This document shows positions 1 to 64,000 of a DNA stretch of 64,000 bases, piece by piece. Every line of letters begins with the position of its first letter. Within the stretch, counting starts at the first letter, position 1. Source of the stretch: Bacillota bacterium (lineage in GTDB: Bacteria > Bacillota > Sulfobacillia > JAJYWN01 > JAJZPE01); the NCBI GenBank assembly GCA_021787335.1, contig JAJYMC010000044.1, positions 76,137 through 140,136 of the forward strand, written 5' to 3'. The position numbers and the translations under genes are program-made. The notes below the pieces were generated by a model that was not told where the DNA came from, did not search any database, and saw only the letters and a program-made list of their open reading frames with translations.

Positions 1-37
1 GTGGTGGCGGGGGCCGTCGCGGGCGGCGGGGCGGGGC

Positions 38-62
38 GGGGGGGGGGGGGGGGGGGGGGGGG
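38..62. repeat. Run of 25 consecutive G residues
   Basis: An uninterrupted stretch of 25 G lies in a G-rich sequence near the left edge. The 134 bases before the first gene otherwise contain nothing I recognise except the ribosome binding site of that gene. A run this long is more likely a read or assembly artefact than real sequence, although it could form a G-quadruplex if genuine. Confidence 0.9.
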
Positions 63-134
63 CCTGGACTCGGGCCGTGTGGAGGAACCCCCGAGGGCGG
101 CGCCGAAGGTAACCATAAGGATGGAGGGTTTTCC

Positions 135-893
135 GTGAAAGTGGCCATGGTCGTCAACCGAATCGGGCCCGATCCCCGCGCCAACCTCAGGGCGATGGAA
201 AGGGCGGCTGGTGAGGCCGCCAAGAAGGGGGCCGCGCTCGTCCTCTTCCCGGAGGCCGCATCGACCGGCCTTCTCAACAACGACGACCCCAAGCATGACC
301 TGCCTCTGGGTCAGACGATCCCGGGACCAGTGACGCGGCGACTCGGCGGGGCCGCCCGCCGGCACTCGATCCACATCGCCACCGGGCTCCTGGAACGGGA
401 GGGCGAGACGCTGTACGACTCGGCCGTCCTCATCGGTCCGGACGGGTCGGTCATCCTGAAGTACCGCCGGATCGACCCGCACTGGCACGGGCCGCGGGCC
501 GACGCCGCGGTCTACCGTGAAGGCGGCGACATCCCCACGGTCCGCACGCCCCTGGGGGCCTTCGCCTTCCTCATTTGCGGCGACCTGTTCGATGATGAGA
601 TAACCTCCCGCGCCAAGCGGCTGGGCGTCGACTGGCTACTCTTCCCATTCGCCCGGTCGTTCGACGACTGTTCTTACAACCAGGGCCGGTGGGACAAGCA
701 GGAGAGGCCGACCTACTGCCAGCGGGCGGCCCGGACGGGCACGACCGTCCTGATGGCCAACTATCTGGCCGGGATGCGGGCCGAGGACGATTGGTCCTTC
801 GGCGGGGCGATGGCGGTCTCGCCCAGGGGCGAGCCCCTGGCCACGTTCCCCCTGGGCGTCCCGGGGATGCTCTTCGTGGATCTACCCAAATGA
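135..893 (+). CDS. Carbon-nitrogen hydrolase (nitrilase superfamily)
   Basis: This 252-residue protein is a cytoplasmic amidohydrolase of the nitrilase fold, a family that hydrolyses C-N bonds of small amides, nitriles or carbamoyl compounds. The catalytic triad is visible: Glu40 in FPEA, Lys108 in LKYR and Cys147 in LICGDLF. The length is normal for a single-domain member. The GTG start is set by GGAGGG six bases upstream. A D-aminoacylase gene follows 39 bases later, so both may act on N-acyl or amide substrates; this link is inferred. The true substrate cannot be read from the sequence. Confidence 0.85.
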   Translation: MKVAMVVNRIGPDPRANLRAMERAAGEAAKKGAALVLFPEAASTGLLNNDDPKHDLPLGQTIPGPVTRRLGGAARRHSIHIATGLLEREGETLYDSAVLIGPDGSVILKYRRIDPHWHGPRADAAVYREGGDIPTVRTPLGAFAFLICGDLFDDEITSRAKRLGVDWLLFPFARSFDDCSYNQGRWDKQERPTYCQRAARTGTTVLMANYLAGMRAEDDWSFGGAMAVSPRGEPLATFPLGVPGMLFVDLPK

Positions 894-932
894 GATGGGC
901 CTAACGGGATAGGCTGACGGGGAGGGAGTGCC

Positions 933-2609
933 GTGGATTGCGACCTCTTGATCCGAAACGGGACCATCGTCGACGGGACGGGCGCCCCGGCCTTCCGGGG
1001 CGACGTGGTCGTCGCGGGTGGCCGCATCGTCACGGTGAGCCGGCGGACCGAAGGTGACGGCCAGGTGCCCCCCGCGGACAACGGCCCGGCCGACGGGGCG
1101 GCGCGCGTCCTCGACGCCACCGGGCTCACGGTCGCCCCTGGGTTCATCGACGTCCACTCCCATTCTGACTGGGTCCTACCCCTGCATGAGCACGACCGCA
1201 TCCTGGCGCCGTTCCTCGAGCAGGGAGTGACCACGGTGGTCGCCGGCAACTGCGGGTTCTCGCCGGCGCCGCTGGCCCCGGGGTCGCCGCACCTGGGGGC
1301 CATCCGCGAGCACCTGGACTTCATCACCGAACGGCCCCTCGATCTGGCCTGGCCGACCATGGACGGGTATCTACGGGCGCTCGACCAGCGGGGCGTGACG
1401 ATGAACGTGGCCATGCTCTCGGGGCACGGCACGATGCGGACATCCTTCGTCGGCGCGGACCATGCCCCGCCCGACGAGGCCACCATGACCAAGATGGAGG
1501 GGACCCTCGCCGAGTCCTTCGAGCAAGGGTCCTTCGGGCTTTCTCTGGGGCTGGGTTACGAGCCGGGGATCTTCACCGGCCTGCCGGAGCTGGAGCGGCT
1601 GGCCAGGGTGGCGGCCGCCCGCGGGCGCCTGGTGACGGTCCACCTGAAGGCTTACTCCCGCCTGTCCGGGGCCTACCCGGCGAAGCCCTTCGACCGGCCG
1701 CACAACCTGCGGGCCTTGCGGGAGATGCTCGAACTGGCCGGGCGGACCGGCGCCCGGCTGCAGGTCTCGCACTTCATCTTCGTCGGCCGGACCAGCTGGC
1801 CCATGGCCGACGAGGCCCTGGCGATGGTCGACGCGGCCCGCTCCCGCGGCGTGGACGTGGGCATCGACAGCTTTCCGTTCCTTTGCGGAAACACCACCAT
1901 CTACGTGGTCTACCCGGCCTGGTTCCTGCGGAACATCGAGCGCAACTTCCAGAGCCCATGGGCTCGCGCGGCCCTGCGGGTCCAGGCCGGACTCATCCTG
2001 AGGGCCCTGGGCTTCAGCTTCGGAGACATCCAGGTGATGTGGGGCGGCCACCCGGAGATGGAGAAGTACAACGGGCAGTTCTTCGGGGACATCGCCAGGG
2101 ACATGGGTCTCTCGATCTTCGACGCCTATCTTAAGGTCAGCGAGGTCAGCCGGGGCAAGGCCCTGTGCCTGCTGCACAAGTACAGCGGCGACGCCGAGGA
2201 CGACAGCGCCTACCGCAAGGTCCTGACCCACCCGCTGAACCTGGTCGAGACGGACGCCATTGTCACCAGCCGGGGGGCTTCGAACCCGGCGGCCTTCGCC
2301 ACCTTCCCGCGGGTCATCCAGAGGTATCACAAGGAACTGGGCCTCCTGACGCTGGAGGAGGCGGTGGCCAAGATGACCGGGCGCTCGGCCGAGCGGTTCG
2401 GACTGACCGGCCGGGGCACGATCAAGGAAGGCAACTGGGCCGACCTGACCGTCTTCGACTATGACACGATCAAGGACAACACCACGCTGACCCGCACCGG
2501 CGAGCGGCCGTCGGGCATCAGGCACGTCTTCGTCAACGGCCGCGAGGCTGTGCGGGACGGTCGGGCGGCTGCCGGAGTCAGGGCGGGGAAAGCTCTCAGG
2601 AGAGATTGA
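933..2609 (+). CDS. N-acyl-D-amino-acid deacylase (D-aminoacylase family)
   Basis: This 558-residue metal-dependent amidohydrolase probably releases D-amino acids from their N-acyl forms. It opens with the composite beta-domain DLLIRNGTIVDGTG, followed by the metal motif HSHSD near residue 75 and GNCGFSPAP near residue 105, whose Cys is the metal ligand typical of D-aminoacylases. The C-terminal part has the family signature with SRGASNP and GTIKEGNWADLTVFD. The GTG start follows GGAGGG at 921. It lies between a nitrilase-fold hydrolase and ptsI, all on the same strand with short gaps. Substrate preference (neutral, Asp or Glu type) is not resolvable by eye. Confidence 0.88.
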   Translation: MDCDLLIRNGTIVDGTGAPAFRGDVVVAGGRIVTVSRRTEGDGQVPPADNGPADGAARVLDATGLTVAPGFIDVHSHSDWVLPLHEHDRILAPFLEQGVTTVVAGNCGFSPAPLAPGSPHLGAIREHLDFITERPLDLAWPTMDGYLRALDQRGVTMNVAMLSGHGTMRTSFVGADHAPPDEATMTKMEGTLAESFEQGSFGLSLGLGYEPGIFTGLPELERLARVAAARGRLVTVHLKAYSRLSGAYPAKPFDRPHNLRALREMLELAGRTGARLQVSHFIFVGRTSWPMADEALAMVDAARSRGVDVGIDSFPFLCGNTTIYVVYPAWFLRNIERNFQSPWARAALRVQAGLILRALGFSFGDIQVMWGGHPEMEKYNGQFFGDIARDMGLSIFDAYLKVSEVSRGKALCLLHKYSGDAEDDSAYRKVLTHPLNLVETDAIVTSRGASNPAAFATFPRVIQRYHKELGLLTLEEAVAKMTGRSAERFGLTGRGTIKEGNWADLTVFDYDTIKDNTTLTRTGERPSGIRHVFVNGREAVRDGRAAAGVRAGKALRRD

Positions 2610-2627
2610 CCCAAAGGAGCAGGAATC

Positions 2628-4394
2628 GTGCAGACCTATCGCGGCACGGCCGCCTCGCCAGGGATCGCCATCGGCCCGGCGGCCATCTTTCGGAAGTCGA
2701 CGTTGACGATCCAGGAGAGGACGCTCAATGAGCAAGCCGTCGGCCCCGAGGTCGAGCGGTTCAGGGCGGCCGTCGGCCTGAGTAAGCAGCAACTCGAGGC
2801 GATCGCGGAGCGCGCCGAGCGGGACACCGGCGAGGAGACAGCGGCCATCTTCCGGGCCCATTTGCTGTTCCTCGAGGACCCGGCGATAGTCGACGCGGTC
2901 GAGGAACGCGTTCGCGAGGGGCGACGGAGCGCCGAAGCGGTCGTGGCCGAGGTCATCGAGGAACAGGCGGCGACCCTGGCCGCCTTGGCCGACGCGTATT
3001 TCGCGGCCCGCGCGGCCGATGTTCGCGACGTGGGCGAGCGGCTCATCCGGAACCTGCTTCACCCGGCGGGGGAGGGGGGAGCGGGGGAGGGCCGTACGGG
3101 AGAGATTGGCGAGGGCATCGGCGGGGGCGGGTCCGGCGCGCCCGGCGTCGTCTTCGCCCATGACCTCGCCCCTTCTGACACGGCCCAGCTGGACAGGAGA
3201 ATGGTGCTTGCCTTCGTGACCGAGGCCGGCGGACCGACGTCGCACACGGCCATCATGGCCCGGGCGATGGGGATACCGGCCGTGGTCGGGACAGGGGAGT
3301 TGCTGGCGAGGGTTCATGAGGGCGAGACGGTCATCGTCGACGGTGGCGAGGGAACGGTGGTCTGCAGTCCCGAAACCGGGCTGCTGACCGATTACCGGAG
3401 GCGCTCCGACGCGGCGGCCGCTCGGAGCCGCGGACGCGAGCGGCTCAGGGACCTGCCGGCCGAGACCACCGACGGGCGAAGGGTCGAGCTGGCGGCCAAC
3501 ATCGGGCACCCGCGCGAGGCCGGCCCAGCGCTGGAACACGGCCCCGACGGGGTCGGCCTGTACCGGACCGAGTTCCTCTTCCTCGACCGGTCGACCGTGC
3601 CCGGCGAGGACGAACAGTACGAGGCCTATCGAGCCGTGGCCGAGGCCTTCGGTGAGCGGCCGGTGATCATCCGGACGCTGGACATCGGCGGGGACAAGGA
3701 GGTCCCGGCCCTGGGTCTCGAGCGCGAGGCCAACCCATTCCTCGGGTGGCGCGCCCTGCGCATCTCCCTGCAGCGGCGTGACCTTTTCCGGACGCAGCTC
3801 CGGGCCCTTTGGCGGGCGGCCGCCCACGGCCACATCCTGGTCATGTTCCCGATGGTGGCCACGGTCGATGAGGTCCGCCAGGCCAAGGCAGCCCTGGCCC
3901 AGGCGCGCGAGGAACTGGTCGCCGAGGGAAAGCCGTGTGGCTCTGCGATCCCCGTGGGGATCATGGTCGAGACCCCGGCGGCCGCCGTGTCCGCCGACAT
4001 CCTCGCCCGCGAGGTCGACTTCTTCAGCCTTGGGACCAACGACCTCATCCAGTACACCCTGGCCGCCGACCGGGTCAACGAGAAGGTCGCCTACCTGTAC
4101 GACCCGTTCCACCCGGCCGTCCTGCGGCTGATCGCCCGCACCGTCGAGGCCGCCCACGCGGCCGGTATCTGGTGTGGCATGTGCGGGGAGATGGCCGGCA
4201 TGGTCGAGGCGGCGCCGTTCCTCGTGGGAATCGGCCTCGACGAATTGAGCATGAACGCCCCCGCGCTGCCGCTGTTGAAGGAGGCCATCCGCGGGATGAC
4301 CGCGGCGCGGGCGGCCGAGCTGGCCCGGAAAGCGCTGGACGCGGAGAGCGGCGCCAGGGCCCGCGAGATCCTGGCCGGGAAGGCCGGGGACTGA
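2628..4394 (+). CDS. ptsI: PTS enzyme I, phosphoenolpyruvate-protein phosphotransferase
   Basis: Enzyme I takes the phosphoryl group from PEP onto a histidine and passes it to HPr. The 588-residue protein has the N-terminal HPr-binding region, the phosphohistidine motif GGPTSHTAIMARAMGIP with His206, and the C-terminal PEP-binding barrel including TEFLFLDR, RTLDIGGDKE and GMCGEMAG with the active-site Cys near 519. Between the helical domain and the swivel domain, residues 147-170 form an unusual Gly/Glu-rich insert. No HPr or enzyme II gene is in the window, so the partner must be elsewhere or it serves a regulatory phosphorelay. GTG start with AAAGGAG upstream. Confidence 0.93.
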   Translation: MQTYRGTAASPGIAIGPAAIFRKSTLTIQERTLNEQAVGPEVERFRAAVGLSKQQLEAIAERAERDTGEETAAIFRAHLLFLEDPAIVDAVEERVREGRRSAEAVVAEVIEEQAATLAALADAYFAARAADVRDVGERLIRNLLHPAGEGGAGEGRTGEIGEGIGGGGSGAPGVVFAHDLAPSDTAQLDRRMVLAFVTEAGGPTSHTAIMARAMGIPAVVGTGELLARVHEGETVIVDGGEGTVVCSPETGLLTDYRRRSDAAAARSRGRERLRDLPAETTDGRRVELAANIGHPREAGPALEHGPDGVGLYRTEFLFLDRSTVPGEDEQYEAYRAVAEAFGERPVIIRTLDIGGDKEVPALGLEREANPFLGWRALRISLQRRDLFRTQLRALWRAAAHGHILVMFPMVATVDEVRQAKAALAQAREELVAEGKPCGSAIPVGIMVETPAAAVSADILAREVDFFSLGTNDLIQYTLAADRVNEKVAYLYDPFHPAVLRLIARTVEAAHAAGIWCGMCGEMAGMVEAAPFLVGIGLDELSMNAPALPLLKEAIRGMTAARAAELARKALDAESGARAREILAGKAGD

Positions 4395-4461
4395 CCGGGA
4401 ACTTTTCCCCATATCGAACTGTCTAAGCAGGGTGTCCATAGGGACGCGGGGAGGTTCCGCC

Positions 4462-5258
4462 ATGTCCCTCAGTGAACGGCATCCTGTCTTCTATGCCGCC
4501 AGTGTCTCGGCCCATCGCCTGGCCCGCCGCGGCCGGTGGCTCCTCAGGAAGCGGGACTATGCCGCCCGGCGCAGCCCGGAGTCCTTGCCGCACCTGGTCA
4601 AGCGGCACGAGTCGCCGCTCATCCGCAAGCTCGGGACGAGCGACCTCCGCCTGCAACTCGGGAAGGTGCGGAACCTGAGGCTCGCCGTCCCCAGGGTGGA
4701 CGGGATCATCATCCCGCCCGGGCGGCGCTTCTCTTTCTGGCGGGCCATCGGACCGGCCAGCGCCCGCAGGGGGTACGCCGAAGGCATGGTGCTGTGGAAG
4801 GGCGAGGCCAAGGCCGGTATCGGCGGGGGCCTGTGCCAACTCAGCAATCACCTGCACTGGATGGCCCTCCACTCGCCGCTGGTCGTGGCGGAGAGGCACC
4901 ATCACGGGTTCGACCCGTTCCCGGACGACCGGCGGGTCTCCCGTATGGCTCAGGGGCCACGGTCTTCAACAACTACCTCGACCTGGAGCTGGACAACCCC
5001 ACCGACTGCACCTTCCAGGTCAGGATGTGGATGACGGACACCCACCTGATGGGCGAACTGCGATCCGACCAGCTGTTGCCTGAGAGCTATCACATCGAGG
5101 AGCGCGCCCACCGGTTCACCCGTGAGGGCGAGGCCTTCTACCGCGAGAACGAGCTGTACCGCGTGACCTTCGACCGGGCCACCGGCCGTCGCCTGGGCGA
5201 GGAACTGGTGATGAAGAACCGCGGGCTGGTGAGGTACCGTCCGGAAGACGTAGGGTGA
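4462..5258 (+). pseudogene. VanW-family protein, interrupted by a one-base frameshift
   Basis: The first part reads MSLSERHPVFYAASVSAHRL and continues to the VanW signature GIGGGLCQLSNHLHWMALHS and HHGFDPFPDDRR in one frame. The rest, starting LPYGSGATVFNNYLDLELDN and ending RYRPEDVG, is in the next frame. Restoring one base near 4936-4940 (a lost C in GTCCTCCCG would do it) rejoins them into one protein of about 265 residues. VanW proteins accompany some vancomycin-resistance clusters, but most are chromosomal and of unknown function; no van ligase or dehydrogenase gene is near. The ATG at 4462 has GGGGAGG upstream. The break may be a sequencing error or a true inactivation. Confidence 0.8.
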
Positions 5259-5264
5259 AAGCGA

Positions 5265-5292
5265 AACCCCGCCGCGAGACTGCGGCGGGGTT
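5265..5292. terminator. GC-rich hairpin between convergent genes
   Basis: The arms AACCCCGCCGC (5265-5275) and GCGGCGGGGTT (5282-5292) pair perfectly around a six-base loop. It lies between the end of the VanW gene and the end of the YwiC-like gene on the other strand, so it can serve both. The T-tract is short on either side. Confidence 0.7.
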
Positions 5293-5321
5293 CCCATTTG
5301 GCGCTGTTCTAAACGGGGGGC

Positions 5322-6191
5322 CTATCTCAAGCGATAGACGGCAATGATCAGAGCCGCGAAGACGAGGCCCAGGGCGGCTTCGGTCCAGCCGAGGCGTCGA
5401 ACGTCGAAGCGCTCCGGGCGCGGCGGCCAAAGGGCGGTGAGGGTCGCCTTGGCCAGGAAGGGCAGGAAGGCGAGCGGGGTGGCCCCGGGGACCGCGTCGC
5501 GCCAGGCAAGGATGGTCACGAGGATGAAGGCGCTCCAATGATAGGCGAGAGTCGCACCGGCCCAAGGGCCGAGGGTCGCGGTCCCGCGGGGCGTTCCCGT
5601 GCCGGCCGTCTGGCGGCGGGCCCGCTGCCGAACGCGCATCTTTACATAGAAGATGGGCCCGGCGAAGTAGAGCACGAGGATGAGCCAAAACCAGAAGGTG
5701 GCCGCGGAGAGGCGTCCGGACGCGGCGTAGACGACGGCCGGGCCGGCGGCGGTAAGACCGACGACCCCGAGGAACTCGGCGACGACCGAGTGGCTCTGGC
5801 CCGAACGGGTCAGCCACCAACGGGCCGCTCCAGCGACGAGCACCAGGACGCCATAGGCGATGAGCCACCAGCGCCCGGCGGACAGGAGCCACATCCCGAG
5901 GACCAAACCGAGCCCGGTCAGGCCCAGGGTCCAGGCAACGGCCGCTCGGTCCCGCCCGCGGCTGGCCAGTAGCCCTTCCAGGCCGGGCTCGGCGAGGAAG
6001 CCTGCCAGAATGGCCAGAGCCATGGCGGCGCCGAAGGGAAAGGCGGTCCCACCGGGCGTCGGCAGGACGAAGAGCCCCATCAGAAGGGGCTGCAGAAGGA
6101 TCCCGTAGGCCCCGTGCTCGCGTGGGATGGGCAGAGCCGGTCGTCTCGACCGAGGGGAAGTTTCCTTCGACGAGTTGGTCGGGCCGCGCAT
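5322..6191 (-). CDS. YwiC-like integral membrane protein
   Basis: This 289-residue protein has about eight hydrophobic segments and the N-terminal signature PREHGAYGILLQPLLMG that marks the YwiC-like family of Bacillota membrane proteins. The family's function is not established; the fold recalls UbiA-type prenyltransferases, but I see no clear pair of Asp-rich motifs. The first 25 residues are Arg/Ser-rich and cytoplasmic by the positive-inside rule. The ATG start at 6191 faces a 135-base divergent intergenic region in which I see no convincing promoter. Confidence 0.8.
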   Translation of the reverse strand: MRGPTNSSKETSPRSRRPALPIPREHGAYGILLQPLLMGLFVLPTPGGTAFPFGAAMALAILAGFLAEPGLEGLLASRGRDRAAVAWTLGLTGLGLVLGMWLLSAGRWWLIAYGVLVLVAGAARWWLTRSGQSHSVVAEFLGVVGLTAAGPAVVYAASGRLSAATFWFWLILVLYFAGPIFYVKMRVRQRARRQTAGTGTPRGTATLGPWAGATLAYHWSAFILVTILAWRDAVPGATPLAFLPFLAKATLTALWPPRPERFDVRRLGWTEAALGLVFAALIIAVYRLR

Positions 6192-6326
6192 TGCAGGGTC
6201 ACCTCACCGTGGGTCCCCGATGGGCCCCCGATTCCAGCCAAGGCTATTTTACCCGCGGCGGAGGCACGGCGAAATGACGGCCGTCACATGGCGGCATGAC
6301 TTCAGAGGGCGGGTGGCGAAGAGAAT

Positions 6327-7055
6327 ATGACCATGAGACTAGCCATCATCGCCGACATCCATGGAAACCAGACGGCCCTGGAGGCCGTCCTTGGCGCCCT
6401 GGCGCCCAGGCAGCCGGACCGCTACGTCGTCCTCGGCGACCTGGCCTACAAGGGGCCGCACCCGAGAGAGGTCGTCCGGACCATCCGTGGACTGGACGCG
6501 CTGGTCATCCGCGGCACGTCCGAGGACCGCCTGGCGGGGGCCATCGGCCACCCGGGCTTCACCGTACCCGCGTTCGCCGACGCGGACCAGTTCAACCACT
6601 GGGCGAATGAACGCCTGTCGGCGGACGACCGGGCCTGGCTGGCCGAGTTGCCGTTCGACGCGACCATCGAGGCCGGCTCCGTGCGGCTTTACTTCGTCCA
6701 CGCCTGTCCCGAGAACACGACTGACCTCGTCTACCCGTGGGCGGACGAGGCCAGGTTGTTCTCACTCTTCGGCGACAGCGGGGCCGACGCCGTCCTCTAT
6801 GGCCACATCCACCAGCCCTACCTGCGCTGGATCGGCGGCCGGGCGTTGATCAACCCGGGCAGCGTCGGCCAACCCTTCGATGGCGACCGCCGGGCGTCCT
6901 GCGCCCTCATTGAGGCGGGGCAAGGCGAGCTCGGCGTCGAGTTCATCCGCGTTCCCTATGACTACGAGCGCGTCGTGGCCGATGCCCGCCGCCTGGGGCT
7001 GCCGGCCATCGACACGTATGAAGCGATGATCCGCGGGGCCCGCTGGCCCTATTGA
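6327..7055 (+). CDS. Metallophosphoesterase family protein
   Basis: This 242-residue calcineurin-like phosphoesterase is of the small bacterial YfcE/diadenosine-tetraphosphatase-like type. Metal-binding motifs are present in order: ADIHGN near residue 9, GDLAYKGPHP near 38, FVHACPE near 115, and GHIHQPYLR plus NPGSVGQP near 155-180. It probably hydrolyses a phosphodiester or phosphomonoester in the cytoplasm; the substrate is unknown. Two ATG codons, at 6327 and 6333, can serve as start, and the upstream ribosome binding site is weak. It runs towards the MBL gene on the opposite strand. Confidence 0.85.
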   Translation: MTMRLAIIADIHGNQTALEAVLGALAPRQPDRYVVLGDLAYKGPHPREVVRTIRGLDALVIRGTSEDRLAGAIGHPGFTVPAFADADQFNHWANERLSADDRAWLAELPFDATIEAGSVRLYFVHACPENTTDLVYPWADEARLFSLFGDSGADAVLYGHIHQPYLRWIGGRALINPGSVGQPFDGDRRASCALIEAGQGELGVEFIRVPYDYERVVADARRLGLPAIDTYEAMIRGARWPY

Positions 7056-7072
7056 GACTGGACGAGTCCCGT

Positions 7073-8053
7073 TCAGACGCCGGCGGACCACGCCTGGGCT
7101 CCACCGGCCCCGTCGAACTCCGGCGGCACGGGGGGCACGGCCCAGCCGGCCGCCCGCAGGCGGGCCAGGTGCTTGGCCGCCGTCAGGCGCTCCCACATGG
7201 CTACCCACGGATCGCCGTGGTAGCGGGCCGGGTAGAGAACGCCGGCTTCGATGATGCCCGTGAAGTCCCGGCCCTCACGGACGAGGGCCAGGTAAATGTC
7301 ATCGCGGCGGTGGATGACCGCCACGTAATCGGTCAGGCGGCCCAGGAACTCGGCTCGGCCCAGGACCCCCTCCTGGTGTCCGGTGACGAAGTGGGCCGCG
7401 TCCAGCTCGGCCAGCCGGCGGGCGGAGGCCTCCATGGCCGCCGGGTCGCCGTCAGCCCCCGCGTACCACGGGCCGAAGCCGGTAAGATCATAGTCACCGG
7501 CGTAGACGAGCCCCTCGTGGGGGAAGTACGGGCAACAATAGCCGGCCGTGTGACCGGGCGTGTGGACCATGACCACGGTCGTGTCCCCGAGGTCGAACTC
7601 GCGGTCGAAGGGATAGGTGCCGTCGACGCGGCCGGTCGAGAGCCACCACTCGTGGCGGGCATGGGGAGTCACGGCCGGCGGGCGTTCGCCCGGCTGCCGG
7701 ACGTCGTCCAGCCAGTGGGCCACGCCGTCGGGGCCGTAGGCCACCGACACTCCGAGCCGACCGGCGATCCCGGCCCGGGACCGGAAGTCGGCCGCCTCGA
7801 CCTCGTTGATGAGCAGGCGGGCCCGCGGGAACAGATGATTCGCGGAGATGTGGTCGAAGTGGTAATGGGTATTGAGGACCACGCCCACGCCTTCGACTAG
7901 CGGTTCGAGGGCCGCCGGGCCGGCGCCGGGGTCGATGAGGGCCGCCGGCCGGCCACCGACCAGGATGGAGTTGCAGAAGGGGAACCGCGCCCCGTTCGAG
8001 CCGTTGATGGCCTCGACCGAGCCGAACCGGAATCGTTCAGTCAGCGATACCAC
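7073..8053 (-). CDS. MBL-fold metallo-hydrolase
   Basis: This metallo-beta-lactamase-fold hydrolase (about 326 residues) has the zinc motif NTHYHFDHISANH, a second histidine region VHTPGHTAGY, YAGDYDLTGFGPWY with the bridging Asp, and VTGHQEG. Such enzymes include glyoxalase II, lactonases and thioesterases; the C-terminal helical region here (ARLRAAGWAVPP) is not diagnostic. The start is uncertain: no ATG exists, GTG at 8053 is listed, and a CTG at 8044 sits at better distance from GGGAGG. The open frame upstream of 8053 is only the shadow of the divergent serine hydrolase. Confidence 0.8.
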   Translation of the reverse strand: MVSLTERFRFGSVEAINGSNGARFPFCNSILVGGRPAALIDPGAGPAALEPLVEGVGVVLNTHYHFDHISANHLFPRARLLINEVEAADFRSRAGIAGRLGVSVAYGPDGVAHWLDDVRQPGERPPAVTPHARHEWWLSTGRVDGTYPFDREFDLGDTTVVMVHTPGHTAGYCCPYFPHEGLVYAGDYDLTGFGPWYAGADGDPAAMEASARRLAELDAAHFVTGHQEGVLGRAEFLGRLTDYVAVIHRRDDIYLALVREGRDFTGIIEAGVLYPARYHGDPWVAMWERLTAAKHLARLRAAGWAVPPVPPEFDGAGGAQAWSAGV

Positions 8054-8194
8054 CTCCCAGGAACTGACCCGGAGTTCGCCCGGGGCGGCGGCGTTTCCTG
8101 CCGCCTGTTGAAAGGATGTCGAGAGGATGTCGAAAGAAGGGTTTGGGCCGCGGGCGCGGAACTGACGTCGTGAGTCCTGAGAGGAGGGGGCCCG

Positions 8195-9049
8195 GTGCCT
8201 GAACGCACTCTCTGGCGGAAGATAGAAGAGCGGCTGCACCTCTTGGCCGACGAGTTCCCGGCCGTGGTCGGCCTGGCTTTGCGGGACCTCGCCAGCGGCC
8301 GCGAGGTCCTCATCAACCCGGACGAGGTCTTCCCGACGGCCAGCGTCATCAAGGTCGGCATCCTGGTGGAGCTCATCCGCGCGGCGGGGGAGGGACGCTG
8401 CCGGCTCGACGAGCGCATCGTCGTCACCCCGGCCGACCGCGTCGGTGGGAGCGGGGTCCTGACCCATGCCGACGACCCGGTCTCGCTGACCCTCAAGGAC
8501 CTGGCCAACCTGATGATCGTCGTCTCCGACAACGTGGCCGCCAACATCTGCATCGAGCGGGCCGGGATGAACAAGGTCAACGCCCTCTTCCGGGAGCTCG
8601 GCCTCGAGCACACGACCCTGGCCCGGAAGATGATGGACGACGCCGCGGTGCGGGCCGGCGAGGAGAACGTGGCCACGCCGCGGGAGCTGATGAAGCTGAT
8701 GTCGTCGCTGCACGAGTGTGAGCACCACACCGGTCGCCCGATCTCCTGTGAGGACGCCGCTGAGGTCCTGCGGATCCTCCGCAAGCCCAAGGACGAGCCG
8801 ATCCGCAAGCTCCTCCCGACCGACCTGGCGGTCGCCGGTAAGCCCGGCAACGTCGACGGGGCCGCCGCCGACGCGGCCGTCATCTACCTCGCCGACCGTC
8901 CGTACGTCCTGACGGTGATGACCAAGTACGTAACGGGTAACGAGGGCGATGACTTCATCGCCCGGTCGTCCAAGGTCATCTACGATTACCTGGAGACCCT
9001 GGCCCGGTCGACCGCCCACGGGCGCCGCACGCCGCCCGAGGTCGCTTGA
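8195..9049 (+). CDS. Class A beta-lactamase-like serine hydrolase
   Basis: This 284-residue protein has the penicillin-recognising enzyme motifs Ser50-Val-Ile-Lys53 (SxxK), Ser111-Asp-Asn113 (SDN) and a KPG near residue 215 in place of KTG. There is no signal peptide: the sequence opens MPERTLWRKIEERLHLLADE, so the product appears cytoplasmic, unlike true beta-lactamases. It is therefore better called a serine hydrolase (esterase or peptidase) of that fold than a resistance enzyme. The GTG start follows GAGAGGAGG. It is divergent from the MBL hydrolase and one base upstream of a transporter gene. Confidence 0.85.
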   Translation: MPERTLWRKIEERLHLLADEFPAVVGLALRDLASGREVLINPDEVFPTASVIKVGILVELIRAAGEGRCRLDERIVVTPADRVGGSGVLTHADDPVSLTLKDLANLMIVVSDNVAANICIERAGMNKVNALFRELGLEHTTLARKMMDDAAVRAGEENVATPRELMKLMSSLHECEHHTGRPISCEDAAEVLRILRKPKDEPIRKLLPTDLAVAGKPGNVDGAAADAAVIYLADRPYVLTVMTKYVTGNEGDDFIARSSKVIYDYLETLARSTAHGRRTPPEVA

Positions 9050-9050
9050 C

Positions 9051-10022
9051 ATGGCGGATCCCCGTCCGACGCCATGGCGCCGCATCCCCGCCCGCCCGGC
9101 ACCCCCGGCCCGTCCCGCCGCCGGCCCCCTGGTCGCCCTCTCCATCTGCGCCCTGGCCTGGGGCGGCTCGTTCGTGGCGGCCAAGATCGCCCTCTTCGAG
9201 ATCGACCCGATAGGCCTGGCGGCCCTGCGCTTCTTCGTCGCCTGCCTCGTCTTCGTGCCCGTCATCATCGGCTACCACCTGCGGGGTGAACGGCTGACCC
9301 TGGCCGAACTGCCGTCTTTCCTCGTCCTGGGCCTGCTCGGCGTGACCACCTACTTCTGGCTGCAGTTCGCCGGCATCCGTCACACGACGGCGACCAACGT
9401 GGCCCTCCTCATCACCCTGACCCCGGTCTGGACGAGCCTGCTCGGCCGCTTCTTCCTCGGCGAGGAGCTGGGTCCGCGGCGGGTGACCGGCATCGCCCTG
9501 GCCTTCGCCGGGGCGATCGTGGTCGCCACCCGCGGCCGCTTTAGCCTGGCGGCCGGGCGCGAGGACCTCATCGGTGCTCTCTACATCCTCTCGAACACGC
9601 TGGCCTGGTCGGTCTTCACGACCCTGGGGCGGTCCGTGCTGCAACGACGCCCGGCCCTCTTCGTCACCGCCTGGGTCGGTGCCCTGGGGACGCTGATGAT
9701 GCTCCCGGCCCTTGTCTACGTGGGCGAGTTCCGCGGGGGCGTCCACCTGGACGCGAAGACCTGGGCGGCCGTCATCTACCTCGGCGTCATCTGCTCGGCC
9801 CTGGGCTACTTCCTTTGGTACTACGCCCTCAAGTATGTGCGGGCGAGCCTGGCCGCCGGCTTCCTGTATCTTCAGCCGCTGGTGACCATCGCCCTGAGCC
9901 GCGTCCTCCTCGGCGAGACCCTGACCGCGGCGACCGTCGCCGGCGGGGCGGCTATCATCGCCGGCGTCTACCGGATCAGCGCCGCGCCCGGACGGGCCAG
10001 GCGGGGGAAGCAGAGCGCCTGA
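9051..10022 (+). CDS. EamA/DMT-family transporter
   Basis: This 323-residue protein has ten hydrophobic helices arranged as two EamA repeats, the first beginning LVALSICALAWGGSFVAAKIAL and the second with LYILSNTLAWSVFTTLGR and SALGYFLWYYALKYV. Members export or import amino acids, nucleosides and other metabolites. The ATG start at 9051 is one base after the stop of the serine hydrolase gene, so the two are very likely co-transcribed; longer upstream reading in this frame overlaps that gene and was rejected. Confidence 0.87.
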   Translation: MADPRPTPWRRIPARPAPPARPAAGPLVALSICALAWGGSFVAAKIALFEIDPIGLAALRFFVACLVFVPVIIGYHLRGERLTLAELPSFLVLGLLGVTTYFWLQFAGIRHTTATNVALLITLTPVWTSLLGRFFLGEELGPRRVTGIALAFAGAIVVATRGRFSLAAGREDLIGALYILSNTLAWSVFTTLGRSVLQRRPALFVTAWVGALGTLMMLPALVYVGEFRGGVHLDAKTWAAVIYLGVICSALGYFLWYYALKYVRASLAAGFLYLQPLVTIALSRVLLGETLTAATVAGGAAIIAGVYRISAAPGRARRGKQSA

Positions 10023-10063
10023 CGGTCCGACGGCCAGCCCGACCCGGTGGGCATGATAGACCC

Positions 10064-10828
10064 ATGGGACGGCTCTTTCTGGGCACCTCGGGCTTCAGCT
10101 ACAAGGAATGGATCGGCTCCTTCTACCCGCCAAAGATGCGGGGGGAGGATATGCTTCCTTTCTACGCGGCCCGGTTCAACAGCGTCGAGATCAACTCGAC
10201 CTTCTACCGCTTCCCCGCATCGGACCTTCTCGGCCGGTGGCGCGACGAGACGCCCACCGGCTTCGTCTTTGCCTTCAAGGCCCGCGGCAGCATCACCCAC
10301 AAGCTGCGCCTGCGCGGGGCGGAGGAGGAGACCTCGGACTTCCTCGACCGCGTCGGGTTCATCGGCGACCGCCTCGGTCCGGTCCTCTTCGGGCTGCCCC
10401 CCAACCTCAAGCGCGACGGCCGTCTGCGCGACTTCCTGGACATCCTCCCGCCGGTCGGTCGCCGCGCCGTCTTCGAGTTCCGAAACGCCTCCTGGTACGT
10501 GCCCGAGACCTTCGAGGAGCTGGCGGCGGCCAGGGCCGGCTTCTGCCTGGCCGACGGGACGGGAATGCCCGTCGACGAGCCGACCATGGAGGCCGCGGCC
10601 CGCATGGCGGAGTGGTCCGGGTTCGCCTATCTGCGCCTGCGCGGTGCCGACTACTCGCAGGCGGACCTGGCCCGCTGGGCCGACTATGTCCGGCGCCTTC
10701 TTGACGTCGGCGACGCCTACGTCTACTTCAAACACGAGGAGGAGGCCAAAGGTCCCCAGTACGCCGCCGCCTTCGGGCATCTGCGTCCACGGGTCGCCTG
10801 GGACGAACCCCTAGTTCTGAAAGATTAA
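10064..10828 (+). CDS. DUF72 family protein
   Basis: This 254-residue protein belongs to the DUF72 (YecE-like) family, a TIM-barrel group of unknown reaction. Typical features are the start GTSGFSYKEWIGSFYPP, the motif NSVEINSTFYRFP, FAFKA near residue 70, and the C-terminal WADYVRRLL plus AYVYFKHE. The ATG at 10064 was preferred because the family normally begins four to six residues before GTSG. The gene ends just before a terminator-like hairpin. Confidence 0.87.
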   Translation: MGRLFLGTSGFSYKEWIGSFYPPKMRGEDMLPFYAARFNSVEINSTFYRFPASDLLGRWRDETPTGFVFAFKARGSITHKLRLRGAEEETSDFLDRVGFIGDRLGPVLFGLPPNLKRDGRLRDFLDILPPVGRRAVFEFRNASWYVPETFEELAAARAGFCLADGTGMPVDEPTMEAAARMAEWSGFAYLRLRGADYSQADLARWADYVRRLLDVGDAYVYFKHEEEAKGPQYAAAFGHLRPRVAWDEPLVLKD

Positions 10829-10868
10829 AGATTTTGAGAAGGGAAAAATAGGGCGGAAGGCGAAATAT

Positions 10869-10922
10869 CCCCCCACACGGCTGGTCCTATCCGAAAAGGG
10901 CCAGCATTAAGGGGGTTTTTTT
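10869..10922 (+). terminator. Terminator-like hairpin that also contains the tctC ribosome binding site
   Basis: Inner arms CTGGTCC (10881-10887) and GGGCCAG (10898-10904) and outer arms CCCCC (from 10869) and GGGGG (10911-10915) are followed by seven T (10916-10922). The next gene begins at TTG 10924, and its Shine-Dalgarno sequence AAGGGGG (10909-10915) is the 3' arm of this hairpin. It may end transcription from DUF72, control tctC, or both. Confidence 0.7.
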
Positions 10923-10923
10923 C

Positions 10924-11910
10924 TTGCGCTATCGGCTTTGGTCGGTGGTTTCGGCCCTGGTCCTTTTGGCCTTGGTCGTGACGTCCGGTTGCAGTAACCT
11001 CAGCCTTGGCGGCGGCTACCCCAAGAAGGACATCGAATTCGTGGTGCCGTTCGGCGCCGGCGGCGGCAGCGATATCCTCGGCAGAAGCATCGCCGCGGTC
11101 TTCGACTCCGAGAAGATCTTCAAGAAGCCCATGACCGTGGTGAACAAGGCCGGCGGCAGCGGCGCGGTCGGCTATGCCTACATCGCCGAGAAGAAGGGCG
11201 ATCCGTACTATCTGGGTACGGTCAGCTCCAGCTTCTGGACCACACCCCTGATCAACAAGTCCGACCTGAACTACACCAAGTTCACGATGGTCGCCGGTCT
11301 CGCCTATGACGGCTACGTCCTCCTGGTCAAGAAGGGCTCCAAGATCACGTCACCCAAGGATATGGTCGACGCGCTCAAGGCCAAGCCCAAGAGCGTCAAC
11401 ATCGGCGGTACCGGGATGACCTCGGACGACCGGGTGGTCACCTATCTCTGGGAGAAAGAATCCGGCATCCAGTTCAACTACGTCCCGTTCAACAGCGGCG
11501 GCGAGGTCATGACCAACCTCCTCGGTGGTCACATTGACGCCGCCTGGGCCAACCCCGGCGAGGCCCTCGGGCAGATCCAGTCGGGGGATGCCGTCCCCAT
11601 CGCGGTCGCTTCGCCGAACCGCTTTGCCGGGCTGAAGGACGTGCCCACCATGAAGGAACTGGGCTTCAACACCGTGTCCTTCCTGCAGCTGCGCGGGGTC
11701 CTGGCCCCGGCCGGAATCCCGGAATCGGACCTGAAGGCCCTTGAAGCGGGCTTCAAGAAGATGACCGAGAGCACCAAGTGGACGAAGGACTATGTTGAGA
11801 AGAACATGATTGTCGGCACGTTCATGGATTCCAAGACCTTCACTGACGCGGTCGCCAAGCAGAATGACCTCTACAAGGCGGCCCTCACGGAACTCGGCGT
11901 CATCAAGTAA
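10924..11910 (+). CDS. tctC: Tripartite tricarboxylate transporter substrate-binding lipoprotein (TctC family)
   Basis: This 328-residue extracytoplasmic receptor binds a carboxylic-acid substrate and delivers it to the TctBA membrane part. The signal peptide ends in a lipobox, VVTSGC, with Cys23 as lipidation site, as expected in a Gram-positive cell. The family core is visible: DIEFVVPFGAGGGSDILGR, VNKAGGSGAVGY, and GVLAPAGIPESDLKALEAGF. The TTG start is needed to keep the signal peptide and has AAGGGGG eight bases upstream. Substrate cannot be predicted; citrate, tartrate, aromatic acids and others are known for the family. Confidence 0.92.
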   Translation: MRYRLWSVVSALVLLALVVTSGCSNLSLGGGYPKKDIEFVVPFGAGGGSDILGRSIAAVFDSEKIFKKPMTVVNKAGGSGAVGYAYIAEKKGDPYYLGTVSSSFWTTPLINKSDLNYTKFTMVAGLAYDGYVLLVKKGSKITSPKDMVDALKAKPKSVNIGGTGMTSDDRVVTYLWEKESGIQFNYVPFNSGGEVMTNLLGGHIDAAWANPGEALGQIQSGDAVPIAVASPNRFAGLKDVPTMKELGFNTVSFLQLRGVLAPAGIPESDLKALEAGFKKMTESTKWTKDYVEKNMIVGTFMDSKTFTDAVAKQNDLYKAALTELGVIK

Positions 11911-11919
11911 GACGCGACA

Positions 11920-11960
11920 AGGGCGGACGGCCTCCCCGACGGGGGAGGCCGGGCCGCCCT
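11920..11960 (+). other. Intercistronic hairpin between tctC and tctB
   Basis: The arms GGCCTCCCC (11929-11937) and GGGGAGGCC (11942-11950) are extended by GGGCGG and CCGCCC. There is no T-tract, so it is more likely a 3' end stabiliser or partial attenuator that raises the receptor level over the membrane subunits than a full terminator. Confidence 0.6.
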
Positions 11961-11991
11961 ATGTTTATCCGTCACGGAAGGGGGCGGCGAC

Positions 11992-12450
11992 TTGAGTCTG
12001 GCGGCGAAGTTGGCCTCTGTTGTGCTGTTGGCCATGGCGGCCCTGGTGATCGTCCTGTCGAGGGCCCTCGACTACATCAAGGAAGGTGTGCCCGGTCCGG
12101 GCTTCGCCCCGCTGTGGTACGGCTTGATTCTGCTGGTATCGTCCGGGCTTCTGACCTTTCAGGTGTGGCGGCGCGTGGCCGGGGTCGCCGATCAGCCGCT
12201 CATCGAAGACCCCGCCGCCCGGGCGCGGGTGCTCAAGTATGTCATCGGGACCGTCATCGCGGTGGCCCTGGTAGCTTTCATCGGTCTACTGCCGGCCCTG
12301 GTGGTCTTCCTGACCTACTTCGTGCGGACGGAGGGGCGCGCCCCTTGGACCCAGACCCTCCTCGTGGGGGTCGGGGTGCCCGTGGTTTTCTGGTTGACTT
12401 TCGGTCTACTCCTCGGGGTCGATTTCCCCTGGGGGGTCCTCGGTTCCTGA
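11992..12450 (+). CDS. tctB: Tripartite tricarboxylate transporter small membrane subunit (TctB family)
   Basis: This 152-residue protein has four hydrophobic helices and the family pattern AALVIVLSRALDYIKEGVPGPGFAPLWYGLILL. It is the poorly conserved small subunit that pairs with TctA in the membrane. The TTG start at 11992 has GGAAGGGGG upstream. It sits between the receptor gene and tctA in the usual C-B-A order, 17 bases before tctA. Confidence 0.87.
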   Translation: MSLAAKLASVVLLAMAALVIVLSRALDYIKEGVPGPGFAPLWYGLILLVSSGLLTFQVWRRVAGVADQPLIEDPAARARVLKYVIGTVIAVALVAFIGLLPALVVFLTYFVRTEGRAPWTQTLLVGVGVPVVFWLTFGLLLGVDFPWGVLGS

Positions 12451-12467
12451 GCTAAGGAGGCCTGACG

Positions 12468-14000
12468 ATGGATGTCTTTCAGAGCCTGGGGGCCGGCTTT
12501 CTGGTCGCGCTGAGCCCGCTCAACCTCCTGTACTGCTTCATCGGCGTCATCGCCGGGACCATCATCGGGGCCCTGCCCGGGATCGGACCATCGGCCGGGG
12601 TGGCTATCCTGCTGCCCATCACCTTCGGCGTGAGCCCCACGACCTCCATGATCATGCTGGCGGGGATCTACTACGGAGCCATGTACGGCGGGACGATCAC
12701 GTCGGTCCTCATCAATGTGCCGGGCGAGTCCTCGTCGGTGATGACCACCCTTGACGGCTACCAGATGGCCAAGAAGGGGCGGGCCGGAGCGGCTCTGGGC
12801 ATCGCCGCCTTCGGGTCGTTCATCGCGGGCACCGGCAGCGTCATCATCTTCACCTTCTTCGCCCCCTGGTTGGCCAAGGTCGCCCTGTCCTTCGGACCGC
12901 AGGAGTATTTCGCCCTGATGGTCCTCGGCTTCACGGCTCTGGCCGGGTTGGCCAGCGAGTCGCCGGTGAAGACGATCATCTCGGCGGCCATCGGCTTGAT
13001 CCTGGCCACGATCGGACTGGACAGCATGAGCGGCCACCCGCGGTTCACCTTCGGGAGTAGTAACCTCCTCGGTGGGTTCGACTTTCTGCCCGTGGCGATG
13101 GGGCTCTTCGGCGTGGCCGAGGTGCTGATGTCGTCCGAGAGCGTTGCCAGGCTTGAGATTCAGAAGGCCGACCTCACCTTGAAGAAGGTCTTTCCGACGG
13201 CTGAGGATTGGGTCAGGAGCCGCTGGGCGATCGTCCGCGGCTGGCTGCTCGGTTTCGTGGTCGGGGTCCTGCCTGGGGCCGGGGCGACCATCGCCTCGTT
13301 CCTTTCGTACGCGGCCGAAAAGCGCGCCTCCAAGCATCCGGAGGAGTTCGGCCAAGGGGCCATCGAGGGGGTGGCCGGCCCGGAGTCGGCCAACAACGCC
13401 GCCTCGGTCGGAGCCCTGGTGCCGCTGCTGACCATCGGCGTGCCCGGTTCGGCGACGACGGCGGTGATGATGGGCGCCCTGATGATGTACGGGTTGCGCC
13501 CCGGGCCGTTGCTCTTCACGGAGAACCCGGACTTCGTCTGGGGCCTCGTGGCCAGCATGTACATCGGCAACGTCCTGCTGGTCATCCTCAACATGGCCTT
13601 CATCCCGCTCTTCGTGAGGATCGTGAAGATCCCGCAGTGGATCCTCAACCCGCTGATCCTCATCTTCTGCATCGTCGGGGTCTATGCGCTACAGAACAAT
13701 CTGTATGACGTCTGGATCATGCTCGCCTTCGGGCTCGTCGGCTACATCATGAAGAAGCTGAGCTTCCCGGCCGCGCCGCTGGTGCTCGCCCTGGTCCTGG
13801 GGGACATGATGGAGACCAACCTCCGGCGCTCGCTCATCCTTTCGCACGGCAGTGTGACCACCTTCTTCACCCGTCCGATCTCCGCCACCATCATCGTCAT
13901 CGCGCTCCTCGCCCTGGTCTATCCGGTGCTGAGGTGGCTCCTCGCCAAGCGCCGCCGGGCCTCGGCCCCGGGGAGCGCCACCGGAGGTGCGACCCATTGA
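12468..14000 (+). CDS. tctA: Tripartite tricarboxylate transporter large permease (TctA family)
   Basis: This 510-residue permease has about twelve membrane helices and both conserved TctA blocks: GTIIGALPGIGPSAGVAILL near residue 30 and VGVLPGAGATIASFLSY near 265. Other family motifs are YGAMYGGTITSVLINVPGE and GVPGSATTAVMMGALM. It forms the transport channel for the ligand captured by the receptor, driven by the ion gradient. Its stop codon overlaps the TTG start of the following ferredoxin-like gene in the sequence TTGA, implying translational coupling between transport and the redox proteins downstream. Confidence 0.95.
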   Translation: MDVFQSLGAGFLVALSPLNLLYCFIGVIAGTIIGALPGIGPSAGVAILLPITFGVSPTTSMIMLAGIYYGAMYGGTITSVLINVPGESSSVMTTLDGYQMAKKGRAGAALGIAAFGSFIAGTGSVIIFTFFAPWLAKVALSFGPQEYFALMVLGFTALAGLASESPVKTIISAAIGLILATIGLDSMSGHPRFTFGSSNLLGGFDFLPVAMGLFGVAEVLMSSESVARLEIQKADLTLKKVFPTAEDWVRSRWAIVRGWLLGFVVGVLPGAGATIASFLSYAAEKRASKHPEEFGQGAIEGVAGPESANNAASVGALVPLLTIGVPGSATTAVMMGALMMYGLRPGPLLFTENPDFVWGLVASMYIGNVLLVILNMAFIPLFVRIVKIPQWILNPLILIFCIVGVYALQNNLYDVWIMLAFGLVGYIMKKLSFPAAPLVLALVLGDMMETNLRRSLILSHGSVTTFFTRPISATIIVIALLALVYPVLRWLLAKRRRASAPGSATGGATH

Positions 14001-14723
14001 TCCTTGTCCACGCTGAGAAATGCAACGGTTGTGGGATCTGCGTCGACTACTGTACGGTCGGGGCCATCCGTCTCGACGGACGGCTGGCCGTGATCGACCC
14101 TGAGCGCTGTACCGATTGTTACGTCTGCCTTCGGAACGTGGTCTGCCGGCTGAAGGCCCTCGACAAAGGGCCGCTGGAGGCGTTCGCCGACATCTTCGGT
14201 CACGTGCTTTCGGACCCGACAGAGACGACGGCCGAGACCGGCGTGCCCGGACGCGGCACGGAGGAAGCCAAGACCAACGACGTCACCGGGCGGGTCAGGC
14301 CCGGCGAGGTCGGCGTGGCCATCGACATGGGCCGGCCGGGGGTCGGGGTCTTCCTGCGCGACGTCGAGAAGGTGGCCAAGGCCGTCTGCGCGGCCGGCCT
14401 GGTCCTCGAACCCGGGGATGTCAGCCCTCTCGGCAAGGTGCTCAAGGACCTCCGCACAGGCGAGATGCTCCCCGAGGTCCGGCACAAGTACCTGCTTTCG
14501 ATCATCATCGAGGGGAAGACGACCCTCGACCGCTTCCCGGAGGTCATCAAGGCCCTCCGGGCCATCGAGGGCCGGATCGACACGGTACTTCTCCGTCGGC
14601 ATCATCCTCCGCGTCGACGACGAAGGGCATCACCCGCTCATCGACCGGCTCTCCGAATCCGGGCTCCCGCGGCCGATAAGGGGCAAGGTCAACGTCGGCC
14701 TGGGACGCCCGCGGGCCGGCTGA
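13997..14723 (+). pseudogene. Ferredoxin-like 4Fe-4S protein, copy A, with a one-base frameshift
   Basis: The product starts LILVHAEKCNGCGICVDYC, a normal CxxCxxCxxxC cluster motif, followed by a second set CTDCYVC with the fourth Cys spaced unusually. A long non-ferredoxin domain contains VPGRGTEEAKTNDVTGRV and DMGRPGVGV. After IDT the frame is lost; the conserved end (VGIILRVDDEG to KVNVGLGRPRAG) continues in another frame. One extra base near 14585-14588 explains this, as the paralogue at 15410 reads through the same place as ETVFSLDLI. Repaired length is about 241 residues. The TTG start at 13997 has GGAGGTG eight bases upstream and overlaps the tctA stop. Sequencing error and real frameshift are both possible. 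Confidence 0.78.
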
Positions 14724-14776
14724 CCCGGCGACGGGCTGACCGAACCCCTCCTTCACTCCACCGAAAGGAGCAAGCC

Positions 14777-15406
14777 ATGACTCATACCCTCCATCGCCAC
14801 GGCGACCGGGAGTCGCTCAAGGACGACTTCGTCTGGCTCATGTACCAATCCAAGGGGATCAACGACAAGGACATCGCCCCGAAGGCGCGGGCCTTCGTCG
14901 ACGCCGCGGAGGCGGTCGGCTGCAGCAACTGGGGCGACGTCAAGTCGGGTTCTATCCTGAAGCTCTCGCCCCAGGAGATCAAGGAGCGCATCGGGGACAG
15001 GTCGAGGATCCGCGGGGTCCTCAACTCTCGCGAGCAGGTGACCAGGTTCCTCAAACTGGTGAAGCAGCAGGACCTGGGCATCTCCGTGGTCGTCAGCGGC
15101 CTCCTCGACGAGGTCCTGGAGGCCTGCCGAGAGGCCGACGTGAAGCCACACACGATCAACTACTCGCTTGGGGTCTGGGGCCGCAGGGACCTCCTGCCGG
15201 ACGACGACACCCTGGCCATCACGACGATGTGCGGGCACCACATGATCTCGGCCCGCTTCGTCCGCCGGTCGGTCGAGGACATCAGGAAGGGCAAGATCAG
15301 CCCGGAGCGGGCGGCTCGTAGGATCGGCGAACTGTGCCCGTGCGGTATCTTCAACCACGTTCGGGCCACGCGGTTGTTGGCCCGGATGGCGGGGAAGGGG
15401 GCCTAG
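14777..15406 (+). CDS. Conserved protein with CGH and CxCGIFN motifs, copy A (unknown function)
   Basis: I do not recognise this 209-residue family. It starts MTHTLHRHG and has ESLKDDFVWLMYQ, KPHTINYSLGVWG, TMCGHHMISARFV and CPCGIFNHVRA. The same blocks occur in copy B at 16149, so they are the conserved core. The Cys and His residues in TMCGHH and CPCGIFN are candidates for binding a metal or a cluster. No signal peptide or membrane segment is present. It always follows a ferredoxin-like gene here, which suggests the two products work as a pair. The ATG at 14777 has AAAGGAG upstream. Confidence 0.85.
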   Translation: MTHTLHRHGDRESLKDDFVWLMYQSKGINDKDIAPKARAFVDAAEAVGCSNWGDVKSGSILKLSPQEIKERIGDRSRIRGVLNSREQVTRFLKLVKQQDLGISVVVSGLLDEVLEACREADVKPHTINYSLGVWGRRDLLPDDDTLAITTMCGHHMISARFVRRSVEDIRKGKISPERAARRIGELCPCGIFNHVRATRLLARMAGKGA

Positions 15407-15409
15407 AGC

Positions 15410-16135
15410 ATGATCATCGATCAGGAGAAATGCAACGGTTGCGGCATCTGCGTCCCATACTGCCCGGTCGGGGCGATCAACCTGGCCGGCAAGAAGGCCT
15501 CCATCGACCTGGACGTCTGCGCCGAGTGCGGGACGTGCGGGCGGCATCGCGTGGTGAAGTGCCCGACCCACGCCATCCACGACCAGCCCGATCTGTATGA
15601 CGGGCCGCGGGCGGTGGCCAAGTACTTCAGCGACCCGACGACCACGCACAAGGTGACCAAGGTGCCGGGACGGGGGACCGAAGAGGTCAAGACCAACGAT
15701 GTCACCGGCCGGGTCCGCCGCGGGGAGTTCGGGATCGCCGTCGAGATGGGCCGGCCGGTCCTGGGGACCAGCCTGGCCCAGGTGGAGAAGGTCACGCGCC
15801 GCCTGGCGCCGCTGGGGGTGCACTTCGAGGAGAAGAACCCCCTCACGTCCATGCACGATCACGCGACCGGGGCGTTCTCGCCCGAGGTGCGCGGGGTGCG
15901 GATGATCTCGGCGATCATCGAGTTCAGCGTCCCGGCGGACAAGCTGGAAGCCGTGTTGGACGCCCTGCGGGACGTCTCCGGCGAGCTCGAGACGGTCTTC
16001 TCGCTGGACCTCATCAGCCGGTTCGAGGCCGACGGGAGCCTGCCCGTGCTGAAGCGCCTCCGGGCGATGGGGCTCGAACCGAGACCGAACGCCAAAGTCA
16101 ATCTGGGCCTTGGCCGGCCGCTGGCCAGCGATTGA
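15410..16135 (+). CDS. Ferredoxin-like 4Fe-4S protein, copy B
   Basis: This intact 241-residue protein is the paralogue of the gene at 13997. Residues 8-18 hold the first cluster motif CNGCGICVPYC; the second set CAECGTC has its fourth Cys seven residues further on, unlike the standard CxxCxxCxxxC. The C-terminal 180 residues contain VPGRGTEEVKTNDVTGRV, EMGRPVLGTSL, a predicted alpha/beta region and the end motif AKVNLGLGRP. The large second domain means it is not a simple electron carrier. A distant memory links the GTEE-KTNDVTGR block with proteins annotated as 6-hydroxynicotinate reductase, but I cannot verify that. It starts three bases after the previous stop. Confidence 0.85.
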   Translation: MIIDQEKCNGCGICVPYCPVGAINLAGKKASIDLDVCAECGTCGRHRVVKCPTHAIHDQPDLYDGPRAVAKYFSDPTTTHKVTKVPGRGTEEVKTNDVTGRVRRGEFGIAVEMGRPVLGTSLAQVEKVTRRLAPLGVHFEEKNPLTSMHDHATGAFSPEVRGVRMISAIIEFSVPADKLEAVLDALRDVSGELETVFSLDLISRFEADGSLPVLKRLRAMGLEPRPNAKVNLGLGRPLASD

Positions 16136-16148
16136 AGGAGGGGCGACG

Positions 16149-16802
16149 ATGACTCACTCACTGCACCGGCGCGGCAGCGCCGAATCGCTCCGGAACGACT
16201 ACGTCATCCTGGCCACCCCGGCCGCCGGAGTGAACCATGAGGGCTCGGGCGACAAGCTCCGCCGCATCCTCGACATCGTCTATGAGCTCGGCCCGGTCAA
16301 CATCGGCTCCTACGAGTGCGGGACCATCTATAGCGGGGCCACGGTCGAGGAGATCAAGGCCAAGTTGGCCGAGGTCCCCCGGGTGCGCTGCGTCTTCTCC
16401 GACCGCGCCAAGATCAAGGAACTGGTCCGCCAGATCAAGGACCTGGACCTCGGGGTCTCCATCACCCTCAGCGGGCTGACCGACGAGGTCGTCGGGCTGG
16501 CCGAGGAACTGGGCCTGCAGCCGCACTCCATCAACTTCTCCCTGGACATCTGGGGGAACCGTGGGGCCCTCCCGTCTGAGGAGGTCCTGCAGATCGTGAC
16601 CATGTGCGGCCATGGGATGGTCTCCCGGCGGCTCGTCGAGCGCCTCATCGACCAGGTCCGCCAGGGCAAGAAGACACCCCATCAGGCGGCCATCACGGTC
16701 GCCCAGCCATGCGTCTGCGGTATCTTCAACGTCGAACGGGCGGAAAAGCTGTTTGAGAAGTACGCCCCGGCCGCGGCGGGCGCGGGCGTGGCGGACGACT
16801 GA
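16149..16802 (+). CDS. Conserved protein with CGH and CxCGIFN motifs, copy B (unknown function)
   Basis: This 217-residue protein is the paralogue of the gene at 14777. It starts MTHSLHRRG and keeps ESLRNDYVIL, QPHSINFSLDIWG, TMCGHGMVSRRLVERL and CVCGIFNVERAEKLF. Differences lie mostly in the N-terminal third, where this copy has GVNHEGSGDKLRRILDIVYELG. It is soluble by composition. The ATG at 16149 is preceded by AAGGAGGGG. It is the last gene of the tct operon, ending 18 bases before a strong terminator. I do not assign a function. Confidence 0.85.
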   Translation: MTHSLHRRGSAESLRNDYVILATPAAGVNHEGSGDKLRRILDIVYELGPVNIGSYECGTIYSGATVEEIKAKLAEVPRVRCVFSDRAKIKELVRQIKDLDLGVSITLSGLTDEVVGLAEELGLQPHSINFSLDIWGNRGALPSEEVLQIVTMCGHGMVSRRLVERLIDQVRQGKKTPHQAAITVAQPCVCGIFNVERAEKLFEKYAPAAAGAGVADD

Positions 16803-16819
16803 GACAAGAAGATCGGTCA

Positions 16820-16848
16820 GGGGGCGCCCCTCAGGGGTGCCCCCTTTT
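16820..16848 (+). terminator. Rho-independent terminator of the tct operon
   Basis: The arms GGGGGCGCCCC (16820-16830) and GGGGTGCCCCC (16834-16844) pair with one G-T wobble around a three-base loop, followed by TTTTGGTTTT. This closes the transcription unit that begins at tctC. Confidence 0.88.
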
Positions 16849-16859
16849 GGTTTTGGGCC

Positions 16860-16888
16860 TTGACAGGCCAAAGGGCCGGTGGTAATCT
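16860..16888 (+). promoter_or_regulatory. Sigma-A type promoter for the TetR/ABC-2 operon
   Basis: A consensus -35 TTGACA (16860-16865) and a -10 TAATCT (16883-16888) are separated by exactly 17 bases. It lies directly behind the tct terminator and in front of the TetR gene. Confidence 0.8.
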
Positions 16889-16908
16889 TTAATTGAACGT
16901 TTGATTAA
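16889..16908 (+). promoter_or_regulatory. Probable TetR operator
   Basis: The 20-base sequence TTAATTGAACGTTTGATTAA matches its own reverse complement at 16 of 20 positions. It begins right after the -10 box, covering the expected transcription start, the usual place for an autorepressing TetR-type regulator. Binding by the adjacent gene product is inferred. Confidence 0.65.
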
Positions 16909-16929
16909 GGGATAGGAGATGAATCGTTC

Positions 16930-17628
16930 GTGGCGCCAAGGAAGGCCCGGGAGAACCCGGAGCGACGGACAGCGATCCTCGACGCGGCTCTGAGAGTCTT
17001 TGCCGACAAGGGCTATCGCGGCGCGACCAGCCGCGTGATCGCCGCCGAGGCCGGGATCACGCCTGGCACCATCTACTGGTACTTCAAGGGGAAAGAGGAC
17101 CTCTTCCGGGCGGTCATCAGGGAGCGCAGCCCGATCCCGGCGGTGCTGGCCCAGGCGGCCCGGAGCGACCGGCCGCCCGAGGAAGTGATCCCCGAGATCA
17201 TGGACACCTACCTCCGCGCCTTGGAGGAGCCGCCGGCCAAGTATGCCTTCAGGATCGTCCTGAGCGAGCTCGGGCACGACCCGGAGCTGACGGCGGTGCT
17301 GAGGGAGGAGATCGCCCTTAGGCTCCTCGGAGCCCTCAGCGAGTACGTCACGACCCAGATGGACAAGGGCCGGATCCGCCCGATCAACCCCGCCTTCGTG
17401 CCCATGGCCATCATGGGGCCGCTGCTCCTCGTGCTCCTGGGGCAGTCTCTGATGGGCATGGACTTCGGACCGCAGGCCCGGGAGCTCGTCGTGAACACCA
17501 TCTCGGACGTCATCCTTCGCGGGCTGCTGCCGCGTGACGAAGGCTCGTCCGGGTCCAGGCTGAATCCCGACCCCAATCTCAATCCCTGGAAGTCAGTACC
17601 ATCCGACGCTTCAGCGAAGGGGAGATGA
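16930..17628 (+). CDS. TetR/AcrR-family transcriptional regulator
   Basis: This 232-residue repressor-type protein has an N-terminal helix-turn-helix, from RTAILDAALRVFADKGYRGATSRVIAAEAGITPGTIYWYFKGKEDLF (residues 14-60). The C-terminal ligand domain is of the type common next to drug exporters. The GTG start at 16930 has AGGAG eleven bases upstream; an ATG at 16919 is in another frame. Its stop overlaps the ATG of the ABC ATPase gene (ATGA), so regulator and exporter form one unit. Likely control is autorepression through the palindrome at 16889, relieved by an unknown ligand. Confidence 0.92.
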   Translation: MAPRKARENPERRTAILDAALRVFADKGYRGATSRVIAAEAGITPGTIYWYFKGKEDLFRAVIRERSPIPAVLAQAARSDRPPEEVIPEIMDTYLRALEEPPAKYAFRIVLSELGHDPELTAVLREEIALRLLGALSEYVTTQMDKGRIRPINPAFVPMAIMGPLLLVLLGQSLMGMDFGPQARELVVNTISDVILRGLLPRDEGSSGSRLNPDPNLNPWKSVPSDASAKGR

Positions 17629-18374
17629 CCGACATGGCGGAATCGGCGGTGCTTCTGAGCGGACTGCGCAAGAACTTCGGGGCCGTGCGGGCCCTCGACG
17701 GCCTGGACCTCGAGATTCCCCGGGGACAGACCTTCGGGCTCATCGGACCGAACGGTTCCGGCAAGACCACCCTCATCCGCATCCTGGCCGGCCTGCTGCG
17801 GCCGAGCGGGGGCGAGGCGAGGGTGTTCGGCCGGCGGATGCCCGACCGCTCGGTGGCCAGGCGCATCGGCTACATGACCCAACAGGACGCCCTCTACGGT
17901 GACCTGAGCGCCCGGGAGAACCTGAGGTTCTTCGGCGCCCTCTATGGCCTGACCGGCCGCAAGGCTGAACGGCGGGTGAACGAGGTCCTCGAACTGGTGG
18001 AACTGAGCCAGGTCGCCCGCCGCCCGGTGGAGACCTTCAGCGGAGGCATGCGGCAGCGTCTGTCCCTGGGCATCGCCCTGCTGCACCAGCCGCCTCTCCT
18101 GCTCCTCGACGAGCCGACGGTGGGGGTCGACCCCGAGCTGCGCCGGACCTTCTGGGGCCACTTCCGCGACCTCGCCCGCATGGGGGCGACGCTCATCGTC
18201 TCGACCCACCACCTGGATGAGGCCGAACGGTGTGACCGAGTGGCCCTCGTCAGGTTCGGAGTGGTGCTGGCCGACGGCCGGCCGGCCGACCTCAAGGAGG
18301 CCTCCGGCCAGCCGACTCTGGAGGACGCCTTCCTGTACTTCGCCGATGCGCAGAGGAAAGGGGCGGGACAATGA
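17625..18374 (+). CDS. ABC transporter ATP-binding protein (ABC-2 exporter)
   Basis: This 249-residue ATPase has Walker A GPNGSGKTT (about residues 45-53), Q-loop MTQQDALYGDL, signature FSGGMRQRL, Walker B LLLLDEPTVGVDP and the switch His in STHHLDEAERCD. The sequence is of the drug/polysaccharide ABC-2 export class. It overlaps the regulator upstream and the permease downstream by four bases each, so all three genes are translationally coupled. The exported compound is unknown. Confidence 0.93.
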   Translation: MTDMAESAVLLSGLRKNFGAVRALDGLDLEIPRGQTFGLIGPNGSGKTTLIRILAGLLRPSGGEARVFGRRMPDRSVARRIGYMTQQDALYGDLSARENLRFFGALYGLTGRKAERRVNEVLELVELSQVARRPVETFSGGMRQRLSLGIALLHQPPLLLLDEPTVGVDPELRRTFWGHFRDLARMGATLIVSTHHLDEAERCDRVALVRFGVVLADGRPADLKEASGQPTLEDAFLYFADAQRKGAGQ

Positions 18375-19549
18375 ACCTCACGACTGTTTTCGCGGTGGTC
18401 GGCCGGATCATCCGGCAGTTCGGCCGGGACCGGCGGACCCTGGCCCTCATCGTCGTCGTCCCAGTGGCCGTGCTCGCGCTGTTGGTCTGGATCCTTCGCT
18501 CGCCACTGGCCACGCCCAAGGTGGCCGTGGTCTCTCCGGACGCTGAGGTGAAGCGCCTGGCGACGGCCGCCCTGACCGAGGGCGGGCAACTCGAAGTCGT
18601 CGAGCTTGAGACCACTGACTACCGGCAGGCCCTCCGGGACGCGAAGGTCAAGGCCGTCTACATCATCCCCGGCGACGTCCTGACGGCCATGGCCGCCGGC
18701 CGCGCGCCCGACCTGACCGTCGCCGTCCAGGGGACCAACCCGACCCTGACCCGGCTGGCCGAGGCGATGACCGGGAAGGTCGCGCAGGCCCTGCTGCCGG
18801 CGGTGCCGCGCCCGGCCCCCGTGCCCGTCATCGGGCCGGGTCCCAAGCAAGGGGGTTCGGCCCCGCAGACGACGCCTTCCCCGATAGTGGTGCCCTTCGT
18901 CCCGCAGAAGCCGGTCGTCCACACGGAGTACGTCTACGGCAGTTCGGCCTTCACTTCCATCGATATCATGGCCCCGGCGTTCATCGCCTTCTTCGCCTTC
19001 TTCTTCGTCTTCCTGCTGACCTCGGTCTCCTTCCTCCGTGAACGGACGCAGGGGACGATGGTCCGCCTATTCGCCTCGCCGATGCGGCCGGCGGAGATGG
19101 TCCTGGGGTACACCATCGGCTTCACCCTCTTCGCGCTCCTCCAGTCGGCCATCGTCCTCGTCTTCGTGGTCTACGCCCTGAAGATCCACTACGTCGGGAG
19201 CGTGGCCCTGGTCTTCCTGATCGAGGCCGTGTTGACCATCGGCGGCGTCAACCTGGGCATCTTCCTCTCGACCTACGCCAAGAACGAACTGCAGGTGGTC
19301 CAGTTCATCCCGCTGGTCATCGTCCCCCAGGCCATCCTGTCCGGCTTCGTCTTCCCCCTCGAGGACATGACCCCGGCCCTGCGGGCCCTGGGCCAGGCCA
19401 TGCCCCTGACCTACGCCAACCAGGCGATGAAGGACATCATGGTCAAGGGCCTGGGCCTCGCGGACGTCTGGCCGTCGCTGGCCGTCCTCGGCGGCTTCGT
19501 GGTCTTCTTCACCATCCTCGGGTCCGTCGCCGCCCGGCGTTCGGCCTGA
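18371..19549 (+). CDS. ABC-2 type permease
   Basis: This 392-residue membrane protein has one N-terminal helix (residues 20-45), a large external domain up to about residue 190, and five further helices, the normal plan of YhfE/YhaP-like ABC-2 permeases. The external part includes a Pro-rich stretch with [18 protein letters not shown]. The membrane core shows [28 protein letters not shown] and [23 protein letters not shown], both characteristic of the family. It works with the ATPase encoded just upstream. Confidence 0.92.
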
Positions 19550-19573
19550 CCCGCCCGCGGGCGCGGAGAGGAA

Positions 19574-19614
19574 TGTCGGTTTCTTCCAACAGAACCTGTC
19601 GGTTTTGACCGACA
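19574..19614. promoter_or_regulatory. Two 18-bp activator sites upstream of the sigma-54 activator gene
   Basis: The sites TGTCGGT-N4-TCCAACA (19574-19591) and TGTCGGT-N4-ACCGACA (19597-19614) share the plan TGTCGGN-N4-NCCGACA; the second is a perfect inverted repeat. The same plan recurs upstream of the livK gene. I see no GG-N10-GC sigma-54 promoter between here and the gene, so these sites may mediate autoregulation of an ordinary promoter. Confidence 0.7.
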
Positions 19615-19724
19615 GGCCAGCAGGAAAATGCGATTTACCTGGCGAATTCAGATATTATGTAATATTTGAAACGCCGGGTTTTCTTTTCCCTTACGGCGGC
19701 CTTCCCGGCGGCGGAGGTCCGACC

Positions 19725-21137
19725 ATGGCGAAACCGAAGCGACCCGATCCGATGAGGGCTGAACTCCAGGCGGCGTTGGCCCGAGCCGATTTCCTCGACG
19801 GGGTCCTCGACAGTTCGTATGAGGGGATCGTCGTCGTCGACCTGGACGGCCGGGTCGTCCTGATCAACCGCGCGTACTGCGATTTCCTCGGCAAGGACCG
19901 GCGCGAACTCATCGGCCGGCACGTCACCGAGGTGATCGAGAACACGCGGCTGCACCAGGTGGCTCAGACCGGCATCGCCGAGATCTCCGTGGTCCAGCGG
20001 ATCAGGGGGCAGAACATCCTCGGCCACCGGTTGCCCATCCGGCTCGACGGCCGGATCATCGGGGCCATGGGCCAGCTGGTCTTCCAGCGCACGGAGGAGA
20101 TCAAGGGGCTCGTCGGCCGGCTCAACCTGCTCGAGAGCCGGATCGAGTATTACGAGACTCAGTTGCAGGATATCTTCGGGGCCCGCTTCACCCTGGACGA
20201 CGTCTTCGGCCGCAGCGAGGGCGTCCGCGAAGCCAAGCGGGTGGCCCTGAAAGCGGCGCGGGGCAACTCCTCAGTCCTCATCCTCGGCGAGAGCGGGGTG
20301 GGGAAGGAGGTCTTCGCCCACGCCATCCACCGGGTCAGTCAGCGGGCTCGTGGGCCGTTCGTCAAGGTCAACTGCGCCGCCATTCCCGAGCAACTGCTGG
20401 AGTCCGAGTTCTTCGGCTACGAGCCGGGGGCCTTCACCGGGGCGGGCAAGGGCGGCAAGCCGGGCAAGTTCGAACTGGCCGAGCACGGGACGATTTTCCT
20501 CGATGAGATCGGCGACATGACCCCGAACATGCAGGCCAAGCTGCTGCGAGTCCTGCAGGAGAAGGAGATCGAGCGGGTCGGCGGCGTGCGCCCCATCCCG
20601 GTGGATGTCCGGGTCATCTCGGCGACCAACCGGGACCTGAAGCAGGCCACCGCCGACGCGGCTTTCCGGAACGACCTCTACTACCGGCTCAACGTGGTCT
20701 CCCTCGTTGTCCCGCCGCTGCGCGAACGGCCGGAGGACATCCCGGAGATCGTCGCCAAGCACCTGACCAAGGTCTGCGGCGAGATGCAGGTCCCCCTTCG
20801 CCGCGTGGCTCCGGACGCGATGGAGGTCTTCCGCAAGTACACCTGGCCGGGCAACACCCGGGAACTGCTCAACGTGGTGGAGCGGGCGGTCAACCTGGCC
20901 GAGGGCGAGGTCATCACGGTCGAAGACCTGCCGCCGGTCCTCCGCGCCGCGGCCGGCGTCGCCACTCCGGTTCAGCTCTTTGAGGGGACGCTGGCCGAGG
21001 CGGTCGAGCGGGCCGAGCGGGAAGCCGTGGTCCAAGCCCTGGCCACGGCCGGCGGGAACAAGGTCCGGGCGGCCAAGCGACTGGGGGTCCACCGGTCGAC
21101 CCTATACGAAAAAATGGCAAGATTCGGCATCGACTGA
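19725..21137 (+). CDS. PAS-domain sigma-54-dependent transcriptional activator
   Basis: This 470-residue enhancer-binding protein has a PAS sensor domain (about 20-130), an AAA+ domain with Walker A GESGVGKE (188-195), the sigma-54 contact loop GAFTGA (235-240), Walker [10 protein letters not shown], and a C-terminal Fis-type helix-turn-helix with [20 protein letters not shown]. It activates promoters read by sigma-54 RNA polymerase. The ATG at 19725 is preceded by GGAGG; upstream in-frame codons lie in an AT-rich leader and were rejected. Its probable target is the promoter at 21326 controlling the transporter and catabolic genes directly downstream. The signal sensed by the PAS domain is unknown. 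Confidence 0.94.
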
Positions 21138-21163
21138 TAACGGACTGTAGGAACAGCCCGACA

Positions 21164-21250
21164 TGTCGGGTAGACCCGACATGAACCAAAGGCAAGGCGA
21201 GCCCCGGTTTAGCGGCCGCCGGTCCACAGGTCTGTCTGGCTAGGCCGACA
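21164..21250 (+). promoter_or_regulatory. Two 18-bp activator sites (UAS) upstream of the livK sigma-54 promoter
   Basis: Site 1 is TGTCGGG-N4-CCCGACA (21164-21181), a perfect inverted repeat. Site 2 is TGTCTGG-N4-GCCGACA (21233-21250). Both share spacing and half-site sequence with the pair upstream of the activator gene. They lie about 75 to 160 bases before the -24 box, a normal distance for DNA looping. The 424-base gap between the activator gene and livK is filled by these sites, the promoter and a tandem repeat. Confidence 0.78.
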
Positions 21251-21325
21251 TCCAGAACCAGGGTCCGGCTGCGGGGTACGGCGTACCCCTCGGTGCTGTG
21301 GCCCTTTTTCGTTTCCAGGCGGGAT

Positions 21326-21341
21326 TGGCACGAACTTTGCT
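21326..21341 (+). promoter_or_regulatory. Sigma-54 promoter
   Basis: The sequence TGGCACG-N4-TTGCT matches the -24/-12 consensus at every informative position, with GG and GC correctly spaced. Transcription would begin about 12 bases downstream and run into livK. The adjacent sigma-54 activator gene and its sites strengthen the call. Confidence 0.9.
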
Positions 21342-21363
21342 TCGTCTGAGAGTGGACAAGTCC

Positions 21364-21401
21364 GTGCATCGCCATAAACCGTGTGCATCGCCATAAACCG
21401 T
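21364..21401 (+). repeat. Perfect 19-bp tandem repeat in the livK leader
   Basis: The unit GTGCATCGCCATAAACCGT occurs twice head to tail (21364-21382 and 21383-21401). It lies just after the expected sigma-54 transcription start and 160 bases before the livK start codon, so it would be in the untranslated leader RNA. It could be a regulatory site or a recent slippage duplication. Confidence 0.85.
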
Positions 21402-21561
21402 GTCAGATACCTCACTGGTTCTACTCTTTGCGGAGGTTTGCCAGAGAAGCTGAGGAGGTGGTCCGCACCGCCAACCGTTGGCACCGCGATGCGTTCTCAG
21501 TCCCGGTCAGTCCCGAGATCAGTGAACCGGCAACCGACTCCAACGACAAGGAGGATGAACC

Positions 21562-22740
21562 GTGCGAAAGAGCTTGGCTCTGTTTCTGGTCGTGGCTATG
21601 TTGGTCCCGGTGATGGCCCTGACCGCCGGCTGCAGCGGTGGATCCAAGGAGATTCTCATCGGCAACATCCAGGACCTCACCGGCCCGAACAAGGCTTTCG
21701 GCGTGGCGATGACCAACGCCGCCCAGATGTATATCGAGAAGTTGAACGCGGCTGGAGGCATCGGCGGCAAGCAGCTTCGGATGATCAGCTATGACACCAA
21801 GTCCGACGTCAACGAGGCCATCAACGCCTACAATCGCCTCATCGACCAGGACAAGGTCCTCGCCGTGCTCGGCCCGCCCATCGCCAACATGGGCATCGCC
21901 CTGGCCCCCATCTCCGTGACCAAGAAGGTCCCCATTATCGGCCTCTTCATGGACGAGAAGGCGACCACCGACGCCAAGACCGGCCAGCCCTTCACCTACA
22001 TGTTCCTCGCTCAGAACTCGGCCGGCACTCAGGCTCGAATCATGGCCTCTTACGCCATCAACGAGCTGAAGCTGAAGAAGTTCGCCGTCCTGTATAACCA
22101 GCAGAACGCCTACTCGGTGTCCCTGGCCGAGCCGTTCATCGCTTACGTCACCGCCCATGGCGGGACGGTCGTCGACAAGGAGACCTTCCTGACCGCCGAC
22201 AAGGACTACAAGACCCAGCTGACCAAGATCAAGAAGGCCCAGCCGGAAGCCATCTACATGCCGACCTATCCGCAGGAGATTCCGCTTTCCCTGCAGCAGG
22301 CCTATGAACTCGGGATCAAGGCGACCATCCTCGGCGACAACTCCTACATCCCGTTCGCCACGGCGAGCAACACCGACCCCAAGGCCGCCGAGGGCGTCTA
22401 CTTCCCGTATGGCGTCGACCCGGCCGACGCCAAGTTGCAGCAGTTCGCGACCGACTACAAGGCCAAGTGGGGGATCGCCGCGATCGCCCAGAGCTACTCC
22501 GGTTGGGACGCCTTCGGGGCGCTGGCGGACGCCATCAAGCGGGCCTACGCGGCCAACAAGAAGGTCACCCCGGACATGGTGGCCGCCGAGATGAACAAGA
22601 CCAAGGACTACGCGGGCTACCAGGGGGCCCTGACCATCTCGCCGGACACTCACCGTCCGGTCGGGCTTCCGATGGTCATCCTCCAGATCAAGGGCGGTAA
22701 GCCGACCACTCTCACCCAGTACAAGGAACCGACCCAGTAA
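21562..22740 (+). CDS. ABC transporter substrate-binding lipoprotein, branched-chain amino acid type (LivK-like)
   Basis: This 392-residue receptor has a signal peptide with lipobox MALTAGC (Cys24) and the periplasmic-binding-protein type I fold: IGNIQDLTGPNKAFGVAMTNAAQMYIEKLNAAGGIGGKQL, then GPPIANMGIALAPI and YSGWDAFGALADAIKRA. It captures the ligand outside the cell for the LivHMGF importer. Members of this group also carry aromatic acids, urea and other amides, so a branched-chain amino acid is not certain. The GTG start has AAGGAGG upstream. It is the first gene after the sigma-54 promoter. Confidence 0.93.
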   Translation: MRKSLALFLVVAMLVPVMALTAGCSGGSKEILIGNIQDLTGPNKAFGVAMTNAAQMYIEKLNAAGGIGGKQLRMISYDTKSDVNEAINAYNRLIDQDKVLAVLGPPIANMGIALAPISVTKKVPIIGLFMDEKATTDAKTGQPFTYMFLAQNSAGTQARIMASYAINELKLKKFAVLYNQQNAYSVSLAEPFIAYVTAHGGTVVDKETFLTADKDYKTQLTKIKKAQPEAIYMPTYPQEIPLSLQQAYELGIKATILGDNSYIPFATASNTDPKAAEGVYFPYGVDPADAKLQQFATDYKAKWGIAAIAQSYSGWDAFGALADAIKRAYAANKKVTPDMVAAEMNKTKDYAGYQGALTISPDTHRPVGLPMVILQIKGGKPTTLTQYKEPTQ

Positions 22741-22759
22741 GGACATCCGTGTGGCCTTT

Positions 22760-22792
22760 GCCGGGGGCGGGGCCCGACGCCCTGCCCCCGGC
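22760..22792 (+). other. Intercistronic hairpin between livK and livH
   Basis: The arms GCCGGGGGC (22760-22768) and GCCCCCGGC (22784-22792) are perfectly complementary, without a T-tract. As in the tct operon, it follows the receptor gene and may stabilise that part of the message. Confidence 0.6.
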
Positions 22793-22821
22793 TCCGGTCC
22801 CTTTAGGAGAGGGTAGCGACC

Positions 22822-23718
22822 ATGGAAGGAACAAGCACTTTCAGCTTCGTGGTCCAGCAGATGGTCAACGGGATCTCGCTGGGAGCGGTCTATGCGCTGA
22901 TCGCGGTCGGCTTCGCCCTCGTCTTCAACGTCCTCAAGTTCTCCAACTTCTCGCACGGCGGCGTCATCGGGATCAGCGCCTACGTGGGCTTCCTTGGCGC
23001 CCTTCACCTCCACCTGCCGCTGCTCCCGACCCTGCTGCTGGGGACCTTGGCCGGCGGCGTCGTCGCTTCTGTCGTCGAGTTCCTCGCCTTTCGGTCGATC
23101 CGGAAGAAGCGGGGGCAATTGGTCTATTTCTTCGTCACCTCGGTGACCATGCTGATGCTTCTCGAGCAGGTGCTGGTCATCTTCTTCGGGGCGTCGTTCT
23201 TCACTTACCCGCAGCTGATCAGGACGACTTCCTTCACGGTCGGCGGGGTCAGCATCTCCATCCTCTACATCCTGATGATGGTCTGCGCGGCCGTCGCCTT
23301 CGCGGTCCTGGCCTGGGCGCTGCGCTACACGAAAGTCGGCATCGCCATCCGAGCCGCCTCCAACGACCTCACCACGACCAACCTGATGGGGGTCAACGTC
23401 GACTTCATCGTTCTGGCCACCTTCTTCGTCTCCGGCCTCCTGGCCGGACTGTCGGGCGTGCTTCTGGGCATGGCCTATACGCTCTATCCGCAGATCGGGC
23501 AACTGGTGGTCAAGGGGTTCATCGCTTCCGTCCTCGGCGGGCTCGGCAGCCTGACCGGGGCGGCCATGGGTGCCCTGGCCCTGGGTATCGTCGAGGTCTT
23601 CCTCATCACCGTCATGGGCGCCGGGCTGTCCCCGGCGGTCATCTTCGTCCTGATGGTGGTCTTCCTCCTGGTGCGGCCGCAGGGCTTCGCCGGGGTCAGC
23701 TTCAAGGAGAAAGCCTGA
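22822..23718 (+). CDS. Branched-chain amino acid-type ABC transporter permease (LivH-like)
   Basis: This 298-residue permease has eight or so membrane helices and LivH motifs: NGISLGAVYALIAVGFALVF near the start, NFSHGG, and the cytoplasmic coupling loop near VGIAIRAASNDLTTTNLMGVNVD. The C-terminal GFIASVLGGLGSLTGAAMGALALG is also typical. It pairs with the LivM-like subunit. The ATG at 22822 follows TAGGAGAGGG. Confidence 0.93.
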   Translation: MEGTSTFSFVVQQMVNGISLGAVYALIAVGFALVFNVLKFSNFSHGGVIGISAYVGFLGALHLHLPLLPTLLLGTLAGGVVASVVEFLAFRSIRKKRGQLVYFFVTSVTMLMLLEQVLVIFFGASFFTYPQLIRTTSFTVGGVSISILYILMMVCAAVAFAVLAWALRYTKVGIAIRAASNDLTTTNLMGVNVDFIVLATFFVSGLLAGLSGVLLGMAYTLYPQIGQLVVKGFIASVLGGLGSLTGAAMGALALGIVEVFLITVMGAGLSPAVIFVLMVVFLLVRPQGFAGVSFKEKA

Positions 23719-23779
23719 TGTTGACCGCACATGGCGTTCGGCAAGCCCCGTCCAAGCAACCACAGTTGAGGTGGACAGC

Positions 23780-24691
23780 GTGTCTTACTTCGTAACGGTA
23801 GGGGTTTTCACCGCCATCACCATCATCGGCGTGCTGGGGACCTTCATCCTGACCGGCCTGACCGGGCTGTTCTCCCTCGGCCAGGCGGCCTTCATGGGCC
23901 TCGGGGCTTACGTGTCGGCCCTGTTGGTGGTGACCTTCCACGTCCCGTTCCCCCTGGCCGTCGTCCTGGCCGTGCTCTTCGCCCTCGGAGTGGGCTACTT
24001 CATCGGATACACCACCCTCAAGATCCGCCAGGACTTCTTCGCCCTGGCCACCTTCGGCTTCGGGGAAGCCGTCCGGGCGGTGATGAACGAGTCGGTCAAG
24101 TGGACCGGCGGGGCCATGGGCTTCGCCGGCGTCCCCCAGTTGACCACGCCCTGGCTGGCGGCGGCTGCGCTGATCGCGGCGGTGTGGCTGGTGCGTAACG
24201 TCCGCTACTCCAAGTTCGGACGGGACTGCCTGGCCATCCGCACCGACGAACTGGCCGCCGAGGTCATGGGGATCAACGCCTTCGACCACAAGCTGAAGGT
24301 CTTCCTGCTGGGCGCCGGACTATCGGCCTTCGCCGGGGCTCTCTCGGCCTTCTTCACCACCTACGTCGAGCCGGCCATGTTCGGCTGGACACAGTCGGCG
24401 GTCTGGATCATCATGGTCTTCTTCGGCGGCCGGGATAGCCTGACCGGGGCCATCTTCGGGGCCACCACCCTCTCGGCGTTACCGGAGGTGCTGCGCTTCG
24501 CGTCACAGTGGCGCGTGGCCATCTACTGTCTGATCATCCTGCTCATCATCAACTTCCGGCCGGCCGGGTTGTTCGGCCGGTGGGAGCTGTCCTTCAAGGG
24601 CCTCAGCCGGAGACGGCCTCCGGGCGCGGGCGCCGGGAAGGGCCGGCGTAAAGCCGTGGCCGAGAAGGGAGGCGCGGACGCCGATGCCTGA
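23780..24691 (+). CDS. Branched-chain amino acid-type ABC transporter permease (LivM-like)
   Basis: This permease of about 303 residues has LivM features: LTGLTGLFSLGQAAFMGLGAYVSALL, the loop SKFGRDCLAIRTDELAAEVMGIN, and WTQSAVWIIMVFFGGRDSLTGAIFGA. The GTG at 23780 was chosen because GAGGTGG lies seven bases upstream; an in-frame GTG at 23771 overlaps that site. The last 25 residues are Arg/Lys/Gly-rich. It overlaps the ATPase gene by eight bases. Confidence 0.91.
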   Translation: MSYFVTVGVFTAITIIGVLGTFILTGLTGLFSLGQAAFMGLGAYVSALLVVTFHVPFPLAVVLAVLFALGVGYFIGYTTLKIRQDFFALATFGFGEAVRAVMNESVKWTGGAMGFAGVPQLTTPWLAAAALIAAVWLVRNVRYSKFGRDCLAIRTDELAAEVMGINAFDHKLKVFLLGAGLSAFAGALSAFFTTYVEPAMFGWTQSAVWIIMVFFGGRDSLTGAIFGATTLSALPEVLRFASQWRVAIYCLIILLIINFRPAGLFGRWELSFKGLSRRRPPGAGAGKGRRKAVAEKGGADADA

Positions 24692-25465
24692 AATGGAGAG
24701 GGCCCCCCTCCTCGAGGTCAAAGGGCTGTGCAAGAGGTTCGGCGGTGTGCACGCCGTCGATGACTTCAACGCCGTGGTCAACCGCAACCACCTCGTCGGC
24801 ATCATCGGCCCCAACGGGGCCGGCAAGACGACCATCCTCAACCTGCTCTCCGGGGTCTACCCCGGCAACAGCGGCCAGATCGTCTTCCAGGGTCAGGACG
24901 TCGCCGGGAAGAGATCGCACCAAATCGGCCGCCAGGGGATGACGCGGACCTTCCAGAACATCCGGCTCTTCGGGGACATGAGCGTCCTCGACAACGTCAA
25001 GATCGCCTACAGCTGGCAAGCCAAGTACGGGATGCTCCAGGCGATGCTGGGTCTCAGGGGCGTCAGCCAGACGGAAAGGGAAGTGGAGGGACGGGCCCTG
25101 CACTGGCTGGAGCGGGTGGGCCTGGCCGAGCACCGTGCGGACATGGCCGGCAGCCTGCCCTACGGTCTGCAGCGGCGGGTCGAACTGGCCCGCGCTCTGG
25201 CCGGCGAGCCGAAGCTGCTCCTCCTCGACGAACCGGCGGCCGGCCTCAACCCGGCCGAGGTCCAGGAGTTCATCGCCCTCGTCTCGGGGCTCTTCAGTGA
25301 GCTGGACCTGTCGATCATCCTCATCGAACACCGGATGGAGGTCGTCATGCGGCTTTGCCATTGGATCTACGTCCAGGACTTCGGGCGGACCATCGGGCAG
25401 GGCACGCCGGAGCAGATCCGCAGGGACCCCGTCGTCATCAAGGCCTACCTCGGGGAGGAGTTCGA

Positions 25466-25469
<4 letters not shown>
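24684..25469 (+). CDS. Branched-chain amino acid-type ABC transporter ATPase (LivG-like)
   Basis: This 261-residue ATPase has Walker A GPNGAGKTTILNLLSGVYPG, the LivG-type ARTFQNIRLF-like motif (here TRTFQNIRLFGDMSVLDNV), a slightly altered signature LPYGLQRRVELARAL, Walker B LLLLDEPAAGLNPAE, and the H-loop ILIEHRMEVVM. The signature LPYGLQ is usual for this subfamily. It overlaps livF by four bases. Confidence 0.94.
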
Positions 25470-26182
<713 letters not shown>

Positions 26183-26243
26183 CCGGCGGGCGGGAGGACG
26201 TACCCCGCTGGGTAATCATCGTCGACTCAAGGAGGCAACGTTC

Positions 26244-27395
26244 GTGCCAGACCTGTCGGTCGAGTTCGCCGGGTTGAGACTGAGGAGCCCGCTCATCGCC
26301 GCCTCGGCCGGGATCACCGGCAACACCGAGCGGCTCAAGCGGGCCCAGGACCACGGGGTCGGGTCGGTGGTCATGAAGACCGTCTTCCAGGAACCCCTGA
26401 TGGCCAACAGTCCGACCCCGCGCTTTGCCATCATCCAGCGGAAGGCCGGGACCAACCGGTCGACCACGCTCTACTCCTACGAGCAGGGGTATGAGTACGG
26501 GATCGAGGCGTATTGCGAGGAGATCCGGAAGGCCAAGCGGTCCCTCGACATCCCCATCATCGCCAGCGTCGGTGGTCTGGACGACGAGACCTGGACGAAG
26601 TGGGGGCGGATGGTCGAAGAGGCCGGGGCCGACGCCATCGAGCTCAACCTGTCCTGCCCGCACGGGGCCATCGTCCTGCACCAGACGAACCGCATCGCCG
26701 AGGTCATCGACCACAACGTCCGGCTGATGAAGAGGACGGTGCGGATCCCGGTCATCGCCAAGATGACCCCGCAGATGTCCGACCCGTCGGTGGTGGCGAG
26801 GATCATCGAGGAAGCCGGGGCCGACGCGGCGACCATGTTCAGCCGCTTCCCGGGCCTGGATATCGACGTCGAGGCAGAGCGGCCCGTCCTTCACGGCGGC
26901 ACGGCCGGGCACGGCGGGCCGTGGGCCATCCACTACGCCCTCTATTGGATCAACCTGACCCACCCGCACCTGTCCATCCCCATCAGCGGATGCGGTGGCG
27001 TCATCAACGGTGAGGACGTGGTCAAGTACATCCTCGCCGGGGCCACCACGGTCCAGACGGCGATGGCCATCTACATGCAGGGCTACGAGGTCATCGACCG
27101 GTTGAACAAGGAGCTGGCCGCCTGGATGGACCGCCACGGCCACGTGACCCTCGCTGATTTCCGCGGCTCGCTGCATGGCCGGGTCAAGACGATGGCCGAG
27201 GTCGACCGGAGGAAGGTCGTCCGGGCCCGGATCGATCAGGAGAAATGCACCGGCTGCGGGATCTGCGAGCGGGTCTGTATCTACTTCGCCACCGGCCACG
27301 AGGGCAAGCGCTACGAGATCGGGGAGAAGTGCGATGGTTGCGGCCTGTGCCCGCAGTTGTGCCCGCAGGATTGCATCACCATGGTCACCCGGTGA
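26244..27395 (+). CDS. PreA/dihydroorotate dehydrogenase-like flavoprotein with two 4Fe-4S clusters
   Basis: This 383-residue protein joins a dihydroorotate-dehydrogenase-type FMN barrel (SVEFAGLRLRSPLIAASAGITGN, ELNLSCPHG, VIAKMTPQMSD, ISGCGGVINGEDVVKYILAGATTVQ) to a C-terminal ferredoxin domain with CTGCGICERVC and CDGCGLCPQLCPQDC. This is the layout of the PreA subunit of dihydropyrimidine dehydrogenase. In that enzyme a PreT subunit supplies electrons from NAD(P)H; no preT is in the window, so it may use ferredoxin or another flavoprotein. The GTG start has AAGGAGG upstream. It probably reduces or oxidises a ring or enoyl intermediate of the pathway; the substrate is open. Confidence 0.85.
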   Translation: MPDLSVEFAGLRLRSPLIAASAGITGNTERLKRAQDHGVGSVVMKTVFQEPLMANSPTPRFAIIQRKAGTNRSTTLYSYEQGYEYGIEAYCEEIRKAKRSLDIPIIASVGGLDDETWTKWGRMVEEAGADAIELNLSCPHGAIVLHQTNRIAEVIDHNVRLMKRTVRIPVIAKMTPQMSDPSVVARIIEEAGADAATMFSRFPGLDIDVEAERPVLHGGTAGHGGPWAIHYALYWINLTHPHLSIPISGCGGVINGEDVVKYILAGATTVQTAMAIYMQGYEVIDRLNKELAAWMDRHGHVTLADFRGSLHGRVKTMAEVDRRKVVRARIDQEKCTGCGICERVCIYFATGHEGKRYEIGEKCDGCGLCPQLCPQDCITMVTR

Positions 27396-27442
27396 CAAAA
27401 GTCCGGTACCTCATCACCTGAGCCTAAGGAGGCCCCCTGAAG

Positions 27443-28669
27443 ATGGCCAAGACTCCATGGAAGACCGACCGCTGGTTCGTCAGCCCCTTCAACTATGAAC
27501 CCGAAGTGACCCAGGGGTTCAACTTCCCGAAGAAGATTCAGTTCCATGACGTCACCCTGCGCGATGGCGAGCAGCAGGCGGGGATCGTCTTCGACACCGA
27601 CGCCAAGCTCCGCATCGCTGAGAAACTGGCCGAGGCCGGCGTCGATCGGATCGAGGCCGGCATGCCGGCCGTCTCACCGCAGGACGAGAAGGCCATCAAG
27701 GAGATCGTCAAGCGGAAGTTCGGGCCCAAGGTCTTCTCCTTCTCCCGGTGCGTCATCGACGATGTCAACCGGGCCGCCGACTGCGGGGTGGACGGAGTGG
27801 TCGTCGAGATCCCCTCGTCGGACCACCTCATCCAGAAAGCCTACCAGTGGCCCCTGGAGAAGGCCATGGACCTGTCGATAAAGGCCACCGCCCGGGCCCA
27901 TGAACTCGGGCTCTACACGGTCTTCTTCCTCATCGACGAGAGCCGGGCCAACATCGATTGGGTCCTCGACCTGGTCACCAACGTGGCCAAGCACGGCCAC
28001 ATGGACGCCCTGGCCATCGTCGACACCTTCGGCGGGCTCTCCCCGCACGCCGTCCCCTGGCTGGTCAAGAAGGTCCGGTCGCGGGTCAAGGTGCCGCTCG
28101 AGGCGCACTTCCACGACGACTTCGGGTTCGGCGGGGCCAACACCATCATGGCCCTGGCGTCAGGCTGCGAGGTCGCCCACACGACCGTCTCCAACCTGGG
28201 CGAGCGGGCCGGGAACGCGGCCTATGAGGACGTCGCCGCGGCCCTCCTGATGATGTACGGCATCGAGACCGGGATCAAGCTCGAGAAGATGACCGACCTC
28301 TCGCGGATGGTCCTGCGGATGGCCGGCGTCGGCCAGCGGCCGAACCGTGGGCTCATCGGCGACACCGTGCTCAACCTCGAGTCGGGGATCGTCTCCGGCT
28401 GGATCAGGGCCTGTGGCGACGAGGACATGCTCGAGTACGTCCCGTATCGCGCGGAGATGTTCGGCAACGCGCCGCCCACCTGCGTCCTGGGGAAGAAGAG
28501 CGGCGCCGAGTCGGTCAAGTTGTGGCTGGCCAAGATCGGCCGGCCGGCCACCGAGGAGCAGGTCATCGAGATGGTCCCGCTGATCAAACAGCGGTCCTAC
28601 GAGAAGGGCGGCCTCCTCAACGAACAGGACTTCCGGTTCATCGTCGAGCGGGTCTGCGGCCGAGCGTAG
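27443..28669 (+). CDS. LeuA/NifV-type DRE-TIM acyltransferase (isopropylmalate/homocitrate/citramalate synthase family)
   Basis: This 408-residue enzyme has the DRE-TIM metal site HDVTLRDGEQQ near residue 35 and HFHDDFGFG near 213. The motif NLGERAGNAAYED matches Claisen-condensing synthases (GxGERxGN) rather than HMG-CoA lyase. It lacks the C-terminal allosteric LeuA domain, so it should not be feedback-controlled like true isopropylmalate synthase. It would join acetyl-CoA or another acyl-CoA to a 2-oxo acid, or perform the reverse cleavage. Its place in a catabolic operon rather than a leu cluster suggests a special substrate. The ATG has AAGGAGG upstream. Confidence 0.85.
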   Translation: MAKTPWKTDRWFVSPFNYEPEVTQGFNFPKKIQFHDVTLRDGEQQAGIVFDTDAKLRIAEKLAEAGVDRIEAGMPAVSPQDEKAIKEIVKRKFGPKVFSFSRCVIDDVNRAADCGVDGVVVEIPSSDHLIQKAYQWPLEKAMDLSIKATARAHELGLYTVFFLIDESRANIDWVLDLVTNVAKHGHMDALAIVDTFGGLSPHAVPWLVKKVRSRVKVPLEAHFHDDFGFGGANTIMALASGCEVAHTTVSNLGERAGNAAYEDVAAALLMMYGIETGIKLEKMTDLSRMVLRMAGVGQRPNRGLIGDTVLNLESGIVSGWIRACGDEDMLEYVPYRAEMFGNAPPTCVLGKKSGAESVKLWLAKIGRPATEEQVIEMVPLIKQRSYEKGGLLNEQDFRFIVERVCGRA

Positions 28670-28700
28670 GCCAGACATTCCAAGGGCGGGGGCGACCAGG

Positions 28701-29162
28701 ATGGTGTCCAAGCCGAGAGTGAAGGCGGGTTCGCCGGGGCCGGTGACCGGGGGAGTCCCGTTCATCGCCCATGAGAACGAGGCCCCGCTGGTGCCGCTGG
28801 GGGCCCAGAAGATCCAGGTCGTCATGGACCCGGAGGCGGGCGGTTCGAGCCGGCTGACCATCGGCCGGTCGCACTGGCCGGCCGGCGGGTCGGGGCCGCC
28901 CCACGTCCACGAGGGCTGGGAAGAGATGTTCTACGTCCTCTCCGGCGAGGGGCAACTGCAGGCCGGCGAGGAGCGATACGCGCTCCGGCCGGGGATGGTC
29001 GTCTGCGTGCCCGAACGCGTGCCGCACTGCGTGGCCTGGGTCGGCGAGGATGGCCTGGAGATGGTCTTCCTGTTGGCCCCGGGGGTCCCGGGGCGGGTCC
29101 TGTCGCCGGCCGCCGCCGCCAGCCGGCGGGGAGACGCGGTGAGCCGGGGAGGCGCGGAGTGA
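28701..29162 (+). CDS. Cupin-domain protein
   Basis: This 153-residue single-cupin protein has the metal motif PPHVHEGWEEMFYVLSGEG (His-His-Glu) at about residues 62-80 and a second motif with VPERVPHCV. The last 25 residues are low-complexity Ala/Ser/Arg. Cupins of this size are isomerases, dioxygenases or ligand-binding proteins; the role here is unknown. It overlaps the next gene by one base (TGATG). Confidence 0.8.
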   Translation: MVSKPRVKAGSPGPVTGGVPFIAHENEAPLVPLGAQKIQVVMDPEAGGSSRLTIGRSHWPAGGSGPPHVHEGWEEMFYVLSGEGQLQAGEERYALRPGMVVCVPERVPHCVAWVGEDGLEMVFLLAPGVPGRVLSPAAAASRRGDAVSRGGAE

Positions 29163-30391
29163 TGAAGGCGACCGTGTCCGTGACGAGGACGCCCGACCCG
29201 CGCTCGCCCGAGCTGGTCAGAGCGGCCGTCGACGAGGCCCTGGGGCTGGTCGCCGGGTGGCGCGACAGGGCCGCCGCGGCCAAGCGGATCGTGGTCAAGC
29301 CCAACCTCACGTCCGACGATGTCGGCTGGGAGACGGGCATCGTCACCAGTCCGCTGGTGATCGACGCCGTCCTGGCGGCCCTCCGCCGGGCCAACCCGCG
29401 GGCTGAGCTGACCATCGCCGAGGCCACGGCCGTCGGCCTCGACACCAAGAAGGCCTTCGCCCGGCTGGGGCTGGCCGAGGTGGCCGCCCGCCATGGGGCC
29501 GGCCTGGCCGACCTGAACGACGACGAGCATGTCCCGGTGGACATCCCCGGCGGGGTCATCCTTAAGCGGGTCCGCATCGCCCGGACGGTCATGGAGGCCG
29601 ATTTCCTGGTCGATGTCCCGGTCCTGAAGACGCATGCCGGCGTGGGCATCACCGTGGCCATGAAGAACCTCAAGGGGACCATGCCGGCGCGGGAGAAGAA
29701 GCGCTTTCACAACACGGGGTTGGTCGACTGCATCGTCGACCTGAACCAGGCGGTTCGGCCGGCCCTGGTCGTGGCCGACGGCACCGTGGCCATGGAGGGC
29801 GACGGGCCGGTCGGAGGGACCCCGGTGAACTTCGGGGTCATCGTCGCCGGGACCGACACCGCCGCCGTCGACCTCATCGCCGGCCGGCTGATGGGCTTCG
29901 CGCCGGACGAGATCGACGCCCTCCGACGGGCCCTGGAACTGAAGCTCGCCGTGCCTGAGGAAGAGATCGAGGTGGTCGGGGAGCCGGTAGCCGCCGTGGC
30001 CAGGCCGTTCAAGCGGGCCGCCTTCCCGTTCAGCCACCCCGACAACGTCGGCATCGTCGACGGGAAGGCCTGCACCGGCTGTCGCGAGGGCCTGCGGATC
30101 GCCCTCGACCGGGCCAAGGCCCAGGAGGTCCTGGCCGTCCTGCCCTACGTCAAGTTCTTCATGGGCCCCGGGGCGGCCCGGCTCTCGGCCGACGACGCGG
30201 CCCACCCCGAGCGGAACATCCTCATCGGGAAGTGCCTCAAGGGCGCGGCCAACAAGGACCAGGGATGCTGGGTCCCCGGCTGCCCGCCGCAGATCTTCCT
30301 GATCACTGACGAGATTCGAGAGATGGCCGGTAAGGACCGCCTCTTCGGGCGGAAGGATGACTTCATCGTGGAGGATGACGATGACCACTAA
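29162..30391 (+). CDS. DUF362 family protein
   Basis: This 409-residue protein has the DUF362 signature: VVKPNLTSDD near residue 42, VDVPVLKTHAGVGITVAMKNLKGT near 155, and PALVVADGTVAMEGDGP near 200. The C-terminal third replaces the common ferredoxin tail with scattered Cys in ACTGCREG, GKCLKG and GCWVPGCPP, which might bind one cluster or zinc. The protein ends in an acidic VEDDDDH. The function of DUF362 proteins is not settled. The ATG at 29162 has GGGGAGGCG upstream. It overlaps the dehydrogenase gene by 11 bases. Confidence 0.85.
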   Translation: MKATVSVTRTPDPRSPELVRAAVDEALGLVAGWRDRAAAAKRIVVKPNLTSDDVGWETGIVTSPLVIDAVLAALRRANPRAELTIAEATAVGLDTKKAFARLGLAEVAARHGAGLADLNDDEHVPVDIPGGVILKRVRIARTVMEADFLVDVPVLKTHAGVGITVAMKNLKGTMPAREKKRFHNTGLVDCIVDLNQAVRPALVVADGTVAMEGDGPVGGTPVNFGVIVAGTDTAAVDLIAGRLMGFAPDEIDALRRALELKLAVPEEEIEVVGEPVAAVARPFKRAAFPFSHPDNVGIVDGKACTGCREGLRIALDRAKAQEVLAVLPYVKFFMGPGAARLSADDAAHPERNILIGKCLKGAANKDQGCWVPGCPPQIFLITDEIREMAGKDRLFGRKDDFIVEDDDDH

Positions 30392-31439
30392 AGACGGACT
30401 TGGCGCCGAATCGGACACCTTCCTGGCCGCCGAGATCACCGCGGCGGAGCGGGTCGAGCTGAAGCCGAAACCGATGCCCTCCCTGGGGGCGGGCGAGGTC
30501 CTGATCAAGGTGAGGGCCTCGGCCATCTGCGGCAGCGACCTGCATCTGTACCGGGGGAAGCACCCCGACGCCCCGCTGCCCTCGGCGGTCGGACATGAGA
30601 TCGCCGGGGACGTGGTCAAGCTGGGGCCGGACGTCAACCAGGTCCGTCTGGGCGATCGGGTGGTCGTCGAGCCGGTCATCCCTTGCGGCACCTGTCACTA
30701 CTGTCGCCTCGGCCAGTACAACCGGTGCCTCAACGTCAGCTACGGCTACCGGTCGGGCCAGAGCGGGCTGGCTGAATACTACGTGGCCTCTGAACGCTGG
30801 CTGCACCACCTGCCGGCCGAGCTCTCGTACGCGGAAGGGGCGCTCATCGAGCCCCTGGCCGTGGCCGTCCACGCCGTGCGCCGGGCCGACGTCCGGCTGG
30901 GCGACCAGGTGGCCATCTTCGGGGCCGGTCCCATCGGCCTTCTGACCCTGGCCGTCTGCAAGGCCATCGGGGCGGCTCAGGTCTACATGGTCGACATCCG
31001 GCAGGACCGCCTGGCCGTCGCCGCCGCCCTGGGCGCGACGGAGGTCGTCGACTCGCGGCTGGAGGACCCGGTCGAGTACATCCGGCAGGCCACCGGCGGG
31101 CTGGGCGTGACCCATTCCTTCGAGGCCGTGGGGGCTCAGGGGACGCTGGTCTCGGCCCTCAAGGCCCTCCGAAAAGGCGGGATGGCCACCCTCATCGGCA
31201 TCTTCGAGAACCCGCAGGTCGGTCTGGAGGCGCCGATCTTCGTCCAACGGGAGATCGGGCTCCTCGGGTCGTCCGGCTACTGCTGGGACTTCCCGACGGC
31301 CATCGGCCTGGTCCGCCGGCGGGCGGTCAACCTGGCCCCGCTCATCACCCACCGGCTGCCCTTGAGCGAGGTCGACCGGGCCTTCGCGGCCGCCGTGGAC
31401 CGGGAGAAGCTGGCGGTCAAGGTCATCCTGGAACCGTGA
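30381..31439 (+). CDS. Zinc-dependent alcohol dehydrogenase family protein
   Basis: This 352-residue medium-chain dehydrogenase resembles threonine, sorbitol and galactitol dehydrogenases. The catalytic zinc ligands are in ICGSDLHLYRG and GHEIAG; the structural zinc Cys cluster is CGTCHYCRLGQYNRC; the NAD-binding Rossmann motif is AIFGAGPIGLLTLAV. It likely oxidises a hydroxyl on a pathway intermediate with NAD(P). The ATG at 30381 has GTGGAGG six bases upstream; the ATG at 30375 is too close to that site. Confidence 0.88.
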   Translation: MTTKDGLGAESDTFLAAEITAAERVELKPKPMPSLGAGEVLIKVRASAICGSDLHLYRGKHPDAPLPSAVGHEIAGDVVKLGPDVNQVRLGDRVVVEPVIPCGTCHYCRLGQYNRCLNVSYGYRSGQSGLAEYYVASERWLHHLPAELSYAEGALIEPLAVAVHAVRRADVRLGDQVAIFGAGPIGLLTLAVCKAIGAAQVYMVDIRQDRLAVAAALGATEVVDSRLEDPVEYIRQATGGLGVTHSFEAVGAQGTLVSALKALRKGGMATLIGIFENPQVGLEAPIFVQREIGLLGSSGYCWDFPTAIGLVRRRAVNLAPLITHRLPLSEVDRAFAAAVDREKLAVKVILEP

Positions 31440-31490
31440 ACGGCCGCCCCGCCGACCTGGTCTGAGCGGTCGGGGGGGCCGGCTACATCT

Positions 31491-33191
31491 ATGGATAAGG
31501 GGCGATGCGACTTGTCAGAGGGGAAGTGGCCGACCAAGGAGCCTTTCAGCGGTGCCGGCGGGACCCATCGGCGGGCGGTCTACAAGGGCATGGGGTACAC
31601 CGACCGGGACCTCTCCCGGCCGCTCATCGCGGTCGTCAACACCTTCAGCGAGGTCTGCCCGGGTCACCACCACCTGAGGGCGGTGACCGAGCAGGTCAAG
31701 GCCGGCATCTGGCAGGCCGGCGGGACGCCCTTCGAGTTCGGGGCGATCTCCCAGTGCGCGACCCCGGTCCTTGGGCTGCGCGGCATCAACTTCGACCTGG
31801 CCGCCCGCGACGTCCTGGCCTTTGACATCGAGACCGTGGTCGAGACCCAGATGTTCGACGGGGTCGCCGCCGTCATCGCCTGCGACAAGACGGCCCCCGG
31901 GGCTTTCCTGGCCCTCGCCCGGCTGAACCTGCCGTCGGTCATCGTCCCCGGCGGGTCGATGGCCCCCGGCTACTCCGAAGGCAAGGCCGTCGTCCTCTCG
32001 GACCTCGATGAACTCGTCTTCGGGGCCCTGCCGGCCGGCAAGGTCAGCCCCGAGGAGGTCCTCAAGCTCGAGGACGCCGTCTGCCCGACCGATGGCGCCT
32101 GCCCCATCCTGGGGACCGCCAACACCATGCAGTGCCTGACGGAGGCCTGCGGCCTGGCCCTGCCGATGGCCGGGACGGCCCCGGCCTTCAGCGGCGAGCG
32201 GCTGCGGCTGGCCAAGGAGTCCGGCCGCCGCGTGGTCGAGATGGTCTCCGAGGGCCTGACAGCCCGTCAGATCCTCGGTCAGAAGACCCTGGAGAACATG
32301 GTCCACACGCTGATGGCCATGGGCGGCTCGACCAACGGCGTCCTGCATCTCCTGGCCCTGGCCGACGAGCTTGGCCTGGGCGACCGGTTCGACCTGGACA
32401 CCTTCGAGCGGGCCAGCCAGAGCACCCCGTGCCTGGTCAACGTGAAGCCCAACGGGCCGTACTTCGTTACCGACTTTCACGCTCACGGCGGTTTGCCCGC
32501 GCTGATGTGGGAGATCCGGGAGCGCCTGAACCTGGACGTGCCGACCGTTTCCGGGAAGTCGCTGGGGGCGATCCTCGAAGCCCATACGAAGATCGTGCCG
32601 CCGGGTGGCCGCAACGACGAGGTCATTCGGAAGCGGGCCAACCCGGTCTACAACACCGGCGGCATCGCCGTCCTCCGCGGAGCCCTGGCCCCCGAGGGTT
32701 CGGTGGCCCGCCGGTTGGACAACACCATCCTGCACCACGAGGGGCCGGCCCGGATCTTCGACTCGCAGGAAGAGGCGCTGGCCGCCGTGCAGAACGGAGT
32801 GGTCAAACCGGGCGAGGTCGTCGTCGTCCGCTTTGTCGGGCCGCGTGGCGCCCCGGGGATGCCGGATATCTATGCCGTCCTCGCCGCCATCGTCGGGAAG
32901 GGGCTGGAGGGGCAGATCGGCGTGGTCACCGACGGCCGCTTCTCGGGCTTCGCCCGTGGGCTGGGCGTCTGCCAGGTGACCCCCGAAGCGGCTGTCGGCG
33001 GCCCTCTGGCCAAGCTGCGTGACGGCGATGTGATCACCATCGACCTGCCCTCGCGCCGCCTGGACGTGGCCGGCGCGGAGAAGGTCCTGTCCCGTCCGGC
33101 GGCCCCCAACCCGCGCCCCGTCCCGCCCGGCATCCTCGGCCTCTTCGCCAAGGCGGCCGGCCCGGCGACGCGCGGGGCCAAGCTAATCTAA
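31491..33191 (+). CDS. IlvD/Edd-family dehydratase
   Basis: This 566-residue protein is of the dihydroxy-acid/phosphogluconate dehydratase family, which removes water from 2,3-dihydroxy acids or sugar acids using an Fe-S cluster. All three cluster Cys motifs are seen: EVCPGHHHL, IACDKTAPG and DGACPILGTANTMQCLTEACGL. Other landmarks are MAMGGSTNGVLHLLA and VTDGRFSGFARGLGVCQVTPEA. It is not in an ilv cluster, so a substrate other than the valine/isoleucine precursor is likely. The start is ambiguous: ATG 31491 has poor spacing to a G-rich site, while TTG 31512 follows AAGGGG. Confidence 0.88.
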   Translation: MDKGRCDLSEGKWPTKEPFSGAGGTHRRAVYKGMGYTDRDLSRPLIAVVNTFSEVCPGHHHLRAVTEQVKAGIWQAGGTPFEFGAISQCATPVLGLRGINFDLAARDVLAFDIETVVETQMFDGVAAVIACDKTAPGAFLALARLNLPSVIVPGGSMAPGYSEGKAVVLSDLDELVFGALPAGKVSPEEVLKLEDAVCPTDGACPILGTANTMQCLTEACGLALPMAGTAPAFSGERLRLAKESGRRVVEMVSEGLTARQILGQKTLENMVHTLMAMGGSTNGVLHLLALADELGLGDRFDLDTFERASQSTPCLVNVKPNGPYFVTDFHAHGGLPALMWEIRERLNLDVPTVSGKSLGAILEAHTKIVPPGGRNDEVIRKRANPVYNTGGIAVLRGALAPEGSVARRLDNTILHHEGPARIFDSQEEALAAVQNGVVKPGEVVVVRFVGPRGAPGMPDIYAVLAAIVGKGLEGQIGVVTDGRFSGFARGLGVCQVTPEAAVGGPLAKLRDGDVITIDLPSRRLDVAGAEKVLSRPAAPNPRPVPPGILGLFAKAAGPATRGAKLI

Positions 33192-33232
33192 TCGGCGAAT
33201 CGACCTTTACGAAGGAGGACAGAGACTCCACC

Positions 33233-33892
33233 ATGACGAAACTCATCGACCTGACGCTGGATCTCACCGAGGGAATGCCGGTGTTCCCGGTACCCTGGTA
33301 CCCGAAGCCCGACTTCAAGGCCGTCCTCACGCCGGAGGTGGACCCGGCCGGACGGACGGCGAGCCGGGCGGTGGTCTTCATGCACGCCGGGACCCATGTC
33401 GACGCGCCCAAGCATTTCTTCCACGAACGCGGGACCATTGAGCAGGTGCCCCTGGAGGTCCTGTGCGGGACGACGACGGTCATCGACATGTACGGCAAGA
33501 AGAACCTCGAGCCGATCACGGCGGCCGACCTCGAGCGGGCCTGTCCGAAACCGGTCCGGCGGGGCAACCGGGTCATCATCCGGACCGGCTACACGACGAA
33601 GTTCTGGGGCCGGGAAGACTACTTCCAGGTCTCCCCGTACCTGGCCGCCGACGCCGGCGAGTGGCTGGTCAAGCAAGGCTTCTCGCTGGTCGCCATTGAC
33701 TTCCAGACCGACAAGCCGGGCGACAACACCTTTCCCGTGCACAAGATCCTGCTGGGCAACGGGGTGATCATCGTCGAGTACCTGACTGACGTCGAGAAGA
33801 TCACCCGCCCAGAAGTGACCATGTATACGCTGCCACTCCGCTTCAGGGGCCTCGAGGCTTCGCCGGCCCGGGTGGTCGTGGTGGAAGACTAA
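33233..33892 (+). CDS. Cyclase family protein (kynurenine formamidase-like)
   Basis: This 219-residue protein has the cyclase-family metal motif HAGTHVDAPKHF at about residues 51-62 and an opening LIDLTLDLTEGMPVFP. The family includes arylformamidase, isatin hydrolase and other Mn- or Zn-dependent hydrolases of cyclic or formyl amides. In this operon it could open a ring produced by the PreA-like reductase; that is inference. The ATG has AAGGAGG upstream. Confidence 0.87.
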   Translation: MTKLIDLTLDLTEGMPVFPVPWYPKPDFKAVLTPEVDPAGRTASRAVVFMHAGTHVDAPKHFFHERGTIEQVPLEVLCGTTTVIDMYGKKNLEPITAADLERACPKPVRRGNRVIIRTGYTTKFWGREDYFQVSPYLAADAGEWLVKQGFSLVAIDFQTDKPGDNTFPVHKILLGNGVIIVEYLTDVEKITRPEVTMYTLPLRFRGLEASPARVVVVED

Positions 33893-33914
33893 CCCCGGGA
33901 GGGATTCAGGACAG

Positions 33915-35060
33915 ATGGACTTTCAGTTCACGCCGGAGCAGGAGATGCTCCGCACGGCCGCCCGCGAGTTCGCCGAGAACGAGGTGGCCCCGCGAGTAGC
34001 CGAGATGGAGAAGACCGGCCGGTTCCCGATGGAACTCATCAAACCGATGGGTGAGGCCGGCTTCTTCGGGGTGACGATCCCCGTGGAATATGGCGGGCTG
34101 GGGTTGGGCTACGTCGCCCGGCTCATCCTACTCGAAGAGATCGGCCGGGTCTCGGCCGCTCTGGCCATGGCGCTTCAGGTCTTCCACCTCGGCGTCGAGC
34201 CCATCGTCGCTTTCGGCAGCGAGGAACAGAAACGGCGGCTCTTGCCGCCCCTCGCCAGGGGCGAGCGGCTGGCCACCGTGGCCGTGACCGAGGCCGGCGG
34301 CGGTTCCGACCCGTCGTCGACGAAGACCGTGGCCCGCTTCGAGCAACGGTCGGAGGGCGACGGCTACGTCCTCGACGGTCGCAAGGTCTTCATCACCAAC
34401 GCCCACCTGGCCGACGTCCAGGTGGTCCTGACCAAGACCAAGGACGAGCCGAAGGAGTTCACCGCCTTCATCGTCGAGCGGGGGATGGCCGGTTTCAAGC
34501 CCGGCCGTGAGGAGCACAAGCTCGGCCTCCTCGGTTGCGACACCGGCGAGGTCATCTTCGAAGGCTGCTTCGTGCCGGTGGCCAACCGCCTCGGCAACGA
34601 GGGCGACGGCCTGAAGACCGCCCTCAAGGCGATCAGCGAGGCCGGTCGGTCGGGCATGGCCGGGGTCTCCCTGGGCCTGCTCCGGGCGTGCGTCGAGACG
34701 GCCGGCGCATACGCCGCCAAGCGCGAGGTCTCGGGGCGGCCGCTCAATCGCTATCAGGGCATCCAGTGGAAGCTGGCCGACCTGGTCACCGACCGCGACG
34801 CCGCAACCCTTCTTTCTTACCGGGCCTGCTGGCTGAAGGATCAGGGGAAGCGGTGTGACGTCGAGATGGCCACGGCCAAGTACTTCGCCAGCGAGGCGGC
34901 CATCCGCGCGGCCAAGCTGGCGGCCGAGGTCCTCGGCGGCTACGGTTACATGGAAGAGTTCGCGACCCAGCGATATCTGAGAGATCGGCAGTTGATGATC
35001 CCCTCGGCGGGGACGTCGGACGTCATGCGGATGGTCATCGCCCGCGCGGCCACGCCCTGA
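33915..35060 (+). CDS. Acyl-CoA dehydrogenase-family protein lacking the usual catalytic Glu
   Basis: This 381-residue flavoprotein has the acyl-CoA dehydrogenase fold: VTEAGGGSDPSST near residue 124, GRKVFITNAHLADV, and the C-terminal LGGYGYMEEFATQRYLRDRQLM. Two positions can carry the catalytic base in this family. The short-chain-type position, normally YEGTSE, reads SAGTSD here (Ala365). The isovaleryl/long-chain-type position, normally ERL, reads GRS (Gly244). Both glutamates are absent, so it may use another base or catalyse a different reaction. EtfB and EtfA genes follow directly, so it probably passes electrons to ETF. Confidence 0.88.
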   Translation: MDFQFTPEQEMLRTAAREFAENEVAPRVAEMEKTGRFPMELIKPMGEAGFFGVTIPVEYGGLGLGYVARLILLEEIGRVSAALAMALQVFHLGVEPIVAFGSEEQKRRLLPPLARGERLATVAVTEAGGGSDPSSTKTVARFEQRSEGDGYVLDGRKVFITNAHLADVQVVLTKTKDEPKEFTAFIVERGMAGFKPGREEHKLGLLGCDTGEVIFEGCFVPVANRLGNEGDGLKTALKAISEAGRSGMAGVSLGLLRACVETAGAYAAKREVSGRPLNRYQGIQWKLADLVTDRDAATLLSYRACWLKDQGKRCDVEMATAKYFASEAAIRAAKLAAEVLGGYGYMEEFATQRYLRDRQLMIPSAGTSDVMRMVIARAATP

Positions 35061-35080
35061 CCGGCTAGGAGGCCCGGCCC

Positions 35081-35893
35081 TTGGAGCCCTTCACCATCAT
35101 CGTTTTGATCAAGCCCGTACCGGACCCGCGGAAGTCCCGCGGGTCCGTGGCCATTGACCCGGAACGGAAGACCGTCCGGCGCCAGGGCGTCCCCCTGACC
35201 ATCAACCTGGCCGACCGCTACGCCCTGGAGGCCGCGGTGGCCCTGAAGGCCTCCGGTGTGGGGAAGGTCGTCGCGGTGGCCATGGGTCCGCCCGACGCCG
35301 AGGGCGCGGCGCGCGAAGCGCTGGCCATCGGGGCTGATGAAGCCTATCTGCTGAGTGACCGGCTCCTGGCCGGCTCGGACGCCGTGGCCACGGCCCGGGC
35401 GCTGGCCGCCGCGTGCCGTCGGGTCGGCTTCGGGGCCGTCTTCGCCGGGGCTGAGAGTTCGGACGCCGGCACCGGGCTGGTCGGCCCGACCATGGCCGCC
35501 CTGCTCGGTCTGCCACACGTGCCGCACTGCCGGTCGATCGCGCTTGGCGACCGGGGGTTCGAGGCCGAGGTCCGCGTGGATGGCCGCGAGGGGAGGGTCA
35601 GGGCAGGCCTGCCGGCCCTGGTGACCTTCGACCGGCTCGACCGGCCGCCCAAATCGCCCGGGTTCGCCGGGGTGGTCGCGGCCAGGAGCAAACCCTTCAC
35701 CGTCTGGACCGCCGGGGACGTGGCCCTGCGCGCGGACGAGGCCGGCATGGCCGGTTCCCCGACCGTCGTCCGCGAGGTGCGCCCGGCTTCCACCGCCAAG
35801 CGGGCGGTCATCATCGGCGGCGACCCCGAGGAAGTCGCGACCAGGGTCCTGGCCGTACTCGCCGAGAAGGGAGTGCTCTCCGATGGCCGGTGA
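35081..35893 (+). CDS. etfB: Electron transfer flavoprotein beta subunit
   Basis: This 270-residue protein is the ETF beta subunit, with IIVLIKPVPDP at the start, NLADRYALEAAVALK near residue 45 and the central AGAESSDAGTGLVGPTMAALLGLP. It forms a dimer with EtfA and carries electrons from acyl-CoA dehydrogenases. The TTG start at 35081 has AGGAGG upstream. It overlaps etfA by 11 bases. I see no Fe-S domain or extra FAD module that would directly show bifurcation. Confidence 0.9.
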   Translation: MEPFTIIVLIKPVPDPRKSRGSVAIDPERKTVRRQGVPLTINLADRYALEAAVALKASGVGKVVAVAMGPPDAEGAAREALAIGADEAYLLSDRLLAGSDAVATARALAAACRRVGFGAVFAGAESSDAGTGLVGPTMAALLGLPHVPHCRSIALGDRGFEAEVRVDGREGRVRAGLPALVTFDRLDRPPKSPGFAGVVAARSKPFTVWTAGDVALRADEAGMAGSPTVVREVRPASTAKRAVIIGGDPEEVATRVLAVLAEKGVLSDGR

Positions 35894-36908
35894 CATCTGG
35901 GTGATGGTCCGGATGAAGGACGGTAAGGCGGATCGGGCCGCCCGCGACGCCATGGCCATCGCCTCGGCGATGGCCGCCAGGACCGGCGGACAGGTGGCGG
36001 CGTGGGTCTTCGGGCCTGAAGGGGAGGCGCCGGCCGCGGCGTCGGAGGGCTTCGGCGGGTATGCGCCGGACCGCCTATACGTCTGTCCGCTGGGGGCCGG
36101 GGAGGATGGACCGGCCGGGCTCGGCGACGCCCTGTCGGGGCGACGGGCGGCGGTGGCCATGCTTGCGCGGACTGAAGTAGCGGAGGTCGGGGCCGTCCTC
36201 GTGCCGGAAGGGCAGCTCGCCCTCGACGCGGCCGCCGGCCTGGCCGTGGCCCTCGGAGGGGCGGTCGTGGCCCACTGCCGGGCGGTCGAGTGGTCCGGTC
36301 GGGAATGGTTGTACCTGGTGCCGGCCTTCGGCGGGCTGGCGGCCATCGCCTGCCCGGGGTCGGGGCCGCAGGTCATCTCCCTGGTCGCCGGGGCCGGGCT
36401 GGTGGGCGAGCCCGCGGAAGGCAGGACCAAGGCTCCGGAGGTCATCGCCGTCCAGGCGCCCGCGCCCTCGGACCGGGATCCGGTGGTCGCGGGAGGCCCG
36501 TCGCCCGTGGCCCTTCCGTCGGACGCCCTGGAGACCGCCCGCCTCGTCGTGGCCGGCGGCATGGGGGCCGGCGACCCTTCAGGATGGCGTCTCATCAGCG
36601 ACTTCGCCGCATCCCTGGGAGCGGCCCTGGGGGCCACCCGCCCGGCCGTCGATGAGGGCTGGGCCCCGGCCGAGGCGATGATCGGCCAGAGCGGGAAGCG
36701 GGTCGAGCCGGAGGTCCTCATCTCCGTGGGAGTCTCCGGTGACCTTCAGCACCTCGTGGGCGTGGGCGAGGGAACGACGGTCATCGCCGTCAACAGCGAC
36801 CCGGACGCGCCCATCTTCGGCCGGGCCGACCACGGGGTGGTCGGCGACTTCCGGCGGTTCCTGCCGGCCATCAGCCGCCGGGTCAAGTCCGGTCCGGCCG
36901 ACGGGTGA
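35883..36908 (+). CDS. etfA: Electron transfer flavoprotein alpha subunit
   Basis: This 341-residue FAD-binding subunit has the C-terminal ETF signature IGQSGKRVEPEVLISVGVSGDLQHLVGVG followed by AVNSDPDAPIFGRADHGVVGDF. The N-terminal half is Ala/Gly-rich and less conserved. It is the last gene before a new promoter at 36960 and so closes the run that begins with livK. The ATG start overlaps the etfB end. Confidence 0.9.
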   Translation: MAGDIWVMVRMKDGKADRAARDAMAIASAMAARTGGQVAAWVFGPEGEAPAAASEGFGGYAPDRLYVCPLGAGEDGPAGLGDALSGRRAAVAMLARTEVAEVGAVLVPEGQLALDAAAGLAVALGGAVVAHCRAVEWSGREWLYLVPAFGGLAAIACPGSGPQVISLVAGAGLVGEPAEGRTKAPEVIAVQAPAPSDRDPVVAGGPSPVALPSDALETARLVVAGGMGAGDPSGWRLISDFAASLGAALGATRPAVDEGWAPAEAMIGQSGKRVEPEVLISVGVSGDLQHLVGVGEGTTVIAVNSDPDAPIFGRADHGVVGDFRRFLPAISRRVKSGPADG

Positions 36909-36959
36909 GGCCGAGCTTCTGGGGGAGACGGGGGACGCTCAGCCCGACTGTGGTAAGCG

Positions 36960-36989
36960 TTGACAGTCGGACGAGAAGTCCCCTATAAT
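36960..36989 (+). promoter_or_regulatory. Consensus sigma-A promoter for the second acyl-CoA operon
   Basis: Both boxes are perfect: TTGACA (36960-36965) and TATAAT (36984-36989), 18 bases apart. This is the strongest ordinary promoter in the window. A palindromic operator begins 11 bases after the -10 box. Confidence 0.9.
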
Positions 36990-37000
36990 CTTGGTATGGA

Positions 37001-37020
37001 CCTACCGACCGGTCGGTAGG
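37001..37020 (+). promoter_or_regulatory. Perfect 20-bp palindromic operator
   Basis: CCTACCGACCGGTCGGTAGG is identical to its reverse complement. Its core ACCGACCGGTCGGT is the kind of site bound by TetR-family regulators of fatty acid metabolism, such as PfmR of Thermus by my recollection. The position just after the expected transcription start suits repression. The likely ligand is the TetR protein encoded at 39453 in the same operon. Confidence 0.85.
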
Positions 37021-37082
37021 GGGCGGCGAAGACCATCCTGCCCGGCCGTAACCTCGGCCGGATCATTCCGGGAGGGCTGGAC

Positions 37083-38228
37083 GTGGGCCATTACATCTTC
37101 TCCGATGAACACGAGCAGCTTCGAAAGTCCGTCCGCCGGTTCGTCGAGCGTGAGTTGGCTCCCTACGCCGACCAGTGGGAGGCGGCGGGGGGGTTCCCCG
37201 ACGAGGTCTTCCGCAAGCTGGGCGCTCAGGGCTTCCTGGGTCTCCGGTACCCCGAGGAATACGGCGGCCAGGGCGGCGACTACTATACCGCCATCGTCCT
37301 GGCCGAGGAACTGGTCGGCGCGAAGGCCGGGGGCGTGGGCACGGCCGTGGAGGTCCACACGGAGATGGCCACGCCGCCGATCCTCAAGTTCGGCACCGAC
37401 GATCAGAAGCAGCGTTTCCTGGTCCCGGCGATCAAGGGCGAGAAGATAAGCGCCCTGGCCATCACCGAACCCGAGGCGGGCTCGGACGTGGCCGCCATCC
37501 GGACGATGGCCGTCCGCGACGGGGACGAGTACGTCCTGAACGGGTCGAAACGCTTCATCACCAACGGTTGCCGGGCCGACTTCGCCGTCGTGGTCACCCG
37601 GACCGCGAAGGAAGAACACTGGGCCGGGCTGACCCTTTTCATCGTCGAGAAGGGCACGCCCGGCTTCACCGTGGCCAAGAAGCTCGAAAAGGTCGGGTTG
37701 CACAGCTCGGACACGGCGGAACTCGTCTTCGAGGACTGCCACGTGCCGGCCGCCAACCTCCTCGGCCAGGAGAACCAGGGCTTCTATCACATCATGTGGG
37801 AGCTCCAGGGGGAGCGGCTGATCGGCGCGGCCGGGGCCGTGGCCGCCGGCCAGCGGGCCCTGGACCTCGCCATCGAATACGGCACGCAGCGCCGGCAATT
37901 CGGGCGCTCGGTGGCCAAGTTCCAGGCCAACCGGCATCGGTTGGCGGAGCACGCCACGGCCCTTGAGGCGGCGCGGCAGATGGTCTACGCCACCGCCTGG
38001 CGGGTTCAGAACGGCGAGTACCCGGTCAAGGAGATCTCGATGGCCAAGGTCTTCTCCACGCGGGTCGCCTTCGAGGCCGCCGACTTCGCCCTGCAGCTGC
38101 ACGGTGGCAGCGGCTACATGATGGAGAGCGAGATTCAGAGGCTCTGGCGGGACACCCGAGCCTCCCGCATCGCCGCTGGGACCGACGAGATCATGCTCGA
38201 GGTCATCGCCAAGGAACTGGGTCTCTAA
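37083..38228 (+). CDS. Acyl-CoA dehydrogenase (long-chain/isovaleryl-type active site)
   Basis: This 381-residue flavoenzyme has ITEPEAGSDVAAIRT near residue 125, GSKRFITNGCRAD, and QLHGGSGYMMESEIQRLWRDTRASRIAAGTDEI at the end. The catalytic Glu lies in ELQGERL (Glu244), as in isovaleryl-CoA and long-chain dehydrogenases, while the YEGT position is Ala, which fits that subclass. It introduces a 2,3-double bond into an acyl-CoA. The GTG start at 37083 follows GGGAGGG. It is the first gene of the operon. Confidence 0.92.
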   Translation: MGHYIFSDEHEQLRKSVRRFVERELAPYADQWEAAGGFPDEVFRKLGAQGFLGLRYPEEYGGQGGDYYTAIVLAEELVGAKAGGVGTAVEVHTEMATPPILKFGTDDQKQRFLVPAIKGEKISALAITEPEAGSDVAAIRTMAVRDGDEYVLNGSKRFITNGCRADFAVVVTRTAKEEHWAGLTLFIVEKGTPGFTVAKKLEKVGLHSSDTAELVFEDCHVPAANLLGQENQGFYHIMWELQGERLIGAAGAVAAGQRALDLAIEYGTQRRQFGRSVAKFQANRHRLAEHATALEAARQMVYATAWRVQNGEYPVKEISMAKVFSTRVAFEAADFALQLHGGSGYMMESEIQRLWRDTRASRIAAGTDEIMLEVIAKELGL

Positions 38229-38259
38229 AGGAACTGCGTCGAGAAGGGGGCCTGGCCGG

Positions 38260-39456
38260 TTGTTCCTCGACGGGGTGAAAGTGCTTGATTTCTCCCGGTT
38301 GCTGCCCGGTGGCGTGGCCTCGGCCATGCTGACGGCGCTGGGGGCTGAGGTGGTCAAGGTCGAGGAGCCCTCGGCCGGCGACTACATGCGGTCGATGCCG
38401 CCGTTCGGGCCGCGGGGGAACGTCTACTTCGAGCATCTGCACCACGGGCAGCGGAGCCTGGCGGTGGACCTCCGGGACGCCCGCGGGCGGGAGGTCCTGA
38501 CCGCCCTCGCCGCCGACGCCGATGTCGTGTTGGAAAGCTTCCGCCCCGGGGTCATGGCCCGCCTTGGGCTCGGCTACGAGGCCCTGGCGGCGGCCAACCC
38601 GCGGCTCATCTACTGCTCACTGACGGCCTACGGACAGCCGGGCGACGCGATTGACGCCGACCGCTCAGAGGCCGGCCATGACCTGAACATCATGGCCCTT
38701 TCGGGGCTTTTGAGCTACCTCACCGACGGGGCCGGCCGCGTTTTGCCGCCGCCGCTACAACTGGCGGACGTGGCCGCGGGCGGGATGCTGGCCGTCACCG
38801 CCATCCTGGCGGCTTTGGTCGAGCGGTTCCGGACGGGCCGCGGACGCCGTCTGGACGTGGCCATGCTGGACGGGCTACGCGTCCTGGGTGTGCTGCAACG
38901 GGTCGAGGGGGCGGCGACCGGCCATCACCCGGCCCACGAGGAGTTGCCCCTGGCCGGCAACCTGGCGTGCTACAACGTCTACACGACGGCGGACGGGGGA
39001 GCGATGGCCCTCGGCGCCCTGGAGCCGAAGTTCTGGGCGGCCTTCTGTCAGTGCGCCGGCCGCCCCGACTGGGTCGCCCGGCAGTTCGAACCGCCGCCCG
39101 GCCAGGCCGCGCTCATCGCTGAAGTCGTCGCCTTCTTCGCCTCCCGCCCCAGGGCCGAGTGGGAGGAGTTCGGTCGCCGGGGTGACTGCTGCCTGAGCCC
39201 GGTCCTGTCACCGGCCGAGGCGGCCGTCCACCCGCTGACGCGCGGCCGGCCCAGGGACGACGCCTTCCCGGTGGCGGCCGACCCTCCGACGGCGGCCCCA
39301 GACGCGGCTTCGGCCGCGGCGTCCGGCGCCCTGCCGCCCGCGCCCGCCCTGGGCCGCGACACGGCGGCCGTCCTGCGGGGCCTGGGTTACTCGGACGATC
39401 AAATCAAGCTCTTGGCCGAAGCGGGCGTCGTCCGCCTCGGGGAGGGGAGACCGTGA
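38260..39456 (+). CDS. CaiB/BaiF CoA-transferase family protein, alpha-methylacyl-CoA racemase type
   Basis: This 398-residue family III protein has GHDLNIMALSGLLSYL with His140 and LADVAAGGM with Asp170. The 30-residue spacing between them equals that of the His/Asp catalytic pair in alpha-methylacyl-CoA racemase (126 and 156 in the mycobacterial enzyme), so racemase activity is more likely than CoA transfer. This would prepare 2-methyl-branched acyl-CoAs for beta-oxidation. Residues 335-375 are Ala/Pro-rich and variable. The TTG start is supported by an upstream GGGGG. It overlaps the TetR gene by four bases. Confidence 0.87.
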   Translation: MFLDGVKVLDFSRLLPGGVASAMLTALGAEVVKVEEPSAGDYMRSMPPFGPRGNVYFEHLHHGQRSLAVDLRDARGREVLTALAADADVVLESFRPGVMARLGLGYEALAAANPRLIYCSLTAYGQPGDAIDADRSEAGHDLNIMALSGLLSYLTDGAGRVLPPPLQLADVAAGGMLAVTAILAALVERFRTGRGRRLDVAMLDGLRVLGVLQRVEGAATGHHPAHEELPLAGNLACYNVYTTADGGAMALGALEPKFWAAFCQCAGRPDWVARQFEPPPGQAALIAEVVAFFASRPRAEWEEFGRRGDCCLSPVLSPAEAAVHPLTRGRPRDDAFPVAADPPTAAPDAASAAASGALPPAPALGRDTAAVLRGLGYSDDQIKLLAEAGVVRLGEGRP

Positions 39457-40025
39457 ACCCCGGTAAATCGGAAGAGATCCTCACGGCGGCCATCCGCCTG
39501 TTCCAGGAGAAGGGCTACCACGCCACCTCGATGCAGGACATCGCCGATGCGGTCGGCCTGCAGAAGGGCAGCCTGTATCATCACATCTCGAGCAAGGAAG
39601 AGCTCTTGGCCTGGATCGTGGCCCGGGCCCTGGCCCGCTATGTCGAGGAACTGCAGGGCATCGTCGAGTCGCGGCGCCCTGCCCGCGAGCGACTGAAAGA
39701 GGCGGTCCAGAACCACATCCGGATCATCGCCGAGAATCTCGGGATGCTGACTATCTTCCTCCGCGAGAGCGCGGCCCTCACGGCCGAGCAGCGCGAGGCG
39801 GAGGAGGAGGGCGGGCGCCGCTACCGCCAGCTCTTCGAGCGACTCATCGTCGAGGGGGTGGCCTCAGGCGATTTCCGCCCGGTCGATCCGAAGATGGCCG
39901 CCCTCTCCATCATCGGCGCCTGCAACTGGACCTATCGCTGGTACGACCCGGCCGGGGCGCTCTCCCACGGGGAGATCTCCGAACTGGTCTGGGACTACTT
40001 CTACAAAGGTCTGATCAAACACTGA
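39453..40025 (+). CDS. TetR-family regulator of acyl-CoA metabolism
   Basis: This 190-residue regulator has an N-terminal helix-turn-helix, EEILTAAIRLFQEKGYHATSMQDIADAVGLQKGSLYHHISSKEELL, and a C-terminal domain of the FadR/PaaR-like kind that often senses acyl-CoA. It starts at GTG 39453 overlapping the preceding stop (GTGA) and sits in the middle of the acyl-CoA operon. Autorepression at the palindrome at 37001 is the simplest model. Confidence 0.9.
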   Translation: MNPGKSEEILTAAIRLFQEKGYHATSMQDIADAVGLQKGSLYHHISSKEELLAWIVARALARYVEELQGIVESRRPARERLKEAVQNHIRIIAENLGMLTIFLRESAALTAEQREAEEEGGRRYRQLFERLIVEGVASGDFRPVDPKMAALSIIGACNWTYRWYDPAGALSHGEISELVWDYFYKGLIKH

Positions 40026-40033
40026 GGTCATCC

Positions 40034-41038
40034 ATGTCATCAATGTCACCGAGGTCTTCAAACATGTCCCTGGTCTCCTCGATCAAGCGAATGAAGGTGC
40101 CCACCCCGTTCCCGGTCGGCCCGGTGAACGTGTACCTCATCCCGGGCGACCCGCTGACCCTGGTCGACGTGGGGCCCCTGACCCCTGAGGGCTGGGACGG
40201 GCTCCTGGCCGGCCTGGCCGAGCACGGGACGGACATCGCCGACATCCGGCAGGTTGTCGTCACCCATCCGCACGAGGACCATTGCGGTCAGGTCGCCCGG
40301 GTGGTCGAGGCCAGCGGGGCGGAGGTCGTCGTCCACCCCGGGGCCAGGAACTTCTTCGAACACCACGAAGAGTTTTGGCGGTACCGCCAGGAGAGCTTTC
40401 GGCCGCTGATGCGGACCATGGGCGTCCCCGAGGACATCCAGGCCATCGCGGCCAAGGTCAATGAACTCTTGGCCCATTACGGCCAGACGGTGCGCGTCGA
40501 CCGTTGCCCCGAGGAGGGGGAGACCGTCCGCACCGGCGTGGGAGACTTCACGGTCCTCCACACCCCGGGCCACTCGGCGGCCGCGCTCTGCCTGTGGCGG
40601 CCGCAGGACAGGCTCCTCATCGCCGGCGACACGCTGCTCAAGGACATCTCCTCGAACGCCCTGATGGAGCCGGGGGACGGCGAGAATGGCGGCGAGTACC
40701 GCAGCCTGGCCACCTACCTCGAGACCCTGCGGCGTCTGGAGGGGATGGACCTCGCGGTCATCCTGCCGGGACACGGGGAGGCCATCCACGACCACCGGCG
40801 GGTCATCCGGTCCCGTTTCGCCTTCCACGAAGTCAGGAAAGACGCCATCATGAGCCTCATCGCCGGCTCGACGGTCACAGTCTTCCAGGTCTGCCAGGGC
40901 CTCTTCCCGGACCTCGGTCCGGGCGGGCTCTTCCTGGGGCTGTCCGAAGCCTTCGGACACCTCCAGGTCCTCGAGGGTGAGGGCCGTCTGATCCGTGATC
41001 CTGACGGCGGGACGTTCACCTTCCGACGCGCGGGTTGA
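40034..41038 (+). CDS. MBL-fold metallo-hydrolase
   Basis: This protein of about 334 residues has the zinc motif THPHEDHCGQ (a variant of HxHxDH in which the fourth residue is Glu), LHTPGHSAAALCLW, IAGDTLLKDISSN and LPGHGEAI, followed by a C-terminal winged-helix-like region. It may be a thioesterase or lactonase serving the acyl-CoA pathway. Two starts are possible: ATG 40034 after TGAGGTC and ATG 40064 after CGAGGTC. The near-duplicate leader, with repeated GAGGTC and ATGTC elements, is unusual. Confidence 0.85.
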   Translation: MSSMSPRSSNMSLVSSIKRMKVPTPFPVGPVNVYLIPGDPLTLVDVGPLTPEGWDGLLAGLAEHGTDIADIRQVVVTHPHEDHCGQVARVVEASGAEVVVHPGARNFFEHHEEFWRYRQESFRPLMRTMGVPEDIQAIAAKVNELLAHYGQTVRVDRCPEEGETVRTGVGDFTVLHTPGHSAAALCLWRPQDRLLIAGDTLLKDISSNALMEPGDGENGGEYRSLATYLETLRRLEGMDLAVILPGHGEAIHDHRRVIRSRFAFHEVRKDAIMSLIAGSTVTVFQVCQGLFPDLGPGGLFLGLSEAFGHLQVLEGEGRLIRDPDGGTFTFRRAG

Positions 41039-41091
41039 AGACCCCGGCCTGAAGAGGCATGGGGCATAAATGATGGGAGGGAATCGATAAC

Positions 41092-41415
41092 ATGGCTACG
41101 ACCCGAGAGATCATCGCCGAGATGGAGAAAAGGCTCGCCGCGAGCCCGGCGAAGCTGCAGGGGATCAACGCGGTGTATCAGTTCACCCTGACCGGTGACG
41201 ATGGCGGCAACTGGCAGGTCAAGGTCGAGGGCGGCAAGGCGACGTTCAGCGAGGGCACCCCGGACAAGGCCAACTGCATCATCACCATGAGCTCGGCCGA
41301 CTTCAAGGAAATGGTGGGCGGCAAGCTCAACGCTACGGCCGCCTTCATGAGCGGGCGCCTGCGCATCGCCGGCGACATGGCCCTGGCCATGAAGCTCCAG
41401 GCCATCGTCAGCTGA
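41092..41415 (+). CDS. SCP2 sterol-binding domain protein
   Basis: This 107-residue protein is a free-standing SCP2 domain with YQFTLTGDDGGNWQVKVEGGKATFSEG and ADCTI-like DKANCIITMSSADFKEMVGGKLNATAAFMSGRLRIAGDMALAMKL. SCP2 domains bind sterols, fatty acids or acyl-CoAs in a hydrophobic tunnel. In this operon it would act as an acyl-CoA carrier or chaperone. The ATG has GGGAGGG upstream. Confidence 0.92.
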   Translation: MATTREIIAEMEKRLAASPAKLQGINAVYQFTLTGDDGGNWQVKVEGGKATFSEGTPDKANCIITMSSADFKEMVGGKLNATAAFMSGRLRIAGDMALAMKLQAIVS

Positions 41416-41438
41416 GGCGGAGGACCAGAGAAGAAGGG

Positions 41439-41464
41439 CGGCCGGCCCCGGATGGGGCCGGCCG
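41439..41464 (+). other. Intercistronic hairpin between the SCP2 and SDR genes
   Basis: The arms CGGCCGGCCCC (41439-41449) and GGGGCCGGCCG (41454-41464) pair perfectly around a four-base loop. No T-tract follows, so it is probably a processing or stabilising element rather than a terminator. Confidence 0.6.
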
Positions 41465-41490
41465 GACATGTCCGAACGGGAGGGATCTAG

Positions 41491-42315
41491 ATGTTTTCCC
41501 TCGCGGGTAAGGTGGCCCTGGTGACCGGCGGCTCCCGCGGTCTGGGCCGGGCCGACGCCCTGGCCCTGGCCAGGGCGGGGGCCGACGTGGTCATCACCGA
41601 CATCCTCATCGAGAGCCGGCAGGACGAGGGGACCGACCGCTATGGGCCGCTGGCCCAGATCATGCGCTCGGGCAACGTCGTCTACACCGAGAAGACGGCC
41701 GAAGAGATACGGGCGATGGGGCGCCGCTCCTTCGCCATGCGCATGGACGTCACCGACCCGGCCCAGATCCGGGAGGTCTTCGCTCGGGTCAAGGAGGAGC
41801 TGGGCGGGATCCACATCCTGGTCAACAACGCGGCCACCCTGGACCACGTCGGCCAGATCGAGAACCAGGGCGACGAGTACTGGGAACGGGACCTGAGGGT
41901 CAACCTGACCGGCTCGTTCAACTGCGCCAAGGCCGTCTGGCCGATCATGAAGGAGCAGAACTGGGGCCGGGTCATCAACATGGCCTCGGTCGCCGGGACC
42001 CTCGGCGGGTTCGGCCAGGCCAGTTACTCGGCGACCAAGATGGCCCTCATCGGCCTCACCAGGACACTGGCCCTTGAGGGGGCGCGCTTCAACATCAACG
42101 CCAACGCCATCGTCCCCGGGGTCATCGCCACGGAGGCCTTCAATTTCACGAACCCGAAGATGCGGGAGCGGATGATCGCCCGGACGGCCTTCAAGCGCCC
42201 CGGCGAGCCGGACGACATCGCCCACGCCATCGTCTTCCTGTGCAGCGAGGAAGCCAAGTATATCACCGGCGTCGCCCTCAACGTCTCGGGCGGCATCGAA
42301 CTATTCACGTTCTAA
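41491..42315 (+). CDS. Short-chain dehydrogenase/reductase
   Basis: This 274-residue SDR has the cofactor motif GGSRGLG near residue 13, NNAAT near 114, catalytic Ser in MASVAG and Tyr-Lys in SYSATKMAL. It resembles 3-hydroxyacyl-CoA dehydrogenases of the FabG type and would perform the hydroxyl-oxidation step between hydration and thiolysis. An insertion of about 30 residues after the second beta-strand includes DRYGPLAQIMRSG. The ATG follows GGGAGGG. It is 18 bases upstream of the thiolase gene. Confidence 0.9.
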   Translation: MFSLAGKVALVTGGSRGLGRADALALARAGADVVITDILIESRQDEGTDRYGPLAQIMRSGNVVYTEKTAEEIRAMGRRSFAMRMDVTDPAQIREVFARVKEELGGIHILVNNAATLDHVGQIENQGDEYWERDLRVNLTGSFNCAKAVWPIMKEQNWGRVINMASVAGTLGGFGQASYSATKMALIGLTRTLALEGARFNINANAIVPGVIATEAFNFTNPKMRERMIARTAFKRPGEPDDIAHAIVFLCSEEAKYITGVALNVSGGIELFTF

Positions 42316-42333
42316 CTCAAGGAGGTGCAGCGG

Positions 42334-43476
42334 ATGGCAACTGACGCTTACATCGTCGAGGCCCTGCGGACGCCGTTCGGACGGCGGCGCGGGACGCTCT
42401 CCCAGACCCGCGCCGACGAGCTGGCCGGCCTGGCCCTGCGGCGTCTGGTCGACCGGGCCGGGGTCGACCCGGCCGAGGTCGAGGACGTCATCATGGGCTG
42501 CGTCACGCCCATCGGCGAGCAGGGGTTCAACGTCGGGCGTGTGGCGACCCTGATCGCCGGCTTCCCGGTGGAGGTCCCAGGGGTCCAGATCAACCGGATG
42601 TGCGGCTCCGCCCAGCAGGCGGTCAACTTCGCCGCCCAGGAGATAATGTCGGGCCAGATGGACCTGGCCATCGGCGGAGGCGTCGAGGCCATGAGCCGGG
42701 TGGCCATGGGCTCCGACGGCGGGGAGTTCAGCTCGAAGCTGACCGATAAGTACCTCATGGTCCCGCAGGGCATCTCGGCCGAGATGATCGCCGACAAGTG
42801 GGAGTTCACCCGGGAAGACCTCGACCGGTTCTCGCTGGAGAGCCACCGGAAGGCCGCCGCGGCGCAGGACGCCGGCCGATTGGACGCCGAGCTGACGCCG
42901 GTCGAGACGACCTTCGATGGCCAACCGGTGACCCTCAGCCGCGATGAGGGCATCCGGCGCGAGACCTCCCTGGAGAAGATGGCCACCCTGCAGCCCGCCT
43001 TCAAGACGGATGGCAAGATCACCGCGGCCAACTCCAGCCAGATCTCCGACGGCGCGGCCATGGTCCTTCTGGCCTCGGAGAAGAAGGCGAGCGCCCTCGG
43101 CCTGAAGCCGAAGGCGCGCGTGGTGGCGACGGCCGTCGTCGGGGTCGACCCGACGATCATGCTCACCGGCCCGATCCCGGCCACCGCCAAGGTCCTTAAG
43201 AAGGCGGGGCTGAAGTTCGAGGACCTCGACCTCTACGAGGTCAACGAGGCCTTCGCCTCGGTTCCCCTGGCCTGGACCAAGGAATATCATGCCGACCCGG
43301 CCAAGCTGAACGTCAACGGCGGGGCCATCGCCCTCGGCCATCCGCTGGGAGCCAGCGGCGCCCGGCTGATCATGACCCTGGCCTATGAACTCGAGCGGCG
43401 CAAGGCCCGTTACGGCCTGGTGACCATGTGCATCGGCCTCGGTCTGGGCACGGCGACGATCATCGAGAGGGTCTAG
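42334..43476 (+). CDS. Thiolase family protein (acetyl-CoA acyltransferase)
   Basis: This 380-residue thiolase has the acylated Cys in [11 protein letters not shown] (about residue 90), the active-site His in [17 protein letters not shown] and the C-terminal Cys in [12 protein letters not shown]. It cleaves 3-oxoacyl-CoA with CoA, completing beta-oxidation. The usual C-terminal CxGGGxG reads CIGLGLG, a mild variation. The ATG at 42334 has AAGGAGGTG upstream. No enoyl-CoA hydratase gene lies in this operon. Confidence 0.93.
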
Positions 43477-43478
43477 GC

Positions 43479-43718
43479 TCAGTAACCGAACGACCGGCCG
43501 AGCTCGCGGCGGCCGGCGTCGGTGAGGACGTAAAGCCCGTCGGCCACCGCGGCGACGAGCCCCATCGCCTTCAGCTCGTCGAGGAGGGCGGTCAGCTCGG
43601 CCAGGTCCTTGATGGGCACGTAGTCGCGAAGGAGGGCCGCCGTCCAGCGGCGGTTGCCTCCGCCGATCATCCCGTGAAGGACTGACAGGCGGCGCTCTTC
43701 GAGCGTCGGGGTGCTCAC
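43479..43718 (-). CDS. Small winged-helix-like protein
   Basis: This protein of about 79 residues reads STPTLEERRLSVLHGMIGGGNRRWTAALLRDYVPIKDLAELTALLDELKAMGLVAAVADGLYVLTDAGRREL in pattern: three helices and a beta-hairpin, as in winged-helix DNA-binding domains, including an L-D-E-L-x-x-M-G-L-V core and V-L-T-D-A-G-R. I assign no specific family. The GTG at 43718 is chosen because AAGGAG lies eleven bases upstream; a GTG at 43730 is too close. It converges with the thiolase gene with only two bases between stops. Confidence 0.7.
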   Translation of the reverse strand: MSTPTLEERRLSVLHGMIGGGNRRWTAALLRDYVPIKDLAELTALLDELKAMGLVAAVADGLYVLTDAGRRELGRSFGY

Positions 43719-43853
43719 GAGAAAATACACTCCTTCGGTTTTGGGCAGCGTATTGTAGAGCGGGACCCGCGTCGGCCGGGTTGCCGCCGCGGGTCTCAGA
43801 CTTCGCCGGGCGCGGGCGGCCTACCTGCACCGGCGGCGCGAGGAGGAGTCCGG

Positions 43854-44858
43854 GTGCCCGGTCTGTTCTCGCCCCTGACCGTGAAGGGGCTGACGTTCGC
43901 CAGCCGGATCGTCATGCCGCCGATGGCCAACAACATGGCCCCGCCCGACGGTAGCGTGACCGACCGCCACATCGAGCACTACACGGCGCGGGCGGGGCAC
44001 GACGTCGCCCTGATCATGGTCGAGCACTCGTATGTCCGCCGCGATGGCCGGGCAGGCGAGCGCCAACTGGGCATCTACGACGATGCGCTGGTCCCGGGTC
44101 TGCGTCGGTTGGCCACCGCCATCAAGGCGGCCGGTTCGCTGGTCGGCATCCAGATCACCCATTGTGGCAGCCGGACCACCGAGGCGGTCATCGGGCGACG
44201 TCCGCGCGGCCCGTCCGACGTCATCGTCCCAGGCGACAAAGAGGCCCCCGACCCCTTTCCCGCCGAGGAACTGCCGGATATCGTCAGGGCCTTCGGGGCG
44301 GCGGCGGTCCGGGCGGTCGAGGCCGGCTTTGACCTGGTGCAGATCCACGGGGCCCACGGCTACCTGTTGAACCAGTTCATGTCTCCGTACACGAACCACC
44401 GCGACGACGAATACGGGGGCAGCCCCGCCAATCGCCTGCGGCTACCCCTCGAGGTGGTCGACGAGCTCCGGCGGCGGGTCGGTCCAGACTACTGCCTGTC
44501 ATACCGCCTCGGTTCCGACGACATGCTCGAAGGCGGGCTGCACCTGGCCAACGCCCAGTGCGCCACGCCGCACCTGGTGGCCAAGGGGATCGACCTCATC
44601 GATGTCTCCGGCGGCCTCCTCGGGTCACGGCCGCCGCATCTCCAGGGGCAGGTCGGCTACTTCGTCCCGCTGGCCGAGGGGATCAAGGCGATCACCGGGG
44701 TGCCGGTCTGCGTGGCCGGCGGGATAACCAACCCCGAATATGCCGACAAGATCATCCGGGAGGGACGGACGGACCTCGTCGCCGTGGGACGGGCGCTCCT
44801 GGCCGACCAGGCCTGGGCCCGCCGGGCGAGGGAGGCGGTCGGTGGGCGGCCGGGGTGA
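43854..44858 (+). CDS. NADH:flavin oxidoreductase (old yellow enzyme family)
   Basis: This 334-residue protein is a single-domain OYE: FSPLTVKGLTFASRIVMPPM at the start, THCGSRTT near residue 100, QIHGAHGYLLNQFMSPYTNHRDDEYGGSPANRLR near 163, and the phosphate-binding GGITNPEYADKII and VAVGRALLAD. It lacks the extra Fe-S/FAD domains of 2,4-dienoyl-CoA reductase. Such enzymes reduce activated double bonds. The GTG start has GGAGGAG upstream. It stands alone, ending in its own terminator. Confidence 0.9.
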   Translation: MPGLFSPLTVKGLTFASRIVMPPMANNMAPPDGSVTDRHIEHYTARAGHDVALIMVEHSYVRRDGRAGERQLGIYDDALVPGLRRLATAIKAAGSLVGIQITHCGSRTTEAVIGRRPRGPSDVIVPGDKEAPDPFPAEELPDIVRAFGAAAVRAVEAGFDLVQIHGAHGYLLNQFMSPYTNHRDDEYGGSPANRLRLPLEVVDELRRRVGPDYCLSYRLGSDDMLEGGLHLANAQCATPHLVAKGIDLIDVSGGLLGSRPPHLQGQVGYFVPLAEGIKAITGVPVCVAGGITNPEYADKIIREGRTDLVAVGRALLADQAWARRAREAVGGRPG

Positions 44859-44869
44859 GGGCGCCAAAC

Positions 44870-44897
44870 GGGCCCCGCGCTGTATGGCGCGGGGCCC
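44870..44897. terminator. Terminator between the convergent OYE and AOR genes
   Basis: The arms GGGCCCCGCGC (44870-44880) and GCGCGGGGCCC (44887-44897) form an 11-bp perfect stem with a six-base loop, followed by TTTCG. It lies between convergent genes and can act on both strands. Confidence 0.82.
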
Positions 44898-44933
44898 TTT
44901 CGTCGTCCGCCGGCGGGGTTTGACCCGATCGGC

Positions 44934-46817
44934 CTAGGTCACCGGGTGCAGCTCGTGCTGGTGCCGGTGGGAGACCTCAGCCCGGCCGCCATAAAGGTCG
45001 TCGGCGATGTCGTCCAGGCCCAGCTGCTCAAGACGCTTCTGGCTGGGTTTGCCGGTGGTCAGATCCCAGTCCATGACCTCGAAGTAGTCCTCGACCAGCC
45101 GCTCGATGTCCACGGTGACGCCGGCCAGCGGCCCTTCGGTGAGCGGGGGACGCCCGACGATGCGTCCGGGGATGCGCCATTCCCGGGAGTTGACTCCTTC
45201 CCTGAGGTTGAAGGCCTGGCGGAGGTTCTCGATCCGCTCGCCGATGCTGAGCAGCTCGCCCATGCTCCAGTCGCGGCCGGTGACCGCGGTCAGGAAGGCC
45301 GGCATGGAGTGGTAGTCGATGCTCAGGAAGGAGAACATGCAGATCCCGACGTTGTTGACGACGTGCATGAGGTTGGACATGGCCCGGTGGTCCTCGCCGC
45401 GACCCTGGAAGTTGCGGCGGTCGCGTTGCGGGATATCGAACCCGGGCGGGACCATGCCCTCCGAGCCCTGGGTGTGGCGGGCCGGGGTGGGGTCGGTGGC
45501 GTAGGTCGTGCCCATCGCCGGGTCGAAGCGCGGGTCGTGCATCGGCACTTCCTGACCGCCCACCTGGATGGCGTACTTCTCGGCCCCCCGTCCTATCTTC
45601 TCGGCGGCGCGCTTGGTGCCGTCGGCCAGGATGGCGCCGAAGCCCTCGCGGCGGCCCATCTTCTCGAGGAGCTTGATGATCGTTGCGTGGTCGCCCCAGC
45701 GCAGCTCGAGGCCGTCTGTGTCCTTCTGGTCGATGATCCCTTCTTCGAAGAGGTTGATGGCGAAAGCGATGGTGCTCCCGGCCGAGATGGTGTCCAGGCC
45801 GTAGAGGTTACAGAGGTGGTTGGCCTTGATGATCGACTCCAGGTTGTCGTTGCCGCACATGGCCCCGAAGGTGCCGAGGGTCTCATATTCGGGCTTGTGG
45901 GTCTGATCGACCTTGTAGGGCCCGTCGGTCACGGAGACGATGCCGCCGCAACCGATGGGGCAGCGCCAGCAGCCGTAGCCCTTGATCTCATGCTTGTGGA
46001 GGGCGTCGCCGCCGATCTTGGCCGCCCCCGGCAGGGCCTGGGTGCCGGCCGCCGACCAGTTCCTGATCGGGGTGTCGCCGCCGGCCACCAGGGCCTCGAC
46101 CAGCCCCGCGGTCCCGAAGTTGTGGAGGACGTCGTAAAGCGGTCCGCCCAGGCGGGCCAGGTAGAACTGGCGGAGTTCGGCGGCCTTCTCCGGGTCGGCC
46201 AGGGGGATCTTCTTCGTCCCGCGGGCGGCGACGGCCTTGAGGTTCTTCGAGCCCATCACCGCGCCGAGACCTGAGCGCCCGGCGGCCCGCCCGAGGTCGT
46301 TGATGACGCAGGCGATGAGGGACTTCTGCTCACCGGCCGGGCCGATGCAGGCGACGGCCGTGTCCTTGCCCATCTCCTTGCGAATGATGCCCTCGGTCTC
46401 ATGGGTGTCGAGCCCCCACAGGCTGTCGGCCTCGCGGATCTCGGCCCGCCCGTCTTCGATGGCCAGATAGACCGGGCGCGAGGCCTTGCCGGTGACGATG
46501 ACCCCGTCATAGCCGGCCATCTTGAGGACGGGTCCGAAATCGCCGCCGCTGTTGGCGTCGCCCCATCCCCCGGTCAGTGGGGATCTGCCGACCGCCTCAT
46601 ACCTCGAGCTGACGATGGCCGGGGTCCCGGTCAAAGGTCCCGTGATGAGGCCAAAGACATTCTCCGGGCCGAGCGGGTCGGCGCCGGCCGGGATGAGGTC
46701 GTAAAGGAGCCGCGCCCCGATCCCATATCCGCCGAGGTACTTCAGAAGGAAGTCATCGTCGAGGGGTTCTTCGCGGGTCCGTCCCTTGGTCAAATCGGCG
46801 TAGAGAAGCTTTCCCAT
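44934..46817 (-). CDS. Aldehyde:ferredoxin oxidoreductase family protein
   Basis: This 627-residue tungsten/molybdenum bis-pterin enzyme oxidises aldehydes to acids, reducing ferredoxin. The 4Fe-4S ligands are visible as Cys283, Cys286, Cys290 (CWRCPIGC) and Cys493 (NNVGICMF). Other family marks are GKLLYADLT, YEAVGRSPLTGGWGDANSGG and GRAAGRSGLGAVMGSKNLKAV. The ATG at 46817 was chosen over 46832 because GGAGGG sits just in front of it. No molybdopterin or tungstate-transport gene is near, and no MoaD-like partner accompanies it. It may detoxify aldehydes or feed electrons to ferredoxin-dependent steps. Confidence 0.94.
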   Translation of the reverse strand: MGKLLYADLTKGRTREEPLDDDFLLKYLGGYGIGARLLYDLIPAGADPLGPENVFGLITGPLTGTPAIVSSRYEAVGRSPLTGGWGDANSGGDFGPVLKMAGYDGVIVTGKASRPVYLAIEDGRAEIREADSLWGLDTHETEGIIRKEMGKDTAVACIGPAGEQKSLIACVINDLGRAAGRSGLGAVMGSKNLKAVAARGTKKIPLADPEKAAELRQFYLARLGGPLYDVLHNFGTAGLVEALVAGGDTPIRNWSAAGTQALPGAAKIGGDALHKHEIKGYGCWRCPIGCGGIVSVTDGPYKVDQTHKPEYETLGTFGAMCGNDNLESIIKANHLCNLYGLDTISAGSTIAFAINLFEEGIIDQKDTDGLELRWGDHATIIKLLEKMGRREGFGAILADGTKRAAEKIGRGAEKYAIQVGGQEVPMHDPRFDPAMGTTYATDPTPARHTQGSEGMVPPGFDIPQRDRRNFQGRGEDHRAMSNLMHVVNNVGICMFSFLSIDYHSMPAFLTAVTGRDWSMGELLSIGERIENLRQAFNLREGVNSREWRIPGRIVGRPPLTEGPLAGVTVDIERLVEDYFEVMDWDLTTGKPSQKRLEQLGLDDIADDLYGGRAEVSHRHQHELHPVT

Positions 46818-47006
46818 GTACCCTCCGTCCATCGATCAACCACCCCCAGAAAGAGTGCCCGTTGGCCTGCCCGGTACGAGCCGGATGTCGATGGTATTCT
46901 CCCACCGACGGTCGGCGGCGTATTCCGGTGGTGGCTTGCTCGGCGGCGCGGTGGGCACACTTGAGCTTGGCGGCGAGCCGCCGGCGCACAAAGGCACGAT
47001 GGGGGG

Positions 47007-47852
47007 ATGGCCGTGTTCGCCCAACTGATGAACATCATCTGGGTCGTCCTGTTGGTATGGACCTTCCTGTATCCCTGGGAGCGGCAGCGCCGCATCGAAC
47101 GGGCGCGGTGGCGGCTTCTCCGGGAGCTCGAGGTGAAGCGCGGGACGCGCGTCATCACCATGATCCATCGCCAGGAGGCCCTCAGCTTCCTCGGCTTCCC
47201 GCTGGCCCGTTACATCACCATCGAGGACTCGGAGATGGTCCTGCGGGCCATCCGCCTGACTCCGGCGGACATGCCCATCGACCTCATCCTGCACACCCCC
47301 GGCGGGCTCGTCCTGGCCGCGGAGCAGATCGCCCTGGCCATCCAGAAGCATCGCGGGAAGGTGACCGTCTTCGTCCCGCACTACGCCATGTCCGGCGGCA
47401 CCCTCCTGGCCCTGGCCGCCGACGAGATAGCGATGGACGATAATGCCGTCCTGGGGCCGGTGGACCCGCAGATCGGCAGTTACCCGGCGGCCTCGATCCT
47501 CGAGGTGACGCGGATCAAGAAGACCGACGAGATCGATGACAAGACCCTCATCCTGGCCGACGTCTCGAGGAAGGCCATGCGCCAGGTCAAGGAGGCGGTC
47601 ACCGACCTCCTGAAGAAGAAGCGCCCGGCCGATGAGGCCGAGCGCGTCGCCGACGAGTTGACCCGCGGGCAGTGGACCCACGATTATCCGATCACCACGG
47701 AGCAGTTGAAGGGGATGGACCTGCCGATAGCGGTCGGCCTGCCCCCGGAGGTCTATATGCTGATGGACCTGTATCCCCAGCCGCAGCCCCGGCGGCCGTC
47801 GGTGCAGTATGTGCCAATCCCCTACGACGGGGACCAGGGCCGTAGGAAGTGA
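47007..47852 (+). CDS. SDH/ClpP-class membrane-anchored serine protease
   Basis: This 281-residue protein has one N-terminal membrane helix (residues 5-23) and a ClpP/crotonase-fold domain with LHTPGG (96-100) and the catalytic Ser129 in AMSGGT. It belongs to the serine dehydrogenase proteinase (SDH, DUF114) group related to SppA. The C-terminus has a Pro/Gln-rich tail. Members are thought to process membrane proteins or peptides. The ATG start follows GGGGG. The 189-base divergent gap to the AOR gene shows no clear promoter. Confidence 0.87.
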   Translation: MAVFAQLMNIIWVVLLVWTFLYPWERQRRIERARWRLLRELEVKRGTRVITMIHRQEALSFLGFPLARYITIEDSEMVLRAIRLTPADMPIDLILHTPGGLVLAAEQIALAIQKHRGKVTVFVPHYAMSGGTLLALAADEIAMDDNAVLGPVDPQIGSYPAASILEVTRIKKTDEIDDKTLILADVSRKAMRQVKEAVTDLLKKKRPADEAERVADELTRGQWTHDYPITTEQLKGMDLPIAVGLPPEVYMLMDLYPQPQPRRPSVQYVPIPYDGDQGRRK

Positions 47853-47860
47853 CGGGGACC

Positions 47861-48055
47861 TCACATCCTCGCGGCGGGTCGGCTCCGTCTCCAGCCCACA
47901 AGATAGAACCCGGCGATGCCGGCCAGCATGGAGACGAGGAAGAACGGACTCCCTTCCCTGACGGCGTTCAGGGCCAGCGCGATGACGAGCGGCAGGTAGA
48001 CCCCGATGAGCGTGGCGACGAGGCGCCGGTCGGGCGGCGCCCGGTTTCCCCGCGG
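47861..48055 (-). CDS. Two-helix small membrane protein read in frame after the GNAT stop
   Basis: Directly after the GNAT stop codon the same frame stays open for 64 codons: RRLVATLIGVYLPLVIALALN and FFLVSMLAGIAGFYLVGWRRS are two clear membrane helices ending in a basic tail. Third-position G+C is very high, as in the real genes around it. There is no ATG, GTG or TTG before the first helix, so it needs a rare start (CTG, ATC), re-initiation, or readthrough of the stop. It may once have been a C-terminal extension of the GNAT protein. No homologue is recognised. Confidence 0.5.
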   Translation of the reverse strand, partial: PRGNRAPPDRRLVATLIGVYLPLVIALALNAVREGSPFFLVSMLAGIAGFYLVGWRRSRPAARM

Positions 48056-48583
48056 TCAGAGGTTTCTGACCATCATCACCTCGTCGTGGGACGGGCCGCC
48101 CCACGGGTCATCCAGGCCGCCGCGCAGGCGGCCGTATTCGTTGAAACGGCAGGCTCGGAAGAAGGCCTCGGCCGGCGTGCCGCCGCGGACGCTGACCGTC
48201 AGCAGGCGGGCCTGCCGTTGACGGGCGGCGGCGCTCGCCCCTTCGACGAGCGCCCGGCCGACCCCCCGCCGCTGCCACGGACCACCGACGGCGAGGTCGT
48301 CAAGGGAGGCCCGATGAGCGCGCTCCGACGAGCGGGTGTGGAAGGCCAGGAGGACATGGCCGACCACATGCCCTCCGAGGGTGGCCACCAGCCTGAGCTC
48401 TCGTCCGGTGGCGCCTCGGTCCAGACCGCTCTGGACGGAGGCCACCACGTCGAGCACCGGGCGGTGAGGGAAGAGGTGGTCCCTCAGGTCGACGGCGTCT
48501 TCGATGCGGATGGGGCGTACGGTCAGGCCGGCTGGCGAATCAGGTCCGGTGGGGAGATGGCGGCCGTCTGTGGGTGAGTTCAT
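48056..48583 (-). CDS. GNAT-family N-acetyltransferase
   Basis: This 175-residue protein has the acetyl-CoA-binding motif A WQRRGVGRALVEGASAAARQRQA (R/QxxGxG/A) at about residues 102-125, preceded by ASLDDLAVGG, and the C-terminal GNAT strand with AEAFFRACRFNEYG. It transfers an acetyl group to an amine of unknown substrate. It is transcribed away from the TPR gene. An ATG at 48583 is used; the first 20 residues are variable. Confidence 0.85.
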   Translation of the reverse strand: MNSPTDGRHLPTGPDSPAGLTVRPIRIEDAVDLRDHLFPHRPVLDVVASVQSGLDRGATGRELRLVATLGGHVVGHVLLAFHTRSSERAHRASLDDLAVGGPWQRRGVGRALVEGASAAARQRQARLLTVSVRGGTPAEAFFRACRFNEYGRLRGGLDDPWGGPSHDEVMMVRNL

Positions 48584-48663
48584 TGTCTGACCCTCCGCAG
48601 CTTCCCAAAAGACCCTCCAGCGTGCTAAAATGAAACGACTATGAGTTCACGGAGGAATCGACG

Positions 48664-49281
48664 GTGTCCAAACGCGACAGAAACAGGGAAAAGTACGCCG
48701 TCCGGCGACCGGAGCCGCGCCAGGACAACCTATCGTTCATCTTCATCATCGCCGTCGGTCTGCTCTTGGCGGTGGGCATCGGAATCATGATCGGGATGAC
48801 CATCGAGGGGGTGCGCGATCGGACCGCCGCGCCGCCGACTAACCAGACAGGCTCTGACCCAGCGGCGCAGATTGCCGCGTTCCAGGCCCAGGTGGCCAAG
48901 AACCCGAACGACGCCCAGGCCCTCTACGACCTCGCCGACGCCCTGAATACTCAGGCCCTGAAAACACAGGGCGACTTCACGACGGCAATAGGATACTATG
49001 AGCGGGCCCTGGCTTTAAGGCCGAACGACCTGAACATCATGACCGACCTCGGGACGGCCTACTGGTACTCGGGCGACCCCGACAAGGGGCTGGACACTTA
49101 CGCCAAGGTCCTGAAGATCGACCCGAAGTTCCCGAACGCCATCTTCAACAAGGGCGTCGTCCTCTTGGAGGGGAAGAAGGATAAGGCTGGAGCGGCCCAA
49201 GCTTTCCAGTTGTACCTGCAGCTCTATCCGAACGGAGATGGCGCGGCTAAGGCAAAGGAATTGCTCCAGCAGACCAAGTAA
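48664..49281 (+). CDS. Membrane-anchored TPR protein
   Basis: This 205-residue protein has a basic, charged N-terminus, one membrane helix (about 24-46, LSFIFIIAVGLLLAVGIGIMI) and three tetratricopeptide repeats in the outer domain, from about residue 65 onward (ALYDLADALNTQA, AIGYYERALALRPNDLNIMTDLGTAYWYSG, GLDTYAKVLKIDPKFPNAIFNKG). It is probably a scaffold for protein-protein contacts outside the membrane; partner unknown. The GTG start follows CGGAGGA. Confidence 0.87.
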   Translation: MSKRDRNREKYAVRRPEPRQDNLSFIFIIAVGLLLAVGIGIMIGMTIEGVRDRTAAPPTNQTGSDPAAQIAAFQAQVAKNPNDAQALYDLADALNTQALKTQGDFTTAIGYYERALALRPNDLNIMTDLGTAYWYSGDPDKGLDTYAKVLKIDPKFPNAIFNKGVVLLEGKKDKAGAAQAFQLYLQLYPNGDGAAKAKELLQQTK

Positions 49282-49312
49282 AGAGACATCGAGGCGCGAA
49301 TACTGAACAGAG

Positions 49313-49340
49313 ACGCCCGTCCCCTCGTGGGGGCGGGCGT
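49313..49340 (+). terminator. Terminator after the TPR gene
   Basis: The arms ACGCCCGTCCCC (49313-49324) and GGGGGCGGGCGT (49329-49340) pair with one G-T wobble across a TCGT loop, followed by the T-rich TCGTTCGTTT. It separates the TPR gene from the permease gene. Confidence 0.82.
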
Positions 49341-49381
49341 TCGTTCGTTTAGCGGCCGGGCATTCCGGCCACATTAGGGGC

Positions 49382-50986
49382 ATGAAGCGCGTGCAGACCA
49401 TGACCGTCACCGCGGGGCAAGAGAAAGAAGGCCTCCGCCGAGCCGTCGGCGTCTGGGGCTCGTTCACCTGGGGCTACGCCGACGTCGGGGCCGACGTCTA
49501 CGTGGCCCTCGGCCTCGTCATGGGGGCGGCCCACGGGGGGACCCCGGCCGCCTTCGCCATGACCGGCCTCATCTACCTCTTCATCGGCCTGGCCTACACG
49601 GAACTGGCGGCGACCTACCCGGTCGCCGGCGGGGGGCAGTATTATACCCTGCGCGGCCTGGGGGACTTCCTCGGCTTCACGTCCGGTTGGGCCCTGCTCC
49701 TCGACTTCACCATCGACGTGTCGCTCTTCGCCCTGTCGGCGGCGGGCTACGTCAACTTCTTCTTCCCGGCCCTGCAGAAACAGCCGTGGCTGGCCATCGA
49801 AGCGATCGCCGGGATCGGCTTCCTCATCTTCCTCAACCTGCGGGGCATCCGGGAATCATCGCGGATGAACGAGGTCTTTTGCGCCGTCGACATGGTCAAC
49901 GAGTCGGTCATCATCCTCTTCGGCTTTCTCTTCGCCTTCAACCCGGAGCTCTTCACCTATCAGTTCATCCACCAGTTCCCGTCGCGGCACGACTTCCTCT
50001 ACGGGGCGTCCATCGCCATCATCTCCTTCGTCGGCCTGGAGTCCATCTCCCAGGCGGCCGAGGAGACGCTGCGCCCGGCGACCATCGTCCCCCGGACGTC
50101 GCTGGCCCTCATCTTCACCGTCCTCATCTACGCCCTCAGCTTCTCCGTCCTCAGCCTGGGGATCCTCCCCTGGCAGGTCATCGCGGCCAATCAGGGTGAC
50201 CCGGTGGCCGTCCTGGCCAAGCACATCCCGATCATCGGCTTCATCGCCGGGCCGTTCACCGCCCTCCTGGCGGCGACCCTCGTCTTCGCCTCGGCCAACA
50301 CCGGGGTCATGGGCTACTCCCGAATCACCTGGTCGATGAGCAACTTCCGCCTGCTTCCGAAGTGGTTCTCGGCCATCCACCCGGTCCACAGGACGCCGTA
50401 CCGGACCATCCTGGTCTTCTCGATGATCGCCATCGCCGAGGTCATCCTGGCCTCGCTGTCGGCCAATGCCTATGACACCCTGGCCAACATGTACGCCTTC
50501 GGCGCCGTGACCGGCTACATCCTGGTCCTCACGTCCCTCATCCACCTGCGCTTCGCCGACCCATACTCGCCGCGTCCATACAAGGTGCCCTTCAACGTCA
50601 CCGTGAACTACCGAGGCCGGCGCGTGGCCGTGCCCATCATGGGCTTCCTCGGCCTGTTCGGGAGCATCTTCATCTGGGCCCTGGTGGTGGCGACCCACCG
50701 TATCGGGCGGATCGCCGGCCCGGCCTGGATCCTCCTGGGGTACATCGGCTACTTCGTCTTCCGCAAGGCCGACGGGTTGCCGGTGTTCGGCAACATCAAG
50801 CGGGACTGGGAGGCGGAGCAGATCCGGGTCCTGTCCGCGGCCGGGGAGGAATCCATCCTCAAGGCCTACCAGGACGCCCTGGCCAAGCGGGACCGGGAGC
50901 TGGCCGCGAAGGGTGGCGGGGAAGAGGGCGGGGGAGAGGGCCGGAGCGGGAGCGGGAGTGGGGGCGGCAGAGAGGAAAACGGCTGA
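49382..50986 (+). CDS. APC-superfamily amino acid permease
   Basis: This 534-residue transporter has twelve or so membrane helices and the APC opening VGVWGSFTWGYADVGADVYVALGLV (unwound helix 1), AYTELAATYPVAGGGQYYTLRGLGD and FVGLESISQAAEETLRPATIVPR. It imports amino acids or amines with protons. The last 20 residues are Gly/Glu/Ser repeats without clear role. The ATG at 49382 has a weak ribosome binding site; ATG 49400 is an alternative. Confidence 0.9.
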   Translation: MKRVQTMTVTAGQEKEGLRRAVGVWGSFTWGYADVGADVYVALGLVMGAAHGGTPAAFAMTGLIYLFIGLAYTELAATYPVAGGGQYYTLRGLGDFLGFTSGWALLLDFTIDVSLFALSAAGYVNFFFPALQKQPWLAIEAIAGIGFLIFLNLRGIRESSRMNEVFCAVDMVNESVIILFGFLFAFNPELFTYQFIHQFPSRHDFLYGASIAIISFVGLESISQAAEETLRPATIVPRTSLALIFTVLIYALSFSVLSLGILPWQVIAANQGDPVAVLAKHIPIIGFIAGPFTALLAATLVFASANTGVMGYSRITWSMSNFRLLPKWFSAIHPVHRTPYRTILVFSMIAIAEVILASLSANAYDTLANMYAFGAVTGYILVLTSLIHLRFADPYSPRPYKVPFNVTVNYRGRRVAVPIMGFLGLFGSIFIWALVVATHRIGRIAGPAWILLGYIGYFVFRKADGLPVFGNIKRDWEAEQIRVLSAAGEESILKAYQDALAKRDRELAAKGGGEEGGGEGRSGSGSGGGREENG

Positions 50987-51003
50987 CCAAGGGCGAACCT
51001 TTA

Positions 51004-51034
51004 AACCCGCCTTGACCCGCGGGTTTTGTTTTTT
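51004..51034 (+). terminator. Terminator after the permease gene
   Basis: The arms AACCCGC (51004-51010) and GCGGGTT (51019-51025) are followed by TTGTTTTTTG. A TATAAT hexamer at 51067-51072 downstream may be the -10 box of the pst operon, but I find no good -35 box. Confidence 0.78.
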
Positions 51035-51117
51035 GTCCACGGCTGGCGGGCCTGTCCAAAGCAGGTTATAATTAGGCGGGACCCCAGCTCGGAGAACATG
51101 TCGAAAGGGTGGCTGGT

Positions 51118-51957
51118 ATGGGGAAGGGAGGTCTGACCTGGCGGTGGTTCTGCGCCGGGCTCGCCCTCGTGGCCCTCACAGGCCTCGTGGTTGGCTGCCG
51201 GCGCGCGCCGGCGGCCGGGGCGTCCATCACCCTGGCCGGCTCGACCTCCGTGCAGCCGTTCGCCGAGCTTCTGGCCGAGGACTACATGTCCAAGGGGGGC
51301 AAGCAGTCCGTCAACGTCCAGGGTGGCGGCTCCAGTGCCGGGATTCAAGCGGCCGAGACCGGGGCGGCCCAGATCGGCATGTCCTCCCGCGAACTCAAGC
51401 CGGATGAGAAAGCGGTCCTGTACCAGTTCCCCATCGCCCACGACGCCATCGCCATCATCGTCAACCCCACGAACCACCTCGACGGCTTGACCAGCGCCCA
51501 GGTCCGCGGAATCTTCTCGGGGGTCATCCGGAACTGGAAGGACCTCGGCGGCCCGGACAAGGCCATCACCGTCATCAGCCGCGAAGAGGGCTCCGGTACC
51601 CGGGGTTCCTTCGACGAGATGATAATGAAAGACGCCGAGGTCTCCCCGGCGGCGCTCGTCCAAGACTCCAACGGCTCGGTCCGGGAGACCGTGGCCGGCG
51701 ACCCGTACGCCATCGGCTATCTCTCCCTCGGCCTCGTTGACCCGCGCGTGCGGGCGGTCAAGCTGGATGGGGTGGAGGCGACCCTGGCCACCGCCAGGTC
51801 CAAGGAGTACCCGGTGGTTCGGCCGTTCCTTTTCCTGACCAAGGCCGAGCCCACCGGCACGGCCAAGGATTTCATCGACTACGTCCTGAGCCCGGAGGGG
51901 CAGAAGATACTGCTCCGCGAGGGCCTGGTGCCGGTCGACCCGAACGTCGGCCAGTAG
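51118..51957 (+). CDS. pstS: Phosphate ABC transporter substrate-binding lipoprotein
   Basis: This 279-residue receptor has a lipoprotein signal peptide with lipobox TGLVVGC (Cys27) and the PstS pattern: ITLAGSTSVQPFAELLAEDYM, QGGGSSAGIQAAETGAAQIGMSSREL, and the phosphate-binding SREEGSGTRGSFDEM. It binds inorganic phosphate outside the cell. The ATG at 51118 follows AAAGGGTGG; GTG 51109 is less well placed. It heads pstSCA-B-B-phoU, expected to be induced under phosphate limitation, although I cannot identify a Pho box. Confidence 0.94.
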   Translation: MGKGGLTWRWFCAGLALVALTGLVVGCRRAPAAGASITLAGSTSVQPFAELLAEDYMSKGGKQSVNVQGGGSSAGIQAAETGAAQIGMSSRELKPDEKAVLYQFPIAHDAIAIIVNPTNHLDGLTSAQVRGIFSGVIRNWKDLGGPDKAITVISREEGSGTRGSFDEMIMKDAEVSPAALVQDSNGSVRETVAGDPYAIGYLSLGLVDPRVRAVKLDGVEATLATARSKEYPVVRPFLFLTKAEPTGTAKDFIDYVLSPEGQKILLREGLVPVDPNVGQ

Positions 51958-51973
51958 GCCTGGAGGCGACCCC

Positions 51974-52900
51974 ATGTCCGAGGAAGGACGTGTGACCCGG
52001 GAAGGGCACCCAAAGCGCGGGCGGCGGCGGGCCGGCCTCAGTGAGCGCGGCGTGGAGCGCGTCCTCACCGTGGTCGCCCTGTCGGCCATCGGCGTCCTCG
52101 GCCTGATCACCGTGTTCATCTTCATCGGCGGTCTGCCGGCCATCGCCAAGACCGGGCTGTGGGCCTTCGTCTCCGGCCACAAGTGGGCCCCGGGGCGAGG
52201 CGTCTTCGGCATCTTCCCGATGATCATGGGCTCTCTGTGGGTGACCATCGGCGCCCTGGCCATCGGCGTCCCGCTGTCCCTGGCCTGCGCCATTTTCCTG
52301 GCCGAGGTGGCCCCGCCGAAGACGGCCCGGGTGATCAAGCCGGCCATCGAACTCCTGGCCGGCATCCCGTCGGTCATCTATGGGTTCATGGGCCTGGTCA
52401 TCCTGGTGCCGCTCATCCGCACCCACCTGGGCGGCCCCGGGTTCTCCGTCCTGGCCTCGTCGGTCGTCCTCGGGATAATGATCCTGCCGACGGTCATCAG
52501 CATCTCCTACGACGCCATGAAGGCCGTTCCCGAGGCCTACCGCGACGGCTCCCTGGCCCTCGGGGCCACCAAGTGGCAGACCATCGTCATGGTCCTCCTG
52601 CCGGCCGCCCGCTCGGGGATCCTGGCCGCGATCATCCTTGGGATGGGCCGGGCCATCGGCGAGACGATGGCCGTCATCATGGTCGCCGGCAACGCCACCA
52701 TGGTCCCCGGCTCCTTGCTGGACCCGGTCCGCACGCTGACCAGCAACATCGCCCTGGAGATGGGCTACGCCGCCGGGACGCACCGGGCGGCCCTCTTCGG
52801 GACGGGGGTCATCCTCTTCGTCATCATCATGCTGCTGTCTATTCTCGCCAGCTTCACCACCACCGCCAGGGGCAAGGCCAAGGTGAACCCCAAGCCATGA
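51974..52900 (+). CDS. pstC: Phosphate ABC transporter permease PstC
   Basis: This 308-residue permease has six membrane helices and the coupling motif EAYRDGSLALGATKWQTIVMVLLPAARSGILAAIILGMGRAIGETMAV. The first 35 residues are charged and cytoplasmic. It pairs with PstA to form the channel. The start follows GGAGGCGACC, and the end overlaps pstA by four bases. Confidence 0.95.
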   Translation: MSEEGRVTREGHPKRGRRRAGLSERGVERVLTVVALSAIGVLGLITVFIFIGGLPAIAKTGLWAFVSGHKWAPGRGVFGIFPMIMGSLWVTIGALAIGVPLSLACAIFLAEVAPPKTARVIKPAIELLAGIPSVIYGFMGLVILVPLIRTHLGGPGFSVLASSVVLGIMILPTVISISYDAMKAVPEAYRDGSLALGATKWQTIVMVLLPAARSGILAAIILGMGRAIGETMAVIMVAGNATMVPGSLLDPVRTLTSNIALEMGYAAGTHRAALFGTGVILFVIIMLLSILASFTTTARGKAKVNPKP

Positions 52901-53733
52901 ACAACCGCGCCATCGTCGCCCACAAGGTCGCTGTCGGAGTGCTCTGGGCCAGCGCCGTACTGACTCTCGGCATCCTCGTCTTCATCCTGGCCTATATCCT
53001 CTACCACGGCCTGCCCGTCCTGTCGTGGTCGTTCATCAGCCAGTCCCCGACGGAGATGGGGCGCAGCGGGGGCATCCTGCCGACCATCGTCGGCACCTTC
53101 GCCCTGACCATCCTGGCCCTGGCCATCGCCACGCCCCTCGGCGTCGGCACGGCCATCTTCCTGACCGAGTACACGCGGCCGGGGCCGCTGACCCGGGTCG
53201 TCCGCTTCGGGGCCGAGAGCCTGGCCGGGGTACCCTCGATCATCTTCGGCCTCTTCGGGTTCATGTTCTTCGTCATTTACCTGGGCCTCGGGTGGTCCAT
53301 CCTGTCGGGGGCCCTGACCCTGGCGGCGATGATCCTCCCGACCATCATCCGGACGTCCGAGGAGGCCATCCGGGCGGTGCCGGACTCGTACCGTGAGATC
53401 AGCTTCGCCCTGGGCGGCACGCGCTGGCAGACGGTGACCCGGGCGGTCCTGCCGTCGGCCTTGCCCGGCATCCTCACCGGGGTCATGCTCGGCATGGGTC
53501 GCAGCATCGGAGAGACGGCGGCGGTCATCTTCACGGCCGGATCCACCCTGCGCCTGCCGACCTCGGTCACGGACCCGGTGCGGACGATGGCCGTCCACTT
53601 CTACATCCTCGCCCGCGAGGGCATCTCGATGCCCAACGCTTACGGCACGGCGGCCATTCTGGTCATCTCAATCCTGGCGGTGAACTTCGTGGCCTATTGG
53701 CTGATGCAGCGGTTCATCGCCCGTCACTCGTAG
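52897..53733 (+). CDS. pstA: Phosphate ABC transporter permease PstA
   Basis: This 278-residue permease has six membrane helices, ESLAGVPSIIFGLFGFMFFV and the coupling loop VPDSYREISFALGGTRWQTVTRAVLPSALPGILTGVMLGMGRSIGETAAV. The ATG at 52897 lies in the pstC stop (ATGA); the much longer in-frame reading upstream is the shadow of pstC. It ends nine bases before the first pstB gene. Confidence 0.95.
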   Translation: MNNRAIVAHKVAVGVLWASAVLTLGILVFILAYILYHGLPVLSWSFISQSPTEMGRSGGILPTIVGTFALTILALAIATPLGVGTAIFLTEYTRPGPLTRVVRFGAESLAGVPSIIFGLFGFMFFVIYLGLGWSILSGALTLAAMILPTIIRTSEEAIRAVPDSYREISFALGGTRWQTVTRAVLPSALPGILTGVMLGMGRSIGETAAVIFTAGSTLRLPTSVTDPVRTMAVHFYILAREGISMPNAYGTAAILVISILAVNFVAYWLMQRFIARHS

Positions 53734-53742
53734 GGGGCGGCC

Positions 53743-54510
53743 ATGACCAACGGCGGTCCGCCCAAACTGGCGGCGAACGGACTCAGCTATCATTACGGGG
53801 ACCTGCAGGCCCTGCGGAACGTGACCCTCGAGGTCCAGCCGAACGACCTCCTGACGATCATGGGCCCGACGGGCAGCGGGAAGACCACGCTCCTCCGGGC
53901 CTTCAACCGCCTCAACGACATGCTGACGGGGACGAGGATGACCGGTCGGCTGGACATGGACGGACTCGACCTCTATGGCCCGGAGACCGACCCGGCCGAG
54001 GTCCGGCGGAGGATCGGGATGGTCTTCGCCCTGCCCATCCCGCTGCCGATGTCCATCTACGACAACGTCGCCTACGGCCCGCGGCTGCACGGCGTGACCA
54101 GGAAGGCCGAACTCGACGAGGTCGTCGAGAAAGGGCTGCGCGACGCCATCCTCTGGGATGAAGTCAAGGATCGTCTGGTCGACTCGGCCCTGCGGCTCTC
54201 GGGCGGGCAGCAGCAGCGCCTGTCCATCGCCCGCGTTCTGGCTGTGGAACCGGAGGTCATCCTCCTCGATGAGCCGACCTCCGGCCTCGACCCCATCTCC
54301 ACCCTGCGCATCGAGGAACTCCTGAAGCAGTTGCGGGAGCGCTACACCATCGTCCTCGTGACCCACAACCCCCAGCAGGCCGCCCGGGTCGGGGAGCGGG
54401 TCGCCTTCTTCTACCTCGGTGAGCTGGTCGAGACAGGGCCGAGCCAACGGGTCTTCACCCGGCCGCTCGACCGGCGGACCGAGGACTACATCTCTGGCCG
54501 TTTCGGCTAG
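53743..54510 (+). CDS. pstB: Phosphate ABC transporter ATPase, PstB copy 1 (Q-loop altered)
   Basis: This 255-residue ATPase has Walker A GPTGSGKTT (41-49), an intact signature LSGGQ (152-156), Walker B ILLDEPTSGLDP and the H-loop VTHNPQQAARV. The Q-loop, normally MVFQ in PstB, reads MVFALPIPLPMS, so the conserved Gln is Ala96. This residue links ATP and magnesium to the permease, so the site built on this Walker A is probably weak. The neighbouring second PstB has the opposite defect, suggesting a heterodimer. Confidence 0.92.
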   Translation: MTNGGPPKLAANGLSYHYGDLQALRNVTLEVQPNDLLTIMGPTGSGKTTLLRAFNRLNDMLTGTRMTGRLDMDGLDLYGPETDPAEVRRRIGMVFALPIPLPMSIYDNVAYGPRLHGVTRKAELDEVVEKGLRDAILWDEVKDRLVDSALRLSGGQQQRLSIARVLAVEPEVILLDEPTSGLDPISTLRIEELLKQLRERYTIVLVTHNPQQAARVGERVAFFYLGELVETGPSQRVFTRPLDRRTEDYISGRFG

Positions 54511-54543
54511 ACCGGCCCCACGCCCGGCAAGGAGGGCGCCTTC

Positions 54544-55320
54544 TTGGCCATCCGACAACCCAACGAACTTCATCCCAAGGTCGAAGTGAAGGACCTGGAC
54601 CTCTACTACGGTCAGCACCAGGCCCTCAAGAAGGTCAGCCTGACCTTCTACGCCAACCAGGTGACGGCGATCATCGGACCCTCCGGGTGCGGGAAATCGA
54701 CCCTCCTCCGGTGCCTGAACCGGATGAACGACACCATCCCCGGGATCAGGGTCGAGGGCCGCGTCGCCCTGGACGGGACGGACATCTACGGCCGGCGGCA
54801 GGATCTGACCCGGCTGCGGAAGTCCGTCGGGATGGTCTTCCAGCGTCCCAACGTCTTCCCTTTGTCCATCTTGGACAACGTCGCCTACGGGCCGAAGGTG
54901 CATGGACTGAAGGACCGGGCCCGTTTATCCGAAATAGTGGAAAGGAGCCTCGCCGCGGTGGGGCTGTGGGGCGAGGTCCGCGAACGACTCAACGTCTCGG
55001 CCCTGGAGCTATCGCTGGGGAACCGCCAGCTGCTCTGCCTGGCCCGGCTCGTCGCCGTCGAGCCGGAGGTCATCCTCCTCGACGAGCCGGCCTCGGCCCT
55101 GGACCCCATCTCCACTCTGCGGATCGAAGAGCTCATGCGGGAGCTGCAGAAGGAATACACCATCATCATCGTCACTCATAACATGCAGCAGGCCGCCCGG
55201 GCCTCCGACCGGACCGCCTTCATGCTCAGCGGCGAACTCGTCGAGTATGGCGAGACCCGCCAGATCTTCACCAACCCACGCGACACGCGCACCGAGCGTT
55301 ACGTCACAGGTAAACTCTGA
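54544..55320 (+). CDS. Phosphate ABC transporter ATPase, PstB copy 2 (signature altered)
   Basis: This 258-residue ATPase has Walker [10 protein letters not shown] (45-53), an intact Q-loop [10 protein letters not shown] (Gln100), Walker [13 protein letters not shown] and H-loop [11 protein letters not shown]. Its ABC signature is degenerate: LSLGN (156-160) instead of LSGGQ. Such a signature cannot complete a normal ATP site in its partner. The TTG start at 54544 follows AAGGAGG. Together with copy 1 it would make one canonical and one degenerate ATP site. Confidence 0.9.
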
Positions 55321-55420
55321 CCCGTCTCCCGGACCGGCCACCGACCCGCCGGCCAGGGTGAGACGGAAGCCCTCAGGGGCGGCATACTATAGAGGGTCGG
55401 TTTTCAAGGGGGTAGTCCGC

Positions 55421-56080
55421 TTGTCCGTGCGGGAGAGTTTCGATCGGGAACTCCAGGTGCTCCAGAAGGACCTGCTGAAGATGGGGATGGTCGCCGAGGA
55501 CATGGTCCACAAGGCCTTGCAGGCCCTGGCCAACCGCGACGCCGCCCTGGCCGACACCGTCCTCGCCATGGACGACGACGTCGACCGCCTCAATCTGGAT
55601 ATCGAGTCCCGGTGCCTGCAGCTCATCGCGCTTCAGCAGCCGATGGCCAAGGACCTCCGGACCATCGCCGCGGTGATGAAGATCATCACCGACGTCGAGC
55701 GGGTCGGAGACTACGCCGTGGACATCGCCAAGGAGTCCGTCAAGCTGGCCGACCGGCCGCTCTTCAAGCCCCTGGTGGACATCCCGAGGATGGCCGAACT
55801 GGTCAAGAAGATGCTCCGGGAGAGCCTCGAGGGCTTCGTCACCCGGGACCTGAACCTCATCCACCAGATGATCCGCCACGACGACGACGTGGACCACCTC
55901 TACAAGTACCTCTTCGATGAGCTGATGCAGTTCATGGAGAAGGACCCCAAGCTGGTCTATCAGGCCCTCCACCTGTTGATGATCACGCGGAGCCTGGAAC
56001 GCATCGCCGACCACATCACCAACATCGGCGAGCGGGTCATCTATATGGAGACCGGCGAGATGAAGGAGCTGCACGCATAG
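55421..56080 (+). CDS. phoU: Phosphate signalling/transport accessory protein PhoU
   Basis: This 219-residue helical protein has two PhoU repeats with the metal-binding pattern: DDDVDRLNLDIESRCLQLIALQQPMAKDLRTI, KIITDVERVGDYAVDIA, and HDDDVDHLYKYLFDEL plus MITRSLERIADHITNIGERVIY. It restrains Pst transport and conveys phosphate status. The TTG at 55421 follows AAGGGGG; a longer in-frame reading extends into the intergenic region and was rejected. No phoR/phoP genes are in the window. Confidence 0.93.
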   Translation: MSVRESFDRELQVLQKDLLKMGMVAEDMVHKALQALANRDAALADTVLAMDDDVDRLNLDIESRCLQLIALQQPMAKDLRTIAAVMKIITDVERVGDYAVDIAKESVKLADRPLFKPLVDIPRMAELVKKMLRESLEGFVTRDLNLIHQMIRHDDDVDHLYKYLFDELMQFMEKDPKLVYQALHLLMITRSLERIADHITNIGERVIYMETGEMKELHA

Positions 56081-56286
56081 GGCTGCGGAGTCCGTACTGA
56101 ATGGCAAGAAGCCCGGCTGCCAACGCGGTCGGGCATTCCCGTGTTGACATAAGGCGACCATTCCGGGGCTTGAAACACCTGCGTAGATGGGGCCTTGGTG
56201 CTAGCCTTGGGAAAAAGTTCATGGTATGCCACCGGCGGGGCGGGTGAACCATAGCTCCAGAAAGAATGGAAAGTGAGGTGACATGA

Positions 56287-56580
56287 ATGGGCACTGGCTC
56301 TAGGAGCAACAAGGCTCTCGTCCAGGGGGCTCGCCCCGCGCTCGATAACTTCAAGTATCAGGTGGCGAACCAGATCGGGGTGAATCCCCCGCAGGACGGG
56401 TACTGGGGCGACCTTCCGGCCCGTCAGTGCGGCGCGGTGGGTGGCCACATGGTCCGTAGCATGATCCAGATCGCCGAGCAGAGCCTGGCTGGTGGTGGGG
56501 CCGGCGCGGTTGGCGCCGCCACCTTCACCGGGACCCGGACGGCTGCTGGGACGACCCCCGGGACAACGACCCGCCGGTAG
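56287..56580 (+). CDS. Alpha/beta-type small acid-soluble spore protein
   Basis: This 97-residue protein has the SASP core NKALVQGARPALDNFKYQVANQIGV (9-33) and PPQDGYWGDLPARQCGAVGGHMVRSMIQIAEQSLAGG, which coat spore DNA and protect it from UV and heat. It shows the organism forms endospores. The last 28 residues are a Gly/Ala/Thr-rich tail not found in the shorter classical proteins. The ATG follows GAGGTGAC. The 206 bases upstream show no convincing sigma-G promoter. Confidence 0.94.
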   Translation: MGTGSRSNKALVQGARPALDNFKYQVANQIGVNPPQDGYWGDLPARQCGAVGGHMVRSMIQIAEQSLAGGGAGAVGAATFTGTRTAAGTTPGTTTRR

Positions 56581-56613
56581 GACATCCGGTCAACGCTGAG
56601 ATGGTGAAGCTTT

Positions 56614-56641
56614 AGGAGAGCAGCAGCGCTGCTCTCCTTTT
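56614..56641 (+). terminator. Terminator after the spore protein gene
   Basis: The arms AGGAGAGCAGC (56614-56624) and GCTGCTCTCCT (56628-56638) form a perfect 11-bp stem with a three-base loop and a TTTTC tail. Confidence 0.88.
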
Positions 56642-56697
56642 CATTGGCGGCGGGAGCAGGTCGGGGCCGCGCGGGGCCGGGCGGGGCGAAGGGCGGC

Positions 56698-56727
56698 TTG
56701 ACCGCCCGGCCGCGGGAAGGGTATGAT
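56698..56727 (+). promoter_or_regulatory. Promoter for the small-protein pair
   Basis: TTGACC (56698-56703) and TATGAT (56722-56727) are 18 bases apart, located after the spore-gene terminator and before the gene at 56770. Its position argues against any start codon for that gene upstream of 56728. Confidence 0.7.
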
Positions 56728-56769
56728 TTCCGGGAAAGGACAGGCAAGACCGAGGGGAGTGGGGGCGTC

Positions 56770-57075
56770 TTGGGCCATCCCGACCTGGATGAGATGAGCC
56801 GGCTTCTGGCCCGGTTGGCCGACCAGGCTCAGGCTCTGGCGGCCGGCGTGACCGAGGGTCGCGCCGAGCCCGGCCGGGCCCTTTTGGCCGCCTTTCGCCT
56901 GGAGCGGCGGGCGCGGGCTCTGGGCCGTCGCCTGCGGGCCTGCCCCGACCCCGAGGATCCGGCTGCGAAACGCCTTCTCGTCGCGGCCGAGGAGACCGCG
57001 GTCCTGCTCACCGCCGCGGTCAAACGATTGCGGGCTCAGGTGGCCGTTAAGGACCGCGCCGAACGGGGAGAATAA
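56770..57075 (+). CDS. Small helical hypothetical protein
   Basis: This 101-residue protein is rich in Ala, Arg, Leu and Glu and should be almost entirely helical, with heptad-like stretches (DEMSRLLARLADQAQALAAG, AAKRLLVAAEETAVLLTAAVKRLRAQVAV). No signal peptide or membrane helix. I recognise no family. The TTG at 56770 follows GTGGGGGC. It is 51 bases upstream of another small basic protein gene and shares the promoter at 56698. Confidence 0.65.
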   Translation: MGHPDLDEMSRLLARLADQAQALAAGVTEGRAEPGRALLAAFRLERRARALGRRLRACPDPEDPAAKRLLVAAEETAVLLTAAVKRLRAQVAVKDRAERGE

Positions 57076-57126
57076 GCGCCAGACGAGGATGCCGGCCCGA
57101 AGGCGGCCGGCGGGAGGGATGCCAGG

Positions 57127-57327
57127 ATGGCGCGGCGAAAGAGGCCCCTTGTCGAAGGATCGCAAGATTTCCTCGAAGAACTCAGGCAGGCCACCTTGAG
57201 GGAGGTTTCGCGGCCGCTGCCGGAGGCCAGGCGGCGTTACCGTCCGACCGGCGAGCGGGCCCTGGACCGGATGTTCGAGGCCGCGGCGCGGGTCGCCGAA
57301 CGCCACCGCCGGGGCGAGCCACGGTGA
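57127..57327 (+). CDS. Small basic hypothetical protein
   Basis: This 66-residue protein is basic, with RRKRPLVEG at the start and helix-forming QDFLEELRQATLREV and ALDRMFEAAARVAERHRRG. I recognise no family. The ATG has GGGAGGG upstream. The gene ends seven bases before a hairpin. Confidence 0.65.
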   Translation: MARRKRPLVEGSQDFLEELRQATLREVSRPLPEARRRYRPTGERALDRMFEAAARVAERHRRGEPR

Positions 57328-57334
57328 ATGATGA

Positions 57335-57367
57335 GGGGAGCAGAGACTTTGCCTCTGCTCCCCGATT
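57335..57367. terminator. Bidirectional terminator hairpin
   Basis: The arms GGGGAGCAGAG (57335-57345) and CTCTGCTCCCC (57353-57363) are perfect complements with a seven-base loop and a GATTTTC tail. It lies between the small-protein pair and the convergent cytochrome gene. Confidence 0.82.
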
Positions 57368-57404
57368 TTCGCGGTCGCTGTCTGCAGCAGTGACGGGAGT
57401 CCGC

Positions 57405-57848
57405 CTACTTCAGGCCCTTGACGTCGATGAGCCCGGTGGTCGCGTTGAGGACGTGGCAGGAGTTGCAGTACCCCTTCAGCTTCGGACTGAAGGTCTGCGA
57501 GTTCAGGTGGACCTTGTGGATCCAGGTCTCGAACGGCTTGGCCCCATTCTTCCCTGGCGCGCCGTGGCACGTGTCGCAGTCGGTCACGGTGGCCGTCGCC
57601 GGGAGCGGGACGTGGTTGGGGTTGGCTTTCTTGGCCTCGGCTGGGAGGGTGTAGTCTTTGTCACCCTCCTTCTTATGGCAGTCAGCGCAACCGTTGGGGG
57701 CCACGTCCGGGGGCGGAATCTGGACCACCGGCTTCTCGACCACCTGGGGCGGGGCCGGCGGCGCCTTGGCGCAGGCCGTGGCCAGCAACGCGGCCGACGC
57801 CAAGCCCAGGATGACCAACGCCACGCGGCGGAATTTCCTGTTCGTCAT
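57405..57848 (-). CDS. Triheme c-type cytochrome lipoprotein
   Basis: This 147-residue protein has a signal peptide with lipobox LLATAC (Cys26), a Pro/Val-rich linker, and three heme c attachment motifs CADCH (54-58), CDTCH (91-95) and CNSCH (128-132), plus spare His residues (for example WIHKVHLNSQTF) that could be distal ligands as in cytochrome c3/c7-like folds. It would sit on the outer face of the cell membrane and carry electrons at low potential. The ATG start has AAGGAGGG upstream. No heme-ligation (ccs/ccm) genes are in the window. Confidence 0.9.
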   Translation of the reverse strand: MTNRKFRRVALVILGLASAALLATACAKAPPAPPQVVEKPVVQIPPPDVAPNGCADCHKKEGDKDYTLPAEAKKANPNHVPLPATATVTDCDTCHGAPGKNGAKPFETWIHKVHLNSQTFSPKLKGYCNSCHVLNATTGLIDVKGLK

Positions 57849-57929
57849 GGGCTCCCTCCTTCTTCGTGAGTTTCAAAGCGTCAGAAGTAGTATGACCTTG
57901 CCCTGGAGGATTATTAGCCTTGGCGAGGG

Positions 57930-57959
57930 CGAATAGCCAGCGGACGGGCTTTATGTCAA
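57930..57959 (-). promoter_or_regulatory. Possible promoter of the cytochrome gene
   Basis: On the minus strand TTGACA (57959-57954) and TATTCG (57935-57930) are 18 bases apart and about 80 bases upstream of the cytochrome start codon. The -10 box is imperfect. Confidence 0.45.
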
Positions 57960-57980
57960 CGGCAGAAAGGCGATGGGATC

Positions 57981-59045
57981 TTGACACGCTGGGTGGCTGG
58001 GATCGATGCCGGCGGCACGAAGACGACGGCGGTCCTGCTCGACGTCGACGGGCACGGCGCCGGCGTCGGGCGCGGCGGGCCGGCCAACGCGGTCTTCGTG
58101 CCGCGGGCGACGGCCGTGGAATCGCTCCGCCACGCCATCTTGGAAGCCGCTCAGGGCGCGACCGCGCCATCCGCGCCGTCCGGGCCGGTCGAGTCGTCCG
58201 GGGGGTTCGGGTTGGCCGCCATCAGGGCCGGCATGCCCGGACCGCCGGGTGTGCTCGAGGAGGTCGTGAACGGGCTGCCTTTCGCGGTCGGGTCGGCGCT
58301 CAATCTTGGCGAAGACCTGACGTCGCTGGTCGGGGCGCGCCTGACCGAATCCGGCGTCATCGTCGTCGCCGGGACCGGTTCACGAGCGGCGGCCATCACC
58401 GTCGACGGCCGGCACTTCACCGCCGGCGGGTGGGGCAGCGTCTTCAGTGACGAAGGCAGCGCCTACGCCATCGGGGCCGCCGCTCTGTCCGCCGCGCTGA
58501 AGGACGCGGAGGGCCGGGGCCCGGCCACCGTCCTCGGGGAGCGGATCAGGGAAGCGTGGCGCTTGGACACCCTGCGGGGCGTGGTCTCGCGGGTCTACGG
58601 AGCGCCCGACCGGCGGGGCGTGGTGGCCTCTCTGGGGCCGATCGTGGCGGCCGCGGCCGCGGCCGGCGACGAGATGGCCCGGGCCATCCTCGCCGCTGCG
58701 GCGCGGGACCTGGCCGAACTGGCCGCGGCGGTCGTCCGAAAGGCGGGGCGCGAGGCCCTGGGGACGCCGGCCGAGGTGTTCGGCGTCGGCGGGGCCTTCC
58801 GCGCGGGTCCCGCCCTGACGGCGCCCCTGGAGGCCCATCTGGTGAGTCTGATTGGCCCGGTGAGGCTCCGGCGGCCGCGTCTCGAGCCCGCGGTCGGGGC
58901 CGCGCTTTTGGCCGCGAAAGCAGCGGGCGGGTCGTGGACCGGAGACCTGGTGGCCGCGGTCGAGCGGCTGGCCCAGGTCCATGGGCTGGTCCCGGACTGG
59001 CCGGAACCGCCTCCAGCTTTTGCCCCCGGAGCCTTTATGTTATAA
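57981..59045 (+). CDS. BadF/BadG/BcrA/BcrD-type ATPase family protein (N-acetylglucosamine kinase-like)
   Basis: This 354-residue protein has the ASKHA phosphate-binding motif GIDAGGTKTTAVLLD (residues 7-21), a second motif VIVVAGTGSRAA near residue 130, and GGWGSVFSDEGSAYAIGAAAL. It looks like an amino-sugar kinase rather than a benzoyl-CoA reductase activator, because it lacks the Cys pair that binds the activator's cluster. The TTG start is supported by AAAGGCGATGGG. It is followed by an M50 protease gene. Confidence 0.85.
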   Translation: MTRWVAGIDAGGTKTTAVLLDVDGHGAGVGRGGPANAVFVPRATAVESLRHAILEAAQGATAPSAPSGPVESSGGFGLAAIRAGMPGPPGVLEEVVNGLPFAVGSALNLGEDLTSLVGARLTESGVIVVAGTGSRAAAITVDGRHFTAGGWGSVFSDEGSAYAIGAAALSAALKDAEGRGPATVLGERIREAWRLDTLRGVVSRVYGAPDRRGVVASLGPIVAAAAAAGDEMARAILAAAARDLAELAAAVVRKAGREALGTPAEVFGVGGAFRAGPALTAPLEAHLVSLIGPVRLRRPRLEPAVGAALLAAKAAGGSWTGDLVAAVERLAQVHGLVPDWPEPPPAFAPGAFML

Positions 59046-59114
59046 TCAGGGATAGCTATCGGGGGCTCGGAGCGGTTCTCGAGTCCCCGCATTCACGCCA
59101 AGAGGGGGCGGCCG

Positions 59115-59756
59115 ATGGGGCGCTTTCCTGACCTACAATCGATCATCCTGAGTCTCCCTGGGCTGCTCATCGCCCTGAGTTTTCACGAATACGCCCATGC
59201 CCGCGCGGCCACGGCGCTCGGTGACGACACGCCAAGGCTGATGGGCCGGCTGACCATCGACCCTCTGGCGCATCTGGACCCGCTGGGTACTTTGATGATG
59301 CTTCTCGGCGGGTTCGGTTGGGCGAAGCCGGTCCAGTTCAACCCGGTGCACCTGCGCGGTAACATGCGGCGGAGTTCGATGTTGGTCGCCCTGGCCGGCC
59401 CGGCGATGAACCTCCTTCTCGCCTTCGTCATCTATACCGGCCGTGGGTTGGCCCTTCGCTTCCTGCCCAACGGCCTATCCGAGGCCCTCGACGGAATCAT
59501 CACCGAGGCCGCGTGGCTCAACGTCGCCCTGGCCGTCTTCAACCTCATCCCCATCCCGCCCCTGGACGGTTCGTGGGTGTTGCAGGCCATCGTGCCGTGG
59601 CAGGCCAGGCGCGGCCTGGACAACCTGCAGCGGGTCGGGCCGGGACTGCTCATCCTCCTGGTCATCAGCGGCGCCATCTCGTTCGTCCTGATGCCGGCGG
59701 TCATCGCCGTCAACAGCGTTCTCATCTGGGTCAGCGCGGTCATCACCGGGCTCTGA
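59115..59756 (+). CDS. Site-2 protease family (M50) membrane metalloprotease
   Basis: This 213-residue protein has five or so membrane helices, the zinc motif HEYAH (His24, Glu25, His28) and the second ligand Asp151 in FNLIPIPPLDG. It belongs to the short M50 proteases without PDZ or CBS domains, related to SpoIVFB. It cleaves within membranes; substrate unknown. The ATG start has AGGGGGCGG upstream. Its stop codon lies inside a 32-bp direct duplication. Confidence 0.9.
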   Translation: MGRFPDLQSIILSLPGLLIALSFHEYAHARAATALGDDTPRLMGRLTIDPLAHLDPLGTLMMLLGGFGWAKPVQFNPVHLRGNMRRSSMLVALAGPAMNLLLAFVIYTGRGLALRFLPNGLSEALDGIITEAAWLNVALAVFNLIPIPPLDGSWVLQAIVPWQARRGLDNLQRVGPGLLILLVISGAISFVLMPAVIAVNSVLIWVSAVITGL

Positions 59757-59799
59757 GGCCGGTGGCCGCGGTCATCACCCGGCTCTGAGGCCGGTGGCC
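59736..59799 (+). repeat. 32-bp tandem duplication across the M50 protease stop codon
   Basis: Bases 59736-59767 and 59768-59799 are identical except for one G/C difference. The first copy holds the last codons and stop of the protease gene; the second copy follows directly and ends just before the trpS region. This looks like a recent slippage or unequal-exchange event. Confidence 0.9.
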
Positions 59800-59818
59800 A
59801 ATGAAAGGAATGGTATCC

Positions 59819-60799
59819 TTGCCCCGCAAGAGGATCATGAGCGGCATGCGGCCCACCGGTCGGCTGCACCTCGGCAATTACCTGGGAGCCCTTGAGAACT
59901 GGGTCCGGCTGCAGGACGAGTACGAATGCTTCTTTTGCGTCGTCGACTGGCACGCCCTGACGACGGGGTACGAGGACACCTCGGACATCCGCGCGAACAT
60001 CCGCGAGATGGCCGTGGACTGGCTATCGGCCGGGCTGGACCCCGAGCGGTCCACGTTCTACGTCCAATCGCGGGTCAAGGAGATCGCCGAGCTGCACCTG
60101 CTCCTGTCGATGGTCACCCCGGTCTCCTGGCTCGAGCGCGTGCCGACCTATAAGGACCAGCTGCAGCAGTTGGCCGCGAAGGACATCAACACATACGGCT
60201 TCCTCGGCTACCCGCTCCTGCAGACGGCCGACATCGTCATCTTCAAGGCGGACTTCGTGCCCGTCGGCGAGGACCAACTGCCGCACCTGGAACTGGCCCG
60301 CGAGATAGTCCGGCGGTTCAACAACTTCTATGGACCCATTTTCCCGGAGCCTCAGCCCAAGCTGAACCAGGTGACCATGCTTCCGGGGATCGACGGCCGC
60401 AAGATGAGCAAGAGCTACGGTAACGACATCTCGATGGCGGCCGCGGCCGAGGACATCAAGAGCCGGGTCGACATGATGATCACCGACCCGGCCCGCATCC
60501 GGAAGAGCGACCCGGGGCATCCCGAGGTCTGCACCGTCCACAGCTTTCATGGCGCTTTCAGCCGGGACGAGCTGGCCCAGATCGAACTGGATTGCCGGGC
60601 CGGACAGATCGGCTGCGTCCAGTGCAAGCGGAACCTGACCGCCCGCCTGCAGGCGGTCATGGCCCCGCTGCAGGAACGCCGGAGCCGCTACATCGAACGG
60701 CCCGAACTGGTCGACGAGATCCTCGCGGCCGGGTCCGAGAAGGCCCGCCGAGTCGCGGCGGCCACCATGGAACAGGTCCGCGCGGCCATGCGCATCTAG
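59819..60799 (+). CDS. trpS: Tryptophanyl-tRNA synthetase
   Basis: This 326-residue class I synthetase charges tRNA-Trp. The HIGH motif appears as HLGN (17-20) after SGMRPTGRL, and KMSKS occurs at 195-199 in [10 protein letters not shown]. The Cys-rich [15 protein letters not shown] near residue 260 is common in this subgroup. The TTG start at 59819 has GAAAGGA upstream; ATG 59801 is an alternative. No T-box leader fits in the short space behind the protease gene. Confidence 0.94.
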
Positions 60800-60848
60800 T
60801 CGAGAACGCGGGCACGGGCTGCCGTTTCAGAGAGCGGAGGAGCGAGCC

Positions 60849-61595
60849 TTGGACAGAGCCCCGGGAGACCAGCCGTACCAACTGCATCTGCCCGCCTTCG
60901 AGGGGCCCCTCGACCTCCTCCTCCATCTCATCAAGCAGGAGCAGTTGAACATCTACGATATCCCCATCGCCCTGGTGACTGAACAGTACCTGGCCTACCT
61001 GGCGACCATGCAGGAACTGAACCTCGACGTCGCCAGTGAGTTCCTGGTCATGGCGGCGACGCTCCTGGCCATCAAGGCGCGGATGCTCCTGCCCAAGCCG
61101 GAGAAGACCGAGCCGGCCGAGGGCGAGGAGGAGGCCATCGATCCGCGTGAGGCCCTCATCGCCAGCCTCCTCGAGTACCGGCGATACAAGGAGGCGGCCG
61201 AGAGGCTGAAGGAACTGGGAGACCTTCAGGCCCTCCGATTCTGGCGGCCGCCCGCGGAACTCCCCCCGATGCCGCCGGGGATCTCCCCTGAGGTCACCCT
61301 GAACGACCTCGTGGCGGCGTTCCGCCAGGTGGTCGAGAGCCTCGTGCCGGAGGAGCCGGCGACCATCAGGCGGGACGAGATAACCCTCCGTGACAAGATG
61401 CGTCAGGTCCTCCGCCGCCTGGCTTCGTCCAGGCGGGGCCTGAGCTTCGGTCAGATCCTCGGCCCCACCCCGTCCCGGTTGAACGTCGTCATCTCCTTCC
61501 TGGCCGTCCTCGAACTCATCCGGCTGCGACGGGTCATCGTCCAGCAGCCGATGCCCTTCGGCGAGATGATCGTCTACTACCGGCACGTCGAGTAG
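60849..61595 (+). CDS. scpA: Segregation and condensation protein A
   Basis: This 248-residue kleisin bridges the Smc dimer and works with ScpB in chromosome condensation. The typical start [39 protein letters not shown] is present, with [21 protein letters not shown] in the N-terminal domain and a C-terminal winged helix ([18 protein letters not shown]). The TTG start has CGGAGGAG upstream. It is ten bases from scpB. Confidence 0.95.
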
Positions 61596-61605
61596 AGGTG
61601 CTAGC

Positions 61606-62274
61606 GTGAGTCAACCAATGAATGAGCCGATGGCTAACCCAAGAGCCGCCCTGGAGGCGTTGCTCCTGGCGGCGCCCGCGGCGGCCCGCGTCGAGAACCT
61701 GGCTGAGGCCCTGGGTCTCGAGGCGGGAGCGGTCGAGGCTCTCCTGAACGAGTTGGCGGGGGAGTACGACCGGACGGGGCGGGGGTTTGCGCTTCAGGCC
61801 GTGGCCGGGGGCTATCGCCTGGTGACCCGGCCCGAGTTCGCCGTGGCCGTCAACCGCTTCCTCAAGGGCCCGGCGCTCCCCACGTTGACCACGGCGACCC
61901 TGGAGACCCTCTCCATCATCGCCTACCGGCAACCGGTAACCCGGCTCGACATCGAGGCCATCCGCGGGGTCCGGGTCGACAAGGCCCTCTCGACCTTGCT
62001 CGAGCGCGGCATGATCAGGGAACTCGGGCGCAAAGAAGGGATCGGGCGGCCGATCCTGTATGGGACGACGCCGCTCTTCCTCGAGCATTTCGGGCTGGCT
62101 GGCCTCGGTGAACTGCCCGGTCTCGAGGACGCGGCCCCGGCGGACGGGTCCGCGGAAGCCGCGGCGGGGCAGGACGCGGAGGGACCGGGCGAGGCGGCGG
62201 AAGGAGCCGAGCCGAAAGCGGAGGCGGAGGCGGCCGAACCCCCGGACGAGGCGGAACCAAAGGACGAGCGATGA
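61606..62274 (+). CDS. scpB: Segregation and condensation protein B
   Basis: This 222-residue protein has two winged-helix domains, including RPEFAVAVNRFLKG and the ScpB signature LETLSIIAYRQPVTRLDIEAIRGVRVDKALSTLLERGMIRELGRKEGIGRPILYGTT. Residues after about 165 form an Ala/Glu/Pro-rich acidic tail, longer than usual. GTG 61606 is the listed start; ATG 61618 and 61630 are in frame. Confidence 0.95.
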   Translation: MSQPMNEPMANPRAALEALLLAAPAAARVENLAEALGLEAGAVEALLNELAGEYDRTGRGFALQAVAGGYRLVTRPEFAVAVNRFLKGPALPTLTTATLETLSIIAYRQPVTRLDIEAIRGVRVDKALSTLLERGMIRELGRKEGIGRPILYGTTPLFLEHFGLAGLGELPGLEDAAPADGSAEAAAGQDAEGPGEAAEGAEPKAEAEAAEPPDEAEPKDER

Positions 62275-62282
62275 ATGAAAGA

Positions 62283-62313
62283 CCCGGGCCGGCTGCGGCT
62301 CGGGCTTCTTCGT
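62283..62313 (+). terminator. Terminator after scpB
   Basis: The arms CCCGGGCCG (62283-62291) and CGGCTCGGG (62296-62304) pair with one G-T wobble, followed by the pyrimidine-rich CTTCTTCGTCTT. From here to about 63440 the base composition becomes visibly less G+C-rich. Confidence 0.7.
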
Positions 62314-62473
62314 CTTGTCGTAATATCCTTTTTTCTCGCAAAGCGACCATCAACGCCCCGATGATGCTTTCTCCCGGCCTAGTGCTCATACTTACTATCG
62401 CCTAATAGCAGGCACAATACAGACAGGGATTTCAACTACTCGTATTGAACCCAAGCTGCCAGGAGGGGTGCAT

Positions 62474-63202
62474 TTGCGTTTTGACCACCTGACACATCAT
62501 GTGCCGGACCTGGCTGCGGCAATGAGCGACTACACTGATCTCGGCTTCTCTATGAAATTGGTTGGGTCTGACTCGGTCGGCGGCACACGGATTGCTTTCT
62601 GTCGCAACGGGCGCAGTTACTGGGAGCTAATCGGTGTTGACGACATGCTGGCATTTGAACGACAACAGGCGCAGCGCCAGGAGCGGTATCCTGACCTCAT
62701 TTTCTCAATAGTGGACGCAGTTAAGGGCGGAGGCGGGGTGACCTCGTTCGCGGTAGAGGTTGCAGACCTCGATGCGGTGGTCGGTCGGTTGCGGGCCGCG
62801 GGATTGCCAATTGCAGAACCAGTGAGGCGTGGTCGTCAGGAGGAAAGCGGCAAATGGACCTGGGCGATGGCCGGGCTAACAGGAGGCCCTGCCTGGTTAC
62901 CATTCTTTATTGAGTATGCGGTACCAGGGGACCAGCGGCTGGCCGCACTCCCGATGTCATCATGGAGGATTAACCATCTGATTATAGAGACGCAACAGCC
63001 TTTGGCTGGCGGTCAGACGCTCTCGGCCCTGCTTGGACTCGAACTGTGTCACGTTGAATCAGAGCGGTGGGTGGTTCCCCTCCCCGGTGCCACAGTCCAC
63101 CTGGTACCAGGAAATGCTGAACGTATTACGACCGTGGTGCTGAGCGGGGCCCCGGGGCTGGCCAGGGACATTTCAGGTTTACGTCTGGCTGGGACCAACT
63201 AA
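62474..63202 (+). CDS. VOC/glyoxalase-like domain protein
   Basis: This 242-residue protein starts RFDHLTHHVPDLAAAMSDYTDLGF, the opening of glyoxalase-like (VOC) domains, and has a second half-repeat beginning MSSWRINHLIIETQQPL. The layout matches the two-module Glyoxalase_3 type. Metal ligands are suggested by His in FDHLTHH and Glu in ELIG, FIEY. The TTG at 62474 has AGGAGGGG at proper distance; GTG 62468 is too close. Codon third positions are far less G+C-rich than in neighbours, which points to recent acquisition. It lies between scpB and a DUF2953 gene, which are often close together. Confidence 0.82.
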   Translation: MRFDHLTHHVPDLAAAMSDYTDLGFSMKLVGSDSVGGTRIAFCRNGRSYWELIGVDDMLAFERQQAQRQERYPDLIFSIVDAVKGGGGVTSFAVEVADLDAVVGRLRAAGLPIAEPVRRGRQEESGKWTWAMAGLTGGPAWLPFFIEYAVPGDQRLAALPMSSWRINHLIIETQQPLAGGQTLSALLGLELCHVESERWVVPLPGATVHLVPGNAERITTVVLSGAPGLARDISGLRLAGTN

Positions 63203-63492
63203 GTCCACACAACAAATGCCAAGACGCTGAGAGCCATTGATGCCGGTTATCCTGGCCGGGTCAATGGTGCCCGAAGCAGAAACAGTGAGAGCCTGTATGC
63301 CCTATGCAACGAGGGATACAGGCTCTTTGAAAAAACAACGGCCCATTCTTGCTGGCTTATACTAGCTGCCGGCGCCGTCGATGTACACGTCATGGACCGG
63401 GTACGCATGTGCCTGATCCGCATACCAATTGATGGGATACTACGTCTTTCTGGGGAAACTAGGACGCGCGGGGGGAGGTGGGTCCGACGCTC
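63203..63492. other. Low-GC intergenic region with a palindromic hairpin
   Basis: These 290 bases hold no convincing gene. Arms AGAGCCTGTAT (63288-63298) and ATACAGGCTCT (63316-63326) form a long stem, extended by CCCT/AGGG, followed by TTGAAAAAAC; it may be the terminator of the VOC gene or part of the element that brought it in. G+C content rises again around 63460. Confidence 0.6.
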
Positions 63493-64000
63493 GTGCTGGT
63501 CTGGGCCGCCGTCATCGCGGCGACCCTCGCCGTCCTGCTCAACCAGTGGATCGAGGTCCGGCTTCACTACCGCTGGGGGGGCCTCTCCGGGGGTCTGGAG
63601 GTGGTCGTCTCCGGCTTCGGCGGGCGGTCGGTCTACCGTTCGACGAACATCTTGCGGGAACCGGTAGCCAGCGCCAAGGCGGTCGCGGCGGGGACGGACC
63701 CCATGGCCGTGATGACCCTCCATGCAGGCCTCGAGCGTCTCCACGAGGTGGTGGACACAGTCCGGCAGGCCGTGGCGGACTACCGGGCAGCCATTGAGTA
63801 CCTGGAGACGCGGGCCGTCCGCACCCGCATCGAGGCCAACCTGGCCATCGGCACGGGGGAGGCGGCCTCCACGGGCATCATGGCCGGTGTGGGGTGGGCC
63901 GCCCTGGGCACCCTGGCGGTGCAGCTCCAGAGGAACCTCCCGGAGGGCTCAGCCAGCCCGGTCTTCAAGGTCTTCCCGGACTATCGCCGAAGGGTCTTCG
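63493..64000 (+). CDS. DUF2953 domain protein, truncated by the window edge
   Basis: The frame is open from about 63493 to the end of the window (169 codons, no stop). It starts with a membrane helix (VLVWAAVIAATLAVLLNQWIEVRL) and later shows STGIMAGVGWAALGTLAV and FKVFPDYRRRVF, the pattern of DUF2953 proteins of spore-formers, whose genes commonly lie downstream of scpAB and upstream of ytfJ. The exact role is unknown; expression in the forespore is reported for relatives by my recollection. The start is uncertain: GTG 63493 or GTG 63478, both near GGGGGAGG. Confidence 0.75.
   Translation, partial: MLVWAAVIAATLAVLLNQWIEVRLHYRWGGLSGGLEVVVSGFGGRSVYRSTNILREPVASAKAVAAGTDPMAVMTLHAGLERLHEVVDTVRQAVADYRAAIEYLETRAVRTRIEANLAIGTGEAASTGIMAGVGWAALGTLAVQLQRNLPEGSASPVFKVFPDYRRRVF

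Follow-up and report, generated by a model that had tools for sequence, protein, structure and literature searches.

The window, a stretch of 64,000 nucleotides from a Bacillota genome, encodes a protein of the acyl-CoA dehydrogenase (ACAD) fold that lacks the glutamates of both known catalytic-base positions. The textbook mechanism of ACADs depends on one glutamate, whose carboxylate takes the alpha-proton. The loss at both sites is beyond chance, as six paralogs in the same genome keep a Glu while orthologs elsewhere share the loss, and it is a trait of one conserved subfamily, not an isolated mutation. Because both base sites have been lost in a conserved family that is nearly always found beside electron-carrier genes, the reaction is probably started in a different way. 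Our best explanation, held tentatively and with somewhat less than even confidence, is that the protein is an ETF-coupled, FAD-dependent oxidoreductase of acyl-CoA type, in which the charge on the alpha-carbon would come from the substrate; on indirect evidence, the group most likely to leave is CO2. Annotation of such proteins as plain "acyl-CoA dehydrogenase" is unsafe, and the subfamily, with at least 22 genomes in the phylum of the window, offers a compact protein set for testing the need of a catalytic base.

Fold and catalytic-base positions

The gene, the codons discussed below and the second ACAD gene of the window are as follows:

33915–35060 (+): ACAD-fold protein without both known catalytic-base glutamates, 381 aa (open reading frame, Pfam, alignments and model)
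34635–34637 (+): codon of Ser241, the one-residue insertion of the subfamily before the helix-G Arg245 (in all 24 subfamily rows and in none of 47 rows of Glu365-type ACADs)
34644–34646 (+): codon of Gly244, which is Glu in ACADs of the isovaleryl/long-chain type (alignments)
34926–34928 (+): codon of Glu338, Asp or Glu in 24 of 24 subfamily rows and Gln in 46 of 47 Glu365 rows
35007–35009 (+): codon of Ala365, the position of the YEGT-motif Glu in ACADs of the short/medium-chain type (alignments)
37083–38228 (+): second ACAD with Glu244 (GERL), the contrast case (alignment)

The reading frame of the target protein is fully open, and its N-terminal, middle and C-terminal ACAD domains (PF02771, PF02770 and PF00441) all score above their cut-offs, so that the protein is full-length. 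An AlphaFold2 model built with 24 related sequences (pLDDT 94.7, pTM 0.92) resembles butyryl/short-chain acyl-CoA dehydrogenases along its entire length when compared with solved structures (Z 56–57); the enzymes of this type considered here, MmgC (5lnx), that of A. fermentans (4l1f) and C. difficile Bcd (5ol2), are 38–41% identical to the target and have the same residues aligned with the FAD and CoA contacts. These residues, T125, S131, T161, R245, R270 and G366-T367, are all present in the target and presumably have the FAD/CoA roles of their counterparts in MCAD (T136, S142, T168, R256, R281 and G377-T378). As for a more specific assignment, each of the NCBIfam models listed for the protein scores below its own cut-off, the best being that of acryloyl-CoA reductase AcrC (NF042972), at 338.6 bits where the cut-off is 640.

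Alignment with relatives shows Ala at position 365 (IPSAGTSD) and Gly at position 244 (AGRS). HMMER alignment to solved ACADs places the YEGT Glu of 5lnx opposite Ala365 and the isovaleryl-type ER Glu of 4o5m opposite Gly244, the query having one extra residue just before the latter. The target thus has neither the Glu376-type feature of short/medium-chain enzymes (Glu in YEGT) nor the Glu254-type feature of isovaleryl/long-chain enzymes (Glu before the helix-G Arg). A sequence-only reading of this DNA had already assigned Ala365 and Gly244 to the two usual base sites, and several alignments agree with it; none places a Glu at either site, and their concordance rules out a Glu hidden through misalignment. 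The contrast that it drew with the second dehydrogenase is confirmed as well, since upon alignment the latter keeps Glu244 in GERL and has Ala in AAGTDE. Isovaleryl-CoA dehydrogenase-type enzymes (4o5m, 1ivh and the second ACAD of the window) therefore resemble the target in having small residues instead of the YEGT Glu (AGTS/AGTD), but possess the helix-G Glu (ER) where the target has Gly244. Short-chain/butyryl-CoA dehydrogenases, on the other hand, have the YEGT Glu, whereas the subfamily mostly has Ala or Gly at that site, the insertion at 241 and mostly Pro363 replacing Ile. The window's genome contains seven ACAD matches to the target query, and each of the six others retains Glu at one or the other site.

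A conserved subfamily

The search for members used a profile built from nine relatives and covered 154 genomes of the class and 398 of the phylum. Members confirmed at the residue level are present in at least 10 of the 154 and at least 13 of the 398 genomes, the window's genome being included in both; these counts are lower bounds, because weaker matches were partly inspected and the cut-off of the phylum search was strict (1e-128). Five more of the 18 genomes listed by the phylum search yielded Glu365-type ACADs alone. The working set comprises 24 rows from 22 genomes, divided into clade A (the window protein and eight others), clade B (12), clade C (two) and the protein of locus L134.

Neither base position carries an acid in 23 of the 24 rows, the exception being L134 with Asp365. 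Residue 365 is Ala in 11 rows, Gly in 11, Ser in one and Asp in one, and residue 244 is Gly in 23 rows and Ser in one (n = 24), with SAG, SGG, AGG and AAG as the motifs in place of YEG. The L134 member (L134/L155:7944-9110) has PADGT, its acid being either regained or retained, which makes it a natural contrast to the rest. Residues T125, E126, S131, R245, R270, G341, G366 and T367 are found in all 24 rows, and residue 161 is Thr in 23 and Ser in one. Besides the insertion at 241, the subfamily is marked by Ile240 (24 of 24 rows, against Leu in 47 of 47 Glu365 rows) and Pro363 (21 of 24 rows, against Ile in 43 of 47). The subfamily also shares a gap of one residue following position 90, but this was rejected as a unique mark, since six of the 47 and 10 of 13 further Glu365 rows have it too.

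To examine how these sequences are related, a quick maximum-likelihood tree was built on 64 rows after removal of columns 241, 244 and 365. All 24 subfamily rows fall on one side of a branch of length 0.46 with SH-aLRT 100, in a tree computed without bootstrap and with the 40 other ACAD rows hand-picked from those at hand. Clade A has SH-aLRT 91, and within it the window protein is closest to those of L008, L072 and L070. Of 136 aligned rows in which both sites are occupied, 33 have no acid at either; the subfamily accounts for 26 of these, with three clade A genes counted twice, and seven are other ACADs, two of them in L015 and five divergent. The two in L015 (L015:6001-8314) form a tandem pair in a Chloroflexi MAG, have Ile/Gly and Ile/Ala at the base sites and belong to a different branch.

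The target and its nearest ortholog share 349 of 379 residues, with a dN of 0.046 and a dS of 0.462, and the gene is under purifying selection. Loss of the catalytic residues, taken alone, would fit a decaying or inactive copy, but the substitution rates, the full open frame and the occurrence of the same state across the subfamily speak against it, and we reject decay on the dN/dS values and the orthologs, leaving it a minimal probability. Open-access literature searches on ACADs without the catalytic Glu or base, or on gene clusters of this kind, returned no description of the subfamily, most subscription papers lying outside their scope. Among the statements of PMC8360864 on the ACADs of A. 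aromaticum is that many unassigned ones deviate from YEG.

Candidates for a replacement base

The search for another base covered ionisable residues conserved in the subfamily and positions that differ from those of Glu365-type ACADs. The sequence-only reading had suggested that the protein might use a base elsewhere or catalyse another flavin reaction. It stands in part: the first option is without support, because the aligned base-site segments of the 24 subfamily rows contain no acid that is both new and invariant. We regard a catalytic base moved elsewhere as doubtful; the candidates are Glu242, which the insertion at 241 would displace, His91, Glu95 and Glu338.

The insertion adjoins Glu242 in 24 of 24 rows, and residue 242 is acidic in 20 of them (Glu in 19, Asp in one); however, it is Arg, Lys or Gly in the remaining four and already Asp in 41 of 47 Glu365 rows, which weakens the case for a dedicated new base at this site. 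His is the commonest residue at position 91 (16 of the 23 rows with sequence, the others having Gln in two, Cys in two, and Val, Ala and Ser in one each), but is replaced by Gln in the 92% identical ortholog. Similarly, residue 95 is Asp or Glu in all eight clade A rows with sequence, but in just two of the 15 rows outside this clade. Residue 338, although acidic throughout the subfamily, is aligned with a Gln that we take to be an FAD contact. Residue 369 is Asp or Glu in nine of nine clade A rows and His in nine other rows of the subfamily. None of these sites is persuasive as a replacement base.

A precedent for a moved base is cyclohexenecarboxyl-CoA dehydrogenase, which reportedly lacks the Glu at C1 and has the same fold as the target (Z 54.4–54.7, the latter value for 7p9a). 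Its base is Asp91, the mechanism of which was reportedly described by Kung et al. in 2021. Residue 91 of the target is probably the corresponding site, yet none of the 23 subfamily rows with sequence has an acid at 91 or 92, the target having His91-Leu92. The NF043006 family, which is related to cyclohexenecarboxyl-CoA dehydrogenase, had no member over the cut-off in any of 299 genomes.

ETF genes, neighbourhoods and the possible reaction

The genes adjoining the two ACAD genes of the window are the following:

33233–33892 (+): putative cyclase-family hydrolase (PF04199), directly upstream of the target gene and likewise upstream in a genome of the same genus
35081–35893 (+): ETF beta subunit (PF01012), closest among solved chains to CarD of caffeyl-CoA reductase-Etf
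35883–36908 (+): ETF alpha subunit (PF00766 and PF01012), closest among solved chains to CarE
38260–39456 (+): class III CoA-transferase (PF02515), downstream

Further upstream, the window encodes an IlvD-type dehydratase (540 bits, below the model cut-off), an alcohol-dehydrogenase-type protein, a cupin, an HMGL-like enzyme and a protein that combines DHO_dh with Fer4 domains; a DUF362-like protein and a branched-chain-type ABC transporter were recognised there by eye. A gene resembling tungsten aldehyde:ferredoxin oxidoreductases (by eye; 44934–46832, –) lies near the operon, and its product has a 32% match to an AOR-like protein of L150.

Neighbourhood counts cover the 24 subfamily loci, a few of them truncated where a contig stops. 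An ETF beta/alpha pair adjoins the ACAD gene on the same strand in 23 of the 24, in the order ACAD-beta-alpha in 22 loci and beta-alpha-ACAD in L155, and only L153 has no ETF that could be found. The presence of the pair beside nearly all members suggests that electrons are transferred on balance, which a redox-neutral reaction would not require, and is the strongest argument against a redox-neutral flavin lyase. Such lyases do exist in the ACAD superfamily, namely gamma-butyrobetainyl-CoA TMA-lyase BbuA (PMC8364193) and 3-sulfinopropionyl-CoA desulfinase (PMC8360864), and BbuA of Emergencia timonensis is, like the target, an unorthodox flavoenzyme acting on a CoA ester. However, BbuA is redox-neutral, and the six-gene bbu cluster, as enumerated in PMC8364193, lists no ETF. 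We consider a lyase of this kind improbable.

The target may instead work mainly as a reductase, which we consider unlikely. In that case the flavin, reduced by the ETF, would transfer hydride to an enoyl-CoA at its beta-carbon. The enolate would be protonated by water or lose a gamma leaving group, making the glutamate unnecessary. The nearest solved chains of the window ETF fit this reaction. After CarD, the beta subunit is closest to LctB and to EtfB of the C. difficile Etf, and after CarE, the alpha subunit is closest to 7koe_B; we take CarD, LctB, C. difficile EtfB, CarE and 7koe_B to be parts of electron-bifurcating complexes, and by sequence likeness this suggests an ETF of the bifurcating type. 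Sequence likeness is no test of bifurcation, however, and the third-nearest chain to the alpha subunit, ranked above that of C. difficile, is human ETF alpha, which to our knowledge is not bifurcating. The position of AcrC as the best NCBIfam model likewise favours a reductase, but the score is unspecific, as the second, Glu244-type ACAD of the window scores higher on the same model (359.8 bits). Caffeyl-CoA reductase-Etf (CarCDE) and acryloyl-CoA reductase (AcrCAB) consist of an ACAD and ETF subunits, as encoded at the window locus; on the other hand, the target is far below the AcrC cut-off, and the known ETF-linked reductases of the ACAD fold, including the ACAD subunits of these two complexes, retain the catalytic Glu. 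Genes related to HpaB and 4-hydroxybutyryl-CoA dehydratase, found near six of the 24 loci, would fit gamma-substituted CoA esters as substrates, but the two HpaB_N genes of the window's genome are on other contigs.

The second ACAD, with Glu244 and 2 kb downstream, raises the question of a mixed tetramer in which the target would be a non-catalytic subunit, as mycobacterial ACAD-type enzymes of alpha2-beta2 composition exist. Against this arrangement, the residues aligned with FAD contacts are intact in the target, and the stretches searched around the other 23 loci, some of which end at contig ends, yielded no second ACAD; an obligate partnership was rejected on the latter grounds. We regard such a tetramer as very improbable, and a non-catalytic subunit or a dead copy, taken together, still have a slim chance.

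A carbanion supplied by the substrate is favoured because the small residues of the subfamily motif are of the kind found in benzylmalonyl-CoA dehydrogenase IaaF (GGG) and the desulfinase (AGG). According to PMC8360864, GGG replaces YEG in IaaF of Aromatoleum aromaticum, an enzyme proposed to start its reaction by losing the 2-carboxy group instead of by proton abstraction, and the desulfinase has the AGG motif. In the subfamily, hydride would still pass between the beta-carbon of the substrate and the flavin, and electrons would pass to or from the neighbouring ETF. In the least certain step, no carboxylate of the enzyme would take the alpha-proton, and the negative charge on the alpha-carbon would arise from the substrate itself, most likely through the loss of CO2 from (or, in reverse, its gain by) a 2-carboxyacyl-CoA. 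The small residues 363–366 (PSAG) might make room for the extra group.

The resemblance to IaaF has its limits. The target and all nine clade A rows have SAG instead of GGG, and IaaF is reported in PMC8360864 not to use ETF, whereas the subfamily is tied to it. IaaF was compared at the YEG motif and may keep the helix-G base. It is encoded in iaa operons, which include the B12 mutase IaaGH, whereas the neighbours of the target are without the iaa-operon set and no PF01642 mutase is on the window's contig, C58, the two in the genome being on contigs C34 and C65. The location of these mutases counts against the involvement of CO2.

Gene neighbourhoods elsewhere bear on the substrate-supplied charge in both directions. 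In its favour, mmdA-like carboxyltransferase genes lie near three of the 24 loci, a decarboxylase beta subunit is encoded at L154, and L121 has a protein with a domain of the methylmalonyl-CoA-mutase C-terminal type. The mmdA-like copies tested, those of L154 and L157, pass PF01039 and reach 898.4 and 813.8 against the mmdA model cut-off of 998.8. Against CO2, no mmdA-like gene was found in the stretches of 21 of the 24 loci, including the window (24001–48000). The Asp365 of L134 also counts against the explanation as a whole, and suggests that an acid at this position is tolerated. A narrower version, to which we give a low probability, is that the subfamily comprises ETF-linked reductive carboxylases/oxidative decarboxylases, in which the flavin-generated enolate, with no acid available to add or remove a proton at the alpha-carbon, would exchange CO2 instead of H+ (enoyl-CoA + CO2 + 2 e- <-> 2-carboxyacyl-CoA). 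Crotonyl-CoA carboxylase/reductase is NADPH-dependent, and the subfamily would then be its ETF/flavin-driven counterpart. If CO2 is indeed involved, the subfamily would be a new entry among the few known enoyl-CoA carboxylating/decarboxylating oxidoreductases.

The common core of the subfamily loci is the ACAD and the ETF, while the pathways differ, and the 24 neighbourhoods (4HBD-like, corrinoid, ectoine-like, PaaK) indicate no single one. PaaK-type CoA ligases, URO-D genes and genes of 2-oxoacid oxidoreductase alpha type (the last named by eye) are each found near four of the 24 loci; pterin-binding methyltransferase-type genes and IlvD-type dehydratases (in the window, L117 and L154) are each near three. 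The ACAD-ETF set of clade B in L154 is accompanied by genes for the beta subunit of a sodium-pump decarboxylase and for an alpha subunit of mmdA-like type, with a gamma-like gene recognised by eye (L154:9167-13436). In L147 and L149, the clade B sets lie in clusters that by eye resemble those for ectoine degradation, with a TRAP transporter, M24 and M20 hydrolases and an Asp/Glu-racemase-like protein. A recurrent protein with the look of a membrane transporter (by eye) is encoded at L121:8192-9598, L123:10898-12319, L124:13412-14797 and L150:14026-14499; the L121 copy, which was tested, matched nothing in Pfam or NCBIfam at E 0.001.

Paralogs of HpaB/4-hydroxybutyryl-CoA dehydratase are encoded beside clade B ACADs at L124:8262-9791, L146:9030-10490, L148:6404-7858 and L150:3967-5463, and all four, when aligned, share the stretch ANYRACIGACVAGQGD. 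The L146 paralog has Tyr, Ile and Val at the positions of His292, Tyr296 and Lys300 of 1u8v and keeps Cys299, and is possibly another enzyme of altered chemistry. By contrast, the protein encoded near a clade A ACAD at L118:4864-6366 scores 586 bits to 1u8v, keeps HRQSYGGCK and SCFQRC, and by these motifs is likely a genuine 4-hydroxybutyryl-CoA dehydratase/vinylacetyl-CoA isomerase.
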